Source: an uncultured Saprospiraceae bacterium
GTDB taxonomy: Bacteria > Bacteroidota > Bacteroidia > Chitinophagales > Saprospiraceae
NCBI GenBank assembly: GCA_937995755.1
Contig: CALKJD010000019.1
Coordinates: forward strand, 1 to 64,000
Length of the DNA stretch: 64,000 nt
Reading direction: 5' to 3'
Shown: positions 1 through 64,000 of the stretch, piece after piece
How positions within the stretch are numbered: the stretch's first letter is position 1
Layout of the letters: every line of letters begins with the position of its first letter
The notes under the pieces: model-generated
What the model was told of the DNA's origin: nothing
Databases searched by the model: none
The model's input: only the letters and a program-made list of their open reading frames with translations
Made by a program: the position numbers and the translations under genes

Positions 1-693
1 CATCATAACGAAGGTGTCACTACTGATATATTTAGAACGATGCCAGAACTCGTAGAGTTGATATTTACTGAGCGATATGTCCAGATATTTAAAGATTTAT
101 TGGGACCTGATATGATCATACTTCCTGAGCCAGCCATGCATCGCAATAGATTCTATTATTGGCATAAGGACTCAACTTTTTTAGATGAACAAGCCGAGAC
201 ATTTCATTGGAATAAAGATTTTCAGGCAATCATGGCGGCTATGTACCTTCAAGATAATGATGATGAGTATGGTGGTGGTCTAACCGTAGTACCTCATACT
301 CAACATAATAGAGATCCGTATCATAAGATACCAAAGATGAATATCGCTCAAAGAATATATCTTAAAGTACAAAAGATGCTAGGTCTTTCGTTTTTTGATA
401 CATTAGAAAAAGATCCCAAGCTTACCAATATACAATCGATGAAGGGTGATATTGTCTTGATAGATATCAGATTAGATCACAAAGGTACTACGCCCAAGAA
501 GCGAAGAGAAAATTATGATAAATTTGCTTATTTCAACTTTGTATTAGACTCTGATAAATATACCGCTGATGTTATCCGATGCATGAGAGCAAGGCCATCC
601 GGATATTTTAAAGAGTACCTTCAACATGACAAAGAGCTACCTGCTATACTTGTCGAGAAGAGCAAAGAGTTAGACTTCAACATTGACTTTTAG
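1..693 (+). CDS. PhyH-type Fe(II)/2-oxoglutarate dioxygenase, 5' partial
   Basis: The reading frame is open back to base 1 (it reads HHNEGVTTDIFRT before the first ATG at 40), so this is the C-terminal part of a larger protein. The fragment resembles phytanoyl-CoA dioxygenase-type oxygenases, which hydroxylate organic substrates using Fe(II), O2 and 2-oxoglutarate. A WHKDS segment could supply the HxD metal-binding motif. A later RLDHKGTTP segment followed by a basic KKRRENY stretch fits the distal His and the 2-oxoglutarate-binding Arg. The segment GGGLTVVPHTQH is also typical of the double-stranded beta-helix core. The substrate cannot be told from the sequence. It is followed by a roughly 130-base gap and then the S9 peptidase on the same strand. 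The fold assignment is by motif only; the true start lies outside the window. Confidence 0.6.
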   Translation, partial: HHNEGVTTDIFRTMPELVELIFTERYVQIFKDLLGPDMIILPEPAMHRNRFYYWHKDSTFLDEQAETFHWNKDFQAIMAAMYLQDNDDEYGGGLTVVPHTQHNRDPYHKIPKMNIAQRIYLKVQKMLGLSFFDTLEKDPKLTNIQSMKGDIVLIDIRLDHKGTTPKKRRENYDKFAYFNFVLDSDKYTADVIRCMRARPSGYFKEYLQHDKELPAILVEKSKELDFNIDF

Positions 694-893
694 TCTTTAA
701 GAAAAAAAAGACTACTTGATAAAGAACTCGGTATTTTCGACAACATCAATTACCTTGCATGCTCATGGCTTGACCTATTTAAAGTTAAACTTTTACAAAA
801 GCTTTAGTTTTTTAAAATGACTTAATGAACCAATCGTTGGTAATTTGCTTGTCTATAGTCAACATGCATTCGCACAATATAAATAAAGAAAAA

Positions 894-3020
894 ATGTCCT
901 ATACATCTAATATGTATCAGAAGAATGATATAAAAGCTCCAATAGCAAGGAAAGAATCTCACATCATCACCACTCACGGCGATGATAGAGAGGACAATTA
1001 CTATTGGATGCGTCTTACCGATGAGCAAAAAACAGCTAAAAAGCTAGATGATCATACACAAGAAGTTGTGGATTACTTAAATGCTGAAAATGATTATACG
1101 AATAAGATGACTGACCATCTTAAGCCGTTTCAAGAGACTCTATTTAATGAAATCGTAGGCAGAATTAAGCAGACCGATATGTCTGTACCCTACCGCGATA
1201 ATGGATATTTCTATATCACTAGATATGAAGAAGGAAAAGAATACCCAATCCATGCTAGAAAAGAAGGAAGCTTAGAGGCTGTAGAACAGATAATGTTAAA
1301 TGTCAATGAACTTGCTTCAAAGTATGAATACTATGCCGTAAGCGGACTGTCTGTCTCGCCAGATAATAAGATACTTGCCTATGGAGAAGATCCAGTAAGT
1401 AGACGTCAATATACTCTTCGTTTCAAAAACTTGGAGACTGGAGAAATGTATGATGATCAAATAGAGAATACTACTGGAGGAGCAACCTGGGCAAACGATA
1501 ATAAAACGGTATTCTATACTCGTAAAGATGATGCTTTAAGATCGTATAAAATTTTTAAACATGTTATAGGGACTTCGGCAAACGAAGATATAGAAGTGTT
1601 TCATGAAAAAGATGACACTTTTAATGCATTTGTCTACAAAACCAAATCAGAGAAATATATCGTTATCGGATCATGGGCCACACTAAGTCAAGAGTATCAG
1701 ATACTTGATGCTAACCATCCAGATAGCGAATTGAAAATGTTTCAGTCGAGGGTTCGCAACCTAGAGCATTCCATTGGTCATTATGGTGATAAGTGGTACA
1801 TCCGCACCAATAAGGATGGAGCTAAAAACTTCAAAGTCATGACGACTACAGAAGATGCTACAACACAAGAAAATTGGGTCGATTATATTCCTCATAGAGA
1901 GAACGCGTTCTTAGAAGGAATGGATTTCTTTAAAGATTACTTTGTACTGACGGAACGTATTAATGGTATTACTAAGATCCGAGTACAGAAATGGAATGGT
2001 GAAAATGACCATTATATCGATTTTGGAGAAGAGGCATATCTCGCCTATACGAGTACCAATCCAGAGTTTGATACTGTGCAGTTAAGAGTAGGTTTCACTT
2101 CATTGACGACACCTAATACCACATTTGATTATGATATGAATTCTCAGACACTCAAGAAACTAAAACAGCAAGAAGTGATTGGAGATTTTAATCCCAACAA
2201 TTATGCTTCAGAGCGTATTATGGTAGATGCTAGAGATGGAGCTAGAGTACCAGTCTCTATAGTATATAAAAAGGGATATCAGAAAGACGGAAAGCAGCCA
2301 TTACTCTTATATGGATATGGTTCTTATGGTAATAGTATGGATCCTTATTTCAGTTCGGTGAGATTGAGCTTATTAGATCGTGGATTTGCTTTTGCAATAG
2401 CGCATATCAGAGGTGGGCAAGAGATGGGTAGACAATGGTATGAAGATGGAAAATTCCTTAAAAAGAAAAACACATTTACAGATTTTATCGACTGTGGAAA
2501 GTATCTGATAGACAATAAATATACGAGTACAGATGGTCTCATGGCAATGGGAGGATCCGCTGGAGGCTTACTAATGGGAGCTGTAATCAATATGGAACCA
2601 AATATGTGGAAAGGTGTGGTATCAGCAGTACCATTTGTAGATGTAGTCACTACCATGTTGGACGAAAGCATTCCACTGACCACTGGAGAATTTGATGAAT
2701 GGGGAAACCCTAAAGACAAGGAGTACTATGACTATATCAAATCCTACTCACCATTAGATAATATCGAATCTAAAGATTATCCAGCCATGCTGATTACTAC
2801 TGGCTATCATGATAGTCAAGTGCAGTATTGGGAGCCTGCTAAATGGATCGCTAAACTTCGAGAAATGAAGACAGACAACAATCCTCTCTTACTTCATACC
2901 AATATGGGAGCTGGTCATGGCGGTGCTTCTGGAAGGTTTCAGAGATACAAAGAGACGGCATTAGAATATGCTTTCTTCTTAGATTTAGTAGGAAGGGCCG
3001 ATATCGTTTCTGAGGCTTAA
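894..3020 (+). CDS. ptrB: S9 family peptidase, oligopeptidase B-like
   Basis: This is a prolyl-oligopeptidase-family serine peptidase, closest by motif to oligopeptidase B, which cleaves short peptides after basic residues. The N-terminal part carries the family's DNYYWMR motif and a long beta-propeller region; the C-terminal part is the alpha/beta-hydrolase domain. In the numbering of the longest ORF (start 825), the nucleophile is Ser578 in GGSAGG, followed by a likely Asp663 (YHDSQV) and His698 (GAGHGG). The ORF can start at 825, but the first 23 residues look unlike the family; the ATG at 894 (MSYTSNMY) is preferred and leaves about 708 residues, near the usual family length. I see no convincing signal peptide from that start. 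A good hairpin terminator follows. Confidence is high for the family and moderate for the exact specificity. Confidence 0.88.
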   Translation: MSYTSNMYQKNDIKAPIARKESHIITTHGDDREDNYYWMRLTDEQKTAKKLDDHTQEVVDYLNAENDYTNKMTDHLKPFQETLFNEIVGRIKQTDMSVPYRDNGYFYITRYEEGKEYPIHARKEGSLEAVEQIMLNVNELASKYEYYAVSGLSVSPDNKILAYGEDPVSRRQYTLRFKNLETGEMYDDQIENTTGGATWANDNKTVFYTRKDDALRSYKIFKHVIGTSANEDIEVFHEKDDTFNAFVYKTKSEKYIVIGSWATLSQEYQILDANHPDSELKMFQSRVRNLEHSIGHYGDKWYIRTNKDGAKNFKVMTTTEDATTQENWVDYIPHRENAFLEGMDFFKDYFVLTERINGITKIRVQKWNGENDHYIDFGEEAYLAYTSTNPEFDTVQLRVGFTSLTTPNTTFDYDMNSQTLKKLKQQEVIGDFNPNNYASERIMVDARDGARVPVSIVYKKGYQKDGKQPLLLYGYGSYGNSMDPYFSSVRLSLLDRGFAFAIAHIRGGQEMGRQWYEDGKFLKKKNTFTDFIDCGKYLIDNKYTSTDGLMAMGGSAGGLLMGAVINMEPNMWKGVVSAVPFVDVVTTMLDESIPLTTGEFDEWGNPKDKEYYDYIKSYSPLDNIESKDYPAMLITTGYHDSQVQYWEPAKWIAKLREMKTDNNPLLLHTNMGAGHGGASGRFQRYKETALEYAFFLDLVGRADIVSEA

Positions 3021-3044
3021 TACAATTAAGATTGGGAATAATTA

Positions 3045-3080
3045 GAAGAGCTTAATTAACAGATTAAGCTCTTCCTTTTA
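3045..3080 (+). terminator. Rho-independent terminator after the S9 peptidase
   Basis: A perfect 12-bp inverted repeat (GAAGAGCTTAAT / ATTAAGCTCTTC) with a 6-base loop is followed by a T-rich run (CTTTTA), 25 bases after the peptidase stop codon. Confidence 0.8.
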
Positions 3081-3208
3081 ACACTGACCATTAGATGCTA
3101 CCGTATTAGTTATATACGATAACATAATATTAATGATCGTTGAATACTTACTTGACCTCTTTTTTCCTATCTTACATAGGTAACTCAAATAAAAGCTGTC
3201 TATTCAAC

Positions 3209-3493
3209 ATGAAATGCATCGCTCTCATATTAGCCATTTTAATTGCTCTCTTGCCAGTAGTCAGTACAGCTGATTATTTGATCAATGACGGTAAGGCTAT
3301 GTTTGGCGGAACACTTAGTGAAGAAGAACGTGAAACTGAAGATGAAATAGTAATCGACGAAGAATATGTTTTCAGTCTTGAATTCTATGCGTCTACAACT
3401 TCTTTTAAATCTAAAGATCAAAATTGTTACATAGAATGTATGATCCAATTGCAAGATTATAAAGAAAACATTTCGCCTCCTCCGCAAGTGTAG
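3209..3493 (+). CDS. Small secreted protein of unknown function
   Basis: I do not recognise a family with certainty. The ORF track begins at a TTG (3140), but the ATG at 3209 gives a clean signal peptide (MKCIALILAILIALLPVV), so that start is preferred and the product is about 94 residues. The mature part is acidic (SEEERETEDEIVIDEE), has two cysteines close together (QNCYIEC) and ends in the proline-rich tail ISPPPQV. Small exported Bacteroidota proteins ending in a PP motif are known, but the other hallmarks of the HYC_CC_PP group are absent here, so that link is weak. It lies about 120 bases upstream of the SulP transporter on the same strand and could be cotranscribed with it. Export is well supported; function is unknown. 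Confidence 0.6.
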   Translation: MKCIALILAILIALLPVVSTADYLINDGKAMFGGTLSEEERETEDEIVIDEEYVFSLEFYASTTSFKSKDQNCYIECMIQLQDYKENISPPPQV

Positions 3494-3610
3494 AACTAAG
3501 TTCTTTTTATTTCAACATCTATTCTTCAAGGATCTAATTTTATCTAAGGTCTCATTATTTTTCAGTAGCACTCACTTACATGGTTGCCTTACTAATTCTT
3601 AAAATTTAAC

Positions 3611-5458
3611 ATGAAAAACTATTTCACATTAAAACATATAAAAGGTGACCTTTTTGGAGGAATTACTGCTGGTATTGTCGCTTTGCCATTAGCCTTAGCA
3701 TTTGGTGTAAGTTCTGGATTAGGACCTACAGCAGGACTCTATGGAGCTATATTTGTAAGTTTTTTTGCTGCCCTATTTGGTGGTACTAACACTCAAATAT
3801 CTGGGCCAACAGCACCGATGACCGCTGTAAGTATGGTGGTTATAGCTGGTATCGTTGCACTCAATGATGGAGATGTTACCAAGGCATTACCAGCTATCCT
3901 AACCGTATTTTTGTTGGCAGGACTCATGCAAGTAGGATTGGGTTTTCTTGGACTAGGAAAATATATCAAGTACATACCCTATCCTGTTGTTAGTGGTTTT
4001 ATGACCGCTATTGGAGTCATTATCTTGATTACTCAAATTATGCCCTCCATAGGCTACTATCCTAAAGAAGATTTAGAATATGTCAATCAATTTGTACCTC
4101 AAGCTGAAGAGTTGATTTTAGAAAACATATTAAAGGACGAAGCTAATGAGGGCTTACTTGTACTAGAAGATTTTGAAGAAACTATAAAGCGAGCTAAGGA
4201 CATTACTCCTGAAGAAATTCAGAGAGAAGCAGCAACTCTTGCAGGTAGCGATTCGTCTGGAGTGTTAGGAGCATTGAGGGTATTGCCGAGAGGATTTAAG
4301 AATATCAAATGGCTTGAACTTATTCTTTCCTTATGCACAATCCTCATCATATTTGGATTTAAAAGAATCACCACAGTGATACCAAGTACATTAGTCGCAT
4401 TGATTGTGGTATCAGGGGTTGCTTATTTTGCAGGATATGATTACATACCTATATCACAAATACCTAGTGGATTCCCTAAACCAAACTTAGGAATATTTAC
4501 CAATTTTGATCTTAGCTCAGTTACTCCCTATATCTTTACTGCATTGACACTAGCATTACTGGGAGCTATAGATTCATTACTCACATCCGTAGTAGCGGAT
4601 AACATGACTAAGACACAACACAATCCTAACAAAGAGCTTGTAGGCCAAGGAATAGGAAATGCTATAGGTGCAATATTTGGTGGACTTCCTGGAGCAGGAG
4701 CAACGATACGAACGGTAGTTAACATTAACTCTGGAGGAAAAACAAGAATATCTGGAATGATCGCTGGTGTTCTATTATTAATCGTAATGATCTCACTAGG
4801 GCCTACTGCTTCTAAGATTCCTGCAGCTGTGCTAGCAGGTATATTAATCACAGTAGGGATTAGTGTAATGGATTACAAAGGCCTCAAGGCAATTCCTAAT
4901 ATGCCGAAGCCTGAAGTAGCAATTATGCTCATCGTATTGGTCTTATCTAGTGTATGGAATCTTGTCTATGCAGTAGGTATCGGACTCGTCATAGCGTCTC
5001 TTATGTTCATGAAAAAAATCGGTGATCTAACGTCAGAAAAATCAGATGTAAAATCGCTTAATGAAGAACCTTGGGCAGATGAATTTGCCTTTCCAGAAAA
5101 TCTAAAAGAAGAGGTATTTATCAAGCATATACAAGGACCTTTATTTTTTGGAACCACAAGTGATTTCGTCGCCTTATCTAATCAATTACCGGACACAGCG
5201 CAAGCCGTAATTATTCGGATGGATAAAACATCCTATATAGATCAATCTGGATTATATGCTCTTGAAGATGTAATCGTTCCGCTAGCTAATAAAGGCAAAA
5301 AAGTATTAATCGTAGGTCTTCAAAAGCAACCTAAATATATGATGGAAAGAGTCAACATGATTCCTACATTATTACCAAAAGAACTTCTCTTTGAGAACAT
5401 CGATGAATGCTTGACTTACATTAAAGAAAATGTTGAAGATATCTATCCGAACAAGTGA
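3611..5458 (+). CDS. SulP family inorganic anion transporter with STAS domain
   Basis: This is an inner-membrane anion carrier of the SLC26/SulP family. Members move sulfate, bicarbonate or related anions, usually with a proton or sodium ion. The first roughly 480 residues hold many hydrophobic segments. They include an N-terminal GGITAGIVALPLALAFGVSSG stretch typical of the first transmembrane helix, the TQISGPTAPM segment typical of the SulP core, and a GLPGAGATIRT segment. Residues from about 500 form a STAS domain (KHIQGPLFFGTTSDF, then RMDKTSYIDQSGLYALED), with a Ser in the usual anti-sigma-antagonist-like position. The 615-residue length is slightly above the family norm because of an extra acidic loop around residues 165-215 (ANEGLLVLEDFEET). 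It is followed by a strong terminator. The transported ion cannot be told from sequence. Confidence 0.92.
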   Translation: MKNYFTLKHIKGDLFGGITAGIVALPLALAFGVSSGLGPTAGLYGAIFVSFFAALFGGTNTQISGPTAPMTAVSMVVIAGIVALNDGDVTKALPAILTVFLLAGLMQVGLGFLGLGKYIKYIPYPVVSGFMTAIGVIILITQIMPSIGYYPKEDLEYVNQFVPQAEELILENILKDEANEGLLVLEDFEETIKRAKDITPEEIQREAATLAGSDSSGVLGALRVLPRGFKNIKWLELILSLCTILIIFGFKRITTVIPSTLVALIVVSGVAYFAGYDYIPISQIPSGFPKPNLGIFTNFDLSSVTPYIFTALTLALLGAIDSLLTSVVADNMTKTQHNPNKELVGQGIGNAIGAIFGGLPGAGATIRTVVNINSGGKTRISGMIAGVLLLIVMISLGPTASKIPAAVLAGILITVGISVMDYKGLKAIPNMPKPEVAIMLIVLVLSSVWNLVYAVGIGLVIASLMFMKKIGDLTSEKSDVKSLNEEPWADEFAFPENLKEEVFIKHIQGPLFFGTTSDFVALSNQLPDTAQAVIIRMDKTSYIDQSGLYALEDVIVPLANKGKKVLIVGLQKQPKYMMERVNMIPTLLPKELLFENIDECLTYIKENVEDIYPNK

Positions 5459-5464
5459 TAATTA

Positions 5465-5504
5465 AAAAGTATTCTGTGCCTATTTAAAGGCGCAGAATAC
5501 TTTT
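5465..5504. terminator. Bidirectional hairpin terminator after the SulP gene
   Basis: The arms AAAAGTATTCTGTGCC and GGCGCAGAATACTTTT pair over 16 positions with one G/T-type mismatch around an 8-base loop. A-rich and T-rich flanks let it work for the SulP gene on the plus strand and possibly for the convergent glycosyltransferase on the minus strand. Confidence 0.8.
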
Positions 5505-5650
5505 GTTAATTTACAATTTGATCTAGCGTATAAGTTAAGTGAAAAGAACATTTCGATTAGAACTGGTACCAAATATATTTCAGTAGCAAGATTGATATTT
5601 CTTTGATAGAATTATTTTCTATCTCTATAATATAGCTGGACAATATTTCT

Positions 5651-5690
5651 AATCAGTTCGTATCAATTTGTATCAGTTTGTATCATTTAC
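5651..5690. repeat. Four imperfect 10-bp tandem repeats (TATCARTTTG type)
   Basis: Four head-to-tail decamers run through this stretch: AATCAGTTCG, TATCAATTTG, TATCAGTTTG and TATCATTTAC. They lie between the SulP terminator and the 3' end of the convergent glycosyltransferase gene. The 10-bp period would place each copy on the same helix face. No function can be assigned; the rest of this intergenic gap (5505-5734) is AT-rich and otherwise featureless. Confidence 0.5.
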
Positions 5691-5734
5691 AAACTAGCCT
5701 AAATAGGCCTCTAAGCGAGTAAATAACGATAATT

Positions 5735-6835
5735 CTAAACTAGATTAAGTACCTCGATAATTTTTTCGCATTCTTTCTCCCATGCTAAAGACCCTTTAGC
5801 AGTTATACAAGATCTCTTCATATAGTCATATCTAACTGAGTCTTGCTGAAGGTCAATGATAGTTTTCACAATGAGTTTATCTGACAATTCTGACAACAAC
5901 TCCCCTATTCCATACTTCTCTACCACAACACGATACTCAGGAAAATCCATATGCAGCGCTGGTAATTCAGCTTGTATGTAGTCAAATGTTCTATTAGCCA
6001 ATGAATGATAATAATTGCCAGCAGAATCATCTAATAAATTAATTCCTATCCAAGCATTACTTGCCCAATCATGCATGTCATTTGGATTCATCCAACCCTG
6101 AAAATGTATTCGTTCATGAGCCACAGAATTATCCGCTAACAACCTCAATGCTAATGACCTATCGCCTTCACCTGCTATTCGAAGATCTAAATCTGGCAAT
6201 GATGACATTGCAAATATTACCTCCTCTAAGCCTCTCCCTTCATTTAATACTCCTTGATACCAAATATAGGGTCTTGCATAAATTAACTTCTTAGTACTTC
6301 TCTCCTTGGTCATCGGAAGATTTCTTACCGGAATAAATTCACATCCATAGGTTTCTGCTAATATATGAGCAAGCGATTCGTTTACAGTAAATCTATGATC
6401 GTATCCTTTCATCGTCATTTCACCCACTAGAGACCAGATTCTTCTCTTTATGGGAGATGCAATCAACTCAGGAACTTCAGTAAATAATTCGTGTGCATCA
6501 TGAATCGACAATGACCTTCTTAGCCATGCTGCTATTTTCACAGGCAAAGCTGTATCTAAATCTACACTATACATCAACTTAGGTGAAGAAGAAAAAAGTA
6601 AATAATAGAATAATCTGATCTGATACTCCACATAAAATAAGACGCCACTTTGAAATATCATAGATAACCGATGCTGACCAAATACTTGATTGTAAAGTGG
6701 TTCGCTGTTTTTCTTTCTGCGTCCAACAAGAGTAACATCATATCCTAAATCTTGTAGAGTAATACATATACGATGCATCCTTTGATCCTGATTGAGATCA
6801 TTCGTTACCGCTACATATGCATGAGATATTGACAA
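5735..6835 (-). CDS. Glycosyltransferase family 4 protein
   Basis: This is a GT-B fold sugar transferase, probably acting on envelope or extracellular glycans. The N-terminus (VTNDLNQDQRMHRICITLQ, then LGYDVTLVGR) is the typical acceptor-domain opening of Bacteroidota GT4 enzymes. A C-terminal half contains YQGVLNEGRGLEEVIFAM and LRIAGEGD, matching the nucleotide-sugar-binding domain. The start must be TTG at 6835: a stop codon lies immediately upstream in frame and the first internal ATG (residue 20) would remove the conserved N-terminal strand. It lies 24 bases downstream of a small membrane-protein gene on the same strand and is probably cotranscribed with it. The donor and acceptor sugars are unknown. 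Confidence 0.8.
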   Translation of the reverse strand: MSISHAYVAVTNDLNQDQRMHRICITLQDLGYDVTLVGRRKKNSEPLYNQVFGQHRLSMIFQSGVLFYVEYQIRLFYYLLFSSSPKLMYSVDLDTALPVKIAAWLRRSLSIHDAHELFTEVPELIASPIKRRIWSLVGEMTMKGYDHRFTVNESLAHILAETYGCEFIPVRNLPMTKERSTKKLIYARPYIWYQGVLNEGRGLEEVIFAMSSLPDLDLRIAGEGDRSLALRLLADNSVAHERIHFQGWMNPNDMHDWASNAWIGINLLDDSAGNYYHSLANRTFDYIQAELPALHMDFPEYRVVVEKYGIGELLSELSDKLIVKTIIDLQQDSVRYDYMKRSCITAKGSLAWEKECEKIIEVLNLV

Positions 6836-6859
6836 TTAATATAAGTTGGATGTAAAATT

Positions 6860-7309
6860 CTATTCGCCTCGAAGTCTACTATCTTCTCGCTGCGCATATT
6901 TGACGATCTTACGCATACTTCGCATGATCGTAAGTAAGATGACATATCCAAATGTAAATACAAAGAATATCCACTTAAAAGATGCTGCTTCTCTAATAGT
7001 CAATCCTGAAAACAAATATGAGATACCTGCACCTAAAGTGGATAAAGCTACATAGGACAAAATAGACTCCGTCCAATATTTAGTCTGATCATCTTCAGCG
7101 AAACTCAAAAGACAGTTTGCTAATGCATAGAAAAGCAAAAACGAAAAACTTACCACATAAGGAAAATAGACCTTTGGAGAAAACCAACCAATCATGATAG
7201 CAAGCTTGGCCAATATACAAACGACAATAATGATAGCCAGCACTGTCAATGCCTGATACATTGGCCTGACTTTATACTCAAAAATCGATTTATTAGGATC
7301 TAATGTCAT
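6860..7309 (-). CDS. Small integral membrane protein, unknown function
   Basis: No family is recognised with confidence. The 149-residue product has a short N-terminal cytoplasmic stretch followed by about four hydrophobic helices: roughly residues 20-42 (LTVLAIIIVVCILAKLAIMI), 48-68, 82-103 and 112-132. It ends in a strongly basic tail (RSMRKIVKYAQREDSRLRGE), consistent with the C-terminus staying in the cytoplasm. It starts with ATG and lies just upstream of the GT4 gene, divergent from the S8 protease. The pairing with a glycosyltransferase hints at a role in envelope polysaccharide metabolism, but this is inference only. Confidence 0.6.
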   Translation of the reverse strand: MTLDPNKSIFEYKVRPMYQALTVLAIIIVVCILAKLAIMIGWFSPKVYFPYVVSFSFLLFYALANCLLSFAEDDQTKYWTESILSYVALSTLGAGISYLFSGLTIREAASFKWIFFVFTFGYVILLTIMRSMRKIVKYAQREDSRLRGE

Positions 7310-7463
7310 AATTGGGCTTTCTTATTCTGCAATATACTAACACGTGACTATTTATAAGGTTATAACTACAACTATATAAAGCCATTAAAAGCGTTAATTT
7401 ATTGTAAAAACGTCCTATCAGACAACTATTGGTGTGTTTTACTAGTATTTATAAGAGAAATGA

Positions 7464-7471
7464 TATTTTTG
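7464..7471 (+). promoter_or_regulatory. Candidate -7 promoter box for the S8 protease
   Basis: TATTTTTG matches the Bacteroidota -7 consensus TAnnTTTG and lies about 60 bases before the protease ATG. No TTG lies at the expected -33 distance, so support is weak. Confidence 0.3.
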
Positions 7472-7531
7472 TATCCCTCTATCTCTGATGTGAAGGGTAA
7501 ATTTAATTATACTTAATATTAAACGCATACA

Positions 7532-9184
7532 ATGAAAAAACTATTAACCTTAGTACTTGCTTCAGCTTGCTATGTAACGATGTCAGCACAAGCACCTAGC
7601 GATTGGTATCACCAAGATCCTGCAGATGGATTCAATGGTGTATCAGTAGATAAGACTTATAACACATTACTCAAGGGGAGATCATCTCAAACTGTAGTAG
7701 TAGCGATCATCGACTCTGGTATGGATATAGAGCATGAAGATCTTGCTGATAATATGTGGGTAAATCCGGGTGAAATACCAGGAAATGGAATTGATGATGA
7801 CAATAACGGATATATTGATGATATCCATGGTTGGAATTTTATCGGAGGTAAAGATGGTAGCCATGTTGGTGGTGACAATCTAGAAGTAACTAGACAATAC
7901 GCCATTTATAGAGGTAAATTTGATAAAGTATCTAATCCTGCGTCTCTTAACAAAGAGGATAAGATGAAGTATGAAAAATACCTTATCTATAAAGAAGAAG
8001 TAGAATCTGCGAGAAAAAGAGCAACTAGTAGAATCGCTAGAATGGATAGCATTGGTACTGAACTAGCATTATCTATTGATGCTGCTGCTACTGCTATTGG
8101 ATCTGATACGATCACTGCAGCTGCTGTCAATTCTATAGAGGCTGGTGATGATGCTAAATTAGCTATGGCTAAAAGAGTATTACCACAGTTTTTAGCTGAA
8201 CCAATGACTTCTGCACAAGTAAAAGAAGCTTTAAAAGGAGCTCTCGATGGTGATAAAGCATATTGGAACTCTCAATTGAAATATCATTACAACCCAGATC
8301 TCAATACAAGAGAAATCGTAGGTGATGACTATAGTGATAGCAGACAAACAGACTATGGTAACAATGATGTAGAAGGGCCAGATCCACTACACGGAACTCA
8401 CGTAGGTGGTATCGTAGGTGCTGTAAGAGATAATGGTATCGGTGTACAAGGTGTCGCTAACAATGTAAAGTTAATGTCTGTACGTACTGTACCTGACGGA
8501 GATGAGCGAGATAAAGATGTAGCTGCTGCCATCAGATATGCAGTAGATAACGGTGCAAGTGTAATCAACATGAGTTTTGGAAAAGGCTTTAGCCATGATA
8601 AAGACATCGTTGATGAAGCGGTAAAATATGCTAAGAAGAAGGATGTACTATTAGTACACGCTGCTGGTAACTCTGCACAAGACAATGACACTACAGGAAA
8701 TTTCCCTAACGACAAGTATGACAAAAGAGATGGTTGGTGGATATTCAAAAAGGATAAGAAAGCTAAAAACTGGATTGAAGTAGGTGCACTTAACTTTGAA
8801 AAAGGTGAAGACTTATCTGCAACATTCTCTAACTACGGTGCTGAAAATGTAGATGTATTTGCTCCTGGTGTACAGATATATAATACATTACCTAATAATG
8901 AATACAGAAACCTTCAAGGTACTTCAATGGCAGCTCCTGTAGTTGCTGGAGTTGCCGCTGTACTAAGATCTTACTTCCCAGCACTTACAGCTGAGCAAGT
9001 AAAAGATATCATTATGAATTCTGCAATCAAGCAAAGTGATATTGTAAAGAAGCCTGGTACTGATGAGATGGTTCCATTTTCTGAACTATCTGTTTCTGGT
9101 GGTATATTAAACATGTATAATGCTGTTGAATTAGCATTAAAAACTAAAGGAAAGAAGAAAGTAAAAGGAAAGAAGAAAGCGTAA
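7532..9184 (+). CDS. Secreted subtilisin-like S8 serine protease
   Basis: This is an exported subtilase. An N-terminal signal peptide (MKKLLTLVLASACYVTMSAQ) is followed directly by the catalytic domain, with no obvious long propeptide. The triad is visible as Asp61 (AIIDSGMD), His287 (HGTHVGG) and Ser465 (GTSMAAPVVAG), with the oxyanion region in VHAAGNSA. The gap of about 225 residues between Asp and His is far longer than in subtilisin. It holds an acidic calcium-site-like DDDNNGYIDD segment and a charged alpha-helical insert of roughly 130 residues. The protein ends in a lysine-rich tail (KTKGKKKVKGKKKA) and lacks a T9SS sorting domain, so it may stay periplasmic or outer-membrane associated. 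It is transcribed alone and followed by a terminator. Confidence 0.92.
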   Translation: MKKLLTLVLASACYVTMSAQAPSDWYHQDPADGFNGVSVDKTYNTLLKGRSSQTVVVAIIDSGMDIEHEDLADNMWVNPGEIPGNGIDDDNNGYIDDIHGWNFIGGKDGSHVGGDNLEVTRQYAIYRGKFDKVSNPASLNKEDKMKYEKYLIYKEEVESARKRATSRIARMDSIGTELALSIDAAATAIGSDTITAAAVNSIEAGDDAKLAMAKRVLPQFLAEPMTSAQVKEALKGALDGDKAYWNSQLKYHYNPDLNTREIVGDDYSDSRQTDYGNNDVEGPDPLHGTHVGGIVGAVRDNGIGVQGVANNVKLMSVRTVPDGDERDKDVAAAIRYAVDNGASVINMSFGKGFSHDKDIVDEAVKYAKKKDVLLVHAAGNSAQDNDTTGNFPNDKYDKRDGWWIFKKDKKAKNWIEVGALNFEKGEDLSATFSNYGAENVDVFAPGVQIYNTLPNNEYRNLQGTSMAAPVVAGVAAVLRSYFPALTAEQVKDIIMNSAIKQSDIVKKPGTDEMVPFSELSVSGGILNMYNAVELALKTKGKKKVKGKKKA

Positions 9185-9210
9185 TAACCTTCTACTTTTA
9201 TAAAATATGC

Positions 9211-9245
9211 AATGGCTACTTTCATTTTGGAAGTAGCCATTTTTG
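9211..9245 (+). terminator. Terminator after the S8 protease
   Basis: AATGGCTACTT pairs with AAGTAGCCATT around a short loop and is followed by TTTTG, 27 bases past the protease stop codon. Confidence 0.75.
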
Positions 9246-9371
9246 TATCCATAATATTATTTATTATAGATTGTTTGTAGAAACAAATCTGTTCCAACAC
9301 AGAAATGTATAGAACTTTATATTAGGCAGACAAATACTCAAAACACTTTAAATCTATGTAACTTGCCAACG

Positions 9372-10163
9372 ATGAGAAAACTATCCAATTTATACCAAAG
9401 AGTAAGGTTCTGCATGCGATTTGGAGCGACTTGGAGTGATAGCTATAAACTCATAATATTAACACTCAACTATCATCTAGCCATAAGGTCCAAAGCCAAA
9501 AGACTGCTACTCCAATCAGACAATCGGATATATACTATCCATGCACGATATCATGGAAAAGCATTTCCTTTGTTCTTCAGAAGACAAGACCTTTCTATGC
9601 TATATGAAGTGTGGATGGATCAAAGCTATCGTATCACATCAATAAATAGTATAATCGGCGATGTATTAGATATAGGTGCACACGTTGGATTTACTACACT
9701 GTACTTTTGGACTCTATTAGGCGATACACACCAATACATCTGTATAGAAGGATCTGAAAAGAATGGCTCTATCCTAAAGAAAAATACAGAGATAATATCA
9801 CGATGTACGGTATATCAAAATGTAGTAACCGGCGACGGAAGGCAAGTGCGATTTTATGACGAGATGTCAGGTCACCTACATCAAGTCCATGATACATTGG
9901 GTAAACTTCAAACCTCTAAGACTATTAACGACTTAATCACTAATTCGAAACATCTAGTGATTGGAATATGTAAGATAGATATAGAGGGAATGGAGCTTGA
10001 ACTACTAAGCACAAACAATCAATGGTTACTCAAGGTAAACCATCTCTTCTTAGAAATGCATCATCCTGACGAATATGATAGCATTGAAAAAACTTTAAAG
10101 ATGAAGGGATTAATATCTAATAGCAATTCGGCTATCAAGTATTTTGTCCGCCAAGAACATTAA
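9372..10163 (+). CDS. FkbM family SAM-dependent methyltransferase
   Basis: This is a class I methyltransferase of the FkbM type, a family that O-methylates sugars or other small acceptors. The SAM-binding motif I is LDIGAHVGFTTLYF near the middle, followed by the acidic end of strand 2 (CIEGSE). The family signature KIDIEGMELELL and a following LFLEMHH complete the core. The ORF track starts at a TTG (9363), but the ATG at 9372 (MRKLSNLYQ) is preferred. An N-terminal region of about 80 residues precedes the methyltransferase core. It stands alone between the S8 protease and the large PKD protein. It could modify a surface glycan, in keeping with the GT4 gene nearby, but this is inference. Confidence 0.8.
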   Translation: MRKLSNLYQRVRFCMRFGATWSDSYKLIILTLNYHLAIRSKAKRLLLQSDNRIYTIHARYHGKAFPLFFRRQDLSMLYEVWMDQSYRITSINSIIGDVLDIGAHVGFTTLYFWTLLGDTHQYICIEGSEKNGSILKKNTEIISRCTVYQNVVTGDGRQVRFYDEMSGHLHQVHDTLGKLQTSKTINDLITNSKHLVIGICKIDIEGMELELLSTNNQWLLKVNHLFLEMHHPDEYDSIEKTLKMKGLISNSNSAIKYFVRQEH

Positions 10164-10781
10164 TGGATAGGACGGAAGTAAATTAAAATAGCCCTACATA
10201 TATGTAGAGCTATAAAAATCATTTAACCTGAACATTTCAATTTGTCTTTTGGGAAGACCATGTCTTTAAGATAGATTCTCAATCAACCATGAAGGTGAAA
10301 ATACTAACCTCACTATCCTACTAAACATCTTATATCTAGTAACATTTCAAATAATAGACCAATTCGAAAATGTAAAATCGATCTGTCAACTAGCTTGCAA
10401 AAAAATCTTACTTACTCATATGAGCTATAATCCTTATATCACAGGCTTTTAGGTGTGATATTTGCTCATATTCTTATAGACTTTACTCTATGCTTCTTGT
10501 CAGTGAAATCCCTGATGCAACTGATTGATAGATAGAGTATTATTGCAATTAATACTCATTAACACTTTAAATGCTTACTAAATTATTACTACCTACGCTT
10601 AGGTATTAACCGAAAGAATTGGAATAAGCTGGATAACGAATTAGAATTTATACGATCATTTAATAGAGTAGATCTTATAGACCTTTTCTAATAAAGTTTT
10701 TGACTTTGTTGGTACGCTTAAAATTCTTGATATTTATAGAGCATTTGAAATTGTTGATTGTATAAGAATGGATAAAAGTAC
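10164..10781. other. 618-base gene-free stretch with three dyads
   Basis: I see no ORF with coding character here. The stretch is AT-rich and holds three inverted repeats: 10188-10213 (ATAGCCCTACATATATGTAG..., one mismatch, likely to act as a terminator for the FkbM gene), 10436-10461 (ATATCACA / TGTGATAT) and 10535-10557 (GAGTATTA / TAATACTC around TTGCAAT). The last two could be operators or hairpins in the leader of the PKD gene. No clear TTG/TAnnTTTG promoter was found. Confidence 0.5.
10188..10213. terminator. Palindromic hairpin downstream of the FkbM gene
   Basis: A 26-base near-perfect palindrome (one mismatched pair) sits 25 bases after the methyltransferase stop, flanked by A-rich sequence on both sides. 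It lacks a long U-run, so it is only a possible terminator. Confidence 0.35.
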
Positions 10782-13700
10782 ATGGAAAACCTATTGAAAT
10801 ACATTAGTATCACACTTATGCTTTGCATGACCTACACTAGTGAGGGTCAATGTGTAGCTGATTTTGACTACGATGACTCAAGCTTAGTCGTTTCATTTAG
10901 TGATAAGAGTCAGCATAACATCAATGATGACATTATCTCCTACATTTGGGATTTTGGTGATAATAGCAATGCTTCAGATCTTGCATCACCACAGCACATC
11001 TATGGAGCAAGTGGTGCGTATGATGTCACGCTTATTATAACTACCGAATCTGGCTGTACAGATACCATAACTCAAAGCATTTATATCTGTGGCTTCAATT
11101 TGACCTACGACCTTCAGATCGGATGCGATGATGATAATAAAGTATCTTTAGATCTATTGATACGTGATATATTTGGATCTGCTGAAGAGATCAACGTTTA
11201 TATTGATGGTGATATACTTAATTCTAATCCACTTACGATCATAAATGATACCGTAAGCCTATCAACTGAACTGCTAGCTGATGGTGAAGAGCACCTCATT
11301 CATATAGAATCTGTAAACCATACCAATTGTTTCCTGTCAGAGTCAATTGAGGTTACGGCTTGTGTTCCACCTTGCTATGTATCAAAACTTAAAGCCAACA
11401 TCACTAATAATATCACTATCAATGCATTAGTTACAGAGTCAGGATACAGTCCCCAAGTACTTAATGTCACTACCGGAGATACCATTATATACAAGTGGAC
11501 ATCAGACAATAAATCTATTACATCTAAACCCAACAACAATGGACAAAGTTGGGATAGTGGCATTCTTAATACAGGAGATGAATTCAAACTATATTCTTAT
11601 GCGCCTGGAATATTTTCATATTCATCTAGTAATACACCTATAGGTTTCATGGAAGGTTCGCTTGTGTCTACATGTCCAGACTCAGCTTATTATGATTTGT
11701 TACTCACGTTTCAAAACGAAGAACAGTCAGGCACTTATGACGTCTGGATTGATGGCGTACCTACTGATCTAAACGATTTACCATATGCCGCAAACGGATT
11801 CGATACTATAGAGCTTGTATTGCCAGGAGATGGCAATATACATACGTATAAAGTTATTGATCATAATTCTCCAAGTTGCAACCTAATAACCACCGTACAA
11901 GCTCCGCTTTGTGGAGTTTCTCCTGTATGTAATCTATTTTTGTCTGCCGCACAAATAACACCTTGCGATCAAGATAGTATCGTAGATGTTGCATTCACTA
12001 TATTGTCAGCAGGTGGTGGAGAAAATGGTTTTGACCTCTATATAGATGAAGAGCTATACGAAAGTAATATAGCCTATACTGGAACTGAGACTACTATAAT
12101 AAGACCTTTGTTTGGCGATGGCGAAGAACATAGTATCCAGATAATAGATACTGCTCAAGACTCTTGTATTGCTAGCACTACTATATTACTAGAAGACTGT
12201 ACACAGCCCTGCATCATCATCAATGCATTTGCTGGAGTAGGATCTAATAACAACTTCGTATCCAATGTGTTAAATGACTCCTTCTCACCTAAAGATATAA
12301 CTATATCCGTGGGAGATAGAATCATATGGCAATGGCAGACAGATACATTAAGATCGGTGACGGCGTTTGACTTTCTATTCGATAGTGGAGTCAAAGGTCC
12401 TGGCACTTCCTACACCTCACCAATACTTCCAATTGGTGTTCATAGATACTATTCAGAATATAATGGGATGGAAGGATCTATTACCGTAGAGCCTAACTGC
12501 GAAGGTGGCCTCATCCCAATAGTCTACAATTTCAATAAATTTGGTGGAGCTAATACAGGATATAACATATTCGTAGATAGCGTAAAAATAAATGGCGACC
12601 CAATACCTTACAGCGCAAATGGCAACAATTCTGGAAATTCTCTAGTAGCTGGAAACGGAGAATTACATCAAGTCCATATAGTGGATGCCGTAGATACATC
12701 TTGTAGTGCACTCCAAACTTTTAGTGCTCCATTTTGCGATGCGTCTACATGTGCACTCTTTATAGAAAATCCTGTAATTTCTGATTGCCGAGACGATAAC
12801 TTTTTTGACCTCACATTAGATTTGCTATCCTACAATACGATTGATTCTCAATTTGTGCTTTCGATCAATGATATCATTTCTGATACTATCACTTATGACA
12901 CCACTGAAGTGACATCTCTATACTTTAGACTTCCTGGAGATGGTACGCCACAAAACATCTATGTTCGTGATCTTGGTGAAGAATCTTGTGAAGCCTTATT
13001 TACATTTACAGCACCTGCTTGTGACAATCCATGTAGCTTTGACGCTATAGAAATTGATTATATCTTAGAGACCATTGCGGACTCTTGTTTCGATGGTACG
13101 GTACAGTTATTTGTCAGTACTCAAGCCGTACATAGCTTCAATAGCGACTACACTATATCGATCACTTCAGAGAATTTAGACATTCAAGAAACTTATGACT
13201 ACCCTGTGGATGGCTATATTAGTCATATCTTTCAACTCCCTGCTAATGGCGAACTTGTAGACATCACATTTACAAATCTAGATGATATTACCTGTCAAAA
13301 AGATACTACATTCAGCATATACAAATGTAATCCTGACCCTTGCAAGATCAGTCTTATTGATATATCCTATGATTCTTGCAGAGATGGCGGTCTTATGGAT
13401 ATGACTATAGAAATCGATACTTTTAGAATATCTGATTCGTTAAGTATACTGTTTGATGATGAACAGATTTTTAATGGAAGCTACTCTGATTTTTATGAAT
13501 CTCCGTCTTTTGAAATTGCTTATACAGGAGAAGAAAGAAAACTTACGCTCATCGACAAAGGAGTGGATGAGTGTATCACAGATGAATTTTTCTACACTGA
13601 TTTTTGCCCTACGGAATGTATTATCGACGTATCGTATGTACTCAGCGATTCTTGTATATTAGCAGAAGACCCCACCTATGACATCATCATTACAGGAACA

Positions 13701-15422
13701 GTACTAAATGCTATATCTGACTCCATTCTGCTTGACTTAGTGAGTAGTAATATTTCTATTACATATAGTTATGAAGAACTCATTAATGGTATTACACTCA
13801 CTATCGACCGCGCCGATAACAACCCAACTTTAGGTGTATTTGATTTATCAGATGATAGTTGCCGAAAGTTTCTACCGATAGAACCGCCCACATGCATTCT
13901 CGATTGCAATATCAATATCGAATCTGTTAACCAAGAAGAAGGTGATTGTATCAATGGTCTACGTGATGTAACATTCAAAATATCATATGCCTATCAGGAT
14001 GCAGAATCTATCGAGGTGATTATAGATGGAAATATCTCAAAAACAACTGTATACCCTACTGATAGTCTTGTAAGTACTGAGTTAATCGGAGATGGTCAGA
14101 CGCACAATGTCATTATACGAGATATCAATAACTCGGAATGTGCAGACACCTTAGATTTCATTGTGATGCCATGCCAGTTTAGCTGTAGCGACTTCTTAAT
14201 AGACTTTGACGTAGATATCGACACTCTCAATAAGACAGTAACTTATAATGACCTCACGACAGGCAATCCAGATAAATGGCGGTGGGATTTTGGAGATGGC
14301 ATTATGTCCAATGATGATAATCCATTTCATACATACACCGATTTTGGAACCTACACAATATGTCTTACCGCTCAGAACATAGAAGAAGGATGTATCCAAA
14401 CCATTTGTAAAGACATTGAATTAATAGATATCGACTGTTCTGCCGATTTCACTTATGCAGTAGACGAACTAACTGTTAATTTCCAAAGCTTATCTATGGC
14501 AGCAGAGGACATCAATAACCTTATCTGGACACTCGATGGTAACACTATTATTGAAAATGAAATGACAGGCTCATACACTTCAATCCAATCCGAATCCATA
14601 GAGCTTTGCTTGAGCATAGAGACCATAACTAACTGTAAAAGTACATATTGTGAATCCATACAACTCTTAAACCCATGTAATATATCTGCATCATTTGATG
14701 CATCGATCACTTTTGATTCCATTCGATTGATCAATAACAGTTTGGGAGACTATACTAATACCACATGGACCTTTGGAGATGGATTTACATTCTCGGGTAA
14801 TGAAGTAGAATATATATACCCACAGGATGGCGATTATGAAGTCTGCATGACTGTAGAAAATACGAATGCCATAGATTGTGAATTTACAATTTGCCAAATG
14901 ATAAACATTAATAGCTGTGATGCCAATGCATTATTTAGTGTGAATATCAATCAAGATACGCTCAACGCGAATTTGATTGCTCCTTTAGAAAATTATGAGA
15001 TATCTTGGGACTTAGGTAATGGATTCAATGCCAATATCAATCCTGTCCAATTTGTATACACCGTAGAAGGCGATTATACGATTTGCGCTACCGTTACGGA
15101 TACCGATCTAGACAACTGCACACAGACCTATTGTGAAGACATATCTATCATTCTCACAAGTATCGAAGCTAATGCATTACATGATTTGCAGGTGTACCCT
15201 AATCCAATCAAGGTTGGAGAATATGTAAGCATAGTGAATAAGGAAAAATTAGACCTTACGATTGACATTTACACACCATCAGGACAAAAGCTGAAAGCCA
15301 TAATAAATGATCTTGGAGATCGATATACCATTTCTACCAATTCGCTTTTAGCAGGAAAATACTTAGTGCAAATCTCATCATCTGATGAAAGTATTGTGAA
15401 ATCTATCATACTCATCGACTAA
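10782..15422 (+). CDS. Giant PKD / cupredoxin-like secreted protein with T9SS sorting domain
   Basis: This 1546-residue protein is an exported, probably surface-bound multidomain protein. After a signal peptide (MENLLKYISITLMLCMTYTSEGQ) comes a PKD domain (about residues 27-105, WDFGDNSNASD). Residues about 105-1135 hold a series of cysteine-flanked beta modules that repeat a GDG...I.D...C pattern. Two modules (about 198-295 and 477-570) look like cupredoxin folds (SPKDITISVGDRIIWQW ... GMEGSITV), but the copper ligands are mostly replaced. Three or four further PKD-like domains follow at about 1137-1460 (WDFGDGIMS, WTFGDGFTF). The last 80 residues form a T9SS type A sorting domain (LQVYPNPI ... 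LLAGKYLVQI ... KSIILID). Function is probably adhesion or matrix building; no catalytic site is seen. Confidence 0.88.
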   Translation: MENLLKYISITLMLCMTYTSEGQCVADFDYDDSSLVVSFSDKSQHNINDDIISYIWDFGDNSNASDLASPQHIYGASGAYDVTLIITTESGCTDTITQSIYICGFNLTYDLQIGCDDDNKVSLDLLIRDIFGSAEEINVYIDGDILNSNPLTIINDTVSLSTELLADGEEHLIHIESVNHTNCFLSESIEVTACVPPCYVSKLKANITNNITINALVTESGYSPQVLNVTTGDTIIYKWTSDNKSITSKPNNNGQSWDSGILNTGDEFKLYSYAPGIFSYSSSNTPIGFMEGSLVSTCPDSAYYDLLLTFQNEEQSGTYDVWIDGVPTDLNDLPYAANGFDTIELVLPGDGNIHTYKVIDHNSPSCNLITTVQAPLCGVSPVCNLFLSAAQITPCDQDSIVDVAFTILSAGGGENGFDLYIDEELYESNIAYTGTETTIIRPLFGDGEEHSIQIIDTAQDSCIASTTILLEDCTQPCIIINAFAGVGSNNNFVSNVLNDSFSPKDITISVGDRIIWQWQTDTLRSVTAFDFLFDSGVKGPGTSYTSPILPIGVHRYYSEYNGMEGSITVEPNCEGGLIPIVYNFNKFGGANTGYNIFVDSVKINGDPIPYSANGNNSGNSLVAGNGELHQVHIVDAVDTSCSALQTFSAPFCDASTCALFIENPVISDCRDDNFFDLTLDLLSYNTIDSQFVLSINDIISDTITYDTTEVTSLYFRLPGDGTPQNIYVRDLGEESCEALFTFTAPACDNPCSFDAIEIDYILETIADSCFDGTVQLFVSTQAVHSFNSDYTISITSENLDIQETYDYPVDGYISHIFQLPANGELVDITFTNLDDITCQKDTTFSIYKCNPDPCKISLIDISYDSCRDGGLMDMTIEIDTFRISDSLSILFDDEQIFNGSYSDFYESPSFEIAYTGEERKLTLIDKGVDECITDEFFYTDFCPTECIIDVSYVLSDSCILAEDPTYDIIITGTVLNAISDSILLDLVSSNISITYSYEELINGITLTIDRADNNPTLGVFDLSDDSCRKFLPIEPPTCILDCNINIESVNQEEGDCINGLRDVTFKISYAYQDAESIEVIIDGNISKTTVYPTDSLVSTELIGDGQTHNVIIRDINNSECADTLDFIVMPCQFSCSDFLIDFDVDIDTLNKTVTYNDLTTGNPDKWRWDFGDGIMSNDDNPFHTYTDFGTYTICLTAQNIEEGCIQTICKDIELIDIDCSADFTYAVDELTVNFQSLSMAAEDINNLIWTLDGNTIIENEMTGSYTSIQSESIELCLSIETITNCKSTYCESIQLLNPCNISASFDASITFDSIRLINNSLGDYTNTTWTFGDGFTFSGNEVEYIYPQDGDYEVCMTVENTNAIDCEFTICQMININSCDANALFSVNINQDTLNANLIAPLENYEISWDLGNGFNANINPVQFVYTVEGDYTICATVTDTDLDNCTQTYCEDISIILTSIEANALHDLQVYPNPIKVGEYVSIVNKEKLDLTIDIYTPSGQKLKAIINDLGDRYTISTNSLLAGKYLVQISSSDESIVKSIILID

Positions 15423-15533
15423 TTCATTGGTGGATTAGGTAATAAATACATTGAAATCTATCAAAAATCTCGTCTTCCGAAAATTGCAATCGATTGAATT
15501 TTCAATCCGTTAAAAATCAAAGATTAATTGGCT

Positions 15534-15562
15534 TTGATAACTGTCTAGCAATGCTATTTTTG
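15534..15562 (+). promoter_or_regulatory. Bacteroidota-type promoter for pgmB-GH65
   Basis: TTG (15534-15536) and TATTTTTG (15555-15562) are separated by 18 bases, matching the TTG/TAnnTTTG consensus, and end about 27 bases before the pgmB ATG. Confidence 0.6.
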
Positions 15563-15589
15563 TTTGTTTACTAATCATTCAGACAGCTA

Positions 15590-16252
15590 ATGTATAGAGG
15601 AGTATTATTTGATCTAGACGGTGTTATCGTAGATACTGCCGGATATCACTTTGAAGCATGGAAAAGATTGGCCAATTCCCTTGGTACAGATTTTACCACA
15701 GAACAGAACGAACAACTCAAAGGTGTAGGACGAGTGGAATCACTCCAAATGATCTTAAAATGGGGCGAAATAGTTAAAACTGAAGAAGAGCAAGCAAGTC
15801 TTTGCATCATCAAAAATGATTGGTATCTCGATCTCATTACTCATATGAATGAAAGCGAGATTCTACCTGATGTCAAAAAAATGCTTGACAATCTCAAAGA
15901 TAACAATGTACATATCGCCTTAGGAAGTGCATCAAAGAATGCCGTAACTATCCTCAAGGCGGTAGGTCTTATAGATTATTTTGAAGCGATCATAGATGGT
16001 ACTAAAACGACTCGATCCAAACCAGATCCACAAACTTTTGAATTAGGTGCCGAAGCCCTTGGATTAGATCCATCGGAATGCGTAGTTATTGAAGATTCAA
16101 TTAAAGGTATAAAGGCAGCGAAACTTGGAGGCTTTGATACTATAGGAATTGGAAACCCGATCAATCTAAATGCCAGTGTAGTGACCGTAGCGGATCTCAC
16201 TGAGCTAAGCTATACATGTGATGATGGCAAGTTAATTATACTCGACAAATAG
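15590..16252 (+). CDS. pgmB: Beta-phosphoglucomutase
   Basis: This HAD-superfamily enzyme interconverts beta-glucose 1-phosphate and glucose 6-phosphate. The nucleophile and acid/base aspartates are in the opening FDLDGVIVDT motif. The cap-domain contacts (YHFEAWKRLA, GVGRVESLQ) match beta-phosphoglucomutases rather than generic HAD phosphatases. The LGSASKNA segment gives the motif II Ser, KPDPQTF the motif III Lys, and VVIEDSIKGIKAA the metal-binding acidic motif. The 220-residue length is standard. It starts an operon with the GH65 phosphorylase 89 bases downstream, whose product beta-glucose 1-phosphate is its substrate. A well-spaced promoter lies just upstream. Confidence 0.95.
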   Translation: MYRGVLFDLDGVIVDTAGYHFEAWKRLANSLGTDFTTEQNEQLKGVGRVESLQMILKWGEIVKTEEEQASLCIIKNDWYLDLITHMNESEILPDVKKMLDNLKDNNVHIALGSASKNAVTILKAVGLIDYFEAIIDGTKTTRSKPDPQTFELGAEALGLDPSECVVIEDSIKGIKAAKLGGFDTIGIGNPINLNASVVTVADLTELSYTCDDGKLIILDK

Positions 16253-16341
16253 GTATTTACCAACAAGAAATTGAGGACGCGAAATAGTATTTAATATTGC
16301 AAACTATATGATTGTAACACGATCATTTGATAAGATAAAAG

Positions 16342-18642
16342 ATGAAAGATTACTTAGTAAAAGACAACTGGAAGATCATAGAAGATCAATATCACGCGGA
16401 ATTCAATCAGATCTCTGAAAGTATATTTTCTATAGGTAACGGACAGATGGGCCAAAGAGCCAACTTCGAAGAAACTTTTACTGGAGAGACTTTACAAGGG
16501 AACTACATCGGCGGCGTCTACTATCCTGACAAGACACGTGTCGGTTGGTGGAAAAACGGATATCCAGAATATTTCGCTAAAGTACCTAATGCTTGTGATT
16601 GGATAGGAATACGCATTCTTTTAGATCAAGAAGAGGTAAATCTTCACTTATCAGATATAAAGAGTTTCTATCGAGAGCTAGATATGAAACGCGGTCTACT
16701 CACAAGAAAAGTTGAATTCATTACTCCTAAGGGAAGACATCTAAGCCTAGAATCACAGAGATTTTGCAGTATGGCCGATGATGAGCTCGGAGTAATAAGA
16801 TATAAAGTAACGTCGCATAATTATAGCGGAGGATTAGCACTTGTTTCTTTTCTTGACTTCGACGTAAAGAATAGTGATGCTAATTATGATGAAAAATTTT
16901 GGGATGAAGATCATCAAGTAGCTAATGATGATGCGATGTATGTCATAGCCAAAACTCGTAAAACCAACTTTCTCTGCGCAGCCAGCATGGATCACTCATT
17001 GACCATTACTGGTGGCAAGTCAGATTTTTACTTTGACTATGGTAATGGTGAAAAATATGTAGAAGTATTCATCTCTGGAGAAATAGTGCCAGATGGAGAA
17101 TGGTCGTATTGCAAATATGTAAACATTAGCAGCTCACGTAACCATACTAATGAAGACTTACAAATCAATGCACTATCTAAATCTAAAGCTGCTAAGGCAC
17201 AAGGTTTTGATGCTCTATTAAAAGATCATATCGATGCTTGGGCTAACATCTGGAATACTGCAGATATCGTAATCAAAGATGATGTAGCTGCACAACAAGG
17301 AATCAGATTCAATATATTCCAACTTTACCAAACGTATACAGGAAAAGATAGTCGACTAAACATAGGACCGAAAGGATTTACAGGAGAAAAATATGGAGGC
17401 TCTACCTATTGGGATACAGAAGCATATTGTTTACCATTTTACCTATCGACTACTGACGCATCAGTAGCACGTAACCTACTAATCTATAGACACAATCAAT
17501 TAGATCGCGCTATAGAAAATGCAGAGAAGCTCGGCTTCAATAATGGAGCAGCACTCTACCCTATGGTTACTATGAATGGCGAAGAATGTCATAATGAATG
17601 GGAGATCACATTCGAAGAAATACACAGAAACGGAGCTATAGCCTATGCGATCTATGATTACATCAAGTATACTGGAGATAAGAAATATTTGGCTAGTCAT
17701 GGCGCAGAAGTATTAGTAGCCATAGCAAGGTTCTGGGCCCATAGAGTAAATTTCTCTGAAGAAAAGCAACAGTATGTCATGCTAGGCGTAACCGGCCCTA
17801 ATGAATACGAAAACAATGTAAACAACAATTGGTACACTAACTATATTGCTTCTTGGTGTTTGGAGTATGCTGCTGAATCAATGGCCTACATTAAGGATAC
17901 TCATGCTGAGGATTATGCTAGGATTATTTCATTGATCGATTTTAGCGACGAAGAGTTGAAAAAATGGGATGATATCAGAAATAACATCTATCTACCAAGT
18001 GATAAAAACAAGGGTATCTATCTACAGCAAGATGGATTCTTAGACAAAGAAATCATACCTGTCGCAGATTTAGCTCCTGCCGATAGACCAATCAATCAGA
18101 AGTGGTCTTGGGATCGTATTCTGAGGTCCTGCTATATCAAACAAGCAGATGTACTTCAAGGTATCTATTTCTTTGAAGATAGATTTGATCTAGAAGACAT
18201 AAGACGCAACTATGTGTACTACGAACCATTGACAGTGCATGAGTCTTCACTATCACCTTGTGTACACTCTATCCTAGCTACGAAATTAGGTATGGATGAT
18301 AAAGCATACGAGATGTACCTACGTACAAGTAGGCTTGATCTTGACGATTATAATAACGATACCGAAGATGGCTGCCATATCACTAGTATGGCAGGAACAT
18401 GGTTAGCGATCGTAAGGGGATTTGCTGGCATGAGCGTCGAAGGCGAAACACTTTCATTTGCTCCTAGGCTGCCACAACAATGGACAGAAGTAAGCTTTAA
18501 GACCAATTTTAGAGGACAACTTATTGAGTTCATTATGAATACCAATGGTAACGAAATAAAAAATCTCTCTAACAGCCCTATAAAAGTATTACTTAATAAT
18601 AAGGAAGTAAGTATAGATCCTATGAAAGCAAGCGTTGAATAG
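16342..18642 (+). CDS. Glycoside hydrolase family 65 disaccharide phosphorylase (maltose phosphorylase-like)
   Basis: GH65 enzymes phosphorolyse alpha-glucosides such as maltose, trehalose, kojibiose or nigerose, giving beta-glucose 1-phosphate. The protein has the N-terminal beta-sandwich domain (GNGQMGQRANFEE), the (alpha/alpha)6 barrel and the short C-terminal beta sheet. The probable general acid is Glu488 in TGPNEYENN, and the phosphate-site neighbourhood is in VHESSLSPC. The barrel segment YWDTEAYCLPFYL is also conserved. The 766-residue length fits the family. It follows pgmB in an operon, so the pathway runs disaccharide to beta-glucose 1-phosphate to glucose 6-phosphate without spending ATP. 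It has no signal peptide, so the sugar must be imported or made inside. Which disaccharide is used cannot be decided by eye. Confidence 0.9.
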   Translation: MKDYLVKDNWKIIEDQYHAEFNQISESIFSIGNGQMGQRANFEETFTGETLQGNYIGGVYYPDKTRVGWWKNGYPEYFAKVPNACDWIGIRILLDQEEVNLHLSDIKSFYRELDMKRGLLTRKVEFITPKGRHLSLESQRFCSMADDELGVIRYKVTSHNYSGGLALVSFLDFDVKNSDANYDEKFWDEDHQVANDDAMYVIAKTRKTNFLCAASMDHSLTITGGKSDFYFDYGNGEKYVEVFISGEIVPDGEWSYCKYVNISSSRNHTNEDLQINALSKSKAAKAQGFDALLKDHIDAWANIWNTADIVIKDDVAAQQGIRFNIFQLYQTYTGKDSRLNIGPKGFTGEKYGGSTYWDTEAYCLPFYLSTTDASVARNLLIYRHNQLDRAIENAEKLGFNNGAALYPMVTMNGEECHNEWEITFEEIHRNGAIAYAIYDYIKYTGDKKYLASHGAEVLVAIARFWAHRVNFSEEKQQYVMLGVTGPNEYENNVNNNWYTNYIASWCLEYAAESMAYIKDTHAEDYARIISLIDFSDEELKKWDDIRNNIYLPSDKNKGIYLQQDGFLDKEIIPVADLAPADRPINQKWSWDRILRSCYIKQADVLQGIYFFEDRFDLEDIRRNYVYYEPLTVHESSLSPCVHSILATKLGMDDKAYEMYLRTSRLDLDDYNNDTEDGCHITSMAGTWLAIVRGFAGMSVEGETLSFAPRLPQQWTEVSFKTNFRGQLIEFIMNTNGNEIKNLSNSPIKVLLNNKEVSIDPMKASVE

Positions 18643-18664
18643 CCAAACAAAACTGGCTGTTTTC
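18641..18664 (+). terminator. Possible weak terminator after GH65
   Basis: AGCCA pairs with TGGCT around an 8-base loop and is followed by GTTTTC, directly overlapping the GH65 stop codon. The stem is only 5 bp, so support is weak. Confidence 0.3.
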
Positions 18665-18798
18665 AAATTAATCAAAGTACTCATACAACTTTCATACTTG
18701 TGACCAGAAGACATCTTTTAATGACTTCTGCTTCACTACCATACTATTATTTGAACATATAGGCTATCAGCTAATGAGGAATTAAGTAATTTTATAAA

Positions 18799-20424
18799 AT
18801 GAATTACTTTCTTGTCATCTTTCTCCTGTTATCAGATATCTATATACTTACAGCGCAAGTAGATTTCACATCTTCTAATCTGCCTATCATTATAATAAAT
18901 ACGAATAATGAATCTCCTATTTTCGATGATCCAAAAGTAGAGGCGAACATTGGAATCATATATAATGGTGAGGGAGAAAGGAATACCATATTTGATCCAC
19001 GCAATGAGTATTTCGGTAAATGCGGAATTGAAATTAGAGGGGAATCATCTCAGTTATTTGATAAAAAATCTTACCTCTTTGAAACTTGGGATGCCGATGG
19101 CAATGATATAGATACAAGCTTTCTCGGATTTCCTGCCGAAGAAGATTTTATTCTCTATGGTCCATATTCGGATAAGACGTTGCTCAATAATGTACTTGCC
19201 ATGCATCTTGCCAATCAGATGGGGCATTACTCCAGTAGGACAAGATTTGTCGAAGTTATAATCAACGATTATTATAAAGGTATTTATGTGTTAATGGAAA
19301 AAATAAAACGTGATAAAGACCGAGTAGATATTGCAAAACTCAATAGCGTTGATATCGAAGGAGATGAATTGACAGGTGGATACATCGTCAGAATAGACAA
19401 AGGAGTATATGATGGATGGACATCGCAGTACGATGCCCATAATTCATTCAATGATGTTAAATTTCAATACTACTACCCTGATCAAGACAATATACAATCC
19501 GAGCAGAAATTATATATCAAATCTTACGTTGATGATTTTGAATCTGCCGTAGCCAGCAATAATGGATTCAATGAGGGTGGTTTTCATTATACGCATTATA
19601 TAAATCTAAGATCATTTGTAGACAACTTTATATTAAACGAATTATCAAAAGATGTAGATGCCTATAGATTAAGCTCATACTTCCATAAAGACAAAGACAG
19701 TAAAGGAGGACGATTCACTGCAGGCCCATTTTGGGATTTCAACCTAGCTTTTGGAAATGCAGATTATTGTCAGACATCTGTTACTTCAGGTTTAATCTAC
19801 AATCAATGTGGAGGCAATAATCCATTTTGGTGGAATAGGTTTCTAAATGACGTCACTTTTCTTCCTGCCATGAAATGCAGATGGGAAGAACTAAGGCAAA
19901 GTATTTTTAGTAAAGAATACATCGATGACTTTCTAGAAGAACACAAAGTATTATTAGAAGAAAGCCAAGAAAGAAATTTTACTCAATTCCCTATCCTAGG
20001 ACAATACATTTGGCCTAATCCAACATTCTTTGAAAATGCTTCTTCGCATTCTATTGCTATAGATATTATGAAAGATTGGCTTAATAGCCGTATTGAATGG
20101 CTAGATAATAATCTTCCTGGTTTTGCTGTGGGTTGTGATAAATTTGATGATCCTAATTATGAAGTTATGATGGACGTATCTCTATCAGATTTGAATCGAG
20201 AATCAATTAAGTTATTTCCAAATCCAACAGCAGATTATGTTCAAATAAGTAGCGACAAGAGTATCGGTGAAGTAATAATTTTTGATATGATTGGAAATCA
20301 ATTAAAGACTTTAAATCATGATACAAAATCAGCTATTATCGATTTACGAAGTCTTTCGAGTGGAACGTATATTTTGAAAACTGGTCCGTCATTAGCAACG
20401 GCAGTAAAATTGATCAAATTGTAA
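18799..20424 (+). CDS. CotH-family protein with T9SS sorting domain
   Basis: This is an exported CotH-like protein. CotH proteins have an atypical kinase fold; spore-coat CotH phosphorylates proteins, while the target of the secreted Bacteroidota forms is unknown. A short signal peptide (MNYFLVIFLLLSDIYILTAQ) is followed by the CotH core, seen in CGIEIRGESSQLFDKKSYLF, LYGPYSDKTLLNNVLA, GIYVLMEKIKRDKDRVDI and a late GPFWDFNLAFGNADY. The last 75 residues form a T9SS sorting domain (IKLFPNPTADYVQI ... LSSGTYILKTGP). The length of 541 residues is typical. It is transcribed alone downstream of the GH65 gene. Lys and Asp residues fitting an ATP site (MEKIKRDKDR, WDFNLAFG) are present, so kinase activity is possible. 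Confidence 0.85.
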   Translation: MNYFLVIFLLLSDIYILTAQVDFTSSNLPIIIINTNNESPIFDDPKVEANIGIIYNGEGERNTIFDPRNEYFGKCGIEIRGESSQLFDKKSYLFETWDADGNDIDTSFLGFPAEEDFILYGPYSDKTLLNNVLAMHLANQMGHYSSRTRFVEVIINDYYKGIYVLMEKIKRDKDRVDIAKLNSVDIEGDELTGGYIVRIDKGVYDGWTSQYDAHNSFNDVKFQYYYPDQDNIQSEQKLYIKSYVDDFESAVASNNGFNEGGFHYTHYINLRSFVDNFILNELSKDVDAYRLSSYFHKDKDSKGGRFTAGPFWDFNLAFGNADYCQTSVTSGLIYNQCGGNNPFWWNRFLNDVTFLPAMKCRWEELRQSIFSKEYIDDFLEEHKVLLEESQERNFTQFPILGQYIWPNPTFFENASSHSIAIDIMKDWLNSRIEWLDNNLPGFAVGCDKFDDPNYEVMMDVSLSDLNRESIKLFPNPTADYVQISSDKSIGEVIIFDMIGNQLKTLNHDTKSAIIDLRSLSSGTYILKTGPSLATAVKLIKL

Positions 20425-20641
20425 TGCTAGATAAAGTGTGACAATGGTCGTGCTACATTTGAAGTTGTATTACTTGTTTTTAAATCACTTCGATATTGAG
20501 TATTGCAAAAAAATATATTGACTATTGGGAAAATTACGAAATCAAATACCTATATTAGTGTTGAAACTAGATCGGATGATTAGATGAAAGTACCCTAAAT
20601 TCCTTTCTAGATTAAAGAATAAACCTATAATCTAAGTACCT

Positions 20642-20713
20642 ATGTCTAAATTACCTACGGCCGTGACCTACGGCCGTGACCTACGGCCAGAGCTTTGTTA
20701 TTCTTTTTATTAG
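20642..20713 (+). other. Out-of-frame upstream ATG reading frame through the 13-bp repeat
   Basis: An ATG at 20642 opens a 23-codon frame (MSKLPTAVTYGRD...) that passes through the 13-bp repeat and ends at TAG 20711-20713. It is one base out of register with the lipoprotein ORF. Removing one 13-bp unit would join it in frame to the lipoprotein, giving MSKLPTAVTYGQSFVILF, which has a charged n-region before the hydrophobic signal. As it stands it is either a decoy start or the OFF state of a switch. Confidence 0.45.
20653..20688 (+). repeat. 13-bp GC-rich tandem repeat at a start codon
   Basis: The unit CCTACGGCCGTGA occurs twice in full, followed by a partial third copy (CCTACGGCC). It is strongly GC-rich within very AT-rich sequence. 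It sits between an upstream ATG (20642) and the lipoprotein signal sequence. Thirteen is not a multiple of three, so each gain or loss of a unit changes the reading frame. Confidence 0.85.
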
Positions 20714-22403
20714 TATGTTATTTTTTAGTTCTTGTCAGAAGGAAGAACTAACAACAATGTCCTCTCAATCAGAAAACCTTTTAGAAACGGTAACAAGAAA
20801 TGGCAATTCGTGTGACGCATGTCCTAACCTGATTATTAATGGTGACTTTTCAGATGTTTGTTCCCCTGCTGGAACAACACCATTTATTGACCCTGGATGT
20901 GTTGGAGGTAACTGGGTGAATGCTCATGGCTCAATGAATGTTAAAAATGGGGCGATGGAAGGAGTTGTAGGTTATTCCGTTATTGATGAAATTTTAGAAT
21001 TTTTTAATCCAGAAGCAGCATATTCCTTAATGAACTTCAACTCTGACATTGAATATTGTCTTTGTTTCAGTTCAATGTATAGTGGCCAACATAATACTTC
21101 TGACATTAACGATTGGAAAATATGTGTTTATGCAACTGATAACTTAACCTCTGGTGGCCCTGGGGTCGAAAATATGCCGTCTCCATATACTGACCCCAAC
21201 TTCGATACCAATTTTGAAGAGATCTACTGTTATGACCTTACGAATGATGATATAGGAAATTGGGTTGAACATTCTATTCCTAATTTTTCAGTATCTGAAT
21301 CTTACACTCAATTTTGGCCAATTATGCTACCGAAAGAAAGTCTAGATCTTACTACGGAAACAAGCAACTATAATAATCATTATTACTTTGATGATATAAA
21401 CTTAACTTGCAAATCCGAACAACTCATAGGCATTGGTCACTCTGAACCCTTCCCATGTAATTTTTCATTTTTTGCAGAAGAAATCCCAAATATAAATGTC
21501 GAAAAAACAACTTACACTTGGGATTTTGGCGACGGAAACACTGGAACAGGTCGAAACCCAACACACTTCTATGATCAAGGTGGCAACTACACAGTAAAAT
21601 TATATATCATAGATGAAAACGGTTGCTGCCAACAAAAAACAATAGAGGTAAAATGTGATCCAATGCTAATGGATTATTGTAAATATATATGTCATGAAGA
21701 TTATCTAACTGTATTGGTTAATGATGATCCAACGACTCAAGGAATAATTGAAACTGATCCTTTCACTTGTGCAGTGGGTGTTTTGTTTAACGATCATAAC
21801 CCTAATACAGCACCAGTGCGAGAATTATATTTTACTCAGGCATACAGTCACACCGATTTTGCAGGGATTGCAAATGAAATAGAAACTGAATTAAATAATA
21901 TAGGATTCAACATGATAGTTGACAATTATGATCCGACAGGAAATGTTACATGCTACAAATCTATTTGCTTAGGTTGCGATGGAACTGCTATACCACCACA
22001 GTTTGAAACTGAAATGGGAGTACCAACTGGAGTTGTAAGTGGAACGTGGACAGGTACTACAACCCTTATGACTGGTAATGGAATTCCTTTGGGTACAATC
22101 TTTACTAATGCAGCAAATGTAGATATAATAGGAACTAGTGTACCTGTGACATATACTATTACCATATCAAATAATATAGATCCTAATACTGTCGTAGTGA
22201 CACAAAACCCTAATGGTCCTGGCTTCATTCTTCAATACGAAGAAACTGAAGGTTTATTTGCTATGGGAGATGTAGAAATACTAACCGTTCTGGGCACTAG
22301 CGATTTTAATGATGTTTACGATAATTTCGGAAACTGGGTAACTCAGGAATGCGGTACTTTTCAATCTGGTCAGCCAACTAAGCCATTCAACTTCTGTCCG
22401 TAA
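20676..22403 (+). CDS. PKD-domain lipoprotein, possibly with a repeat-switched start
   Basis: This is a probable surface or periplasmic lipoprotein. In the given sequence the only start that includes the full signal is GTG at 20676, lying inside the 13-bp repeat. It gives MTYGQSFVILFISMLFFSSC with a lipobox-like FSSC. Residues about 40-260 contain a cysteine-bearing carbohydrate-binding-like beta region (CDACPNLIINGDFSDVC). A PKD domain follows at about 280-330 (YTWDFGDGNTGTGRNPTHFY). The C-terminal 240 residues are unknown and contain several cysteines (CYKSICLGCDG). There is no T9SS domain. The next gene starts 10 bases after its stop, so the two form an operon. The start region suggests phase variation (see the repeat), or the gene is currently frame-shifted from its normal ATG. 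Confidence 0.75.
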   Translation: MTYGQSFVILFISMLFFSSCQKEELTTMSSQSENLLETVTRNGNSCDACPNLIINGDFSDVCSPAGTTPFIDPGCVGGNWVNAHGSMNVKNGAMEGVVGYSVIDEILEFFNPEAAYSLMNFNSDIEYCLCFSSMYSGQHNTSDINDWKICVYATDNLTSGGPGVENMPSPYTDPNFDTNFEEIYCYDLTNDDIGNWVEHSIPNFSVSESYTQFWPIMLPKESLDLTTETSNYNNHYYFDDINLTCKSEQLIGIGHSEPFPCNFSFFAEEIPNINVEKTTYTWDFGDGNTGTGRNPTHFYDQGGNYTVKLYIIDENGCCQQKTIEVKCDPMLMDYCKYICHEDYLTVLVNDDPTTQGIIETDPFTCAVGVLFNDHNPNTAPVRELYFTQAYSHTDFAGIANEIETELNNIGFNMIVDNYDPTGNVTCYKSICLGCDGTAIPPQFETEMGVPTGVVSGTWTGTTTLMTGNGIPLGTIFTNAANVDIIGTSVPVTYTITISNNIDPNTVVVTQNPNGPGFILQYEETEGLFAMGDVEILTVLGTSDFNDVYDNFGNWVTQECGTFQSGQPTKPFNFCP

Positions 22404-22413
22404 ATCAAAGAAT

Positions 22414-23955
22414 ATGAAAATAAATATTATAATACCGATCTACATATTCGTAATTTTTTCAACCTTAAGTGGTCAGGCCCAAGTCTGTATAGGGAATATT
22501 ACATTAGAAACGCAATCTGATGTAGATAATTTCAATATCGATTACCCTTCTTGTACCGAGCTAGAAGGCAATTTATTGATAACAGGCAGTGATATAACCG
22601 ATATTAGCCCTCTAGCACAATTAGATAAAGTGATAGGTAATTTTGAGATCATAAATTGTCAAAATTTACTTTCCATAAATGATACTCAACTAAATGTAAT
22701 TGGTAATGTACGTATCATAGAAAATGAATCTCTAAATGAGATAAATGGATTCAATTCGACGGATTCACTCAAAACATTGAACATTTTTAAGAACACTGCA
22801 TTAAGTATTGTTGCTGGGTTTGATGGCTTAAGAGTAGTCTCGGATAGTTTATACATCGATAGTAACAACGGCTTACAAAGTATTCCTTATTTTAATAATG
22901 TTGATTTTATTGGACGACTTGAAATAGATCAAAATTCTATTCTTGATTCGGTGATTGGATTTAATAATTTGGATTCTATAAATCTTCTATCTATATATAA
23001 TATTCCAATTATTATTGGATTTAATTCTCTTATAATAGGAGGAACAATGTCATTTACGAACCCTCCTATGGGTATTAAACGGATTGAAGGGTTTAATAAT
23101 GTAGAGCGGTTAGCAGGAGGACTTACCTTGGGTGGAATTACACAGGAAGCCCCTATAGAAATATTTAATAAAGTAAAGACCATTGCAGCTAATCTAACTA
23201 TAGGTGTCCAAGGAGGCGAGTTTAATAGTTTATTGCAGTTAGAAGAAGTGCAATCTAATCATATTAATATTTTAGCTTCCAATTTCCAAAATTTAGATTT
23301 TTTATCCAATATGAAGCGTATGGGTGGATTCAAGCCTTTCATTAGGATAGACGACTGCCCTAATCTTACAGATATATCTGGGCTAGATGGAATCGATCCT
23401 GAGACGGTTAATTGGTTTCGAATTAGAAGGAACGAAAACCTCACTGTCTGTCACTCAAATCTAATATGTGCTGTGCTAGAGCGCGGTGACAACGACCCTC
23501 CATCCGTATTGATAGATAATGGCCCTGGCTGCAACAGCACAGAAGAAATACTAGCACAATGTACAGACAAACCTGACGATCCAGAAGTAGATCCTACGCT
23601 CTGCCCTATCGCTTCACGTCCAGGAATGCAGATTGATAGGATTAGCGATGATCGATATGATATTATGTATAATTATGGAATCAAACGCATGTACCTTAGT
23701 GGTATAGCCTATTCCGATCTATTAGCTCTCATCGAATATCATAAAATTGAGAAAGACTTACTTTTTGACTTTTCTACTTTTACGCTTGAGCGGTATTGCA
23801 AACAAGCAGAAGATATTTTGCGTGGAGTAAACTATAGTATGCTAGTCACAGACGATCCTATTCTCCAAGACATTGTAAATCGTGTCATGAGTGAGATTGA
23901 TTTCTTCAGTAATTTTGTATTGACTATTGATGAAGGTGAGTGTGTTAAATTGTAA
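22414..23955 (+). CDS. Secreted leucine-rich / receptor L-domain-like protein
   Basis: A signal peptide (MKINIIIPIYIFVIFSTLSGQAQ) leads a 513-residue exported protein. Residues about 25-370 form an irregular leucine-rich solenoid of the receptor L-domain type common in Bacteroidota, with strands like LEGNLLITGSDITDISPL, VIGNFEIINCQNL and LTDISGLDGI. The solenoid is capped by a cysteine pattern (VCHSNLICAVL ... GPGCNSTEEILAQC). The last 115 residues (from TLCPIASRPGMQID) are of unknown type, mostly helical, and there is no T9SS domain. It is cotranscribed with the PKD lipoprotein, suggesting that the two act together at the surface, perhaps in binding a ligand or another cell. That role is inference. 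Confidence 0.7.
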   Translation: MKINIIIPIYIFVIFSTLSGQAQVCIGNITLETQSDVDNFNIDYPSCTELEGNLLITGSDITDISPLAQLDKVIGNFEIINCQNLLSINDTQLNVIGNVRIIENESLNEINGFNSTDSLKTLNIFKNTALSIVAGFDGLRVVSDSLYIDSNNGLQSIPYFNNVDFIGRLEIDQNSILDSVIGFNNLDSINLLSIYNIPIIIGFNSLIIGGTMSFTNPPMGIKRIEGFNNVERLAGGLTLGGITQEAPIEIFNKVKTIAANLTIGVQGGEFNSLLQLEEVQSNHINILASNFQNLDFLSNMKRMGGFKPFIRIDDCPNLTDISGLDGIDPETVNWFRIRRNENLTVCHSNLICAVLERGDNDPPSVLIDNGPGCNSTEEILAQCTDKPDDPEVDPTLCPIASRPGMQIDRISDDRYDIMYNYGIKRMYLSGIAYSDLLALIEYHKIEKDLLFDFSTFTLERYCKQAEDILRGVNYSMLVTDDPILQDIVNRVMSEIDFFSNFVLTIDEGECVKL

Positions 23956-23990
23956 ACTAGTAATTTTCTAAAAAATAGAATTGATGTAAA

Positions 23991-25322
23991 TTATTTCACA
24001 ATTACTATTGAAGTAGTAACAGATTTTCCTGATTCTGTAGTTATCAATAACTGATAGTTAGCATCGGATAATGTAGAAACATCTATACCTTTTGTACTCA
24101 AGTTTCCTTCCTGTACTTTCCTACCGACCATATCTACAATCGTATAACTTAGTAACTGTTCATCACCCTGATAATCTATCGATAAGATGTCCGTCGCAGG
24201 CATAGGATATAATGATATACCTAGCTCTTCTGCTGTATAATTCACTGCAGGAATTACTATTTTTTGCCACTCTAATTTGAATACTTTATCCGACACTTGC
24301 TGATTGGCTAACATACCTCCAGCTATATATTGTATACTATCAGCTACGTTTTCGATTCCTCGTAGATCCATTGGTATTTCAGCATCATACATTTCTCTAT
24401 AAAATATTACATCACTGAATCCATCGATTAGGGTTACATCTTGATTAGCCGTAGGTACTCCACCTGAACCATTATATGCAATGCCATCATAATTGTACGT
24501 AACATTAGATCCACCAACCCAATGCACCTCTTCATCAACAGAAGTCGCAGCCATTCGATATCCATTGATTGTAGGATCAGGCTGACTGATAGACCATTCT
24601 ATATTTGATGGGTTTTGATGATCTATTTCACCGACTCTTAGATAATTTTGAATTGGGAAGTTACCCGTAGATCTAGCGCCACCAAAGTAAAAAATCTTGT
24701 CACCTATGATAGTTCCAGAAGCACCAAAGGACTTAAAATTGTTATCATTAGGTAACGATGTTCCAGCAGTCCAACTATCTGTAGTGGGATCATATATTTG
24801 AGTAGATCGGATATTCCCATTATTACTCCATCCACTAATCACATATATCAAACTATCTCTCCAAACCGCTTGCACATGATCGTCAGTAGCTACTAATAGA
24901 TCAGCAGCATCACTGAGAAATTCATTATTGTCAATATCATATCGTCTTACTTTACGAGAAGAAACTTCACTCCCATTACTATTGACAGTGTAGCCACCTA
25001 CTATATAGATGATATTTCCTATCCTACTAGCTCCTGTCGCCAATAAACCTTGACCTCCTGGTAAGTCCGCGATTTGTTCTGATATTCCAGTTTCTATATT
25101 GTATCGAAAAGACCTAAGATGTGTTCCTGATGAGTTTTTATTCTCATCTAATCCTGCAAAAGAAAATAGGTAAGGAACTCCATCTACAAATCCTTCACAG
25201 ACTGCATTATTCGTTACTGCCTCTGGAAGGGCTCCTACTTCTGTTATGATTAATTGGGCAAAAACTTCACTAACTAACAATAATAAGAATAGTGAAATAA
25301 TATATGGATGGATCGTTTTCAT
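23991..25322 (-). CDS. Kelch-repeat protein with T9SS sorting domain
   Basis: This exported beta-propeller protein starts best at the ATG 25322 (MKTIHPYIISLFLLLLVSEVFAQ), a clear signal peptide; the ORF track extends 11 residues further upstream. Residues about 25-345 hold kelch-like repeats (IGNIIYIVGGYTVNS, WRDSLIYVISGWSN, IGDKIFYFGGAR). The last 80 residues are a T9SS type A sorting domain (GISLYPMPATDILSIDY ... LSDANYQLLITTESG ... IVIVK), where YPMP replaces the usual YPNP. It is convergent with the leucine-rich protein gene and has no neighbour in an operon. The propeller probably binds a ligand; no enzymatic site of the galactose oxidase type was recognised. Confidence 0.82.
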   Translation of the reverse strand: MKTIHPYIISLFLLLLVSEVFAQLIITEVGALPEAVTNNAVCEGFVDGVPYLFSFAGLDENKNSSGTHLRSFRYNIETGISEQIADLPGGQGLLATGASRIGNIIYIVGGYTVNSNGSEVSSRKVRRYDIDNNEFLSDAADLLVATDDHVQAVWRDSLIYVISGWSNNGNIRSTQIYDPTTDSWTAGTSLPNDNNFKSFGASGTIIGDKIFYFGGARSTGNFPIQNYLRVGEIDHQNPSNIEWSISQPDPTINGYRMAATSVDEEVHWVGGSNVTYNYDGIAYNGSGGVPTANQDVTLIDGFSDVIFYREMYDAEIPMDLRGIENVADSIQYIAGGMLANQQVSDKVFKLEWQKIVIPAVNYTAEELGISLYPMPATDILSIDYQGDEQLLSYTIVDMVGRKVQEGNLSTKGIDVSTLSDANYQLLITTESGKSVTTSIVIVK

Positions 25323-25462
25323 TGGGTGAAGATAACATAAGAATATATTATGCAAAGTACATAAACCGTTATACAGCTATGAACGCTTTACATCGATAGT
25401 AATTCTCCAAATCCAATTTATTTAACTTGTCAACCTCAAACAGATCGATAAAATAGATACAA

Positions 25463-26503
25463 CTACTCTACCGTAATACGAGGCACTAAATACCACGCAT
25501 CTTTGGCGATATCTTTTCTAACTTCTATCATGAAGTCCTTAAGATCTTTCTGACTACAATCAAATTTAAATCCAACGCGTGTTACATCCATTGTGTCGAA
25601 GTATTCTTCATAGGGTTCATAGCCCATCTGACTTACTTTAGTCGACATCTTCATCGCGTTACGAGCACTTTCAAATGCACCAAGTATGATTACACATTCA
25701 GTTGGCTTGTTGACTTTGATTGCACTATCAACTACTGCAGTTCCTGTACCTTTTTCGATATTTCTTTTATCACTTACCTCCTGCTCACCATTGCTCTTGT
25801 CGACATCTACTATCGTTGTGTCTATCGGATCTACTTTTTGCTTTACTTGGTTACTTTTATACGCTTCACATCCTTTAAATAGCAATACACTTAACAGTAC
25901 TAAACCAAATATCCAGAATAGTGGCTTTAACCAGCTACTATCATCATCATCGTTATAATTATATGTCGCTTGAGTATGAGTTGTTGTGGATATAGTAGTA
26001 GCTGCAGCAGTTCTGTTCGGTACAGCTGCAGTAGATACAGCCATAGCAGTATCCTTCATTTCTCCTCCTTTGAAGAATTGGATAGGATTCAACTTTACTG
26101 GCAACAATCCGAAAAAATCAGAATTAACTTCACCCTGAGACTGAACAAATTTAATATCCTCTCTACCTTCCTTTACAAACAGACCCACAGTAGAAATATC
26201 GGCTTTCCCATAATTCAAAAGGTTATTGATAATATATTGACCATATTTATCAACCTTTTCAACAGCTTTATGCGTAGGTATATCCAACCTATTGGCTACA
26301 TAGGTAACAAATTGATCTGGATCATCAATATTCTCCTTAAAGTGAAGCGAATTAGAAGGTGGAAATATTAGAGATTTGTCATCCGAAAGATAAGCTGAGT
26401 GGTACTTGTAGAACAAAGTGCCCAAACCCAGTATGGACGTATTGCCATATTGCAGTAGATGATCTAAGATCAGCTTGGGTATTTCTATTTTATTCTTCGC
26501 CAT
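25463..26503 (-). CDS. CCDC81-like HU domain / SPOR domain membrane protein
   Basis: The first 150 residues resemble the two CCDC81-like prokaryotic HU-fold domains found in Bacteroidota (IPKLILDHLLQYGNTSILGLGTL, then the second copy with YIINNLLNYGKADI). These are predicted to be HU-like folds rather than proven DNA-binders here. A single transmembrane helix lies near residues 197-212 (PLFWIFGLVLLSVLLF). The C-terminal 80 residues look like a SPOR domain (CVIILGAFESARNAMKMST), which binds denuded peptidoglycan at division sites. The topology therefore places the HU part inside the cytoplasm and the SPOR part in the periplasm. A TACATTTG box lies 12 bases upstream of the ATG, and the gene is divergent from hemL. 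Confidence 0.8.
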   Translation of the reverse strand: MAKNKIEIPKLILDHLLQYGNTSILGLGTLFYKYHSAYLSDDKSLIFPPSNSLHFKENIDDPDQFVTYVANRLDIPTHKAVEKVDKYGQYIINNLLNYGKADISTVGLFVKEGREDIKFVQSQGEVNSDFFGLLPVKLNPIQFFKGGEMKDTAMAVSTAAVPNRTAAATTISTTTHTQATYNYNDDDDSSWLKPLFWIFGLVLLSVLLFKGCEAYKSNQVKQKVDPIDTTIVDVDKSNGEQEVSDKRNIEKGTGTAVVDSAIKVNKPTECVIILGAFESARNAMKMSTKVSQMGYEPYEEYFDTMDVTRVGFKFDCSQKDLKDFMIEVRKDIAKDAWYLVPRITVE

Positions 26504-26515
26504 TATCTGGTTTCA

Positions 26516-26523
26516 CAAATGTA
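26516..26523 (-). promoter_or_regulatory. Candidate -7 box for the HU/SPOR gene
   Basis: Read on the minus strand the sequence is TACATTTG, matching TAnnTTTG, 12 bases before the ATG. That implies a very short leader, a common arrangement in Bacteroidota. No -33 TTG is seen at the right distance. Confidence 0.4.
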
Positions 26524-26597
26524 ATGAAGGCTGTGTAAATAGTGCCTTTTAGCCATATCTTTTACGTCAAACTGACGAATTCAGGGCTGTATATCAT

Positions 26598-26605
26598 TAC
26601 TTTTG
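26598..26605 (+). promoter_or_regulatory. Candidate -7 box for hemL
   Basis: TACTTTTG matches TAnnTTTG and lies about 41 bases before the hemL ATG. No clear TTG is found at -33. Confidence 0.4.
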
Positions 26606-26646
26606 CCAATATATAAGCAATATTCATACTAGAAATTTAAAACTAC

Positions 26647-27939
26647 ATGATTAAGAGAGATAAATCTGAAAAATTATACAAAGAAGCGAAGCAATACTTC
26701 CCTGGTGGAGTCAATAGTCCTGTGAGGGCATTTAAGTCTGTGCATGGCGCACCATTATTTATAAAGAAAGGAGAAGGTGCTTATATTACAGATGAAGACG
26801 ATAATACATTTTTGGACTTCTGTGGAAGTTGGGGACCGCTCATTTTGGGTCATGCTCATCCGGAAGTGATAGAGACTATATCAGAGACGATCAAAGATGG
26901 AGTTACTTTTGGCACTCCTACAAAGTTGGGTAATGAGATTGGCGAATTATTTGTAAAAAACCATAGCTACGTAGATAAGATACGATTCGTAAGTTCTGGA
27001 ACGGAAGCGGTGATGAGTGCCATCAGGCTGGCTAGAGGATTTACAGGAAAGGATAAGATCGTTAAGTTTGAAGGATGCTACCACGGCCATGTAGATTCAC
27101 TACTTGTAAAAGCAGGATCTGGACTAGTAACATTTGGCGAAAGTACATCAGCAGGTGTACCCAAGTCCTTTGCAGAAGAGACAATCGTACTTGACCTCAA
27201 TGATGTACAAGGCGTAGAGGACACTTTAAAAGAGCATGGAGACAAGATCGCTGCGATAATAGTAGAACCGATTCCAGCAAACAACGGATTATTATTACAG
27301 GATCAAGCATGGCTAGTATGGTTACGTCATTATTGTGACAAATACAAAGTACTACTCATATTTGATGAAGTAATATCAGGATTCAGAGTTGGATTTGAAG
27401 GGGCAGCACGTCATTATAGTGTGACTCCAGACATTCTTACATTTGGTAAGATCATCGGTGGTGGTATGCCAGTAGGTGCCTATGGAGCTAGTCATGAGAT
27501 CATGGCTCATATCTCTCCAGAAGGTCCAGTATATCAAGCAGGTACCTTATCTGCTAATCCAGTGGCTATGGCTGCGGGTATCGCAACTATGAAAGAACTG
27601 CTAAAGCCTGGATTCTATGAAGAGATGAATGATAAGACAGTTGCATTCTGTAAGACTCTTACAGATCACATCGAGGCAAAGGGTTACCCAATGCATATCG
27701 TACAGATTGGTTCTATATTTTGGATGGCATTTAGCGAAAAGCGTATTATAAAAGCATCGGATATAGACCCTGCAAGCATGAAAATATTTGCAGAGCTACA
27801 CGGCGAGCTTCTTAATAGAAATATATATCTGGGACCTTCTGGATATGAAGTGGCCTTTATATCATCAGCGCATACCGCTGAAGATCTCGCCTATGCCAGC
27901 AAGCATATTTGTGAAGCATTAGACAAAGTGTTAGGATAG
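26647..27939 (+). CDS. hemL: Glutamate-1-semialdehyde 2,1-aminomutase
   Basis: This PLP-dependent class III aminotransferase-fold enzyme converts glutamate 1-semialdehyde to 5-aminolevulinate in the C5 tetrapyrrole pathway. Family markers are the N-terminal FPGGVNSPVRAFKSV, the SSGTEAVMSAIRLARGFTG cofactor segment, FEGCYHGHVDSLLVKAGSG, and the PLP lysine in LTFGKIIGGGMPVGAYG. The 430-residue length is standard. It starts at ATG 26647 just after a -7 box and stands alone, followed by a large nested hairpin. It is cytoplasmic and, in this organism, feeds heme synthesis. Confidence 0.97.
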   Translation: MIKRDKSEKLYKEAKQYFPGGVNSPVRAFKSVHGAPLFIKKGEGAYITDEDDNTFLDFCGSWGPLILGHAHPEVIETISETIKDGVTFGTPTKLGNEIGELFVKNHSYVDKIRFVSSGTEAVMSAIRLARGFTGKDKIVKFEGCYHGHVDSLLVKAGSGLVTFGESTSAGVPKSFAEETIVLDLNDVQGVEDTLKEHGDKIAAIIVEPIPANNGLLLQDQAWLVWLRHYCDKYKVLLIFDEVISGFRVGFEGAARHYSVTPDILTFGKIIGGGMPVGAYGASHEIMAHISPEGPVYQAGTLSANPVAMAAGIATMKELLKPGFYEEMNDKTVAFCKTLTDHIEAKGYPMHIVQIGSIFWMAFSEKRIIKASDIDPASMKIFAELHGELLNRNIYLGPSGYEVAFISSAHTAEDLAYASKHICEALDKVLG

Positions 27940-27946
27940 TAACAAT

Positions 27947-28030
27947 GAAAATCGTCAAATAACTAAGATTCCAAACTTTTACTGTAACTCTAACATAAAG
28001 AGTTAAGAGAGTTATTATTTGGCGATTTTC
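27947..28030. repeat. 84-base nested inverted repeat downstream of hemL
   Basis: Outer arms GAAAATCGTCAAATAA (27947-27962) and TTATTTGGCGATTTTC (28015-28030) pair over 16 positions, with one G-U wobble in RNA. A perfect inner hairpin TAACTCT / AGAGTTA (27985-27991, 27999-28005) lies inside the loop. It begins 8 bases after the hemL stop. It may be the hemL transcription end, a processed RNA or a small mobile remnant. Confidence 0.6.
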
Positions 28031-28156
28031 TTAGTATCAAGATCGTAGTTGAGATTGATAGGATCAGTAAACAATAACTGGTTAGATAGACTATTTTTTT
28101 TTTGGAAACATGATCAGTCTAATTAGCAATAGTAATTAATACAAAGAGAAAAAACT

Positions 28157-29125
28157 ATGATTAGATGGCTCAGTATCGTAGTCGTTTTATATATGCTAGC
28201 CGCCCTCACTTGGTGGACGGTACTACTACATCGTGGACAGACTAAGCTATCAGAAGCTAAGGAGAAAATCCTACAGTTACAGTATGACCGTGTCTATGGT
28301 GTTAAAGATTTTGATACTACTCAGTTATCCGAATTACAAGATATTCATGCTGAGCGAACTAGCTTTCATTATATGATACATGGAGAAGCCATCGTATTTG
28401 CATTAGCTTTGATACTAGGTATATTCTATTTGTATAGATTGTATAAAAAAGAGATCTCCGTAGCCTCACAGCAGAAAAATTTCTTACTATCAATTACGCA
28501 CGAACTCAATAGTCCATTGACAAGTATTAAACTAGTATTCGAAACACTCAAGCGTAGAGCATTAGGACCAGAGCAAGTACAGACGCTCAGCTCAAATGGC
28601 CTAGAAGAAACCAATAGATTAGAATCTCTTGTGGACAAATTACTCTTTGGTGCTAAATTAGAATCAAGCTATAGTTTTCATATGGAAGAATCCGATCTTA
28701 ATCGATTTTTGGATGGTATAGTTTCGAGATATCAGCAACAGTTTACTAATTATAGTTTCACACTAGATACTGATACGGAAATAAGTAGACCGATAGACAA
28801 AGAGGCGATGACCATCATGATCAATAACCTTATAGAAAATGCTATCAAATATAGTCCCAAGCATACTGAAATCAATATTAACCTTACCGAAAACAACGGT
28901 AAAGCATTGATCTCTGTAGTAGACCAAGGCGTAGGTGTAGATAAAAAAGATATCCCTTTTATCTTTGATCAGTTCTATAGATCAGGATCTGAAGAAACAA
29001 GAACAACTAAAGGAACAGGGATCGGATTATACATATCGCAACAAATTGCAAAGGCTCACAATAGTAAGCTGAATGTAAAAGTTAGAAAAGATGGTAAAGG
29101 AAGCGAATTCTTCCTTGAACTATAA
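28157..29125 (+). CDS. Sensor histidine kinase
   Basis: This is the membrane sensor of a two-component system. Two transmembrane helices (about residues 4-24 and 75-95) flank a short periplasmic segment of about 50 residues. They are followed by the HisKA dimerisation domain with the phosphorylated His in SITHELNSPLTSIKL. The ATPase domain shows the N box (NNLIENAIKYSP), G1 (VVDQGVGVD), the F box (IFDQFYRS) and G2 (GTGIGLYIS). The 322-residue length is compact, with no PAS or HAMP domain recognisable. It lies 42 bases upstream of the response regulator and is surely in the same operon. The signal sensed is unknown. Confidence 0.93.
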   Translation: MIRWLSIVVVLYMLAALTWWTVLLHRGQTKLSEAKEKILQLQYDRVYGVKDFDTTQLSELQDIHAERTSFHYMIHGEAIVFALALILGIFYLYRLYKKEISVASQQKNFLLSITHELNSPLTSIKLVFETLKRRALGPEQVQTLSSNGLEETNRLESLVDKLLFGAKLESSYSFHMEESDLNRFLDGIVSRYQQQFTNYSFTLDTDTEISRPIDKEAMTIMINNLIENAIKYSPKHTEININLTENNGKALISVVDQGVGVDKKDIPFIFDQFYRSGSEETRTTKGTGIGLYISQQIAKAHNSKLNVKVRKDGKGSEFFLEL

Positions 29126-29167
29126 TATACAGCAAAGCATTATAATTAATACAACTATTTATATCTA

Positions 29168-29863
29168 ATGAAAAGAATCCTCCTAGTAGAAGACGAAGCG
29201 CAAATCCAGAAATTGGTAAAGATGAACCTTGAGCTAGAAGGTTATGAAGTCATTGCCCAAGATGATGGACATAATGTACTTCAAACTTTAGAATCTGAAC
29301 ATATCGATCTTATTATACTAGATCTTATGCTGCCAGATATTGATGGTATTCAGATCTTAGAGCAGATAAGACTTAGATATAGTGATGTAGCGGTACTGAT
29401 TGTATCTGCTAGGGATGCTTCAGCAGATAGAGTATTAGGATTAAAATCAGGTGCTGACGATTATCTTACTAAGCCATTTAACTTAGAAGAACTTATACTG
29501 CGTGTCGAGCGACTAATCCAACGAACACAGCCAGTGGCTGCAATAGAAGTAGAATCATTTAGCTTTGGAGATAATCAGATCAACTTCAGTACCTATGAAG
29601 CAACTGGGCAAAATGGAAAATTTACACTGACTCATAAAGAAGCACTTTTGCTCAAGATGTTAGTCGAACGTAAAGACGAAGTAGTATCACGTCAGCAGAT
29701 CCTTCAAAATGTTTGGGGATATGATGTCTACCCTAGTACACGTACGATTGACAACTTTATACTCTCATTCAGAAAATACTTTGAGGCGGATCAAAAACAC
29801 CCTGAATATTTCATGAGTGTTCGTGGCGTTGGGTATAAATTTGTAAGTCCAACCGAAGCTTAG
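29168..29863 (+). CDS. OmpR/PhoB-family response regulator
   Basis: The N-terminal receiver domain has the acidic pair (LLVEDEA), the phosphoacceptor Asp in LIILDLMLPDIDG, the switch Ser in IVSARDA and the conserved Lys in YLTKPF. The C-terminal winged-helix domain (LTHKEALLLKMLVERKDEVV ... SRQQILQNVWGYD ... RTIDNFILSFRKYF ... RGVGYKF) binds DNA. The 231-residue length is normal. It is cotranscribed with the histidine kinase just upstream. Its own targets are unknown; the pair downstream (29975-31743) has its own promoter, so it may or may not be regulated by it. Confidence 0.95.
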   Translation: MKRILLVEDEAQIQKLVKMNLELEGYEVIAQDDGHNVLQTLESEHIDLIILDLMLPDIDGIQILEQIRLRYSDVAVLIVSARDASADRVLGLKSGADDYLTKPFNLEELILRVERLIQRTQPVAAIEVESFSFGDNQINFSTYEATGQNGKFTLTHKEALLLKMLVERKDEVVSRQQILQNVWGYDVYPSTRTIDNFILSFRKYFEADQKHPEYFMSVRGVGYKFVSPTEA

Positions 29864-29919
29864 TAGCGATACAGAGTCGAACAGCAATAGTATATAATCA
29901 AGTAAGAACAGAGCGATAC

Positions 29920-29949
29920 TTGAATATTCAAGGCTAATTATTATTTTTG
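29920..29949 (+). promoter_or_regulatory. Bacteroidota-type promoter upstream of the 339-residue protein
   Basis: TTG (29920-29922) and TATTTTTG (29942-29949) are 19 bases apart, matching the consensus very well. The box ends 25 bases before the ATG, so the downstream pair is transcribed separately from the two-component genes. Confidence 0.65.
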
Positions 29950-29974
29950 AGTACTCACCAAAATTATAATTAGA

Positions 29975-30994
29975 ATGGGATTTTTTAGTAAACTATTTGG
30001 CAGCAAAAAGCAAAAGCCAGCAGTCTCTTCCAGAACTTCGAACAGTACACCTAAGAATACAACCGCACCTAAGAAAGATATTAAGCAGAATAACTTTATT
30101 ACTAATACTGCTGATCATGGTCTTGGAGATATACAATTAGGTATAGCCGGTAAGTTAAGAGTTGATGGTCTACTCGCTATAGCTAGAATGGAAGAAATAG
30201 CTAAGAAGAGAAATCTAGAATTTGATTTTGGAGTACTCTACACATCCTTACTTGAAGAAGGTGCGCTCACTGTTCCAGTAGTATGCTCTATAGGCGAAAC
30301 CAAGTATTCTATCTACTTCATCTATACGGAAGAAGAACTATTAAAATATAAAGACTTAGTAAATCACGTCGATAAAACAGAGTACCCTAATCTCATTTAC
30401 TTTAGCTCTATACCGATATATGATGGTTATACTCCCAAACCTATAATAGAGCCATTTCAGTTGGCTGATCTAAGATATGATAAAAGTACTAAGACTAGTG
30501 GCACTTATGCAATGTGGTCTCGCACTAATCAAGACCCTACTTTTCACGAGTCCAAAACTTGTGACATATTGACTAAAATGAATGAAATCAATAACGGATA
30601 TGAAACATATCTTGTTGGGTATGTCCTCCGTCAAACAAGAATATCTGGCTCAACAGAATTACAAAGAACTAGCCTTCCAACTAATCATGTCAGCTATATC
30701 ATCGAGGGACCAGAACAGAAGAAAATCATCCTTGATCTCTCGCAAGAAAAAGGAATTCGTTTTCTATTTCCCATAGCCGAAACTACCACGGTATATAGAG
30801 AACGTTTTCTTAAAGGTGCTATGATAGATATGGCTGCTACAGCTATTCCTCTACGACAACAACAATATCCAAAAGATGAAAAATTAGATCCCAATAGCTA
30901 TGATTGGTTTTCATTTATGAGTAGAATGGTAAAGCAAAAGGAAGTAGAAAATGAATCAATTGATATGATTGGTATAATGGAGACTGGCAAATAA
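29975..30994 (+). CDS. Protein of unknown function, coupled to the RluA N-terminal-like gene
   Basis: I do not recognise a family. The 339-residue product opens with an amphipathic basic stretch (MGFFSKLFGSKKQKP) and a Ser/Thr/Pro/Lys-rich, probably disordered linker to about residue 45. A globular domain follows with alternating strands and helices (KLRVDGLLAIARMEEIAKK, FDFGVLYTSLLEEGAL, TKYSIYFIYTEEELLKY). There is no signal peptide or transmembrane helix; the first helix could dock on a membrane. Its stop codon overlaps the next start (TAATG), so translation of the two genes is coupled. Its own promoter lies 25 bases upstream of the ATG. The shared operon suggests a joint function, but none can be named. 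Confidence 0.6.
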   Translation: MGFFSKLFGSKKQKPAVSSRTSNSTPKNTTAPKKDIKQNNFITNTADHGLGDIQLGIAGKLRVDGLLAIARMEEIAKKRNLEFDFGVLYTSLLEEGALTVPVVCSIGETKYSIYFIYTEEELLKYKDLVNHVDKTEYPNLIYFSSIPIYDGYTPKPIIEPFQLADLRYDKSTKTSGTYAMWSRTNQDPTFHESKTCDILTKMNEINNGYETYLVGYVLRQTRISGSTELQRTSLPTNHVSYIIEGPEQKKIILDLSQEKGIRFLFPIAETTTVYRERFLKGAMIDMAATAIPLRQQQYPKDEKLDPNSYDWFSFMSRMVKQKEVENESIDMIGIMETGK

Positions 30995-31743
30995 TGACAA
31001 TATTAAAAACGCTCGTACAATATGATTTTCTAAATGATAAAGAAAATATAGAACTGCCCAATTCTTTAGATCCATTTCTCAGCACACCAAACGAATTAGC
31101 TAAAGAAGCTGCTGAACATTTACAGTCAGAAAAACTGATTTCTATAGATCACAATTTTGGATTAGATCCCCAAAAAGAAGGGCGACCAATAGGAAAAATG
31201 TTTGGCGTTCTCGTCGTCCAAGACAATGAAGGTCATCTCGGATATTTATCCGCTTTTTCTGGAAAATTAAATGGCGGAAATCATTATGAAGGATTCGTTC
31301 CGCCTGTCTATGATGGATTACAAGAAGGTGGCTTTCTAAATAAAGGAATGACAGAACTATCAGTAATAGTAAGAGAAGTAAGGTCACTGCAAAAACTGAA
31401 TGATCCATCTGTAGAAGACGAGTTACAAAACCTCATTACAAAAAGAAGTAAACACTCTAAAGCATTACAGCAACAACTCTTTGAATCTTATCACTTTTTA
31501 AATTCTAAAAAAACGAGTAAATCTTTATTAGATATATTTAATGGTAAGCAACCTCAAGGCGGCTCAGGTGAATGTGCAGCACCTAAACTTTTTCAGCATG
31601 CTTTTCTCCATAACTTGAAACCGATATCTATTGCTGAGTTCTGGTGGGGAGAGTCTCCAAAATCACAGCACAGAGTACATAAAGAATTCTACCCTTCATG
31701 CGAAGAAAAATGTAGGCCGATCTTAGGCTGGATGTTGTCTTAG
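30994..31743 (+). CDS. Stand-alone RluA-type pseudouridine synthase N-terminal domain, catalytic domain missing
   Basis: The protein matches the N-terminal accessory domain of the long Bacteroidota RluA-family pseudouridine synthases. Visible hallmarks are KMFGVLVVQDNEGHLGYL (including the AFSGKL that follows), FVPPVYDGLQ, a charged coiled-coil stretch (ELQNLITKRSKHSKALQQQL), then GECAAPKLFQHAFLHNLKP, AEFWWGESP and YPSCEEKCRPILGWML. In the full-length enzymes the catalytic domain follows at exactly this point, but here a stop codon ends the gene and only 56 non-coding bases lie before the convergent neighbour. So no catalytic Asp motif exists in this product. Its start overlaps the upstream stop codon. 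It may bind RNA or a ribosome without modifying it; that is inference. Confidence 0.75.
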   Translation: MTILKTLVQYDFLNDKENIELPNSLDPFLSTPNELAKEAAEHLQSEKLISIDHNFGLDPQKEGRPIGKMFGVLVVQDNEGHLGYLSAFSGKLNGGNHYEGFVPPVYDGLQEGGFLNKGMTELSVIVREVRSLQKLNDPSVEDELQNLITKRSKHSKALQQQLFESYHFLNSKKTSKSLLDIFNGKQPQGGSGECAAPKLFQHAFLHNLKPISIAEFWWGESPKSQHRVHKEFYPSCEEKCRPILGWMLS

Positions 31744-31799
31744 TTTATCACACATTGATACTCTACTACATTTAAAAACTGGAGAAAAAATATTTGGCC

Positions 31800-33041
31800 T
31801 TAATAGAGCAAATACTTTTCTCTAATAGTTTTAAAGTCATCTACCCCACTCTTCCATGATGCTCTGATCTCTTCTGCTGATTTCCCTGCTTTTAACTGAG
31901 CTCGTAATTGATCAGTTCCTGCCAGTTTTTCAAAGAAATTAGTCTCCAGGAAAAAAGGCTCACCTTGCGCAGTAAGAACCTGATACATCTCTACTAAGTA
32001 ATCCATATTTAGACCATCACGATTATGCAGCGCACCTTTCGTTAAATCTTGCAATGATTTATAGCCAATCGTCTTGTTCTCATGCTTCGGGTATTTCGCT
32101 CCTGGCATTGATTTTATTTTAATCTTAGATGGTGCATCAGTCCATGCCGGATGTCCATACATCTGAAACTGCATCTCTGTACCTCGACCTACACTTACAT
32201 TAGTGCCTTCAAATAAACAAAGCGAAGGATACAAAAATATAGATTGAATATTAGGTAAGTTTGGAGACGGCTTAATCGGTAGATTGTAATATGTAGTATG
32301 ATCGTAATTTTTACATGGTATTACGGTCAGATCACATTGTGCGCCATTCTTTAACCAATCTTCGCCATTGATCATCTTCCCATATTCTCCTATAGTCATA
32401 CCATATACTGTAGGTACTGGGTGCATACCTACGAATGAAGTAAATTCCTTTTCTAAAATAGGCCCATCGATATAATGTCCATTGGGATTAGGCCTATCTA
32501 ATAGTATCAGTGGCACATTATAGTCTGCGCAAGCCTGCATCACGTAATGCAGAGTAGAGATATATGTATAGAATCGGACTCCTACATCTTGAATATCAAA
32601 TACCATCACATCTAAACCCTCCATATCTTCAGCAGCAGGCCCTTTCTTCTTGCCGTAAAGAGATATTACAGGTGCTCCTGTCTTAGCATCCATTTCATTC
32701 TTTACATGCTCTCCAGCATCGGCCTTACCTCTAAATCCGTGTTCAGGAGCAAAGATCCGCTGTATGTCTGCACCCATTAGCTTTAATGTATCTACTAAAT
32801 GAATACCATCTACTACGCTTGTTTGATTGACAACAAGACCTACCTTTTTGCCCTTAATCTGTGGAAAGTATAGTGCTAGTCGCTCCGCAGCAGGAATTAC
32901 ATCACTTTCTGATTGGCTTACGACTGAAGCAGAGGCTACTTGCGTTATTTCGGCTTCATCACTTCTACAGGAAGACGACGACATCGTCAAGAATAGAAAC
33001 GAAAGTAAAATTACCGTGGTAATATCTTTAATCAAATTCAT
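31800..33041 (-). CDS. namZ: DUF1343 lipoprotein, NamZ-like exo-beta-N-acetylmuramidase
   Basis: This belongs to the YbbC/NamZ (DUF1343) family; the characterised member removes N-acetylmuramic acid from the non-reducing end of peptidoglycan fragments. Diagnostic segments are GKKVGLVVNQTSVVDG, RIFAPEHGFRGKADAGE, LYGKKKGP, DVMVFDIQDVGVRFYTYIST, DRPNPNGHYIDGP and NLPIKPSPNLPN. The ORF track starts at 33083, but ATG 33041 (MNLIKDITTVILLSFLFL) gives a clean lipoprotein-type signal ending in SSSSC. The mature protein would sit in the periplasm or outer membrane, where it could recycle wall fragments. It is divergent from the exonuclease gene and convergent with the RluA N-domain gene. Confidence 0.87.
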   Translation of the reverse strand: MNLIKDITTVILLSFLFLTMSSSSCRSDEAEITQVASASVVSQSESDVIPAAERLALYFPQIKGKKVGLVVNQTSVVDGIHLVDTLKLMGADIQRIFAPEHGFRGKADAGEHVKNEMDAKTGAPVISLYGKKKGPAAEDMEGLDVMVFDIQDVGVRFYTYISTLHYVMQACADYNVPLILLDRPNPNGHYIDGPILEKEFTSFVGMHPVPTVYGMTIGEYGKMINGEDWLKNGAQCDLTVIPCKNYDHTTYYNLPIKPSPNLPNIQSIFLYPSLCLFEGTNVSVGRGTEMQFQMYGHPAWTDAPSKIKIKSMPGAKYPKHENKTIGYKSLQDLTKGALHNRDGLNMDYLVEMYQVLTAQGEPFFLETNFFEKLAGTDQLRAQLKAGKSAEEIRASWKSGVDDFKTIREKYLLY

Positions 33042-33188
33042 AAAATACGTTTTGTATAGTTCTCTTTTAACGAGATAATTCAATGTCTCAAAAGATTCTA
33101 AATTAACAATTTGCTGTAAGTTAATATCAGTTGAGAGAAATTCTTCATATGTTAGCCGACCTTAACAATACTACAACATCATAGCCAA

Positions 33189-34574
33189 TTGAAAAATTAT
33201 GCCATTGTCGATTTAGAAACTACTGGAGGAATGTCAAAGAGAGACCGTATTACCGAAGTCGGAATAGTAATATTCGATGGTGAGAAGGTAATCGATAAGT
33301 ATGAGACATTAATCAATCCAGAACGATCTATTCCTCATGAGATCACTCGTATCACGGGTATCTCCAATGAAATGGTCGCTGATGCACCTAAGTTTTATGA
33401 GGTCGCTAAGAAAATAGTCGAAATGACTGAGGGACACATATTCGTAGCTCATAATGTAAGATTTGATTATGGTTTTTTACGAGAAGAATTTAAAAGCCTT
33501 GGATTTACTTTTACTCGGAGACAATTATGTACGGTAAGACTAAGTAGAGAAAAACTACCTGGATTAAAATCTTATAGTCTTGGCAACATCATTAGACACT
33601 TTGACATCAAAGTAAATGCACGTCACCGAGCATTAGACGATGCCTTGGCTACTGCAGAACTGATGAAAATCATATTCCAACAGACTGATCCGACAGAAAC
33701 CATCAAGTCCATGATCAACAAAGGAATTAAAGAATCTAAGTTACCTAAAGGAGTGACAATGGATTACCTGCAGAACTTACCAGAAACTGCTGGCGTCTAC
33801 TATCTAAGTAATGACTACGATGTGATTGTTTACATTGGTAAAGCTATCAATATACAAAAGCGTGTGATGCAACACTTTTCTAAAGTAACGCAAAAGGCTG
33901 AGAAGCTTGCACGAATGGTATCTCAAATTGACTATGTAGAGACTGGTAGCGAATTAGTCGCCCTACTCCATGAATCCGCAGAAATCAAGGCACACAAACC
34001 TGAAGTCAATAAAGCTCAGAAAAACAGTAGCTACCCCTACTTCGTGCATCAGTTCTTTGATGAATATGGCTACGCTTGCTGTGGCATACTTAAAGACACC
34101 GTGAAAAATGCAAAAGGAAAAGACATAATCGGATATTATAAATCTATACCTTCTGCTAAGTCACACCTCAATAGCGCATTACACAATTTCGATTTATGTC
34201 AAACTAAAGTAGGTCTTAATACCAATGAAGGATCCTGCTTCTATGTTACTATTGGCAAATGTCATGGTGCCTGTACAGGACATGAAGAGGCGGAAGAGTA
34301 CAATCTACGTGCAGAGGAAAGTCTACAATATCTCAAAAAGGTATTTGATGAAAATCTAGTGATCATCGAAGAAGGTAGAACAGAAGATGAATCCGCAGTA
34401 ATCTTAGTAGAAAATGGACATTATCTAGGCTATGGCTATATAGATAAGAGAGACGCTAAACTTGGAATAGAAGAAATCAAAGAAGCTATCGACTACAAAA
34501 GACCTAATCCTGAAACAAATGGTATCGTAAGAAATTACTTGAATGGTGAAAAAAGAAAAATCATCCGTTTTTAA
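33189..34574 (+). CDS. DEDDh exonuclease fused to a GIY-YIG nuclease-type domain
   Basis: The N-terminal 170 residues form a DnaQ-like 3'-5' exonuclease: ExoI motif DLETTGG, ExoII AHNVRFDYGF and ExoIII HRALDDALAT, i.e. DEDDh type. Residues from about 195 form a GIY-YIG domain of the UvrC N-terminal kind (GVYYLSNDYDVIVYIGKAIN). A cysteine-bearing C-terminal part follows (CFYVTIGKCHGACTGHE). It lacks the UvrB-binding and RNase H-like parts of UvrC, so it is not UvrC itself. Similar exonuclease/GIY-YIG fusions are known and likely act in DNA repair. The start must be TTG at 33189: an in-frame stop lies 11 codons upstream with no ATG between, and the first beta strand begins right after it. Confidence 0.85.
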   Translation: MKNYAIVDLETTGGMSKRDRITEVGIVIFDGEKVIDKYETLINPERSIPHEITRITGISNEMVADAPKFYEVAKKIVEMTEGHIFVAHNVRFDYGFLREEFKSLGFTFTRRQLCTVRLSREKLPGLKSYSLGNIIRHFDIKVNARHRALDDALATAELMKIIFQQTDPTETIKSMINKGIKESKLPKGVTMDYLQNLPETAGVYYLSNDYDVIVYIGKAINIQKRVMQHFSKVTQKAEKLARMVSQIDYVETGSELVALLHESAEIKAHKPEVNKAQKNSSYPYFVHQFFDEYGYACCGILKDTVKNAKGKDIIGYYKSIPSAKSHLNSALHNFDLCQTKVGLNTNEGSCFYVTIGKCHGACTGHEEAEEYNLRAEESLQYLKKVFDENLVIIEEGRTEDESAVILVENGHYLGYGYIDKRDAKLGIEEIKEAIDYKRPNPETNGIVRNYLNGEKRKIIRF

Positions 34575-34582
34575 ATCAATTG

Positions 34583-35845
34583 TTACTTAAAAGGATTTCT
34601 CGCTTTCCACTCTTCTTTGGGTGTAAGAAAATCTAACAACTTAGGCGTGTACTTAGCTACAGCTTTACTGGACAACTTAAGATATAAATGAAGGTCAGTT
34701 GGTGTAGCACCTACAGAAGACTTAATTTCTAATGCGGTTCTTGACATATCTACATGAGAGACACCCAACGATATCCCTTCTTCGACTAAATCGTAAAGCA
34801 TATTGAGATACAACTGATGCGAACCATTGTAATTATGATCATAGCCTAAAAAGTGTGCATCTAGCGCATCATGTGTTTGTATTGATGTATAAAAGCCGAC
34901 CATCTTTCCATCTAAAAAATAACCTGTAACATTCATCTTGTCACCGAGTTGGTTCTTGAGATGATAGAAATAATTATCCTTTAATATAAATAGATTAAAT
35001 GCAGCTTGATCAGATACATACCTATATAATTTCGAGATATCCGCTTCATAAGAATTGACTTCGCTAGCTGAGAGTATCCTCTTTTGAATGTCAATGGCTT
35101 TCTTTCGAGCACCACGCATACGTACACGATACTTACTCTTCATCGCAGAAACATAATCCTCAGTTGTTTTCCATAATGGGTCGATATTTACAGACATTGT
35201 CGGCTGCACCGAAAACTGAGTATAACCATGCTGAATTGGCATCCTATGATCATCATGAAAATCTTTATACATCACACCGCGCACCTTTATTCCTTCTTTC
35301 TTTAGAATAGGTAACAAGACGTCCAATGATTGCTCTATAAAAGAGAACTTCTTATCTACAGCAATATCACTATTAAAGAACATTCCATAATTACCAGTAA
35401 GTGTAAGGTTTCCCACTACAAGCGTGTATGCTCTAAATCTAGATGCAACAGATCGCTTTACACTGGCTAATATTCTACTGGTTTTGGACCCACTTATATC
35501 TTTATCAAATCGGATACTCTCATCTAATCTAATCGTCTTGATCTGATAGTAGCCAATTCCTATATCACCTTGCTCTTCTGTAGAAAACAAAGCATATCTA
35601 AATCTTGAATCACTCGGAGGTGCCAATTCTAATGCTCTCAAAAAATCTCTTCCAAAGAAAGTATCGTCTGACGGCACTACCGTTTTCCATCGATCAATAA
35701 TAGAATCTATAGAAGTATAAAACTGAACTGATACCGTATCATCTATAGGTAGTGGAAAGCTTTGATCCTGTAAGATCACCTTAGACTTAACTGCAGTCGA
35801 TTCGGCAATACTAGGAAAACAAGATCCAAGTGAAATAGAGGTCAT
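34583..35845 (-). CDS. GNAT-fold protein, peptidoglycan biosynthesis / BioF2-like
   Basis: The 420-residue product looks like a double-GNAT-fold acyltransferase-like protein. The first half contains FFGRDFLRALELAPPSDSRF and the second half FNLFILKDNYFYHL, MVGFYTSIQT and LDAHFLGYDHNYNGSHQLYL, a layout seen in FemAB/BioF2-like acetyltransferases. A basic connector (KSKYRVRMRGARKKAID) is typical of this group. No catalytic residue can be pointed to, and the acceptor is unknown; cell-envelope or lipid amine acylation are possibilities. There is no signal peptide. It is convergent with the exonuclease gene (8 bases apart). A TAATTTTG box on the minus strand lies 46 bases upstream of the ATG. Confidence 0.6.
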   Translation of the reverse strand: MTSISLGSCFPSIAESTAVKSKVILQDQSFPLPIDDTVSVQFYTSIDSIIDRWKTVVPSDDTFFGRDFLRALELAPPSDSRFRYALFSTEEQGDIGIGYYQIKTIRLDESIRFDKDISGSKTSRILASVKRSVASRFRAYTLVVGNLTLTGNYGMFFNSDIAVDKKFSFIEQSLDVLLPILKKEGIKVRGVMYKDFHDDHRMPIQHGYTQFSVQPTMSVNIDPLWKTTEDYVSAMKSKYRVRMRGARKKAIDIQKRILSASEVNSYEADISKLYRYVSDQAAFNLFILKDNYFYHLKNQLGDKMNVTGYFLDGKMVGFYTSIQTHDALDAHFLGYDHNYNGSHQLYLNMLYDLVEEGISLGVSHVDMSRTALEIKSSVGATPTDLHLYLKLSSKAVAKYTPKLLDFLTPKEEWKARNPFK

Positions 35846-35890
35846 AAATAGTTACGAGTAATAATTATGCAACATGCACAGCTATAATGT

Positions 35891-35898
35891 CAAAATTA
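35891..35898 (-). promoter_or_regulatory. Candidate -7 box for the GNAT-like gene
   Basis: Minus-strand TAATTTTG matches TAnnTTTG, 46 bases before the ATG. No paired -33 TTG is seen. Confidence 0.3.
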
Positions 35899-35989
35899 AA
35901 TATAAAGTTGTGTATTGAATGGAGAATTGTGTCTAAATACTATTTATAATAGATCAAAAGACCTTTTATCTTGATTATTCTCTTCCTAT

Positions 35990-36520
35990 CTACCCTTTCG
36001 GCTTTTGACCTTTAGCTGCTGTTATCTTTCTGAGCGCATATTGCTCATCTTCCCAGGAAAGTAGCTTTACCTTGGCAAATCCCTTATAATTAGTAAAATA
36101 TTGCTCAATCATCCACTTGATAGATGCATGCTCTACAGCGAAATCAGAAAATTCGCTCGCCTTAAATGTCTGTCTTTTCTCTTTACTCGGAATAGCTATA
36201 AAGAAATCTTTCTTTACCCCATCGTCTGACAGCCTCATCGCACCTATCGGAATTACATTAAGTTCTTGACCTTGATAGATCCGATCTGATAGAATAATAA
36301 AATTGAGTTTTGTCTTATCATCTACAACTTTCTCAGCCACGTTAAATGGTAAAGGAAGGTAAGGTTTTATAGCATCTTGCACATCATAACTGTCGCCTGC
36401 ACCGTATATCACTTCTACTAATACACCATCTTCAGAAATATCCATTACAGATTGTTCTGTTTCTTCTTTGCAGGAAGTCAAGGCTAAACCAAAGCATAAA
36501 ATATAAGTGAGTACGCGCAT
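35990..36520 (-). CDS. Inorganic pyrophosphatase-like lipoprotein, probably inactive
   Basis: The C-terminal two thirds align by eye with family I inorganic pyrophosphatases, especially the lipoprotein form of Bacteroidota: NFIILSDRIYQGQELNVIPIG, FIAIPSKEKR, NYKGFAKVKLLSWEDEQYAL. However, the region that should carry the catalytic GDGDPLD aspartates is reduced to VVDDKTKLNF, and the upstream Lys/Glu substrate residues (GTNxKxEY) are replaced by GDSYDVQD. Only the late Tyr-Lys pair (NYKG) is kept. It therefore looks like a pseudoenzyme. The start at 36520 (or 36529) gives a lipoprotein signal MRVLTYILCFGLALTSC; the ORF-track start at 36622 is too early. It lies about 100 bases downstream of the double ABC ATPase on the same strand, so the two may be cotranscribed. 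Confidence 0.7.
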   Translation of the reverse strand: MRVLTYILCFGLALTSCKEETEQSVMDISEDGVLVEVIYGAGDSYDVQDAIKPYLPLPFNVAEKVVDDKTKLNFIILSDRIYQGQELNVIPIGAMRLSDDGVKKDFFIAIPSKEKRQTFKASEFSDFAVEHASIKWMIEQYFTNYKGFAKVKLLSWEDEQYALRKITAAKGQKPKG

Positions 36521-36624
36521 ATTAGTCATATAGATATAAATACGCTTACAAGATAGTAAATGTTGTTTGATTGCAGATGATAATATATACTTCATGTCAT
36601 GCAAAGCAACAATATAAATCATAA

Positions 36625-38361
36625 TTACATCACTGCATCTAGTAAGTCCTTCGTGTATTGTTGCTGAGGATTATTAAGTATAGACTCTGTATCATTCATC
36701 TCTACGATCTTGCCAGACTGCATGACCATGATTCGATCACTGATGAATTTGACAACAGATAGATCATGAGAAATAAATATATAGCTTAAATCAAATTCAT
36801 CCTTAAGATCTTTGAGCAGATTGAGAATCTGTGCTTGCACACTTACATCAAGTGCAGATACTGATTCATCGCAAATAATAAACTTGGGATTCATACTTAG
36901 TGTCCGTGCGATACAGATACGCTGGCGCTGACCACCAGAAAATTGGTGCGGATATCTATCGTAAAAGTCAGGCTCTAAACCTACTTTCTCTAATAAATCA
37001 ATTACCTTCTCCTTTCTTACGGCATCGTTACTATGCAGACCATGGACTTTCATGGGTTCCTGAATCGCTGCACCTATCCGCATCCTTGGATTAAGAGAAG
37101 AAAATGGATCTTGAAAAATGATCTGATAATCACGACGAAGCATTCTCATGGATTCCTTATCCAAACCAAATACATCTTGATTCTCAAAAAACACTTTCCC
37201 TGCAGTCGGTGGTATTAATCGTAAAATCGTCTTTCCCAAAGTAGACTTACCACTTCCTGACTCTCCTACTAATCCTAGCGTTTCTCCTTTCTTCATCGTG
37301 AAACTGATATCATCTACCGCTTTGGTATATGCTGTCGGTCTACCAAAAAAGTTCGTCTTAGCAGTATAGTATGTACTTAGATTTTCAACCCTAAGTATCT
37401 CTGGTTCTGACTCGAGTTCTATGATTCTTGAATTATAGTCGGCGATAGGTTCTATCAGCGAAGTCACAAAATCATTTTGTGATTGTTCATCATCTACACG
37501 ATTCATAAAATCAGAAATCGTAGGTAATCGATGCATACGTTTATCCATAGGTGGTCGACATGCAATTAGGCCCTTAGTATACGCATGCTTAGGATTGTAA
37601 AAAAGATCATGTGCTGTTCCTTGCTCAACTATGTCTCCCTTATACATTACTATGACATAATCGGCGATCTCTTTGATCACTCCTAGATCATGACTGATAA
37701 ATATCGTCGAAGTATTATACTCTGATTTGATCTCACTTAACAGCTTGATAATCTCTTTCTGTACTGTGACATCTAAGGCTGTAGTCGGTTCATCAGCGAT
37801 CAATACTTCTGGATGGTTAGATACTGCCATTGCAATCATGACACGCTGTATCTGTCCACCAGACATCTCATGAGGATAAGATCTGTATATCCGTTCAGGA
37901 TCAGGCAATTGCACTTTTTCAAATAACGCTATAACTTGTGCTTTGGCTTCTGCCTTAGTTACATTATTGTGTATCAGTATCGCTTCTGCCACTTGCTTAC
38001 CACACCTCTGAGTAGGATTAAGCGAACTCATGGGTTCCTGAAAAATCATAGAGATAGCGTTACCTCGTAATGTACACATCTCTGATTCTGTGATGGCCAG
38101 TATATCTTGCGATTTACCATCCTTGCTCGTATAATCAACCGTTCCACTTTTGATATATCCAGGTGGTGAGGGGATTAATCTCATAATTGAAAGTGATGTC
38201 ACAGACTTACCACTTCCTGATTCTCCTACTATACCGATAGTACTTCCTTTGGGAATATCAAAAGATACCTTCTTTACGGCTTCGAACTCTTTGCCATCGT
38301 TGATGAAGACAGTTTGGAGTTCATTGACGCTAAGTACGTTGTTATTAGTAGTGCTTGACAA
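36625..38361 (-). CDS. Double ATP-binding ABC protein, peptide transporter type
   Basis: Two complete ABC ATPase domains are fused, as in DppD-DppF or YejF/GsiA-type importers of oligopeptides. Domain 1 has Walker [11 protein letters not shown], signature MSGGQIQRV and Walker [14 protein letters not shown]. Domain 2 has Walker [11 protein letters not shown], signature FSGGQRQRI and Walker [14 protein letters not shown]. The oligopeptide-type C-terminal segment [11 protein letters not shown] is present after domain 1. No permease or binding-protein genes are in this window, so the partners lie elsewhere. The start must be TTG at 38361: upstream codons lead straight to a stop without an ATG. 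The signal-peptide-bearing lipoprotein downstream may be in the same transcript. Confidence 0.92.
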
Positions 38362-38510
38362 TATCCTCGGTTAATTTAGTGTATTGTAAATATGTGAAAA
38401 ATATATCTAATATGTATAAAAGCTTAGATAGCTATTCAATCTTAGCTGTAATTCATTTACTTAAGTCTATTCTCAAGGTAGAACTTCAACACAATAACAC
38501 CTATAGAATC

Positions 38511-41500
38511 TTATTTATACACAGAAAACTCTCCACCACTAATAATATTTATGAGTCCTCCGTTCTGATTCTTGAATACTTCTTCCATATAAGTACCTGA
38601 TAATGACAGATATCCATGTACATTAATAACACCTTCATTGAGGATCGCTTTTTTCGCAAGTTCATTTTCGTAAATGTTTATGTTAGAATAACCTTCTAGA
38701 TTCATAATTCCATTCACAGTATTGTGTACACCAAAATCTCCAATGTCTTGAATGTAGAATCCACCATTACCACTAATAGAAAAAACTCCATTATTTATAA
38801 TTGCTGTATTATTAGTGCCTTTCTGATCTCTGACTTCGAGATAACCATATAAAATGAGAGTCCCATTATTTTCTATAACACCATTACCTAAGACAGATAG
38901 ATTGGTGGTGTCACCCATTTGGAGTGTTGTGTTAACGCCTACAATCAGATTTCGTACTTTTAGTTGTCCATATCCATCAGCCCCACCACCTTCACCTTGA
39001 CTTTGATTGCCTAGAATAATAAGATTTATTGTTTCGTTGTTGTTCCCTATTTCAACATTTTCACATATGGTAGGTATATGACCAAGACTCCAATTTAAGG
39101 GGTCCTCAAATATACCAAGTGTATCTGGTCCAATCCATTGATTTGGTCCAAAATCAGAGCCTTCATCTATGGTTCCATTACAGTTGTTATCCATAGCATC
39201 ACAGAGGACTTCATCAGCACTTGGATTAATATCTTCATCGTAATCATCACAATCCTCTACTTCGTTACAATAGCCATCTGAATCCCAATCTGTGCCCCAA
39301 CCATTTTCACATAATAAGCTAACATCTCCTGCATAAGGTAATCCTGGATTATTACTCAGGTTGATAGAATCTTTGTAACAAAAACTACTTATTCCATTCA
39401 CAAAACAACCTGCGAGCATATTGTTAGATGCTGTAAATGTTCTTAAACTACTATTGTATCCCAAGCCTACAGGAATACTATCTAATTCATTAAAATCAAG
39501 ATGGATCATATTAATACTTGTCATCGTCTTAAATGATGTAGGTATAGCACCTGAAAATTGATTGTTGCTTAAATCCAACTTTACCAATAGATCTAATGAA
39601 TCCCAATATTCTGGAATGCTATCTATGAGTGCATTGTTGCTTAAGTTTAAATAATTCAATCCAGTCAATGCCGTTAATTCAGCAGGGAGCGGTCCTTGTA
39701 AATTGTTGTTGGAAAGGTCAATTGATGTAATTTGACCTATGTAGTTACACGTGATTCCTGTCCAATTACAATAATCACAGGCCACACCTGTATAACCGTT
39801 AGCCCAACCTTGATTATCCGTCCAAGTGGAGCCATTTAAATCTTCGTAGATATTCAATAATGTATCCAGTTGGTATTGACAAGGAAGATCATCAGAGTAA
39901 ATACAAATCGAGAACTCACCTTCATCATCAGAGCCATCTTCAACTACTCTGATGTAAATGATTTCATCCACTAAAGCAGGATCATCTAAACTAAATGAAA
40001 TAGGATCTCCATTAATCGAAAAACCACATTCCAAGGATACCAATGCATTACATTCTCCAGTATATAACTCAACTACTACATCAGAAATACCGTCCGTCGC
40101 TTGCAATGTCAAATGAATCTCATCTACATTTCCATAATCAAATCGATACCAAATATCTTTCTCATCTCCTGAGTTACCACAACTCATATTGCCACCATTG
40201 CCTGAAGACGTAGTGGCATAATTATTATAAAATCCATTGACGCAGTAATTTAAAACCGGTAACTCCTTGGATCTAGAACAGACATCGTTAAATGGCGATA
40301 CAAAAGCGCAATTTCCACCAGTCTCACAAGAGGCGTTACTATACCGTTCATAAATCAAATTTCCTGGCTGTGGGCCAAATCCATTACTCAAATTGATACC
40401 CGCTGAGGTAAGATGGCAATAAGACATGATCGTACCACCAACATTATTAGGTGGGTTTCCTGGATCTGCACAACTACCTTCAATGGTTCCGCAGCCATCA
40501 ATAGCAGTATTGTTTCCATTCCATACACATGCTTGCGTATGATTAGATCCCATATTGTGCCCCATCTCATGTGCAACCACCATTACATTCCAAGAATAAG
40601 AAGGATAAGGTACCGACCCACTGCTAAGATTGGCACTTACTGCCACATTGAATGAGTTACTACAAAGCTGATTAAGATATGCAATACCACCACCTAGACT
40701 TCGACCTGAGAGTAAATGCGCTAGGCGACCATTATTATTTGGGTTATTGTAAACTGCTGATCTAAATAAACTTAATGCCTCAGAAGTATTAGAGGAAGTA
40801 ACATACGGATCTGGTGTATCCCACACTTGAATACCAGAAATATTAATCGGTACATCATACTCCATATATAGGATAGAAACCTGATTAAACAAAGTCACAA
40901 CCCATGCTTCTGCATTAGTTATATTTGATCCTTGCTTATTGTACATATTGTGATCCACCTCAAAAAATACCGTTACACATTCAGGAGTTGAACTGGATCG
41001 AGATTGCGCTTCATTATCTTCTACTCTAACTGAAGATTCATCTACCATATTACATACCCATTCTCGATCTACAGTGGATTTTCGATTATGATCATAATAC
41101 CCAGCATAAAGGTCTTCATACTTTGCTATTTCATAATTACCATCGCCATCGAATATGCTGATATTGACTTTACTATCGTAAAAGACCATCGTCACTTTAG
41201 AATCCTTTGTCCCTTTTACGCTACCTTGATAGAAAGTATATTTATTAGCAGTATCGATTGATTTACCAGAGCTAGTATATAGTTTATAGCCATCACTGAG
41301 AATATTTACTTTTTCTAGAGAAATAGTCTTTTTACCCATTGTTGCAGGAATTTCAAATTCTACAAATTGACTTTCATTTAATCTATTTCTAAGTTGATCA
41401 ATATCTATTTCGTAATAGTCAACAGCAGACAAAACAGATAAACCTTCCTTTTCTATGGTCTCCGAGACTTCTGCCCTTGTCACTAAATTTTGACTTTGAG

Positions 41501-41567
41501 CTAAGGGCGAAAGGAAAAGCACTAATATAATAGATGCTAACAGATTGAATAACAGACTATTCTGCAT
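38511..41567 (-). CDS. Secreted reprolysin-like (M12) metalloprotease with LRR and metal-binding repeats
   Basis: A signal peptide (MQNSLLFNLLASIILVLFLSPLAQSQ) precedes a propeptide-like region and then a metzincin catalytic domain with the zinc site HEMGHNMGSNH (His333, His337, His343) and a Met-turn (TIMSYCH). Further domains are a pre-peptidase C-terminal-like sandwich (about 430-560), leucine-rich repeats (about 590-740, SIDLSNNNLQGPLP), and an acidic MopE-type repeat (DSDGYCNEVEDCDDYDED). A last beta-rich region rich in NNGT and GN motifs follows. The 1018-residue protein ends at EFSVYK without a T9SS sorting domain, although such proteins often carry one. The region downstream has no frame encoding one. 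Confidence 0.85.
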   Translation of the reverse strand: MQNSLLFNLLASIILVLFLSPLAQSQNLVTRAEVSETIEKEGLSVLSAVDYYEIDIDQLRNRLNESQFVEFEIPATMGKKTISLEKVNILSDGYKLYTSSGKSIDTANKYTFYQGSVKGTKDSKVTMVFYDSKVNISIFDGDGNYEIAKYEDLYAGYYDHNRKSTVDREWVCNMVDESSVRVEDNEAQSRSSSTPECVTVFFEVDHNMYNKQGSNITNAEAWVVTLFNQVSILYMEYDVPINISGIQVWDTPDPYVTSSNTSEALSLFRSAVYNNPNNNGRLAHLLSGRSLGGGIAYLNQLCSNSFNVAVSANLSSGSVPYPSYSWNVMVVAHEMGHNMGSNHTQACVWNGNNTAIDGCGTIEGSCADPGNPPNNVGGTIMSYCHLTSAGINLSNGFGPQPGNLIYERYSNASCETGGNCAFVSPFNDVCSRSKELPVLNYCVNGFYNNYATTSSGNGGNMSCGNSGDEKDIWYRFDYGNVDEIHLTLQATDGISDVVVELYTGECNALVSLECGFSINGDPISFSLDDPALVDEIIYIRVVEDGSDDEGEFSICIYSDDLPCQYQLDTLLNIYEDLNGSTWTDNQGWANGYTGVACDYCNWTGITCNYIGQITSIDLSNNNLQGPLPAELTALTGLNYLNLSNNALIDSIPEYWDSLDLLVKLDLSNNQFSGAIPTSFKTMTSINMIHLDFNELDSIPVGLGYNSSLRTFTASNNMLAGCFVNGISSFCYKDSINLSNNPGLPYAGDVSLLCENGWGTDWDSDGYCNEVEDCDDYDEDINPSADEVLCDAMDNNCNGTIDEGSDFGPNQWIGPDTLGIFEDPLNWSLGHIPTICENVEIGNNNETINLIILGNQSQGEGGGADGYGQLKVRNLIVGVNTTLQMGDTTNLSVLGNGVIENNGTLILYGYLEVRDQKGTNNTAIINNGVFSISGNGGFYIQDIGDFGVHNTVNGIMNLEGYSNINIYENELAKKAILNEGVINVHGYLSLSGTYMEEVFKNQNGGLINIISGGEFSVYK

Positions 41568-41896
41568 ATGATGGTTTTTTAGGTAAAAACGATGAGGTTT
41601 GTAAAAGCAATATGATATGAGACATCATAAAGCTAATACCTCATCAATATACTAAAAGAGTAAAGACTTACGAACCTTGTCTATCTTTCTTCAATCGAAA
41701 GTGTCATCAGTTTATCTTAAAGAGCTAAGGATAAGCTAACATTAAATAAATCTTAAATCGATCAAATCTGTATGTAGATAGTTAGATAGAGACATTATAT
41801 AAGCAGTAACTAGGTATATTTGATCTAGTAAAGCAAAACTTAAAATCCCAATAAGTGTATTAATCCAATTCAGATTACCACTTAACAAGAATAATT
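41568..41896. other. Divergent 329-base regulatory gap
   Basis: This gap separates the divergent metalloprotease and AsmA-like genes. It is AT-rich with no ORF. A TATATTTG box at 41815 is the only promoter-like element recognised; nothing convincing faces the protease. Confidence 0.4.
41815..41822 (+). promoter_or_regulatory. Candidate -7 box for the AsmA-like gene
   Basis: TATATTTG matches TAnnTTTG and lies 74 bases before the ATG. There is no clear TTG at -33. Confidence 0.3.
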
Positions 41897-44800
41897 ATGA
41901 AAATAGTAAAGAAAATAGCTTGGATCCTACTGATTCTATTTATAGGTCTTATCATAGCTGCCTTAGTGGTACCTGCGGTGTATAAAGATGAGATCGTAGA
42001 AAAACTAAAGATTACACTCAACGATCAACTAAATGCTAAAGTAGATTTCGATGATATTGACTTATCGATAATCTCCTCTTTCCCTAATGCTCGATTAGAT
42101 ATTGAAAATCTATCGGTAACGGGTATTGATCAATTTGCAGATATCACATTATTCAAGTCGAAGCACACTATGTTTGATGTGAGTATTCCATCCCTTATCA
42201 ATGATGACATTCCTTATCAATTAAGAGAGGTCCTTATAGAAGAAGCGGATATTACATTAATGCTGTCTACTGACGGAAGCGCTAACTACAGTATAACTGA
42301 AGAATCGGAAGGAGAATCGGCAAGTTATACCTTAGACTTGGACAAGTACTCTTTGACAGATAGTAAAATCACTTACATAGATCAAAGCTCTAACCTTAAA
42401 ATGGTTGTAGCTGAGCTGAATCATACTGGTAAAGGTAGATTTACAGAAAACATATACGATCTAGACACCTACAGTGAGAGTGGAAGTATGACAGTTACTA
42501 GTGAGGGCGTAAGTTATATACGTAACGCAAAGGCCAAGCTAGATGCTGTAATCAATATCGATATGCCTAATGAAAAATATACACTCAAGGATAATAAAAT
42601 CTCACTCAATGAGCTTAATCTCGACGCGGATGGTTATGTACAGATGAGAGGTGACAATATATTTGTGGATGCTACTATCAAAGGATTGGAAGATAATTTT
42701 AGAAGTTACCTCTCGGTAGTGCCTCATGCATATGTGGACCAATTTGCAAATGTGGCTACAGAAGGAAAAGGATCGCTTACCGCTGTTATCAAAGGAAACT
42801 ATAACAGTATCAAACCTTCATTTCCAGCTATCGATGTAGACCTTAATATCTCTGATGCTTATGTAAAGTATAATAATATGCCTAAAGCAGTAGAAGGTAT
42901 TTTTGCCTCTATCAATATAGATGCTAAAGAAGGTAACTATAATGATATGATTATCAATATACCTTCTCTCAAAGCACGTGTAGGAGATGATCCATTAGAA
43001 GCTAAACTAGTTATTAGTGATTCAGCTACCGATCCTAAGGTAGATGGTGCATTCAAAGCAGATATTGATTTAAGAAATTGGAAATCTGCTCTTCCTGCAG
43101 AGATGATCAAAGATATGGAAGGTCGAGTAAAAGCCGATATTGCATTTGCAGGCAAAGCCTCAGACATAGAATCTTCTAATTATAGCAACCTCAAACTTGA
43201 TGGTGAGATGGCAATTAATGATGTACAAATAAAGCGTGATAATGATCTAGATATCGTTGTAACGAATGCAACAGTAAAGGCTTCACCAAGTTTATTAGAT
43301 ATCAAAATGGATGGTGTTAGATATGGTAAGTCTGACTTTAATCTTACCTCAAACGTAAAAGATCCTCTCATGCTGGCGATCAATACCGATGAACCAATCA
43401 TATCTGATATTGATTTTCAAGCAGGTACATTAGATGCTAATGAAATGCTTGGAATCACTAGCAAGACTGGGACTACAAGTTCTACCGAATCACCATCTGC
43501 TGGATCTGCATTTAACATTAATGAAAGTAGAGTAAATCTTTCGGCTACAGCTGACGAAATACTTTATGAGGATCAAGTTTGGAAAAATGTAAACCTTAAA
43601 GGAAAACTGGATGGTGACAAGATAGATATCACAGATGCATCTGCGAAAATGAAAGACAATGATATCAGTATGAAAGGTACACTGAATCATCCCATGGGAT
43701 ATATGGATGGTACAGACAAACTTACTGGAAAGATTGACATCAATAGTAACCAACTAAATTTCAATGATTTCATCGCTGATACTGCGACTGACACTGAAGT
43801 AGAAACTTCTAATTTTATTGTACCCGAAAATATAGATGTAGATATAACTGCTAATATTAAAGACCTTACATATACAAATATGAAAATGGCTAATAGTACG
43901 GCCAATATCAAAGTAAGTGATCAAGTAGCCAATATCACATCACTTACCACTAATACACTTGGTGGAGAGATAGGAATGCGAGGTGCGTATGATAGTAAAG
44001 ATACTAATAAGCCCATTTTTGACATGATGTTGGACTTCAATAAGATAGAGTTTGTCAAAGCTTTTGAAAAAATGGAAACTATGCAAAAGCTAGCACCTAT
44101 TGCTCAATACATCAGTGGATTTTTCAATTCAACATTGACATTTAAAGGTGCGCTTGGTGAAGATATGTTGCCGGACCTTTCAACCTTAAATGCCTCAGGT
44201 TTTGTAGAGACATTTAATAGTAGTATTAATGATTTTAAAATTCTTGAAGGCTTAGGTGAAAAATTAAATATTGATCAACTCAAATCAATAACACTGGAAA
44301 ATACTAAGAATTGGTTTGAAATAGTAGATGGAATGGTAGAGCTTAAGCCTAAGAAGTTTAAGGTAAAGGATATCGATATGGCTATCGCTGGTAAGCATGG
44401 ATATGGTAAAGACATGAATTACTTTATCGAAATGAAAGTGCCTAGAGAAATGCTCAAACAAAATGTAGTAACTGGATTTTTGGATCAAGGTATGAGTAAG
44501 ATCGAAGCCGAAGCGGCCAAATATGGTGTTACTATTGGTACTGGTGATTATATTAATCTAGAGATCGGTATCACAGGAAGTATGCAATCACCTAAGTACT
44601 CTATCAAGCCAGTAGGATACGAATCTGGTGGTGTCAAGCAAGTAGTGAAAGACGAAATCAACAATCAAATTGCGACGGTTAAAGATTCTGTAAATACGGT
44701 AATTAACAACACCAAAGAAACGATAAAAGATACAGTTAGAACGGTAGCTAATCAAGCGGTAGATAGTGCAAAAACTGTAATCAACACTAAAGTAAATGAA

Positions 44801-44986
44801 GTGAAAGATAGTGTAAAAACGGTAATAGCAAATCAAGTAGATAGCTTAGCCACTCAAGTAGGTCTTGACTCATTAAAAGACAAGGTTAAAGATGTATTAG
44901 GTAATGGCGCTGATAAAGAAGCAGATAAAATAAAAGACAAAATAAAAGAATGGAATCCATTTAACAAGAAGAAAAAGAACGAATAG
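41897..44986 (+). CDS. AsmA family envelope protein
   Basis: This is a large AsmA-like protein; the family spans the periplasm from an inner-membrane anchor and is linked to lipid traffic to the outer membrane. The N-terminus has one transmembrane helix (IAWILLILFIGLIIAALVVPAVY), followed by the typical LNDQLNAKVDFDDIDLSIISSFPN opening. Long beta-rich repeats follow, and the AsmA_2-like C-terminal region is seen around residues 700-870 (GEIGMRGAYDSKDTNKPIFD, PIAQYISGFFNSTLTFKG). The last 130 residues are unusual: a charged Val/Asn/Asp/Thr heptad-like helix with repeated KDSVNTVINNTK and KDSVKTVIANQ units, then NPFNKKKKNE. It may act as a coiled coil in the periplasm. The gene stands alone and is followed by a strong terminator. 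Confidence 0.87.
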   Translation: MKIVKKIAWILLILFIGLIIAALVVPAVYKDEIVEKLKITLNDQLNAKVDFDDIDLSIISSFPNARLDIENLSVTGIDQFADITLFKSKHTMFDVSIPSLINDDIPYQLREVLIEEADITLMLSTDGSANYSITEESEGESASYTLDLDKYSLTDSKITYIDQSSNLKMVVAELNHTGKGRFTENIYDLDTYSESGSMTVTSEGVSYIRNAKAKLDAVINIDMPNEKYTLKDNKISLNELNLDADGYVQMRGDNIFVDATIKGLEDNFRSYLSVVPHAYVDQFANVATEGKGSLTAVIKGNYNSIKPSFPAIDVDLNISDAYVKYNNMPKAVEGIFASINIDAKEGNYNDMIINIPSLKARVGDDPLEAKLVISDSATDPKVDGAFKADIDLRNWKSALPAEMIKDMEGRVKADIAFAGKASDIESSNYSNLKLDGEMAINDVQIKRDNDLDIVVTNATVKASPSLLDIKMDGVRYGKSDFNLTSNVKDPLMLAINTDEPIISDIDFQAGTLDANEMLGITSKTGTTSSTESPSAGSAFNINESRVNLSATADEILYEDQVWKNVNLKGKLDGDKIDITDASAKMKDNDISMKGTLNHPMGYMDGTDKLTGKIDINSNQLNFNDFIADTATDTEVETSNFIVPENIDVDITANIKDLTYTNMKMANSTANIKVSDQVANITSLTTNTLGGEIGMRGAYDSKDTNKPIFDMMLDFNKIEFVKAFEKMETMQKLAPIAQYISGFFNSTLTFKGALGEDMLPDLSTLNASGFVETFNSSINDFKILEGLGEKLNIDQLKSITLENTKNWFEIVDGMVELKPKKFKVKDIDMAIAGKHGYGKDMNYFIEMKVPREMLKQNVVTGFLDQGMSKIEAEAAKYGVTIGTGDYINLEIGITGSMQSPKYSIKPVGYESGGVKQVVKDEINNQIATVKDSVNTVINNTKETIKDTVRTVANQAVDSAKTVINTKVNEVKDSVKTVIANQVDSLATQVGLDSLKDKVKDVLGNGADKEADKIKDKIKEWNPFNKKKKNE

Positions 44987-45007
44987 TGTTCTGAAATTGA
45001 TTCTTAG

Positions 45008-45043
45008 AGAAGGTTCTATCTATGATGATGGAACCTTCTTTTT
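45008..45043 (+). terminator. Terminator after the AsmA-like gene
   Basis: AGAAGGTTC pairs perfectly with GAACCTTCT around a 14-base loop and is followed by TTTTTATTT, 22 bases after the stop codon. Confidence 0.8.
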
Positions 45044-45101
45044 ATTTACATCATTGTCTTTTCTTACATTTACATTTCTATCAATAATATATATCTAGAT
45101 C

Positions 45102-46070
45102 ATGCTTATTACCAGAGGAGATTTTATAGATGTATGGTCTAAATTAAACCAACGAGGAAAGGGCTTTTTGTTGTCCAAGCTTAATCCATCTAAAGTCAAT
45201 CGTACGAAGAGCGCATTTAATGAAAGTGCTGTGTCTGCAGCTAACTGGTGGATCATACCTAGTGTCCGTCAACGTTGGAATCATATGATCACTAATCAAG
45301 TAGAATTGGACTATGAAGATTATATGATGCAAAAATTCTTTTCTAATGGATCAAACCTCAACTTGCTTTCAATCGGATCAGGAGTATGTAGCCATGAAAT
45401 CAAACTCGCAAAGCACCAACAACTTACTAAGGTAGTATGCACTGATCTTGTTCAATCATTATTAGATAAAGCTAGCAACAATGCTAAGTCAGAGCACCTT
45501 AAAAACATGGAATTCATATGCGGTGACATTAATGAAACCATACCCACGGAAGAGCAATTTGATATCGTTTTCTTTCATGCCTCACTTCACCACTTCTATG
45601 ATATTGATGCATTTATAAAATCCACTGTAATTCCGCGACTCAAACCCAATGGACATATCGTGATCAATGAGTATGTAGGAGTCAATAGATTACAATTCCC
45701 AAAGAATCAAATCAAGGCAATCAATCAAGCTTTAACACTTGTTCCTCAATCATTGCGAAAGAGATTTAAATCGAATGCGATTAAGAGTAAATTTTATGGT
45801 AGTGGACTGATCAGAATGATACTCGCTGATCCAAGTGAATGTGTAGATGCGGAACAAATATTACCTGTATTGCATCAGTATTGTCATGTGGTAGAAGAGA
45901 GACCTTATGGTGGCAATATACTCATGAACGTATTGAAAGATATTGCCCATAATTTTCTAGAGGATACACCAGAGATCCATCAAACCTTACAGAAGCTATT
46001 TGATTTTGAAGATGAATATCTCAAAGAAAATCAAAGTGACTTCCTATTTGGAGTGTATCAAATAAAGTAA
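45102..46070 (+). CDS. Class I SAM-dependent methyltransferase
   Basis: A Rossmann-fold methyltransferase core lies in the centre: motif I is LLSIGSGVCSHEIKLA, the acidic end of strand 2 is CTDLVQSL, and motif IV is FDIVFFHASLHHFYDID, followed by LKPNGHIVINEYVG. Around it lie an N-terminal helical region of about 80 residues and a C-terminal region of about 110 residues. The protein has 322 residues and no signal peptide. The substrate is unknown; the shape suggests a small-molecule or lipid methyltransferase rather than an rRNA one. It is convergent with the rhomboid gene, with no terminator seen between them. Confidence 0.78.
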   Translation: MLITRGDFIDVWSKLNQRGKGFLLSKLNPSKVNRTKSAFNESAVSAANWWIIPSVRQRWNHMITNQVELDYEDYMMQKFFSNGSNLNLLSIGSGVCSHEIKLAKHQQLTKVVCTDLVQSLLDKASNNAKSEHLKNMEFICGDINETIPTEEQFDIVFFHASLHHFYDIDAFIKSTVIPRLKPNGHIVINEYVGVNRLQFPKNQIKAINQALTLVPQSLRKRFKSNAIKSKFYGSGLIRMILADPSECVDAEQILPVLHQYCHVVEERPYGGNILMNVLKDIAHNFLEDTPEIHQTLQKLFDFEDEYLKENQSDFLFGVYQIK

Positions 46071-46117
46071 GACTTACTTTGTGTAAATCCATTTCCAAGA
46101 AACAAGCATTAAACTAT

Positions 46118-46750
46118 TTATGCCCAAGGAAATCCATTAACCAATTCGCTTATAAAGTCCAGAAAGATAGTTGGCTTATAGATAATAGTAATTACAACTC
46201 CAGCTATAGCCCCCCAAAAGTGAGCGTCGTGTCCAATATTATCTCTTGCATTTTTCGCCGACCAAGACTCATACCATAGATATAAAACTCCAAAAATAAT
46301 TGCAGGCACGGGTATGACAAAATACAGACCTAGCATAGACCATGGCGCATATAATATAAATGCAAACAACACACCTGATACTCCACCCGATGCTCCTATG
46401 GCAGAATATCCTGGATTGTTTTGATGCTTGAAGTATGTAGGCGTATCAGCCAATGCGATAGTCAATAAATACATGACAACAAATAAGATCGCTCCCATAG
46501 TTACACCAAACATATCTTTGTACCAAGCCTCCACGTGTCTACCAAACTCGTGTAAGACATACATATTGATTCCTAAGTGCATCCAACTTCCATGCAAAAA
46601 ACCAGACGTGATCCATCTGTAGTATTGCTTTTCTCTTTTCTCAGTATATGGGTGATGCTTCAACTGATCAAATAATTGTCTATTACTAAATGCTGGAATC
46701 GACACCAAGCATGTAATAATGACTATAATAAGGGTAACTGATAATGTCAT
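46118..46750 (-). CDS. Rhomboid-family intramembrane serine protease
   Basis: This six-helix membrane protease cleaves transmembrane segments. The family features are LHGSWMHLGINMYVLHEFG for the L1 loop and second helix, the nucleophile Ser in IGASGGVSGVLFAF, and the catalytic His in GHDAHFWGAIAGV. The 210-residue length fits the bacterial rhomboid core. The ATG lies 2 bases from the end of the upstream rlmH gene, so both are in one transcript. Known substrates cannot be inferred; quality control or surface-protein release are family roles. Confidence 0.9.
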   Translation of the reverse strand: MTLSVTLIIVIITCLVSIPAFSNRQLFDQLKHHPYTEKREKQYYRWITSGFLHGSWMHLGINMYVLHEFGRHVEAWYKDMFGVTMGAILFVVMYLLTIALADTPTYFKHQNNPGYSAIGASGGVSGVLFAFILYAPWSMLGLYFVIPVPAIIFGVLYLWYESWSAKNARDNIGHDAHFWGAIAGVVITIIYKPTIFLDFISELVNGFPWA

Positions 46751-46752
46751 GT

Positions 46753-47220
46753 CTAGCTGTTATGATATTTTTCGTTGCGCAATATAGTATAAGCGCGATA
46801 CAGTTGCTCCGTAAAGAACAATCTAATCATCTGATGTGAGAATGTCATTTGTGATAAGGATAACTTTTGATCTGCCCTTTTGATGAGGCTCTCATGCGCT
46901 CCATATGCTCCTGCCACTACGAACACTACCCTTTTGATTGATCTTAGTTGCATCTGCCCTAGAGCTGCAGCAAAGTCTTCTGAGGAGTATTCTTTGCCTT
47001 TTTCATCTAAAAGCATCAAATAATCTGTAGGAACCAAGTTTTTCATAATCTGCTCCGCCTCCAATAACTTTAGAGCTTCTGGATCTTTCTGAGGCTTCAC
47101 ATCTTTGATGATCTCCATCTTAAACTTACAATAATGAGATAGTCTCTTCGTATAGATATCTATCCCTTGCTGTAAATACTTCTCACTCGTCTTTCCTATA
47201 CACCAAAGCTGTACTTGCAT
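46753..47220 (-). CDS. rlmH: 23S rRNA (pseudouridine1915-N3)-methyltransferase
   Basis: This SPOUT-fold enzyme methylates pseudouridine 1915 of 23S rRNA on the assembled 70S ribosome. Family hallmarks are the start MQVQLWCIGKT, the YTKRLSHYCKF region, LLDEKGKEYSSEDFAAAL, the knot segment VFVVAGAYGAHESLIKRA, and the C-terminal end YRAYTILRNEKYHNS. The expected YH near the C-terminus is present. The 155-residue length is normal. It is the first gene of a two-gene unit with rhomboid and has a promoter-like pair upstream. Confidence 0.96.
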   Translation of the reverse strand: MQVQLWCIGKTSEKYLQQGIDIYTKRLSHYCKFKMEIIKDVKPQKDPEALKLLEAEQIMKNLVPTDYLMLLDEKGKEYSSEDFAAALGQMQLRSIKRVVFVVAGAYGAHESLIKRADQKLSLSQMTFSHQMIRLFFTEQLYRAYTILRNEKYHNS

Positions 47221-47246
47221 TTCCCTACTATTAAATCTTGAATGCT

Positions 47247-47279
47247 CAAAATTAAGAAAGATAAACAGAAATCACTCAA
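47247..47279 (-). promoter_or_regulatory. Candidate promoter for rlmH-rhomboid
   Basis: On the minus strand a TTG (47279-47277) and TAATTTTG (47254-47247) are 22 bases apart, a slightly long spacing for the Bacteroidota consensus. The -7 box ends 26 bases before the rlmH ATG. Confidence 0.45.
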
Positions 47280-47429
47280 GCCTCAGAATACTCATGACAA
47301 TTTCTCCTTGAATAGCCATATAATGATCTTCTTCTATTCCTTATTAACTATCAAACAATAATAGATCTAGAAGAACCAAATCCACTATCCAAGCATTGAT
47401 AATATTAGAAATATGAACAACCAAACGCT

Positions 47430-48083
47430 GTGAATACGACATACTTTATACCTGGGCTTGGATTTAATGAAGAGGTAATCACACCTATAGTTGATCAAGG
47501 TCTCGATATCCAAACTATCAATTGGATAGAGCCAATTCCATTGGAGTCTATACAGAGCTACGCACATAGAATGAGCGAAAATATAGACTCTAGCTTAGGG
47601 CCTGTAACGTTAATTGGACATTCTTTCGGTGGTATGATAGCTCAAGAGATCAGTCAACTCATAGATATAGATCAGATCATACTCATATCTACCTGTAAGT
47701 CTAGAGCAGAAAACTCGCTAGCACTTAAATCATTATCTCCACTGAAGATCAACAAATTCATTAAGAAAGATCTTATACTCAGAACGTTTCCTCTATGGTC
47801 ACGTAATTATGGTTATGAGACAGAGCAAGAGATGGAAGTATTTAAAAGCATGATCGAAAAGAATACTGATACGTATCTCAATTGGGCTCTTAAGTCGGTC
47901 AGTACTTGGGAAAGGGAATTTGAAATAGCAACGCCCATCATACATATACATGGTGATAAGGATCGAACTTTTCCAATCAAAAACATTCATGATGTCACTC
48001 ATGTCATAGAAGGTGGAAATCACTTTATGATCTATAAAAAGGCAGAAGAGATTGCAGAGTTACTTAAGAAGTATATAACATAA
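47430..48083 (+). CDS. Alpha/beta hydrolase
   Basis: A small alpha/beta-hydrolase fold protein of 217 residues. The nucleophile Ser lies in LIGHSFGGMIAQEIS, a likely acidic residue in IIHIHGDKDRTFP, and the His in EGGNHFMIYKKA, giving a full triad. The oxyanion strand opens as TTYFIPGLGFNEEV. The substrate is unknown. The start is GTG at 47430. A six-codon ATG frame (MNNQTL) just upstream ends at a TGA overlapping this GTG, so coupled re-initiation is possible but unproven. The gene is convergent with the giant dockerin protein. Confidence 0.8.
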   Translation: MNTTYFIPGLGFNEEVITPIVDQGLDIQTINWIEPIPLESIQSYAHRMSENIDSSLGPVTLIGHSFGGMIAQEISQLIDIDQIILISTCKSRAENSLALKSLSPLKINKFIKKDLILRTFPLWSRNYGYETEQEMEVFKSMIEKNTDTYLNWALKSVSTWEREFEIATPIIHIHGDKDRTFPIKNIHDVTHVIEGGNHFMIYKKAEEIAELLKKYIT

Positions 48084-48095
48084 CGGAGACGTAAC

Positions 48096-51000
48096 TTAAT
48101 CTACATGTACATATTCTAATACCGTGACTGTACCGACTTGCTCTATAGTGATATAATATATTCCGTTAGAAGTAAACGACTGAGCATCTATCTCGATCAT
48201 TTCATCTTGATGAGCAGATTTTCTAGCGTACACTACCCTTCCTGTCGCATCCATAGCCGTAATAGTAATCTCTTCACTAGAATCAGTTTCGTTAAGTATA
48301 ATACATTGCGTCGAAGGATTACTTAGCAAACTGAATCTATGATCAGATGCTGTAACCTCCACGTCTGACCGCAATTCACTTTGTAATGTCAATGAGTAAG
48401 GATACTCACCTTCATAAATTACATTTTCATAATCATTAGACAACTCAAAAAGGTACTCTTCTCTAACTTCTACTAATTCGAAATGTATGGAGTAAAGTGA
48501 TTGATTTGCTTCGATTTCTGTTGGTTGTACATGTACGTCTACCAAATTGATTCTACCATCAGCAATATGATATTCATCTGGATTTACCACTTTACCATTA
48601 TATCCTACTACTGCTACAGGATACATTGCTCTCGCATCATAGGTAATAGATAATTGAGATGCATCAGCCAATATTGAAGATTCAGAAGTGATAGCTAATG
48701 TCAATTCATTATCCTCTATAGAATATGTACCGTCAAGATTGTAACTCTCACTAGTTCTAACCTCAGCAGTATTATTTCCTTGCATTACCGCTTCATAAGA
48801 TTCATTTACATCACCAAGCTTTATAGCTGTGAAATTAACATGTTGAACGGTATCCACTAAAGGCTCTAAATATATGTTTTGATCGTATCCCCACGGAGAT
48901 GATGCATCCATAAACACCCATCCTTCAGGTATGAATCTCCAAGGCATATCACCATTTGGCAACTCAGATTTGATACCCAAAACTACTTTTCTAAGCAATA
49001 CGATATCTGCTCCTGATATCGAATTAGATCCATTCATATCTGAAGCAATAATTTGATATGGATCCGTAAACTCTGAGAATCCAAGAACATGTCTTTGGAT
49101 CAATACTAGATCTAATGATGTAACCCCATTAGTTAATTCATCCATCTTACGAGGAGTTACAAAGTATGGTACGTTATCAAAAGTAGCTTGTGAAGTATAT
49201 TTTCCAGCTTCATTACTCCAAGTCGTATGAACATACGCTTCTTTTACATCTTTATATTCTACTTCTACAGCGTTGATACGGTCGCCAGCTATTGTTCTGA
49301 GATCTCCTTTTACGATTCCATCTTGCTCTTGATTTTCACAGATATCATCGTTATCTTGAATTACAATTTGAATTTCACAAAAATCTTGATTTCCATCTGA
49401 ATCCGTCACATACATGGTAAGCGGCAACCATTGTATAGCTCCGTTTTCGATATCTTCACAGTCTATAGTCCAACTCGTATCATCCACATCCTCAGAAAAT
49501 GAAAATTGCAAATCAGAAACAGGCGTACAATTATCATAACTGTCAAAATCAAAATCTTCCGCCCAAATAGTTACTTGTCCAGTAGTAGGCATCAGTACTG
49601 TAGTGATCGAACTAAAGCAATATGGCGTTGGTGCTTTACAATCTTTCACTGTTACCATATAATCACAAGTAGTTACATTTCCACAGGCATCAGACACTGT
49701 CCAATACACTTTATGCGTACCATGATTTAGAGTAGTTTCAATAGTAGCATTCCCACCTGATAAATCAATGGTTCCATCGTTATCATTGTCAATTTCCCAA
49801 GAATAATCTAGAAGCAAAGTATCAGTACAATCATCACCTGCTGATAGATCAAAACTATATTGTGCCACCATACAGTCATCATCATAAGAACAAATCTCTA
49901 CATCAGTACAATTAGATATAGTCGGTGCTATGTTATTCGTAAGTTTAATTACTTGATTATCTGTCCAATACCCTTCACCAGTATCAGGATTATGCTGACA
50001 CCAATCGATTGCTGTCCAATGTCTAATGATCTTTACACAAGCTGTATCCGCGATTGGAAATATTTCATCGTAAAACTCAAATGCAATAGCACCACATGTC
50101 ACTCCTGACAATAATGGAACACCAGTCTTACTAGTATCAGATTCGATATCTTGACATCCTGTAGTGGTAATATCTAACGGCCACTGAATATCACTTTCTT
50201 GAATATAATCTGCATTCTGAATTGTAATAGATTGTATACCACTTTCTGACATCCCAAACTCATCAGTAACGGTAAACGTACGTAGTATCGTTCCTTGATA
50301 ACAATCAACAGATTCTACAGATGTCTCACTTACACTAGCGGTACAATTATCAATGTAATATCCATCAGAACCTGCAATACCAGAGTTGAAATCATCATTG
50401 ATGATAATACTTTCTACATCATCTACATTAGATCTTACCACTCCAAAAGGTGAAAGGTCTTCTAAATCGTAATAAGTATCACAAGAAATCGTGATATCAG
50501 AAGGTACTACTAATTCTGGTGCTATCTTATCTTCTATAATTACCGATACCATACAAGTATTAGAATTGCCATTTGCATCTGTTACTTGCATCGCTACCAT
50601 TATAGTATCATTTACTTCTTCACAACAAAAATCAACATAGTCTCCGAAAGCCAATCCAAAACCACATTCATCAGTCATCTTGGCTACTTGGTAACTTACG
50701 ATCTCACAGTTATCTGTTGATCCATCATCAAATGTAGCTGCGTATACTCTAGATCTTCCATCAGAAGTAATACTTGTAGACGTAAATTCATCGCATACTG
50801 GATAAGGTTCTACATCATCTTCTACTGTTATTGTTGCAGTACACATAGCGCTATTACCACATTCATCAGTAACTGTATAGGTTACATTAACCAAACCTTG
50901 TGGAAGATTGTCTACATACAATTGTTCTTGTACCTCAGTAACAGGATAAACATTAACATTACTTACACCTTGTACTTTAGCTGTAATAGTATACTCACTG

Positions 51001-52325
51001 CAATCTGTAATATTTGTTGGAAGATTCAAAAGTGTATTGTTACTCTCACAATCATAGACCGATGTAGAAATAGTAATGTCATTTACACAAGTAAATGTTG
51101 GCGCTGAAGTATCATCCACCTTTATAACTTGGTTCTTCGTCGCTGTTTCTACTAAGCACCAATCAATAGCTTCCCAAGCCCTCAACACTTTAAATCCTCC
51201 TCCACATAATGGTATAACCGTATCTGTATAAATAAAATCTAGATGATTACAAGAGCTAGGCGTTGGGCTACCTGTAACTGAAGTGGCAGGATTACCGTCT
51301 GCATCAGTTTCATATACTTGATCACAATCCAATGTGGGTGCCTCATTTCCATCATAATGTGGAGGAAAGACTAACTGATCTACCGTTATTCTTTCTATCA
51401 GTATAGATTGAGCACAATAGCTTGTATTTCCATTGGCATCCATTGCGATCCAAGTTCTATTAATGATCTTATCTAATGAAGTATTACATGAAGGAATCGT
51501 TACATCATCTGTATAACTCAATGCAACATTTCCGCATGCATCCCATCCTGATACGATGTAAGCGTCATTACCGTTAGCTACGGCCACCGCAGCGGCAGGT
51601 ATCGGCAAACCAATCTCATCTGCAGAATTTCCTTCGTCACAAATAATCTGACTATCAATACATGAGAATACTGGAGCATAATTATCTGTCACCGTCAAAG
51701 AACCGGAGCAAGTCACTTGAGTACATTCATGCCCAACTTTATAAGTAATGTTCTGTCCAATGTGCTCTCCAGTTAAAATATTTCCAGAGATATTGATTCC
51801 ATTCTCGTCCATCACATTTATAATATATCTATCTATTGGTTCAGCAGGATTAGAAACTAACATATCAATAGTTACCGCTTGCTGGCATTGCACGTCTAAG
51901 GTTACGTTGATCGCATTGTTACATGCGAGAGCTGGAGCATTCTGGTACGTGATGCTTACTACATCAGATACTTCTATCATTGGCCCAATCCCATCTGGAT
52001 CGTCTGAAACTAAAATTAAACTAAAAACACCGTTAGCTTGATCTTCAACACCTGGCACATAGGCCGTAGTCGTAGAGAATGTACTCATACTATTACCAGA
52101 AGGAAGGAATAAACCATCTCCAGTAGTAAACCAATTGCCATCACTAACAATACCTGATATAGTTGCTTCTAGCATATCGATATCAAGACTACTACCATAA
52201 CAAAGGCTAGTATCGTCTCCTGCAAATACCGTTATTTGTGCAGAAGCACTTTGATACAGTCCTGTGTTTAATGCTATAAATACTATTAGTAGCACTGAAT
52301 CTAGACTCATACACTTCTCCCACAT
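48096..52325 (-). CDS. Giant secreted protein with dockerin-like and T9SS domains
   Basis: This product of about 1409 residues is exported through the type IX system. The ORF track begins at a TTG (52382), but ATG 52325 gives a good signal peptide (MWEKCMSLDSVLLIVFIALN). Many HYR/Ig-like modules follow, each with a DxxGNxxxC pattern (TDECGNSAMCTATITVED, SDACGNVTTCDYMVTVKD, TDANGNSNTCMVSVIIED). A short unit near GVTSLDLVLIQRHVLG and SDMNGSNSISGADIVLLRK is a dockerin-like pair of calcium-binding loops. The last 80 residues are a T9SS sorting domain (FSLLSNPSTQCIILN ... SNGIYYITIEQ). The function is probably adhesion or surface display. It is convergent with the alpha/beta hydrolase. Confidence 0.87.
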   Translation of the reverse strand: MWEKCMSLDSVLLIVFIALNTGLYQSASAQITVFAGDDTSLCYGSSLDIDMLEATISGIVSDGNWFTTGDGLFLPSGNSMSTFSTTTAYVPGVEDQANGVFSLILVSDDPDGIGPMIEVSDVVSITYQNAPALACNNAINVTLDVQCQQAVTIDMLVSNPAEPIDRYIINVMDENGINISGNILTGEHIGQNITYKVGHECTQVTCSGSLTVTDNYAPVFSCIDSQIICDEGNSADEIGLPIPAAAVAVANGNDAYIVSGWDACGNVALSYTDDVTIPSCNTSLDKIINRTWIAMDANGNTSYCAQSILIERITVDQLVFPPHYDGNEAPTLDCDQVYETDADGNPATSVTGSPTPSSCNHLDFIYTDTVIPLCGGGFKVLRAWEAIDWCLVETATKNQVIKVDDTSAPTFTCVNDITISTSVYDCESNNTLLNLPTNITDCSEYTITAKVQGVSNVNVYPVTEVQEQLYVDNLPQGLVNVTYTVTDECGNSAMCTATITVEDDVEPYPVCDEFTSTSITSDGRSRVYAATFDDGSTDNCEIVSYQVAKMTDECGFGLAFGDYVDFCCEEVNDTIMVAMQVTDANGNSNTCMVSVIIEDKIAPELVVPSDITISCDTYYDLEDLSPFGVVRSNVDDVESIIINDDFNSGIAGSDGYYIDNCTASVSETSVESVDCYQGTILRTFTVTDEFGMSESGIQSITIQNADYIQESDIQWPLDITTTGCQDIESDTSKTGVPLLSGVTCGAIAFEFYDEIFPIADTACVKIIRHWTAIDWCQHNPDTGEGYWTDNQVIKLTNNIAPTISNCTDVEICSYDDDCMVAQYSFDLSAGDDCTDTLLLDYSWEIDNDNDGTIDLSGGNATIETTLNHGTHKVYWTVSDACGNVTTCDYMVTVKDCKAPTPYCFSSITTVLMPTTGQVTIWAEDFDFDSYDNCTPVSDLQFSFSEDVDDTSWTIDCEDIENGAIQWLPLTMYVTDSDGNQDFCEIQIVIQDNDDICENQEQDGIVKGDLRTIAGDRINAVEVEYKDVKEAYVHTTWSNEAGKYTSQATFDNVPYFVTPRKMDELTNGVTSLDLVLIQRHVLGFSEFTDPYQIIASDMNGSNSISGADIVLLRKVVLGIKSELPNGDMPWRFIPEGWVFMDASSPWGYDQNIYLEPLVDTVQHVNFTAIKLGDVNESYEAVMQGNNTAEVRTSESYNLDGTYSIEDNELTLAITSESSILADASQLSITYDARAMYPVAVVGYNGKVVNPDEYHIADGRINLVDVHVQPTEIEANQSLYSIHFELVEVREEYLFELSNDYENVIYEGEYPYSLTLQSELRSDVEVTASDHRFSLLSNPSTQCIILNETDSSEEITITAMDATGRVVYARKSAHQDEMIEIDAQSFTSNGIYYITIEQVGTVTVLEYVHVD

Positions 52326-52733
52326 AGCGCTAACCGCACTATGCAAAGATGAAAGATATGTAGTTAATAGATTCAAAATCAATACATTATATTATTAAAT
52401 TCTTATATAAGTATTCATAACAATGCGAGTTACTTATATATTACAAATATGTTTAATGCAAAATCTGTACCGTTTTTAATCATTCTCAGAATTAGTTACT
52501 TCTAGGCAAAAACTAACATTTCTATAAGTTGCCAATTGGGCCATCATATGAGAATTATTTCATATTATAGACATAGCTACAACACTGTAGAGAAGTTCTA
52601 AGTAAAGGTGAGTAATAGATTTCTAGATATGACAATTACCACTAAATATTGGAATGAAACACTCCATATCCAAAGAATATTCTATTGGTAAATATGTACC
52701 TCAATACTGTAATTCTGTAATATCTATGAAAAC
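52326..52733. other. 408-base gene-free stretch
   Basis: This AT-rich gap lies between the giant dockerin protein and the TraB/GumN gene. I see no ORF, convincing promoter or hairpin. It presumably holds the promoter of the giant protein and the 3' end of the TraB transcript. Confidence 0.4.
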
Positions 52734-53534
52734 CTACTCAAAGATTGGCTTGATTTCATAGCCTTGATTCCTAAGTAAATGAAGCATACCATGCTTACCA
52801 GAAAGGTGAGCCGCACCAACTGCTGCAAATAAAGATTGATTCTTACTTAAAGATATGAAACGATTCACCATATTCTCATTACGGCGATATAGCATCAGCA
52901 ACTTCAAAGGTCCTAGTGACTTTTTACTTTTGCTATATAACTTGTGTAATTTGCCTTGTGCGTATAGGTCGCCAAGAGTGATTATTGATTTGCCATATTT
53001 ATTTACATTCCTAAGTACTTGCTTGAGGCCAGTAACTTGGTGTTGCATAGGAATACTTTGCAAAATATCGATTTGATCTTGTACAGATTCGAGTCCATAT
53101 AATGCCTTGTCTAATTTGGTGGCATAGCTCCATAGATGATGATCCAAAGCTAAACCATAATCCTCATAAGAGAATGCCTCAGCAATGATATTAGTGATAG
53201 CCATCGGAGTAAGATGTATCACTTCCGCCATATGAACTCCAGTAATCTTGTAAAAGATAGAAGACATCCTTTTAAACTGTCTCGGAGTATAATAATCAGA
53301 AAGCGACTGATCACTTGGTAATTGAAAATATTGATGTAAATCTGCCTCAGAGGCATGCTCTAAATGCATCTCGCCAGAATAGCTATCTACTAGAGGCACA
53401 TATTTTTCAGCTAAAAACGCGTAGGTATAAGCATTTAAATCCTTGAGGTGCATCGTCCCCATAAGGTAATTAGTACGATCTAAAATAGGATCATAAACAG
53501 ACCACAATACCGATTCTCTCTTACTTACTGCCAT
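52734..53534 (-). CDS. TraB/GumN family protein
   Basis: This belongs to the TraB/GumN (Tiki-like) family, whose eukaryotic relatives are metalloproteases; the bacterial role is unclear. Family features are YLMGTMHLKD near the start, ALYGLESVQDQI in the middle, the RRNENMVNRF segment, and AAVGAAHLSGKHGML with a final LLRNQGYEIKPI. The conserved GxxH and GAAH histidines, which could bind metal, are present. The ORF track starts at a TTG (53549), but the ATG at 53534 (MAVSKRESVLW) is preferred. I see no signal peptide, unlike many family members, so it may be cytoplasmic. Between it and the Lrp gene lies a strong hairpin. Confidence 0.85.
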   Translation of the reverse strand: MAVSKRESVLWSVYDPILDRTNYLMGTMHLKDLNAYTYAFLAEKYVPLVDSYSGEMHLEHASEADLHQYFQLPSDQSLSDYYTPRQFKRMSSIFYKITGVHMAEVIHLTPMAITNIIAEAFSYEDYGLALDHHLWSYATKLDKALYGLESVQDQIDILQSIPMQHQVTGLKQVLRNVNKYGKSIITLGDLYAQGKLHKLYSKSKKSLGPLKLLMLYRRNENMVNRFISLSKNQSLFAAVGAAHLSGKHGMLHLLRNQGYEIKPIFE

Positions 53535-53557
53535 ATTTATTAACTGCAACTATACAC

Positions 53558-53592
53558 AAAGGCCGCTAAGATATTACATCTAGCGGCCTTTT
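53558..53592 (-). terminator. Terminator between lrp-like and TraB genes
   Basis: AAAGGCCGCTA pairs with TAGCGGCCTTT around a short loop and has T-rich tails on both strands. By position it ends the minus-strand Lrp/AsnC transcript, 36 bases past its stop. Confidence 0.75.
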
Positions 53593-53627
53593 GGACTTTA
53601 TTTATCGAACTCTGATTAGAATTGTAC

Positions 53628-54119
53628 TTATATTCTAATCGGAGAGGTATAATCAAAAGGAAGAGTATTAGACATTTTCACATCTGACAACGTCATCAAT
53701 GTTTTTAATCTTTCGATCTCTTCTATTTGACTTAATGTCTTAAATAAAAGCTGCTCATAATCTTGTAAATCCTTACATACTATCTTGAGCAGAAAATCTG
53801 CATCACCCGTAATGATATAACATTCAACGATTTCTTCTACTTCTTTGATCTTCTTGATGAAGTTCTCCAATGCATTTTCTTTCTGCCATGCTAATGATAC
53901 TAGTACAAAGGTACGTACGTTAAGTCCAAGCTTTGCAGCGTCAACTTTCGCATGATAACTCTTGATTATTTCTGTTTGCTCTAGCTTCTTTACTCTCTCT
54001 AAAGTAGGTGCTGGAGATAGACCTATCTTCTTAGATAGATCTAGGTTTGTAATCTTACTGTTCTCTTGTAATATTTTAAGAATCTTAAGATCAATTTTAT
54101 CAAATTTGGTGCCTGCCAT
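53628..54119 (-). CDS. Lrp/AsnC family transcriptional regulator
   Basis: An N-terminal helix-turn-helix (KFDKIDLKILKILQENSKIT, DLSKKIGLSPAPTLERVKKL) binds DNA, and a C-terminal RAM domain (VLVSLAWQKENALENFIKKI, GDADFLLKIVCKDLQDYEQLL) senses an amino acid or similar ligand and drives oligomerisation. The 163-residue length is typical. Targets are unknown; such regulators often control amino-acid metabolism. It stands alone on the minus strand. Confidence 0.95.
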   Translation of the reverse strand: MAGTKFDKIDLKILKILQENSKITNLDLSKKIGLSPAPTLERVKKLEQTEIIKSYHAKVDAAKLGLNVRTFVLVSLAWQKENALENFIKKIKEVEEIVECYIITGDADFLLKIVCKDLQDYEQLLFKTLSQIEEIERLKTLMTLSDVKMSNTLPFDYTSPIRI

Positions 54120-54439
54120 TTGTCAATTTGTTTTTAACTAATTAATAATAGTTTTCAACTTTATCGATATATATCCAATAAATATGAAGAAATTGAATCA
54201 ATCTCCAGTTTATATCTCGACAATAAATTAAAAGGGAGTGTAAATAAAATATAATTCTCTTAATTTAACACTATAGTATAGAAAATATCCTTATATAATT
54301 ATTTCAAAGCTCTTTATCAAACGAATATACTGTTGTTGCAACAATAGATGTACCGTACATTACAGCAGATTTGGAGACAAAAAAGCCTTAAAATCAAAAC
54401 TTATAGGATTAAGTGATTTATTCGTAAAAGTAAAGAACA
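54120..54439. other. 320-base AT-rich gap
   Basis: Between the Lrp-like gene and the acyltransferase gene there is no ORF and no recognisable RNA or hairpin. It should contain the Lrp promoter and the end of the acyltransferase operon, but no consensus box stands out. Confidence 0.4.
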
Positions 54440-55318
54440 CTACATTTTTACCCCAACCACTTCGTTAGGTTTAGTATGCTTCCATCTTCGATGTGTCCAT
54501 AACCAATCGGATTCATTATTTCTAATATGTTCTTCTAACTCGATACTATATCGATCCAGAATAGACCCATATGGAGCCTCCACTGGATTTAACTCTAAGG
54601 CTGTATTATGGACTTCATAATAGCCTCGTTTCACCCTATTGATTTTAAAGTGAAAAACAGGCATATCGTACTCTTTGGCAAATTTCTCCGCACCATATTG
54701 TACTGCAGTATCTCTACCAAAAAAATTAGTCCAATACGCTCTTTTTGCTTTATGAGGAGATTGATCTGATGCAAAAAAGTATAAGGTAGGTTCTGTAGTC
54801 TCTGCAATAACTTCTTTAATTTCAGCCTTAGGTATCGCTCTGCAACCAAATTTAGTTCGTGAGTCTACTACCTTCTTATACAGAAATTCATTGCTCAAAG
54901 GTGTCATAATACCCAAAGATCTATGATTTATTAGCTTATCACTAATTACCATCCATTCCCAATTACTTACATGGCTTACCAGACCTACTACACTACGTCC
55001 CTGTTCATAATAAGGCTGTAAATTATCAACATCATGCATTATCATCCGTTTTCGAAGCTCTTTCTCACTAATACTGAACAACTTTAGAGACTCTATCATT
55101 ACATCACAGAAGTTCTTATAAAACCCTTTTGCGATTTGTATTCGTTCCTCTTCAGTTTTTTCAGGAAATGCAATCGCCAGATTACCAAAAACTACTTTTT
55201 TTCGATATCCAATAATATAGTACGTAAGTAGATACAATAGATCAGAAAGCCTATGTAATAACCACATAGGTAATAATGAAAGTGGCTTAATTATAAGATA
55301 GTATAGGATTGGGACCAT
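54440..55318 (-). CDS. LpxL/HtrB-type lysophospholipid acyltransferase
   Basis: This membrane-associated acyltransferase resembles late lipid A acyltransferases. The catalytic HX4E motif is in HVSNWEWMV. Other family segments are YKNFCDVMIESLKL before it, RAYWTNFFGRDTAV in the central region, and FHFKINRVKRGYYEV near the end. An N-terminal hydrophobic helix anchors it (YYLIIKPLSLLPMWLLH). The 292-residue length is typical. Its stop is followed by the 320-base gap; 11 bases upstream lies the TlpA-like gene, so both are probably cotranscribed. A role in acylating lipid A or an ornithine-type lipid fits, but the substrate is inferred. Confidence 0.87.
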   Translation of the reverse strand: MVPILYYLIIKPLSLLPMWLLHRLSDLLYLLTYYIIGYRKKVVFGNLAIAFPEKTEEERIQIAKGFYKNFCDVMIESLKLFSISEKELRKRMIMHDVDNLQPYYEQGRSVVGLVSHVSNWEWMVISDKLINHRSLGIMTPLSNEFLYKKVVDSRTKFGCRAIPKAEIKEVIAETTEPTLYFFASDQSPHKAKRAYWTNFFGRDTAVQYGAEKFAKEYDMPVFHFKINRVKRGYYEVHNTALELNPVEAPYGSILDRYSIELEEHIRNNESDWLWTHRRWKHTKPNEVVGVKM

Positions 55319-55329
55319 ATGATGGTGTT

Positions 55330-56760
55330 CTACTCTTCGATTATCTCTTTGTCAGCAACCTCAAGACGCATGATTTCGTCTACGATCTCACCTAATTTTT
55401 CGGCTGGAATATCTTTAATAACAATTTCCTTGTTCTTATCCAATACAATAATCTTTGGCGTCTTAGTCACATACATTTTCCTCTGAAACCGTATGTACTC
55501 ATCACCAGTATTCATCAACCTCAACATATCTTTATCTTCCAGTGAATCCCAACAACCATCGTACTTTTCTCCACCTTTAGTACAGATGCTTATCGTCTTA
55601 ACTCCTTTAGCAAGATACTCATCATTGAATTTCACTATATGTGGCATCGCTTTTTTACAATGACCACAGTTCGGAGCCCAAAACAAAAGCACTGTATAAT
55701 CCGCTTCTATTTCTCTGATTTTCACAGGATTACCGTCTTTATCATACGTAGTTATATCTGGTACTATGTTACCAATCAATAGTGGTTTCAGTTTATTGGC
55801 ATTGTCTACTATTTTGGCTAAAGTCTCATCTTTTACCCACGGTGCTTTACCATTAGCATAGTATTTATCGACAATATGCACGTATATAGCATCTTGCCCT
55901 ACCATTTTCATTTGAGCAAATTGATTTAGAAAATGAGAAGTATAAAATTTACGAGCTTCCTCATTATTGTCAAACTTAGAGAGTATATAGTCTATCGCTA
56001 TGATTGTACTATCTGGTAAAGGAGAATTCAACTTCTCCATATAATAATCTATTCTATCATGTAGAAACGGAGTTCTAATAATAGCTGGCATATTAAAATC
56101 AACATTATCAAAATAATGATCTCTATAATATCTAAATCTCTTTGATTTAATCTCCTCAGGTGTACCTTCTGTAAATTCTGGAATATCTACCTGAAAATTA
56201 GCAGCTATCAATGCTGCAGTAATAGTATTAGGATGTTTGTTAACCAATTCTTTCTGATATTCTAAAATCTCAATATCTAATACTGAAATCTGCTCTTTTA
56301 TTTTAGAAGCATCTTTGCCTAGAGAGTCAGCAACTATCAATTCATTTTGAAGTCTTACATTTTCAGGTCTACGTTTTTTAAGATAGCGGAGATAATCATA
56401 GAATAACTTGTTCTCTTCAGATCCTTTGCTCTTCAGTTCTGATAGATCTTCGTAGTTCATTTCTAGCTCAAACTCTTGATCATCTGTAGGAATAATAAAT
56501 TGTGAATATTGATGATCTGGAATCGTAATTGCGATATATACGCCTGACTCAAATAATGAATCTGCCTGCAACTCAAACTTGTCTTTGTTAGATTTACGAA
56601 TAAGAGTATCTTTTACTAACTGCCTATCAGCGAAGTAATTACCGACTATAAGCGTATCATTTTTGTAATTATCTATCTTAATCTCAATATCAACTTTCTG
56701 AGCAGTCACAGATGTGATCACAAAGATTGAAAAAAGCAAAAGTGTATGTATTCTGTTCAC
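55330..56760 (-). CDS. TlpA-like thioredoxin-domain lipid/periplasmic protein (DUF5106-type)
   Basis: A signal peptide (MNRIHTLLLFSIFVITSVTAQ) directs this 476-residue protein to the periplasm. An N-terminal all-beta domain (about 25-110) is followed by a helical DUF5106-like region, and a C-terminal thioredoxin fold with the redox motif CGHC (LFWAPNCGHCKKAMP). Such proteins are common in Bacteroidota and may reduce disulfides of exported proteins. The start is GTG at 56760: an in-frame stop lies six codons upstream with no ATG, and the signal peptide requires it. Its neighbours are pyrB upstream (126 bases) and the acyltransferase downstream. Confidence 0.87.
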   Translation of the reverse strand: MNRIHTLLLFSIFVITSVTAQKVDIEIKIDNYKNDTLIVGNYFADRQLVKDTLIRKSNKDKFELQADSLFESGVYIAITIPDHQYSQFIIPTDDQEFELEMNYEDLSELKSKGSEENKLFYDYLRYLKKRRPENVRLQNELIVADSLGKDASKIKEQISVLDIEILEYQKELVNKHPNTITAALIAANFQVDIPEFTEGTPEEIKSKRFRYYRDHYFDNVDFNMPAIIRTPFLHDRIDYYMEKLNSPLPDSTIIAIDYILSKFDNNEEARKFYTSHFLNQFAQMKMVGQDAIYVHIVDKYYANGKAPWVKDETLAKIVDNANKLKPLLIGNIVPDITTYDKDGNPVKIREIEADYTVLLFWAPNCGHCKKAMPHIVKFNDEYLAKGVKTISICTKGGEKYDGCWDSLEDKDMLRLMNTGDEYIRFQRKMYVTKTPKIIVLDKNKEIVIKDIPAEKLGEIVDEIMRLEVADKEIIEE

Positions 56761-56886
56761 GTATATTATAGATTTCTATTTACTAATGGTAACTGACACA
56801 AATCTCTCAGTCCACCTATGAAACATAACTCACAAGCTAGATCGCCATGTGAGATGTGATTTTATATTTTATTTAACGATTGGCTC

Positions 56887-57819
56887 TTAACCACGTACTC
56901 CAGCCAATAAGTATAAAACCGCCATTCTTACAGCAACTCCATTTTCCACTTGTTGCAATATGATGGAATGATCAGAATCAGCAACGTCACTCGTAATCTC
57001 CACTCCCCTATTAATTGGACCTGGATGCATGACAGTAATCTCTTTATCCAATCGAGACAAACGATCTTTATTGACACCATAATAGAGTGAGTACTCTCTC
57101 AGTGATGGTATGTACTTAATATCTTGTCTTTCTAATTGGATTCGTAAAATATTAGCGATATCGCACCAGGCTAAGGCCTTATCAATATCATACTCTACTA
57201 AAACACCTAAGGAAGACATATGCTTAGGAATCAATGTTGGTGGTCCACAGACCATAACTTGAGCTCCAAGTTTGAGTAAACAATATATATTAGATAAGGC
57301 AACCCTACTATGCATGACATCTCCAATAATCACTACTTTTTTGCCTTTGAGATTTCCTACTTTCTCCGTCATAGAGAATGCATCTAATAATGCTTGAGTA
57401 GGATGCTCATGAGTACCATCACCCGCATTAATAATATTTGCATCTATATGCTGAGCTAAAAAATGATGCGCTCCAGGAGCAGGATGTCTCATCACTACCA
57501 TATCTACTTTCATAGATAGGATGTTATTGACTGTATCGAGTAGAGTCTCTCCTTTCTTTACAGAGCTACTTGCAGCAGAAAAGTTTACAGTATCTGCAGA
57601 TAGTCTCTTTTCTGCTAACTCAAAGGATATCCGAGTCCGTGTACTATTCTCAAAAAATAGATTGGCTATAGTGACATCCCTTAAAGAAGGCACTTTCTTG
57701 ATAGGCCGATTAATTACCTCTTTGAAATTTTGTGCGGTTTTAAAAATGAGATTGATATCATCAGTATTTATATACTTGATGCCTAATAGGTGTTTCGTAC
57801 TCAGTTGAGACTGACTCAT
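56887..57819 (-). CDS. pyrB: Aspartate carbamoyltransferase catalytic subunit
   Basis: This enzyme condenses carbamoyl phosphate with aspartate in the second step of UMP synthesis. Carbamoyl-phosphate binding is seen in ENSTRTRISFELAEKRL, the HPTQALLD motif, and VMHSRVALSN; the aspartate site is in MHPGPINRGVEI. The 310-residue length is normal for the catalytic subunit. No pyrI regulatory subunit lies in this window. It sits 38 bases downstream of pyrR on the same strand, so the two form a pyrimidine-related operon. Confidence 0.97.
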   Translation of the reverse strand: MSQSQLSTKHLLGIKYINTDDINLIFKTAQNFKEVINRPIKKVPSLRDVTIANLFFENSTRTRISFELAEKRLSADTVNFSAASSSVKKGETLLDTVNNILSMKVDMVVMRHPAPGAHHFLAQHIDANIINAGDGTHEHPTQALLDAFSMTEKVGNLKGKKVVIIGDVMHSRVALSNIYCLLKLGAQVMVCGPPTLIPKHMSSLGVLVEYDIDKALAWCDIANILRIQLERQDIKYIPSLREYSLYYGVNKDRLSRLDKEITVMHPGPINRGVEITSDVADSDHSIILQQVENGVAVRMAVLYLLAGVRG

Positions 57820-57857
57820 TTGCTACTAACCGTTTTAGTTATTTAGTTTTACTAATA

Positions 57858-58412
57858 TCATTTCGCCGTTTTGGCAGAAAACAATAAAATCCTATCCTCT
57901 GATTCTACGTGATTATATTCGACTTTGACATACGCTTCATCATATGCATCTACTACTAATCCTGTATAGTTAGGTTGAATAGGTAAGTGTCTATTAAATC
58001 TTCGATCGACCATGACCAATAGTTCTACCCTAGCTGGACGACCAAAATCTTGGAGAGCAGTCATCGCTGCATGTATAGTACGTCCTGAGAACAATACATC
58101 ATCCACCAGAATAACATCCTTCCCATCAATACTGAATTCAATATCCGTCTCGCTAGCCTTGATTGGCTCAGTCCGTATCCTATAATCATCTCGGTAAAAA
58201 GTAATATCTAATTTTCCAACTTTCATATTACTACCGCGCTCCAGTACCGCCAATCTTTCAGCTATACGTTCAGCAAGGAATATGCCTCTTTCTTGTATCC
58301 CTATGATACATTTTTCTTTAGACGAAGGATAATTTTCGATGATTTCATAGCATAACCTATCCAGAGTTAATCTGAATTGATCATTTTTCAATAATGTCTT
58401 TGCTCTTGCCAT
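57858..58412 (-). CDS. pyrR: PyrR: pyr operon regulator / uracil phosphoribosyltransferase
   Basis: The protein belongs to the type I PRTase family with the PRPP loop DVILVDDVLFSGRTIHAAM. It also has the N-terminal CIIGIQERGIFLAERIAERL and the flexible-loop segment FYRDDYRI. In Firmicutes PyrR binds pyr mRNA to cause attenuation and also makes UMP from uracil; in Bacteroidota the RNA-binding role is less certain. The 184-residue length is normal. It is the first gene of the pyrR-pyrB unit, and a TATCTTTG box lies 7 bases upstream of its ATG. Confidence 0.95.
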   Translation of the reverse strand: MARAKTLLKNDQFRLTLDRLCYEIIENYPSSKEKCIIGIQERGIFLAERIAERLAVLERGSNMKVGKLDITFYRDDYRIRTEPIKASETDIEFSIDGKDVILVDDVLFSGRTIHAAMTALQDFGRPARVELLVMVDRRFNRHLPIQPNYTGLVVDAYDEAYVKVEYNHVESEDRILLFSAKTAK

Positions 58413-58419
58413 GTTGATA

Positions 58420-58427
58420 CAAAGATA
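58420..58427 (-). promoter_or_regulatory. Candidate -7 box for pyrR-pyrB
   Basis: Minus-strand TATCTTTG matches TAnnTTTG, only 7 bases before the pyrR ATG, implying an almost leaderless mRNA. If real, it leaves no room for a 5' attenuator ahead of pyrR. No -33 TTG is seen. Confidence 0.4.
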
Positions 58428-58567
58428 AGAAGTTAATAATACTATTTAAGATTTTGAATGCTGTATAACGGACGGAGTCAAAAATTAATATTGCAATTGA
58501 AAACCCAAATTGACTCTTTCAATAAGTCTACTACATCCAAGATAAAAAAGAATAAATTACGGCTTGA

Positions 58568-59104
58568 CTACTCAAAAAAGCTAAACATGCAACCTCCGTA
58601 TTTACGGACATCCACAAACCTTTTGTGCTCCTCAAAAGAATTCTGTCTATCGTGCTCTATCACCAATATACCTTCTTCAGCTAATAGGCCGTGGTCCAAG
58701 ATAAGATCAGGCAACTGACTTAGTGTTTTTAAATGATACGGTGGATCTGCAAATATGAAATCAAATTGCTCTTCGGTAGACTTAATGTATCGAAATACAT
58801 CAGACTTCAACACCTTCAACTCGTCTTCTACTTTTAGTTCCTTAGCTGTTTTTTTGACAAAAGCGACACACTTTCCAAAACTGTCAACATATGTAACATC
58901 AGAACTTCCTCTGGAAAGAAACTCATAGCAATGATTACCTGTTCCTCCAAACAAGTCTAGCATCTTGGTTTCTTCAAAACTGATTTTATGTTGCAGAATA
59001 TTATAAAGCGCTTCTTTCGCAAAATCTGTAGTAGGCCTAGTGGGCCAATTGTTAGCAGGCGGATTAAATCTCCTACTCCCAAACTTACCTCCTATGATGC
59101 GCAT
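58568..59104 (-). CDS. rsmD: 16S rRNA (guanine966-N2)-methyltransferase
   Basis: The N-terminal MRIIGGKFGSRRFNPP and WPTRPTTDFAKEALYNIL segments are RsmD hallmarks. The SAM-binding motif is MLDLFGGTGNHCYEFLSRG, and the catalytic motif is FIFADPPYHLKTL. This enzyme methylates G966 of 16S rRNA during 30S assembly. The 178-residue length is normal. It overlaps the upstream DUF3822 gene by 13 bases, the classical Bacteroidota pairing. Confidence 0.95.
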   Translation of the reverse strand: MRIIGGKFGSRRFNPPANNWPTRPTTDFAKEALYNILQHKISFEETKMLDLFGGTGNHCYEFLSRGSSDVTYVDSFGKCVAFVKKTAKELKVEDELKVLKSDVFRYIKSTEEQFDFIFADPPYHLKTLSQLPDLILDHGLLAEEGILVIEHDRQNSFEEHKRFVDVRKYGGCMFSFFE

Positions 59105-59898
59105 AAGGCATTGGCGTATAATGCGAAATAATGATGCTTCAAATGATCTTCATCTTTAGATTCAAGATTCATGGCTGATAGCCCTACCCACTCTAAGTGA
59201 CGATAATATGGAGAGATATACTTATATATATCAGAATCCACGCCTAACCATCCACCAATTTCCAGCACATCTACTTCTCTATCGACACTGGCAAAGTCTG
59301 TTGCCAATTGCAAATAGTATAGAAAATCCTCTTTAGTCCTATACGTATAGGCATTGTACAATACTAACCCTCCTTTATTATAAGACATATAATGTAACCT
59401 ATCCGCTCCAACCAAAATCACATTCTTCTTGGCATGAGATGGATAAATGTATTGTCGCATCGCCGTAGAAATATGCATCTCTGATGATGGCATTACAATT
59501 TCATTGATATTTGCTCTCAACTGGCGATCTACAGGAAATACTACGTGAATACCACTATCTGTTAATCTATCATTTAGGATTTCAGATCCAATTGCCATAT
59601 CATTAAAATAAGCTTCAAAGTCTCCTCCTCCAAAATCTAACTCGCCGAGATGAGCGAATTCCTCTGTGGAATAAACTACTAGAGACTTATAATAATCAAC
59701 ATTGACGTTTTCATCCTTTTTAACATCAGCAAATGGATCTTGCTTATGCATATCTATCGTATGATCACCCGCAGCTACAAGGTTAAGCTGCTTGTCAAAT
59801 ACACCATAAACAAAACTGTCTGCCTCAATAAGGACAGACAGTATGTGATCTTTCGGATCTATATTTTTTGATATGAAGGTTAGATTTATCTGTCCCAA
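59092..59898 (-). CDS. DUF3822 family protein
   Basis: DUF3822 proteins are found in Bacteroidota next to rsmD; their fold recalls the ASKHA (actin-like ATPase) group but their role is unknown. This protein has an N-terminal SVLIEADSFVYGVFDKQLN strand pair, a central VVFPVDRQLRANI, and a second half with LVLYNAYTYRTKEDFLYYL and VDVLEIGGWLG. The start must be TTG at 59898: upstream codons lead to a stop without an ATG, and the first ATG in frame lies about 50 residues inside. It overlaps the preceding gene by 13 bases and rsmD by 13 bases, so translation is coupled. Confidence 0.82.
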   Translation of the reverse strand: MGQINLTFISKNIDPKDHILSVLIEADSFVYGVFDKQLNLVAAGDHTIDMHKQDPFADVKKDENVNVDYYKSLVVYSTEEFAHLGELDFGGGDFEAYFNDMAIGSEILNDRLTDSGIHVVFPVDRQLRANINEIVMPSSEMHISTAMRQYIYPSHAKKNVILVGADRLHYMSYNKGGLVLYNAYTYRTKEDFLYYLQLATDFASVDREVDVLEIGGWLGVDSDIYKYISPYYRHLEWVGLSAMNLESKDEDHLKHHYFALYANALCAS

Positions 59899-60470
59899 CT
59901 TCCTGAGATATTTGGCTTAGATAAATCTCCAAACTTTATACGTTTAGCTGGCTCATATGATTGATCATACTTAGCATACTTAGGATCAGCATACTTACCC
60001 ATGAAATCTTTCCAGTATGTTCCTACCTCTACAACATTTACTAATGTTGATTGATAAGTGAGCGTATCTGCCGCGATGTCAAAAGTCTTACCATTAGAAA
60101 ATGGTACATACTTAAGAGAATCTAAGTTGATTGCCAAAGCATTAATACTATCTATAGCAGATTCATAAATCGTATCTGTCAAGAATTTTTCAGTATCTCC
60201 AGGAAATTCAGGATCTTCAGTAATAACTAAGAAAGGAATTTCTCCTGTTTTAAGCACAGCAGACAAACTATCAAAGTCACCAGCAAATTTACCAGTAATT
60301 GATCTATAGATTTCTTGTGCAGATCTGATATCTTCTAACTGCTTGACTACTACAGCTTTTCTTGTTTGCTTTGCTGCCTGGAACTTAATAGGTTCCTTAA
60401 TTGAAGCATATAACATATATGCGAGTAATGCAGCAAGTAGGTATATGAGTATTTTGAAAACGTTTTTCAT
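59886..60470 (-). CDS. Membrane-anchored protein of unknown function, upstream of DUF3822-rsmD
   Basis: The 194-residue protein has one N-terminal transmembrane helix (FKILIYLLAALLAYMLYASI) followed by an outside domain. After it come a basic helix (KQTRKAVVVKQLEDIRSAQ) and IYRSITGKFAGDFDSLSAVL, a pattern resembling pseudopilin-like proteins but without their processing site. The remainder is a beta-rich region. The gene leads the overlapping set 60470-58568 with DUF3822 and rsmD. Such genes are conserved in Bacteroidota at this place, but their role is unknown. It is divergent from tsaD. Confidence 0.7.
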   Translation of the reverse strand: MKNVFKILIYLLAALLAYMLYASIKEPIKFQAAKQTRKAVVVKQLEDIRSAQEIYRSITGKFAGDFDSLSAVLKTGEIPFLVITEDPEFPGDTEKFLTDTIYESAIDSINALAINLDSLKYVPFSNGKTFDIAADTLTYQSTLVNVVEVGTYWKDFMGKYADPKYAKYDQSYEPAKRIKFGDLSKPNISGSWDR

Positions 60471-60659
60471 TGAATAAAGCTTAATTTTGCGTTTGTTACT
60501 AGTTAGAAGTTTTTCCTACATAAATCTACAATAATATTGATCTATGTACTCTTATAAGACCTCCTCTGATGATAGATGCAAATCCTTATCAGTTTTGGCG
60601 CGTGACAATATTACAAAGATTAATTTATTTAACGCAAGGTATATATCCATTTTTAAAAT

Positions 60660-61679
60660 ATGAATGATAAGAAAGGTGAAAAAGTGATCATTTTGGCAAT
60701 AGAATCATCTTGTGATGACACTTCTGCGGCTGTAATAGTGGATGGAGAGATAAAAAGCAATCGAATTGCTAACCAAAGTGTGCACGAACAATATGGCGGT
60801 GTAGTACCCGAACTGGCCTCTAGGGCACATATGGCTAATATCGTTCCTGTCGTCAAATCAGCATTACAAGATGCAGGAGTAACTCAAAGTGAACTTAGTG
60901 CCATTGGATTTACAAGAGGTCCTGGATTATTAGGCAGTTTGATCGTAGGGGTCTCTTTTGCTAAGTCTTTAGCACTCAGTTTAGATATACCCTTGATCGA
61001 AGTACATCATATGAATGCGCATATTCTAGCTCACTTTGCAGAAGATCCGAAACCTAAGTTCCCATTCCTCTGCCTTACTGTATCAGGAGGCCATACACAG
61101 ATCGTAAGAGTAGACGACTACCTAGACATGACTATCTTGGGAACAACTATAGATGATGCAGCAGGTGAGGCATTTGACAAAACTGGAAAAATACTAGGTC
61201 TCCCATATCCTGCTGGACCGATAATAGACAAATACGCTAGAGAAGGAGAAGCTATATATACATTCACTGAACCCAAAGTCGATGGACTCAACTTTAGTTT
61301 TAGTGGTCTAAAAACCAGTATCATGCATTTTCTTCAGAAACAAATGAAGAAAGATGATCAATTCATCAATAACAACATGAATAATATCTGCGCATCAGTA
61401 CAAGCACGCATAGTCTCCATACTACTTAACAAACTAACGATTGCTGCCGAATCATCTAATATTACTCAAATAGCAATAGCTGGTGGCGTCTCTGCGAATA
61501 GTGGACTGCGTAATGGCCTAATCGATCTTTGTCAAGAAAAAGGTTGGAATCACTTTATACCTGCATTTCAATATTGCACGGACAACGCTGGCATGATTGC
61601 CGTTTCCGCATACCAAAAATACTTAGCTGGTCAATTTATTGGCCAAGAGGTAACTCCCAAAGCTCGTATGGAAATGTAA
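60660..61679 (+). CDS. tsaD: tRNA N6-adenosine threonylcarbamoyltransferase
   Basis: TsaD is the catalytic subunit that transfers threonylcarbamoyl to A37 of ANN-decoding tRNAs. Metal-binding HxxxH is in VHHMNAHILAHF. Other hallmarks are LAIESSCDDTSAAVI at the start, VVPELASRAH, RGPGLLGSLIVG, SGGHTQIVRVDDY and DAAGEAFDKTGKILGLPYP, then IAGGVSANSGLR and CTDNAGMIAVSAY. The length of 339 residues is normal. It starts at ATG 60660 and is transcribed alone on the plus strand; no clear terminator of its own is seen. Confidence 0.97.
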   Translation: MNDKKGEKVIILAIESSCDDTSAAVIVDGEIKSNRIANQSVHEQYGGVVPELASRAHMANIVPVVKSALQDAGVTQSELSAIGFTRGPGLLGSLIVGVSFAKSLALSLDIPLIEVHHMNAHILAHFAEDPKPKFPFLCLTVSGGHTQIVRVDDYLDMTILGTTIDDAAGEAFDKTGKILGLPYPAGPIIDKYAREGEAIYTFTEPKVDGLNFSFSGLKTSIMHFLQKQMKKDDQFINNNMNNICASVQARIVSILLNKLTIAAESSNITQIAIAGGVSANSGLRNGLIDLCQEKGWNHFIPAFQYCTDNAGMIAVSAYQKYLAGQFIGQEVTPKARMEM

Positions 61680-61822
61680 TACAGATAGACAAGGAATTTT
61701 TACAATTTGGATCTCTTTCAACTCAAGGAAGGATTCCAACATAATTCTCTTTAGAGATTGATTATGGATAGTACAACTACACATAAATTCTTCTATACAA
61801 CAAGCCAATAACTTTGGGGCAT

Positions 61823-61863
61823 AAAAAAAGGGGAAGAAAAAGCGAGCGCTTTTGTCTATCCCC
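61823..61863 (-). terminator. Terminator on the minus strand between tsaD and ssrA
   Basis: Outer GGGG/CCCC and inner AAAAGCG/CGCTTTT arms form a hairpin. Read on the minus strand it is followed by TTTTTTT, the classical intrinsic terminator. The plus strand has no T-run after it, and no minus-strand protein gene lies upstream, so it probably ends a small RNA. Confidence 0.7.
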
Positions 61864-61926
61864 TAGATAATTAGAATGCTTCTTATATAACTTTAAACAG
61901 TTAAACTGTTATTCTATCTCTTTCGA
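61823..61926 (-). ncRNA. Candidate minus-strand small RNA of about 104 nt
   Basis: Reading the minus strand from about 61926, the RNA would open with a short leader. An AGAUAGAAU segment can then pair with a later AUUCUaauUAUCU. Between them a perfect AACAGU/ACUGUU hairpin can form. It ends with a strong GGGG...CCCC hairpin and seven Us. It has its own promoter (TTG, 20 bases, TAGATTTG). The size resembles Bacteroidota 6S RNA, but the central open bubble of 6S cannot be confirmed by eye, so the family is left open. Confidence 0.5.
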
Positions 61927-61931
61927 TAACA

Positions 61932-61962
61932 CAAATCTATTACCATTATTTGAATAATTCAA
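61932..61962 (-). promoter_or_regulatory. Promoter for the candidate small RNA
   Basis: On the minus strand TTG (61962-61960) and TAGATTTG (61939-61932) are 20 bases apart, a good match to the Bacteroidota consensus. Transcription would start near 61926. Confidence 0.55.
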
Positions 61963-62173
61963 CTTTTTCACAAAAAAAATATATTTTTTTTTCAAAAAAT
62001 CATTTCGAGCACGGTTTCAACACGATGTTTACTAGACTTTTCAATTCTAAATTAACTTAATTTCAATAATTATAGATTTAGTTGGAACTAAGCATGCCTT
62101 AACAGAGTTTGTAACTTGCATGGTAAAAGTACCGTGATTGATAGTACATGCAAACGTACGATTAATAATATAT

Positions 62174-62538
62174 GGGGCTGACTGGTATCGACGGTAGAGT
62201 TGATTGGTTAGTAAGCACGCCGGAGCACTGATGATACACTCCGTTAACAAATGATGATCAAACCATAATTGGCGAAAATAGATTCGCACTAGCTGCCTAA
62301 TCAAGGATTAGTAAGCTTTTAGTCCTTGCGCTTGATGCCTGATACACAGCGTAATGACTTAAAAACTTCGGGTAAGGAAGACTGGGTACTTTGACAGTAA
62401 TCCGAGATTAATTGAAGATAAGATGATGGTGTCGCCGCTTTTATGCCTACCTGATTACGAAAATCTGAATAAAAGCTAAGCATGTAGAAAGCTCTCCGGT
62501 GCTATGTCCGGACCAGGGTTCGAATCCCTGCAGCTCCA
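62174..62538 (+). ncRNA. ssrA: Transfer-messenger RNA (ssrA)
   Basis: The RNA rescues stalled ribosomes. The 5' end GGGGCUGACUGGUAUCGAC and the 3' end CAGCUCC-A form the acceptor stem (one G-U pair), and the T arm CAGGG-TTCGAAT-CCCTG is perfect. The tag frame begins at GGC 62271 and reads GENRFALAA before the TAA at 62298-62300. A CGGAG/CTCCG helix (62221 onward) precedes the tag, and AAGGA/TCCTT follows the stop, as expected for tmRNA helices. The 3' CCA is not encoded, so it must be added later. Length is about 365 nt. A terminator lies just downstream. Confidence 0.95.
62271..62300 (+). other. tmRNA proteolysis tag frame, GENRFALAA
   Basis: The resume codon is GGC and the frame ends in TAA. 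The last residues ALAA are the usual degron for ClpXP-type proteases. Canonical Bacteroidota tags resemble GENNYALAA; here N-Y is replaced by R-F. Confidence 0.85.
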
Positions 62539-62568
62539 CTTAAAACGACTCAATTGAGTCTCTCGACT

Positions 62569-62606
62569 AAACCCTTGTAGGATTATATCTTACAAGGGTT
62601 TTTTAT
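62569..62606 (+). terminator. Terminator after ssrA
   Basis: AACCCTTGTA pairs perfectly with TACAAGGGTT around an 11-base loop and is followed by TTTTATT, about 30 bases past the tmRNA 3' end. Confidence 0.85.
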
Positions 62607-62756
62607 TGGTTGAAACCAGATACTATATCATCCTGCTTAGAACAGACTATCCTAGATCTCGAATGATTAAGCAATCAGCTAATCTATAAATACACAAGAG
62701 GCAAACTCAAAATGAGAATGCCTCTTGAAATTTGAAATTTTAATTCCTTTGACTGA

Positions 62757-63176
62757 TTATAAGATCACGATCTTTTCAGAATGCACTTCACCTGCATCAT
62801 TTGACAAGATTAAGTAATAGGACCCTGAAGGTACATCACTCATATCCACCTTACTCTTAGACTTGCTAAGCTTTACCGTCTTTACGGTTTCATTGCTATC
62901 TTCATCTAACAATTCCGCTTGAGTATACTTCACAGTACCCTCCGCAATGTCAAATGATTTAGTTCGCCAATTGAAATGTGAGACCTGCTCAGGTATATCG
63001 TAATATACCTCAGTACTAGCCTCGCTGGATTCTATAATCTCTTCATCTATAGATGAGAAATCAGTTAGGAAATCTGATTGAACTGTACTACTAATATCAG
63101 CGGTTAGATTTTGAGCTGAAGCGATGTTTACAAATAAAAACATCACCGTAATACATCTAAATAGTTTTGCACACAT
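62757..63176 (-). CDS. Small secreted protein with a sorting-domain-like fold, paralogue 1
   Basis: A 139-residue exported protein with signal peptide MCAKLFRCITVMFLFVNIASAQ. After an acidic linker comes VYYDIPEQVSHF and a short beta region ending SGSYYLILSNDAGEVHSEKI. This end strongly recalls the last strands of T9SS type A sorting domains, with YYDIP where YPNP is usual. The mature protein is essentially only this domain. It is about 40% identical by eye to its neighbour at 63479-63895, with the same MC start, AQNL cleavage region, VYYDIP and SNETVK. The two are tandem duplicates. The function is unknown. Confidence 0.65.
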   Translation of the reverse strand: MCAKLFRCITVMFLFVNIASAQNLTADISSTVQSDFLTDFSSIDEEIIESSEASTEVYYDIPEQVSHFNWRTKSFDIAEGTVKYTQAELLDEDSNETVKTVKLSKSKSKVDMSDVPSGSYYLILSNDAGEVHSEKIVIL

Positions 63177-63478
63177 ATTTAAGTATTAAGTTGTAAAAAG
63201 TATATTCATTAATATGATTGCAATCTATATTAAATAATCATTACGCACAAGTCTCTATCTTTAGTAAAACAACAATCCGCAATACATAAACAAAATTGCA
63301 ATCTTTTCTACCATATATAATTTTATAAAACGGATCGACTAATAGGTTTCAACAAAGAATACACCTTGTATATTAACAGATACAGAACAAGCTATTTAAT
63401 GTATTCAAGAATGTATAGTATTGTACATATTCCACATTTATCTTTTGATAGCATGTACTTTGCTGAGTTTAGACGTTC
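63177..63478. other. 302-base spacer between the paralogous pair
   Basis: No ORF is seen. The sequence just upstream of paralogue 1 (TATTCATTAATATGATTGCA) partly matches the one upstream of paralogue 2 (CAATTCTCTAATATGATTCT), suggesting that the promoter region was duplicated with the gene. No consensus TAnnTTTG box was found. Confidence 0.4.
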
Positions 63479-63895
63479 TTATAACACAACGATCTTTTCA
63501 GAATGGACTTCACCTGATTCTTTCGTCAAAATCAAATAATACGTTCCAGTAGAAACATCACTCATGTCAACTCTATCTACTCCTTTCAAACTAAAGCTCT
63601 TCACTGTCTCGTTACTAACCACTTCTAGTAATTCAACATAAGAGTAGTTCGATAACTCTTTTGAAATTTTGAATGTTTTTGACTGGCTGTCATACTCCGC
63701 AGTTTGTACTGGGATATCGTAATACACACCATTATCCGCCTCATCAAAATCGGAAAACCCAATATATACAGTTGGGAAATCGGTCACATAATTTAAATCA
63801 TTACCATTACTAGTATTAGCTACTAGATTTTGAGCGTTCACAGCACTCGAAAATAAGAACAATCCAATAATACTTGTCAATAACCTTACACACAT
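63479..63895 (-). CDS. Small secreted protein with a sorting-domain-like fold, paralogue 2
   Basis: A 138-residue exported protein with signal peptide MCVRLLTSIIGLFLFSSAVNAQ. The mature part holds NGVYYDIPVQTAEYDSQ, VELLEVVSNETVKSF and the ending VDMSDVSTGTYYLILTKE, then GEVHSEKIVVL. Identity to paralogue 1 is highest at the ends and in the VYYDIP, SNETVK and GEVHSEKIV motifs, and lost in the linker. As in paralogue 1 there is no separate functional domain besides the sorting-like fold. It may be displayed by T9SS or act as a decoy or coat component; this is inference. Confidence 0.65.
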   Translation of the reverse strand: MCVRLLTSIIGLFLFSSAVNAQNLVANTSNGNDLNYVTDFPTVYIGFSDFDEADNGVYYDIPVQTAEYDSQSKTFKISKELSNYSYVELLEVVSNETVKSFSLKGVDRVDMSDVSTGTYYLILTKESGEVHSEKIVVL

Positions 63896-64000
63896 AATAA
63901 AATATTAAAAATGAAAAAATCAATTCTCTAATATGATTCTATATACAAACGATCTATCCTCTGAGATTTAACTCTGTTTCAGGATGGACATTTGTTTAAT

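Follow-up and report, generated by a model that had tools for sequence, protein, structure and literature searches.

The window analysed here, a stretch of 64,000 nucleotides from an uncultured Saprospiraceae bacterium, contains the open reading frame of tsaD (60660-61679, plus strand) and the tmRNA gene ssrA (62174-62541, plus strand), the latter recognized both by Rfam RF00023 (106.5 bits) and by ARAGORN. Between these two genes the minus strand carries a promoter (61962-61932), a predicted small RNA of 105 nt (61927-61823) and an intrinsic terminator. Both neighbours lie outside the RNA, which is divergent from ssrA and convergent with tsaD. Further along the window two ORFs of 139 and 138 amino acids (62757-63176 and 63479-63895, minus strand) lie in tandem and resemble each other, with signal-peptide-like starts and similar C-termini (...GEVHSEKIV.L). 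A similar ORF is present in the related genome G001 (L013:5395-5832), and the proteins are perhaps small type-IX-secreted paralogs.

The promoter elements are as described in the original prediction, namely a TTG at −33 (61960-61962, minus strand), read from the sequence, and a −7 box TAGATTTG (61932-61939, minus strand), separated by 20 bases. The box follows the consensus TAnnTTTG of the Bacteroidota housekeeping promoter, where it occupies positions −12 to −5 (PMC9723704), and because of this spacing the transcription start was placed at A61927. The 3' end of the transcript is set by the terminator (61823-61864, minus strand), in which an AGGGGA..UCCCCU stem with an inner GCG/CGC stem is predicted to fold ahead of seven Ts (61829-61823); this is the GGGG/CCCC hairpin with seven Us that had been noticed before. 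Since only the minus strand has a T-run behind the hairpin, the terminator should act in that direction alone. No ATG, GTG or TTG occurs within the 105-nt RNA of the window or within its copy in G001. The copy in the related genome G003 has one ATG and one TTG, neither of which is shared with the other copies, and a coding RNA was rejected for these reasons.

Taken alone, the promoter and fold layout is weak evidence for an RNA gene. The promoter pattern occurs once in the window where 1.4 occurrences are expected by chance (shuffled window), and the fold of the whole RNA is mildly better than that of shuffled sequences (z = −2.0; 9 of 200 shuffles were as good), with the terminator contributing most. 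Ahead of the terminator, the RNA folds no better than its shuffles (p 0.43). These figures would be compatible with a chance promoter and a chance hairpin that form no RNA gene, but promoter, hairpin, core and terminator are conserved in three species at neutral saturation, as detailed below, which makes such a coincidence extremely improbable.

The conservation became apparent when the element was compared by blastn with 101 relatives. G001 (87%) and G003 (86%), both congeneric with the window's genome (G000), gave matches, and the homologous RNAs measure 107 and 106 nt, respectively; the three genomes with the RNA are all MAGs or drafts. Two further matches, in G063 and G090 from other families, cover only the promoter-like stretch; the rest of the RNA is missing there, and they were taken as chance. 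The alignment with G001 and G003 ends at the promoter on one side and at the terminator on the other, and the spacers beyond cannot be aligned. Within these limits the TTG is kept in all three species, the −7 box has the form TACATTTG in both G001 and G003, and the terminator is identical throughout. In a near-invariant block at the 3' side (61822-61894, minus strand) 72 of the 73 columns are identical, whereas the 5' part of the RNA varies. For tsaD, next to the RNA, fourfold degenerate sites have a pairwise identity of 33-37%, with 18 of 119 sites identical three ways, and synonymous sites between the three species are, on these counts, saturated. Against such a background the near-identity of the block argues for very strong selection on the primary sequence of the 3' two thirds of the RNA.

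The case for an RNA gene is thus one of conservation, which by sequence comparison lifts the layout above chance. The element has its own promoter and terminator, lacks an ORF and is conserved as a unit, which is what characterizes a small non-coding RNA gene. The original prediction of a minus-strand small RNA between tsaD and ssrA, unexplained by any protein gene, has in this way gained comparative support in three species, including the expected conservation of this strand, on which promoter and RNA are kept in G001 and G003. We consider it very probable that minus-strand positions 61823-61927 are a transcribed non-coding RNA gene. As far as seen, the gene appears restricted to one genus of the Saprospiraceae. 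A rough scan of 29 ssrA loci in other genera, with some orientations assigned automatically, gave no case of the promoter pattern upstream.

The surroundings of the RNA are less constant than the RNA itself. In G001 the gene order is as in the window, with tsaD in the same position, but ssrA has the opposite orientation with respect to the sRNA and to tsaD (L013 = G001:C13, 6032-6399). G003 shares the divergent orientation of ssrA with the window; its tsaD lies on another contig, and a transaldolase-like gene takes the place of tsaD. This gene has the same direction as the RNA and starts about 130 nt past the terminator, an arrangement that would suit a cis-acting leader or attenuator of the next gene. 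In the other two of the three genomes the next gene is the convergent tsaD, and a leader function is accordingly most unlikely. The constancy of the promoter-to-terminator unit despite changing neighbours points to a gene of its own and argues against a leader, an extension of ssrA and an antisense RNA of tsaD. In G002, another congener, the contig ends within tsaD, and no tmRNA scored above the cut-off in this genome. Besides a tmRNA match cut at the end of C101, G003 has a second, divergent one (G003:C52:20899-21236, minus strand, 58.6 bits), which perhaps reflects contamination.

Part of the conserved block is not confined to the sRNA locus. A 25-nt core, AAGAAGCATTCTAATTATCTAGGGG (61860-61884, minus strand), which would comprise a seed and the first arm of the terminator, occurs once in the window, and no occurrence is expected by chance at up to three mismatches. 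A second, exact copy is present once per genome in G000 (G000:C11:15407-15431, minus strand), G001 and G003, in each case a few bases past the stop codon of orthologous genes whose proteins are 68-69% identical. In G003 the core within the sRNA deviates at one position. In the 298 other genomes of the order that entered the search the core was not found at up to three mismatches. Both copies abut terminators that are themselves well conserved; the terminator after the 3'UTR copy differs from that of the sRNA and has little in common with it beyond GGGG/CCCC. The fourth congener, G002, does possess an ortholog of the gene (68%), but with a different 3'UTR that lacks the core. The protein encoded by this G002 gene (L081 = G002:C34) ends in IYKI instead of IYKR. 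For homologs from other genera no core was seen in the 3'UTRs, several of these loci having been read in a wrong frame, and an exact search for the 20-nt inner core in all loci, which was likewise negative, agrees with this inspection. Viral spread of the core was considered and dropped, with no exact core present in viral contigs.

The product of the gene that carries the second copy is a secreted protein in which a choice-of-anchor V / Reeler domain is combined with a type IX sorting domain (anchor-V). Upstream of this gene, on the same strand, are genes for an ECF sigma factor, for a protein with what looks like a single transmembrane stretch, which has no family match and may be an anti-sigma factor, and for a small protein whose start resembles a signal peptide. 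Gene order, strand and short gaps suggest that this cluster forms one operon. Downstream of the anchor-V gene, porG is found in G000 and a 267-aa counterpart in G001. A likeness of the cluster's 161-aa protein to CpxP/Spy was suspected from its looks and found no confirmation. In view of the shared core, the sRNA and the 3' end of the anchor-V mRNA probably act in a common pathway.

Near the 5' end of the RNA a hairpin AACAG-UUUAA-CUGUU (61896-61910, minus strand) pairs in all three species, with arms AACAG/CUGUU, UUCAG/CUGAA and AACAG/CUGUU, so that two pairs are changed on both sides. These compensatory changes are suggestive of a conserved hairpin rather than proof of it, as they come from three sequences and the same result is reached by 59 of 500 shuffles. 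Covariation had also been expected of a long-range stem, AGAUAGAAU with AUUCU..UAUCU, that would enclose the hairpin. Here the expectation failed: the enclosing AGAUA/UAUCU pairing is available to the RNAs of the window and of G001 but not to that of G003. The folds of the three homologues consist of the short hairpin and the terminator only, with no long rod bearing a bubble.

This bears on the suggestion, made in the original prediction, that the RNA is 6S-like or a Bacteroidales-1 RNA. In all-family Rfam scans no family exceeded its threshold at this locus and none matched the RNA at E values up to 10, which leaves Bacteroidales-1 RNA without support; for 6S RNA (RF00013, RF01685) there is neither a model match nor a long rod with a central open bubble. 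A divergent 6S or Bacteroidales-1 RNA missed by the Rfam models would agree with the size of about 100 nt (as in 6S-Flavo), with the stand-alone gene and with the position near ssrA. The 6S-Flavo model (RF01685) moreover finds no true 6S RNA in the window's genome, which leaves that slot open. Yet the long stem is lost in G003, the bubble-in-duplex architecture is missing, and 6S RNA is widespread while the RNA described here is absent from other genera. The core, common to an mRNA 3'UTR, is not explained by a 6S RNA either. We therefore regard a 6S or Bacteroidales-1 identity as very improbable; the accompanying suggestion of some other regulatory RNA stands. When 11 Saprospiraceae genomes were searched with the 6S-Flavo model none gave a match over the cut-off, and G030 has a sub-threshold match of 38 bits and E 4.7e-4 (L272, G030:C56:29553-29701, minus strand). 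The 6S RNA of Saprospiraceae may be undescribed.

In view of the above, three explanations of the shared core can be considered. The first is that the core serves, in both places, as a conserved signal for termination or processing that has no role in trans, the intergenic transcript being a by-product. The location of both copies directly at well-conserved terminators would be consistent with this. A general signal, however, should not be limited to two copies per genome, and neither a separate promoter nor a covarying hairpin at the 5' end would be retained in a by-product, which renders this explanation improbable.

In the second explanation the two RNAs are base-pairing regulators. Each of the three genomes has two RNAs with the same conserved stretch, as is typical of paralogous sRNAs that share a seed, and the combination of a stand-alone gene and an mRNA 3' end with an invariant stretch ahead of the terminator is what a paralogous sRNA family would show. 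A two-member family of this kind, one member intergenic and one at an mRNA 3' end, is proposed on the parallel with FopS and RbpB of Bacteroides, since no Hfq match was found in the examined genomes of the genus and each genome encodes one RRM_1 protein. In this mechanism the A/U-rich stretch AAGAAGCAUUCUAAUUAUCU common to both RNAs would be the seed that pairs with the same target mRNA or mRNAs. The intergenic copy would be transcribed from its housekeeping-type promoter. No TAnnTTTG promoter is found within 700 nt ahead of the 3'UTR core, unlike in type I 3'UTR-derived sRNAs, which have an internal promoter, so this copy would need to be processed from the sigma-cluster mRNA, as type II 3'UTR sRNAs are (PMC7821165). 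Two signals could then feed one set of targets, probably by repression at translation starts as with GibS/FopS of Bacteroides. We give such a pairing family an about even chance of being correct.

The search for targets did not add to this. Complements of the core (20-mer, and a pattern allowing G-U pairs) are about as frequent as controls, and duplex energies at 1,689 start regions (2.4 Mb of G001) show no excess over 60 shuffled seeds. The top candidates are not conserved in orthologs, and no target of the core was found in the sigma cluster. The best leftover is at codons 12-19 of a 420-aa acyltransferase-like gene, where the predicted pairing amounts to −17.9 kcal/mol in G000, −20.7 in G003, −12.7 in G001 and −11.8 in G002 and where the protein sequence is conserved anyway. 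The first 27 nt of this coding sequence, ATGATATACGCTTTCTTGAAAGTGTGG, are identical in all four congeners, including the synonymous sites (L027, L280, L044, L279). The lack of target excess speaks against pairing, as does a small, weak hairpin that includes the core in the 3'UTR copies, by which the seed may not be single-stranded.

The same two observations favour the third explanation, in which the core binds a protein, for example the single RRM protein, or another RNA. The sRNA would then act as a decoy that titrates this factor off the 3' end of the sigma-cluster mRNA and alters the stability of that mRNA. Both RNAs carry the same sequence on the same strand, the hairpin of the 3'UTR copies is better than that of shuffles (p 0.008-0.03), and an RRM_1 protein is present. 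Against this, the sRNA copies do not preserve the hairpin, and a protein site rarely needs 25 invariant bases. A protein-binding or decoy role is a serious rival to base pairing, although we regard it as rather unlikely to be the correct explanation.

Among known systems, the two-member pairing family would most resemble FopS of Bacteroides, which has 9 intergenic, 4 antisense and 1 3'UTR-derived members that share a seed and an intrinsic terminator and repress translation starts of susC-like genes; the RRM protein RbpB binds these sRNAs and counteracts them (PMC11697453). As in FopS/GibS of B. thetaiotaomicron (PMC11697453), there are paralogous Bacteroidota sRNAs, a housekeeping promoter, a shared stretch and an intrinsic terminator, with a 3'UTR-derived member (FopS-14 in Bacteroides), no Hfq and an RRM protein. 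The differences are that there are two members here instead of 14, that the RNA is 105 nt long instead of about 65-70 nt, and that the shared stretch adjoins the terminator, whereas the seed of FopS is at the 5' end. No sequence likeness to FopS was indicated by Rfam matching, the presence of a FopS model in the Rfam copy not having been individually confirmed. CpxQ of enterobacteria, which is released from the 3' end of the cpxP mRNA and needs Hfq (PMC4817254, PMC7821165), is comparable in being a regulatory RNA at the 3' end of a secreted-protein mRNA in a stress-type gene cluster. It differs in its dependence on Hfq, which was not found here, and 3'-end processing is only postulated for the anchor-V mRNA. 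We know of no intergenic twin of CpxQ. The Flavobacterium sRNA Rfp18 acts on metalloprotease mRNAs and has no reported 3'UTR twin (PMC9723704); compared by its description, it is similar in being an intergenic Bacteroidota sRNA conserved at the genus level. The RNA is best placed in a new family of sRNAs whose general type is already known.

What is known of post-transcriptional control in Bacteroidota comes mostly from Bacteroides and Flavobacterium, and a limited text search of the literature gave no relevant paper on small RNAs of Saprospiraceae. We tentatively suggest, as a possibility of somewhat less than even likelihood, that in this Hfq-less Saprospiraceae lineage an ECF-sigma cluster and an sRNA gene beside ssrA are wired together via an invariant 25-nt element at both 3' ends, and that the cluster mRNA, while coding for a type-IX-secreted protein, doubles as a regulatory RNA or competes with one. 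If true, this would provide a test case for the use of paralogous sRNAs in bacteria without Hfq, in which a sigma/secretion cluster is linked to a stand-alone RNA, and it would test whether Bacteroidota generally make use of a stretch common to an intergenic gene and an mRNA 3'UTR, of which FopS-14 is an example.
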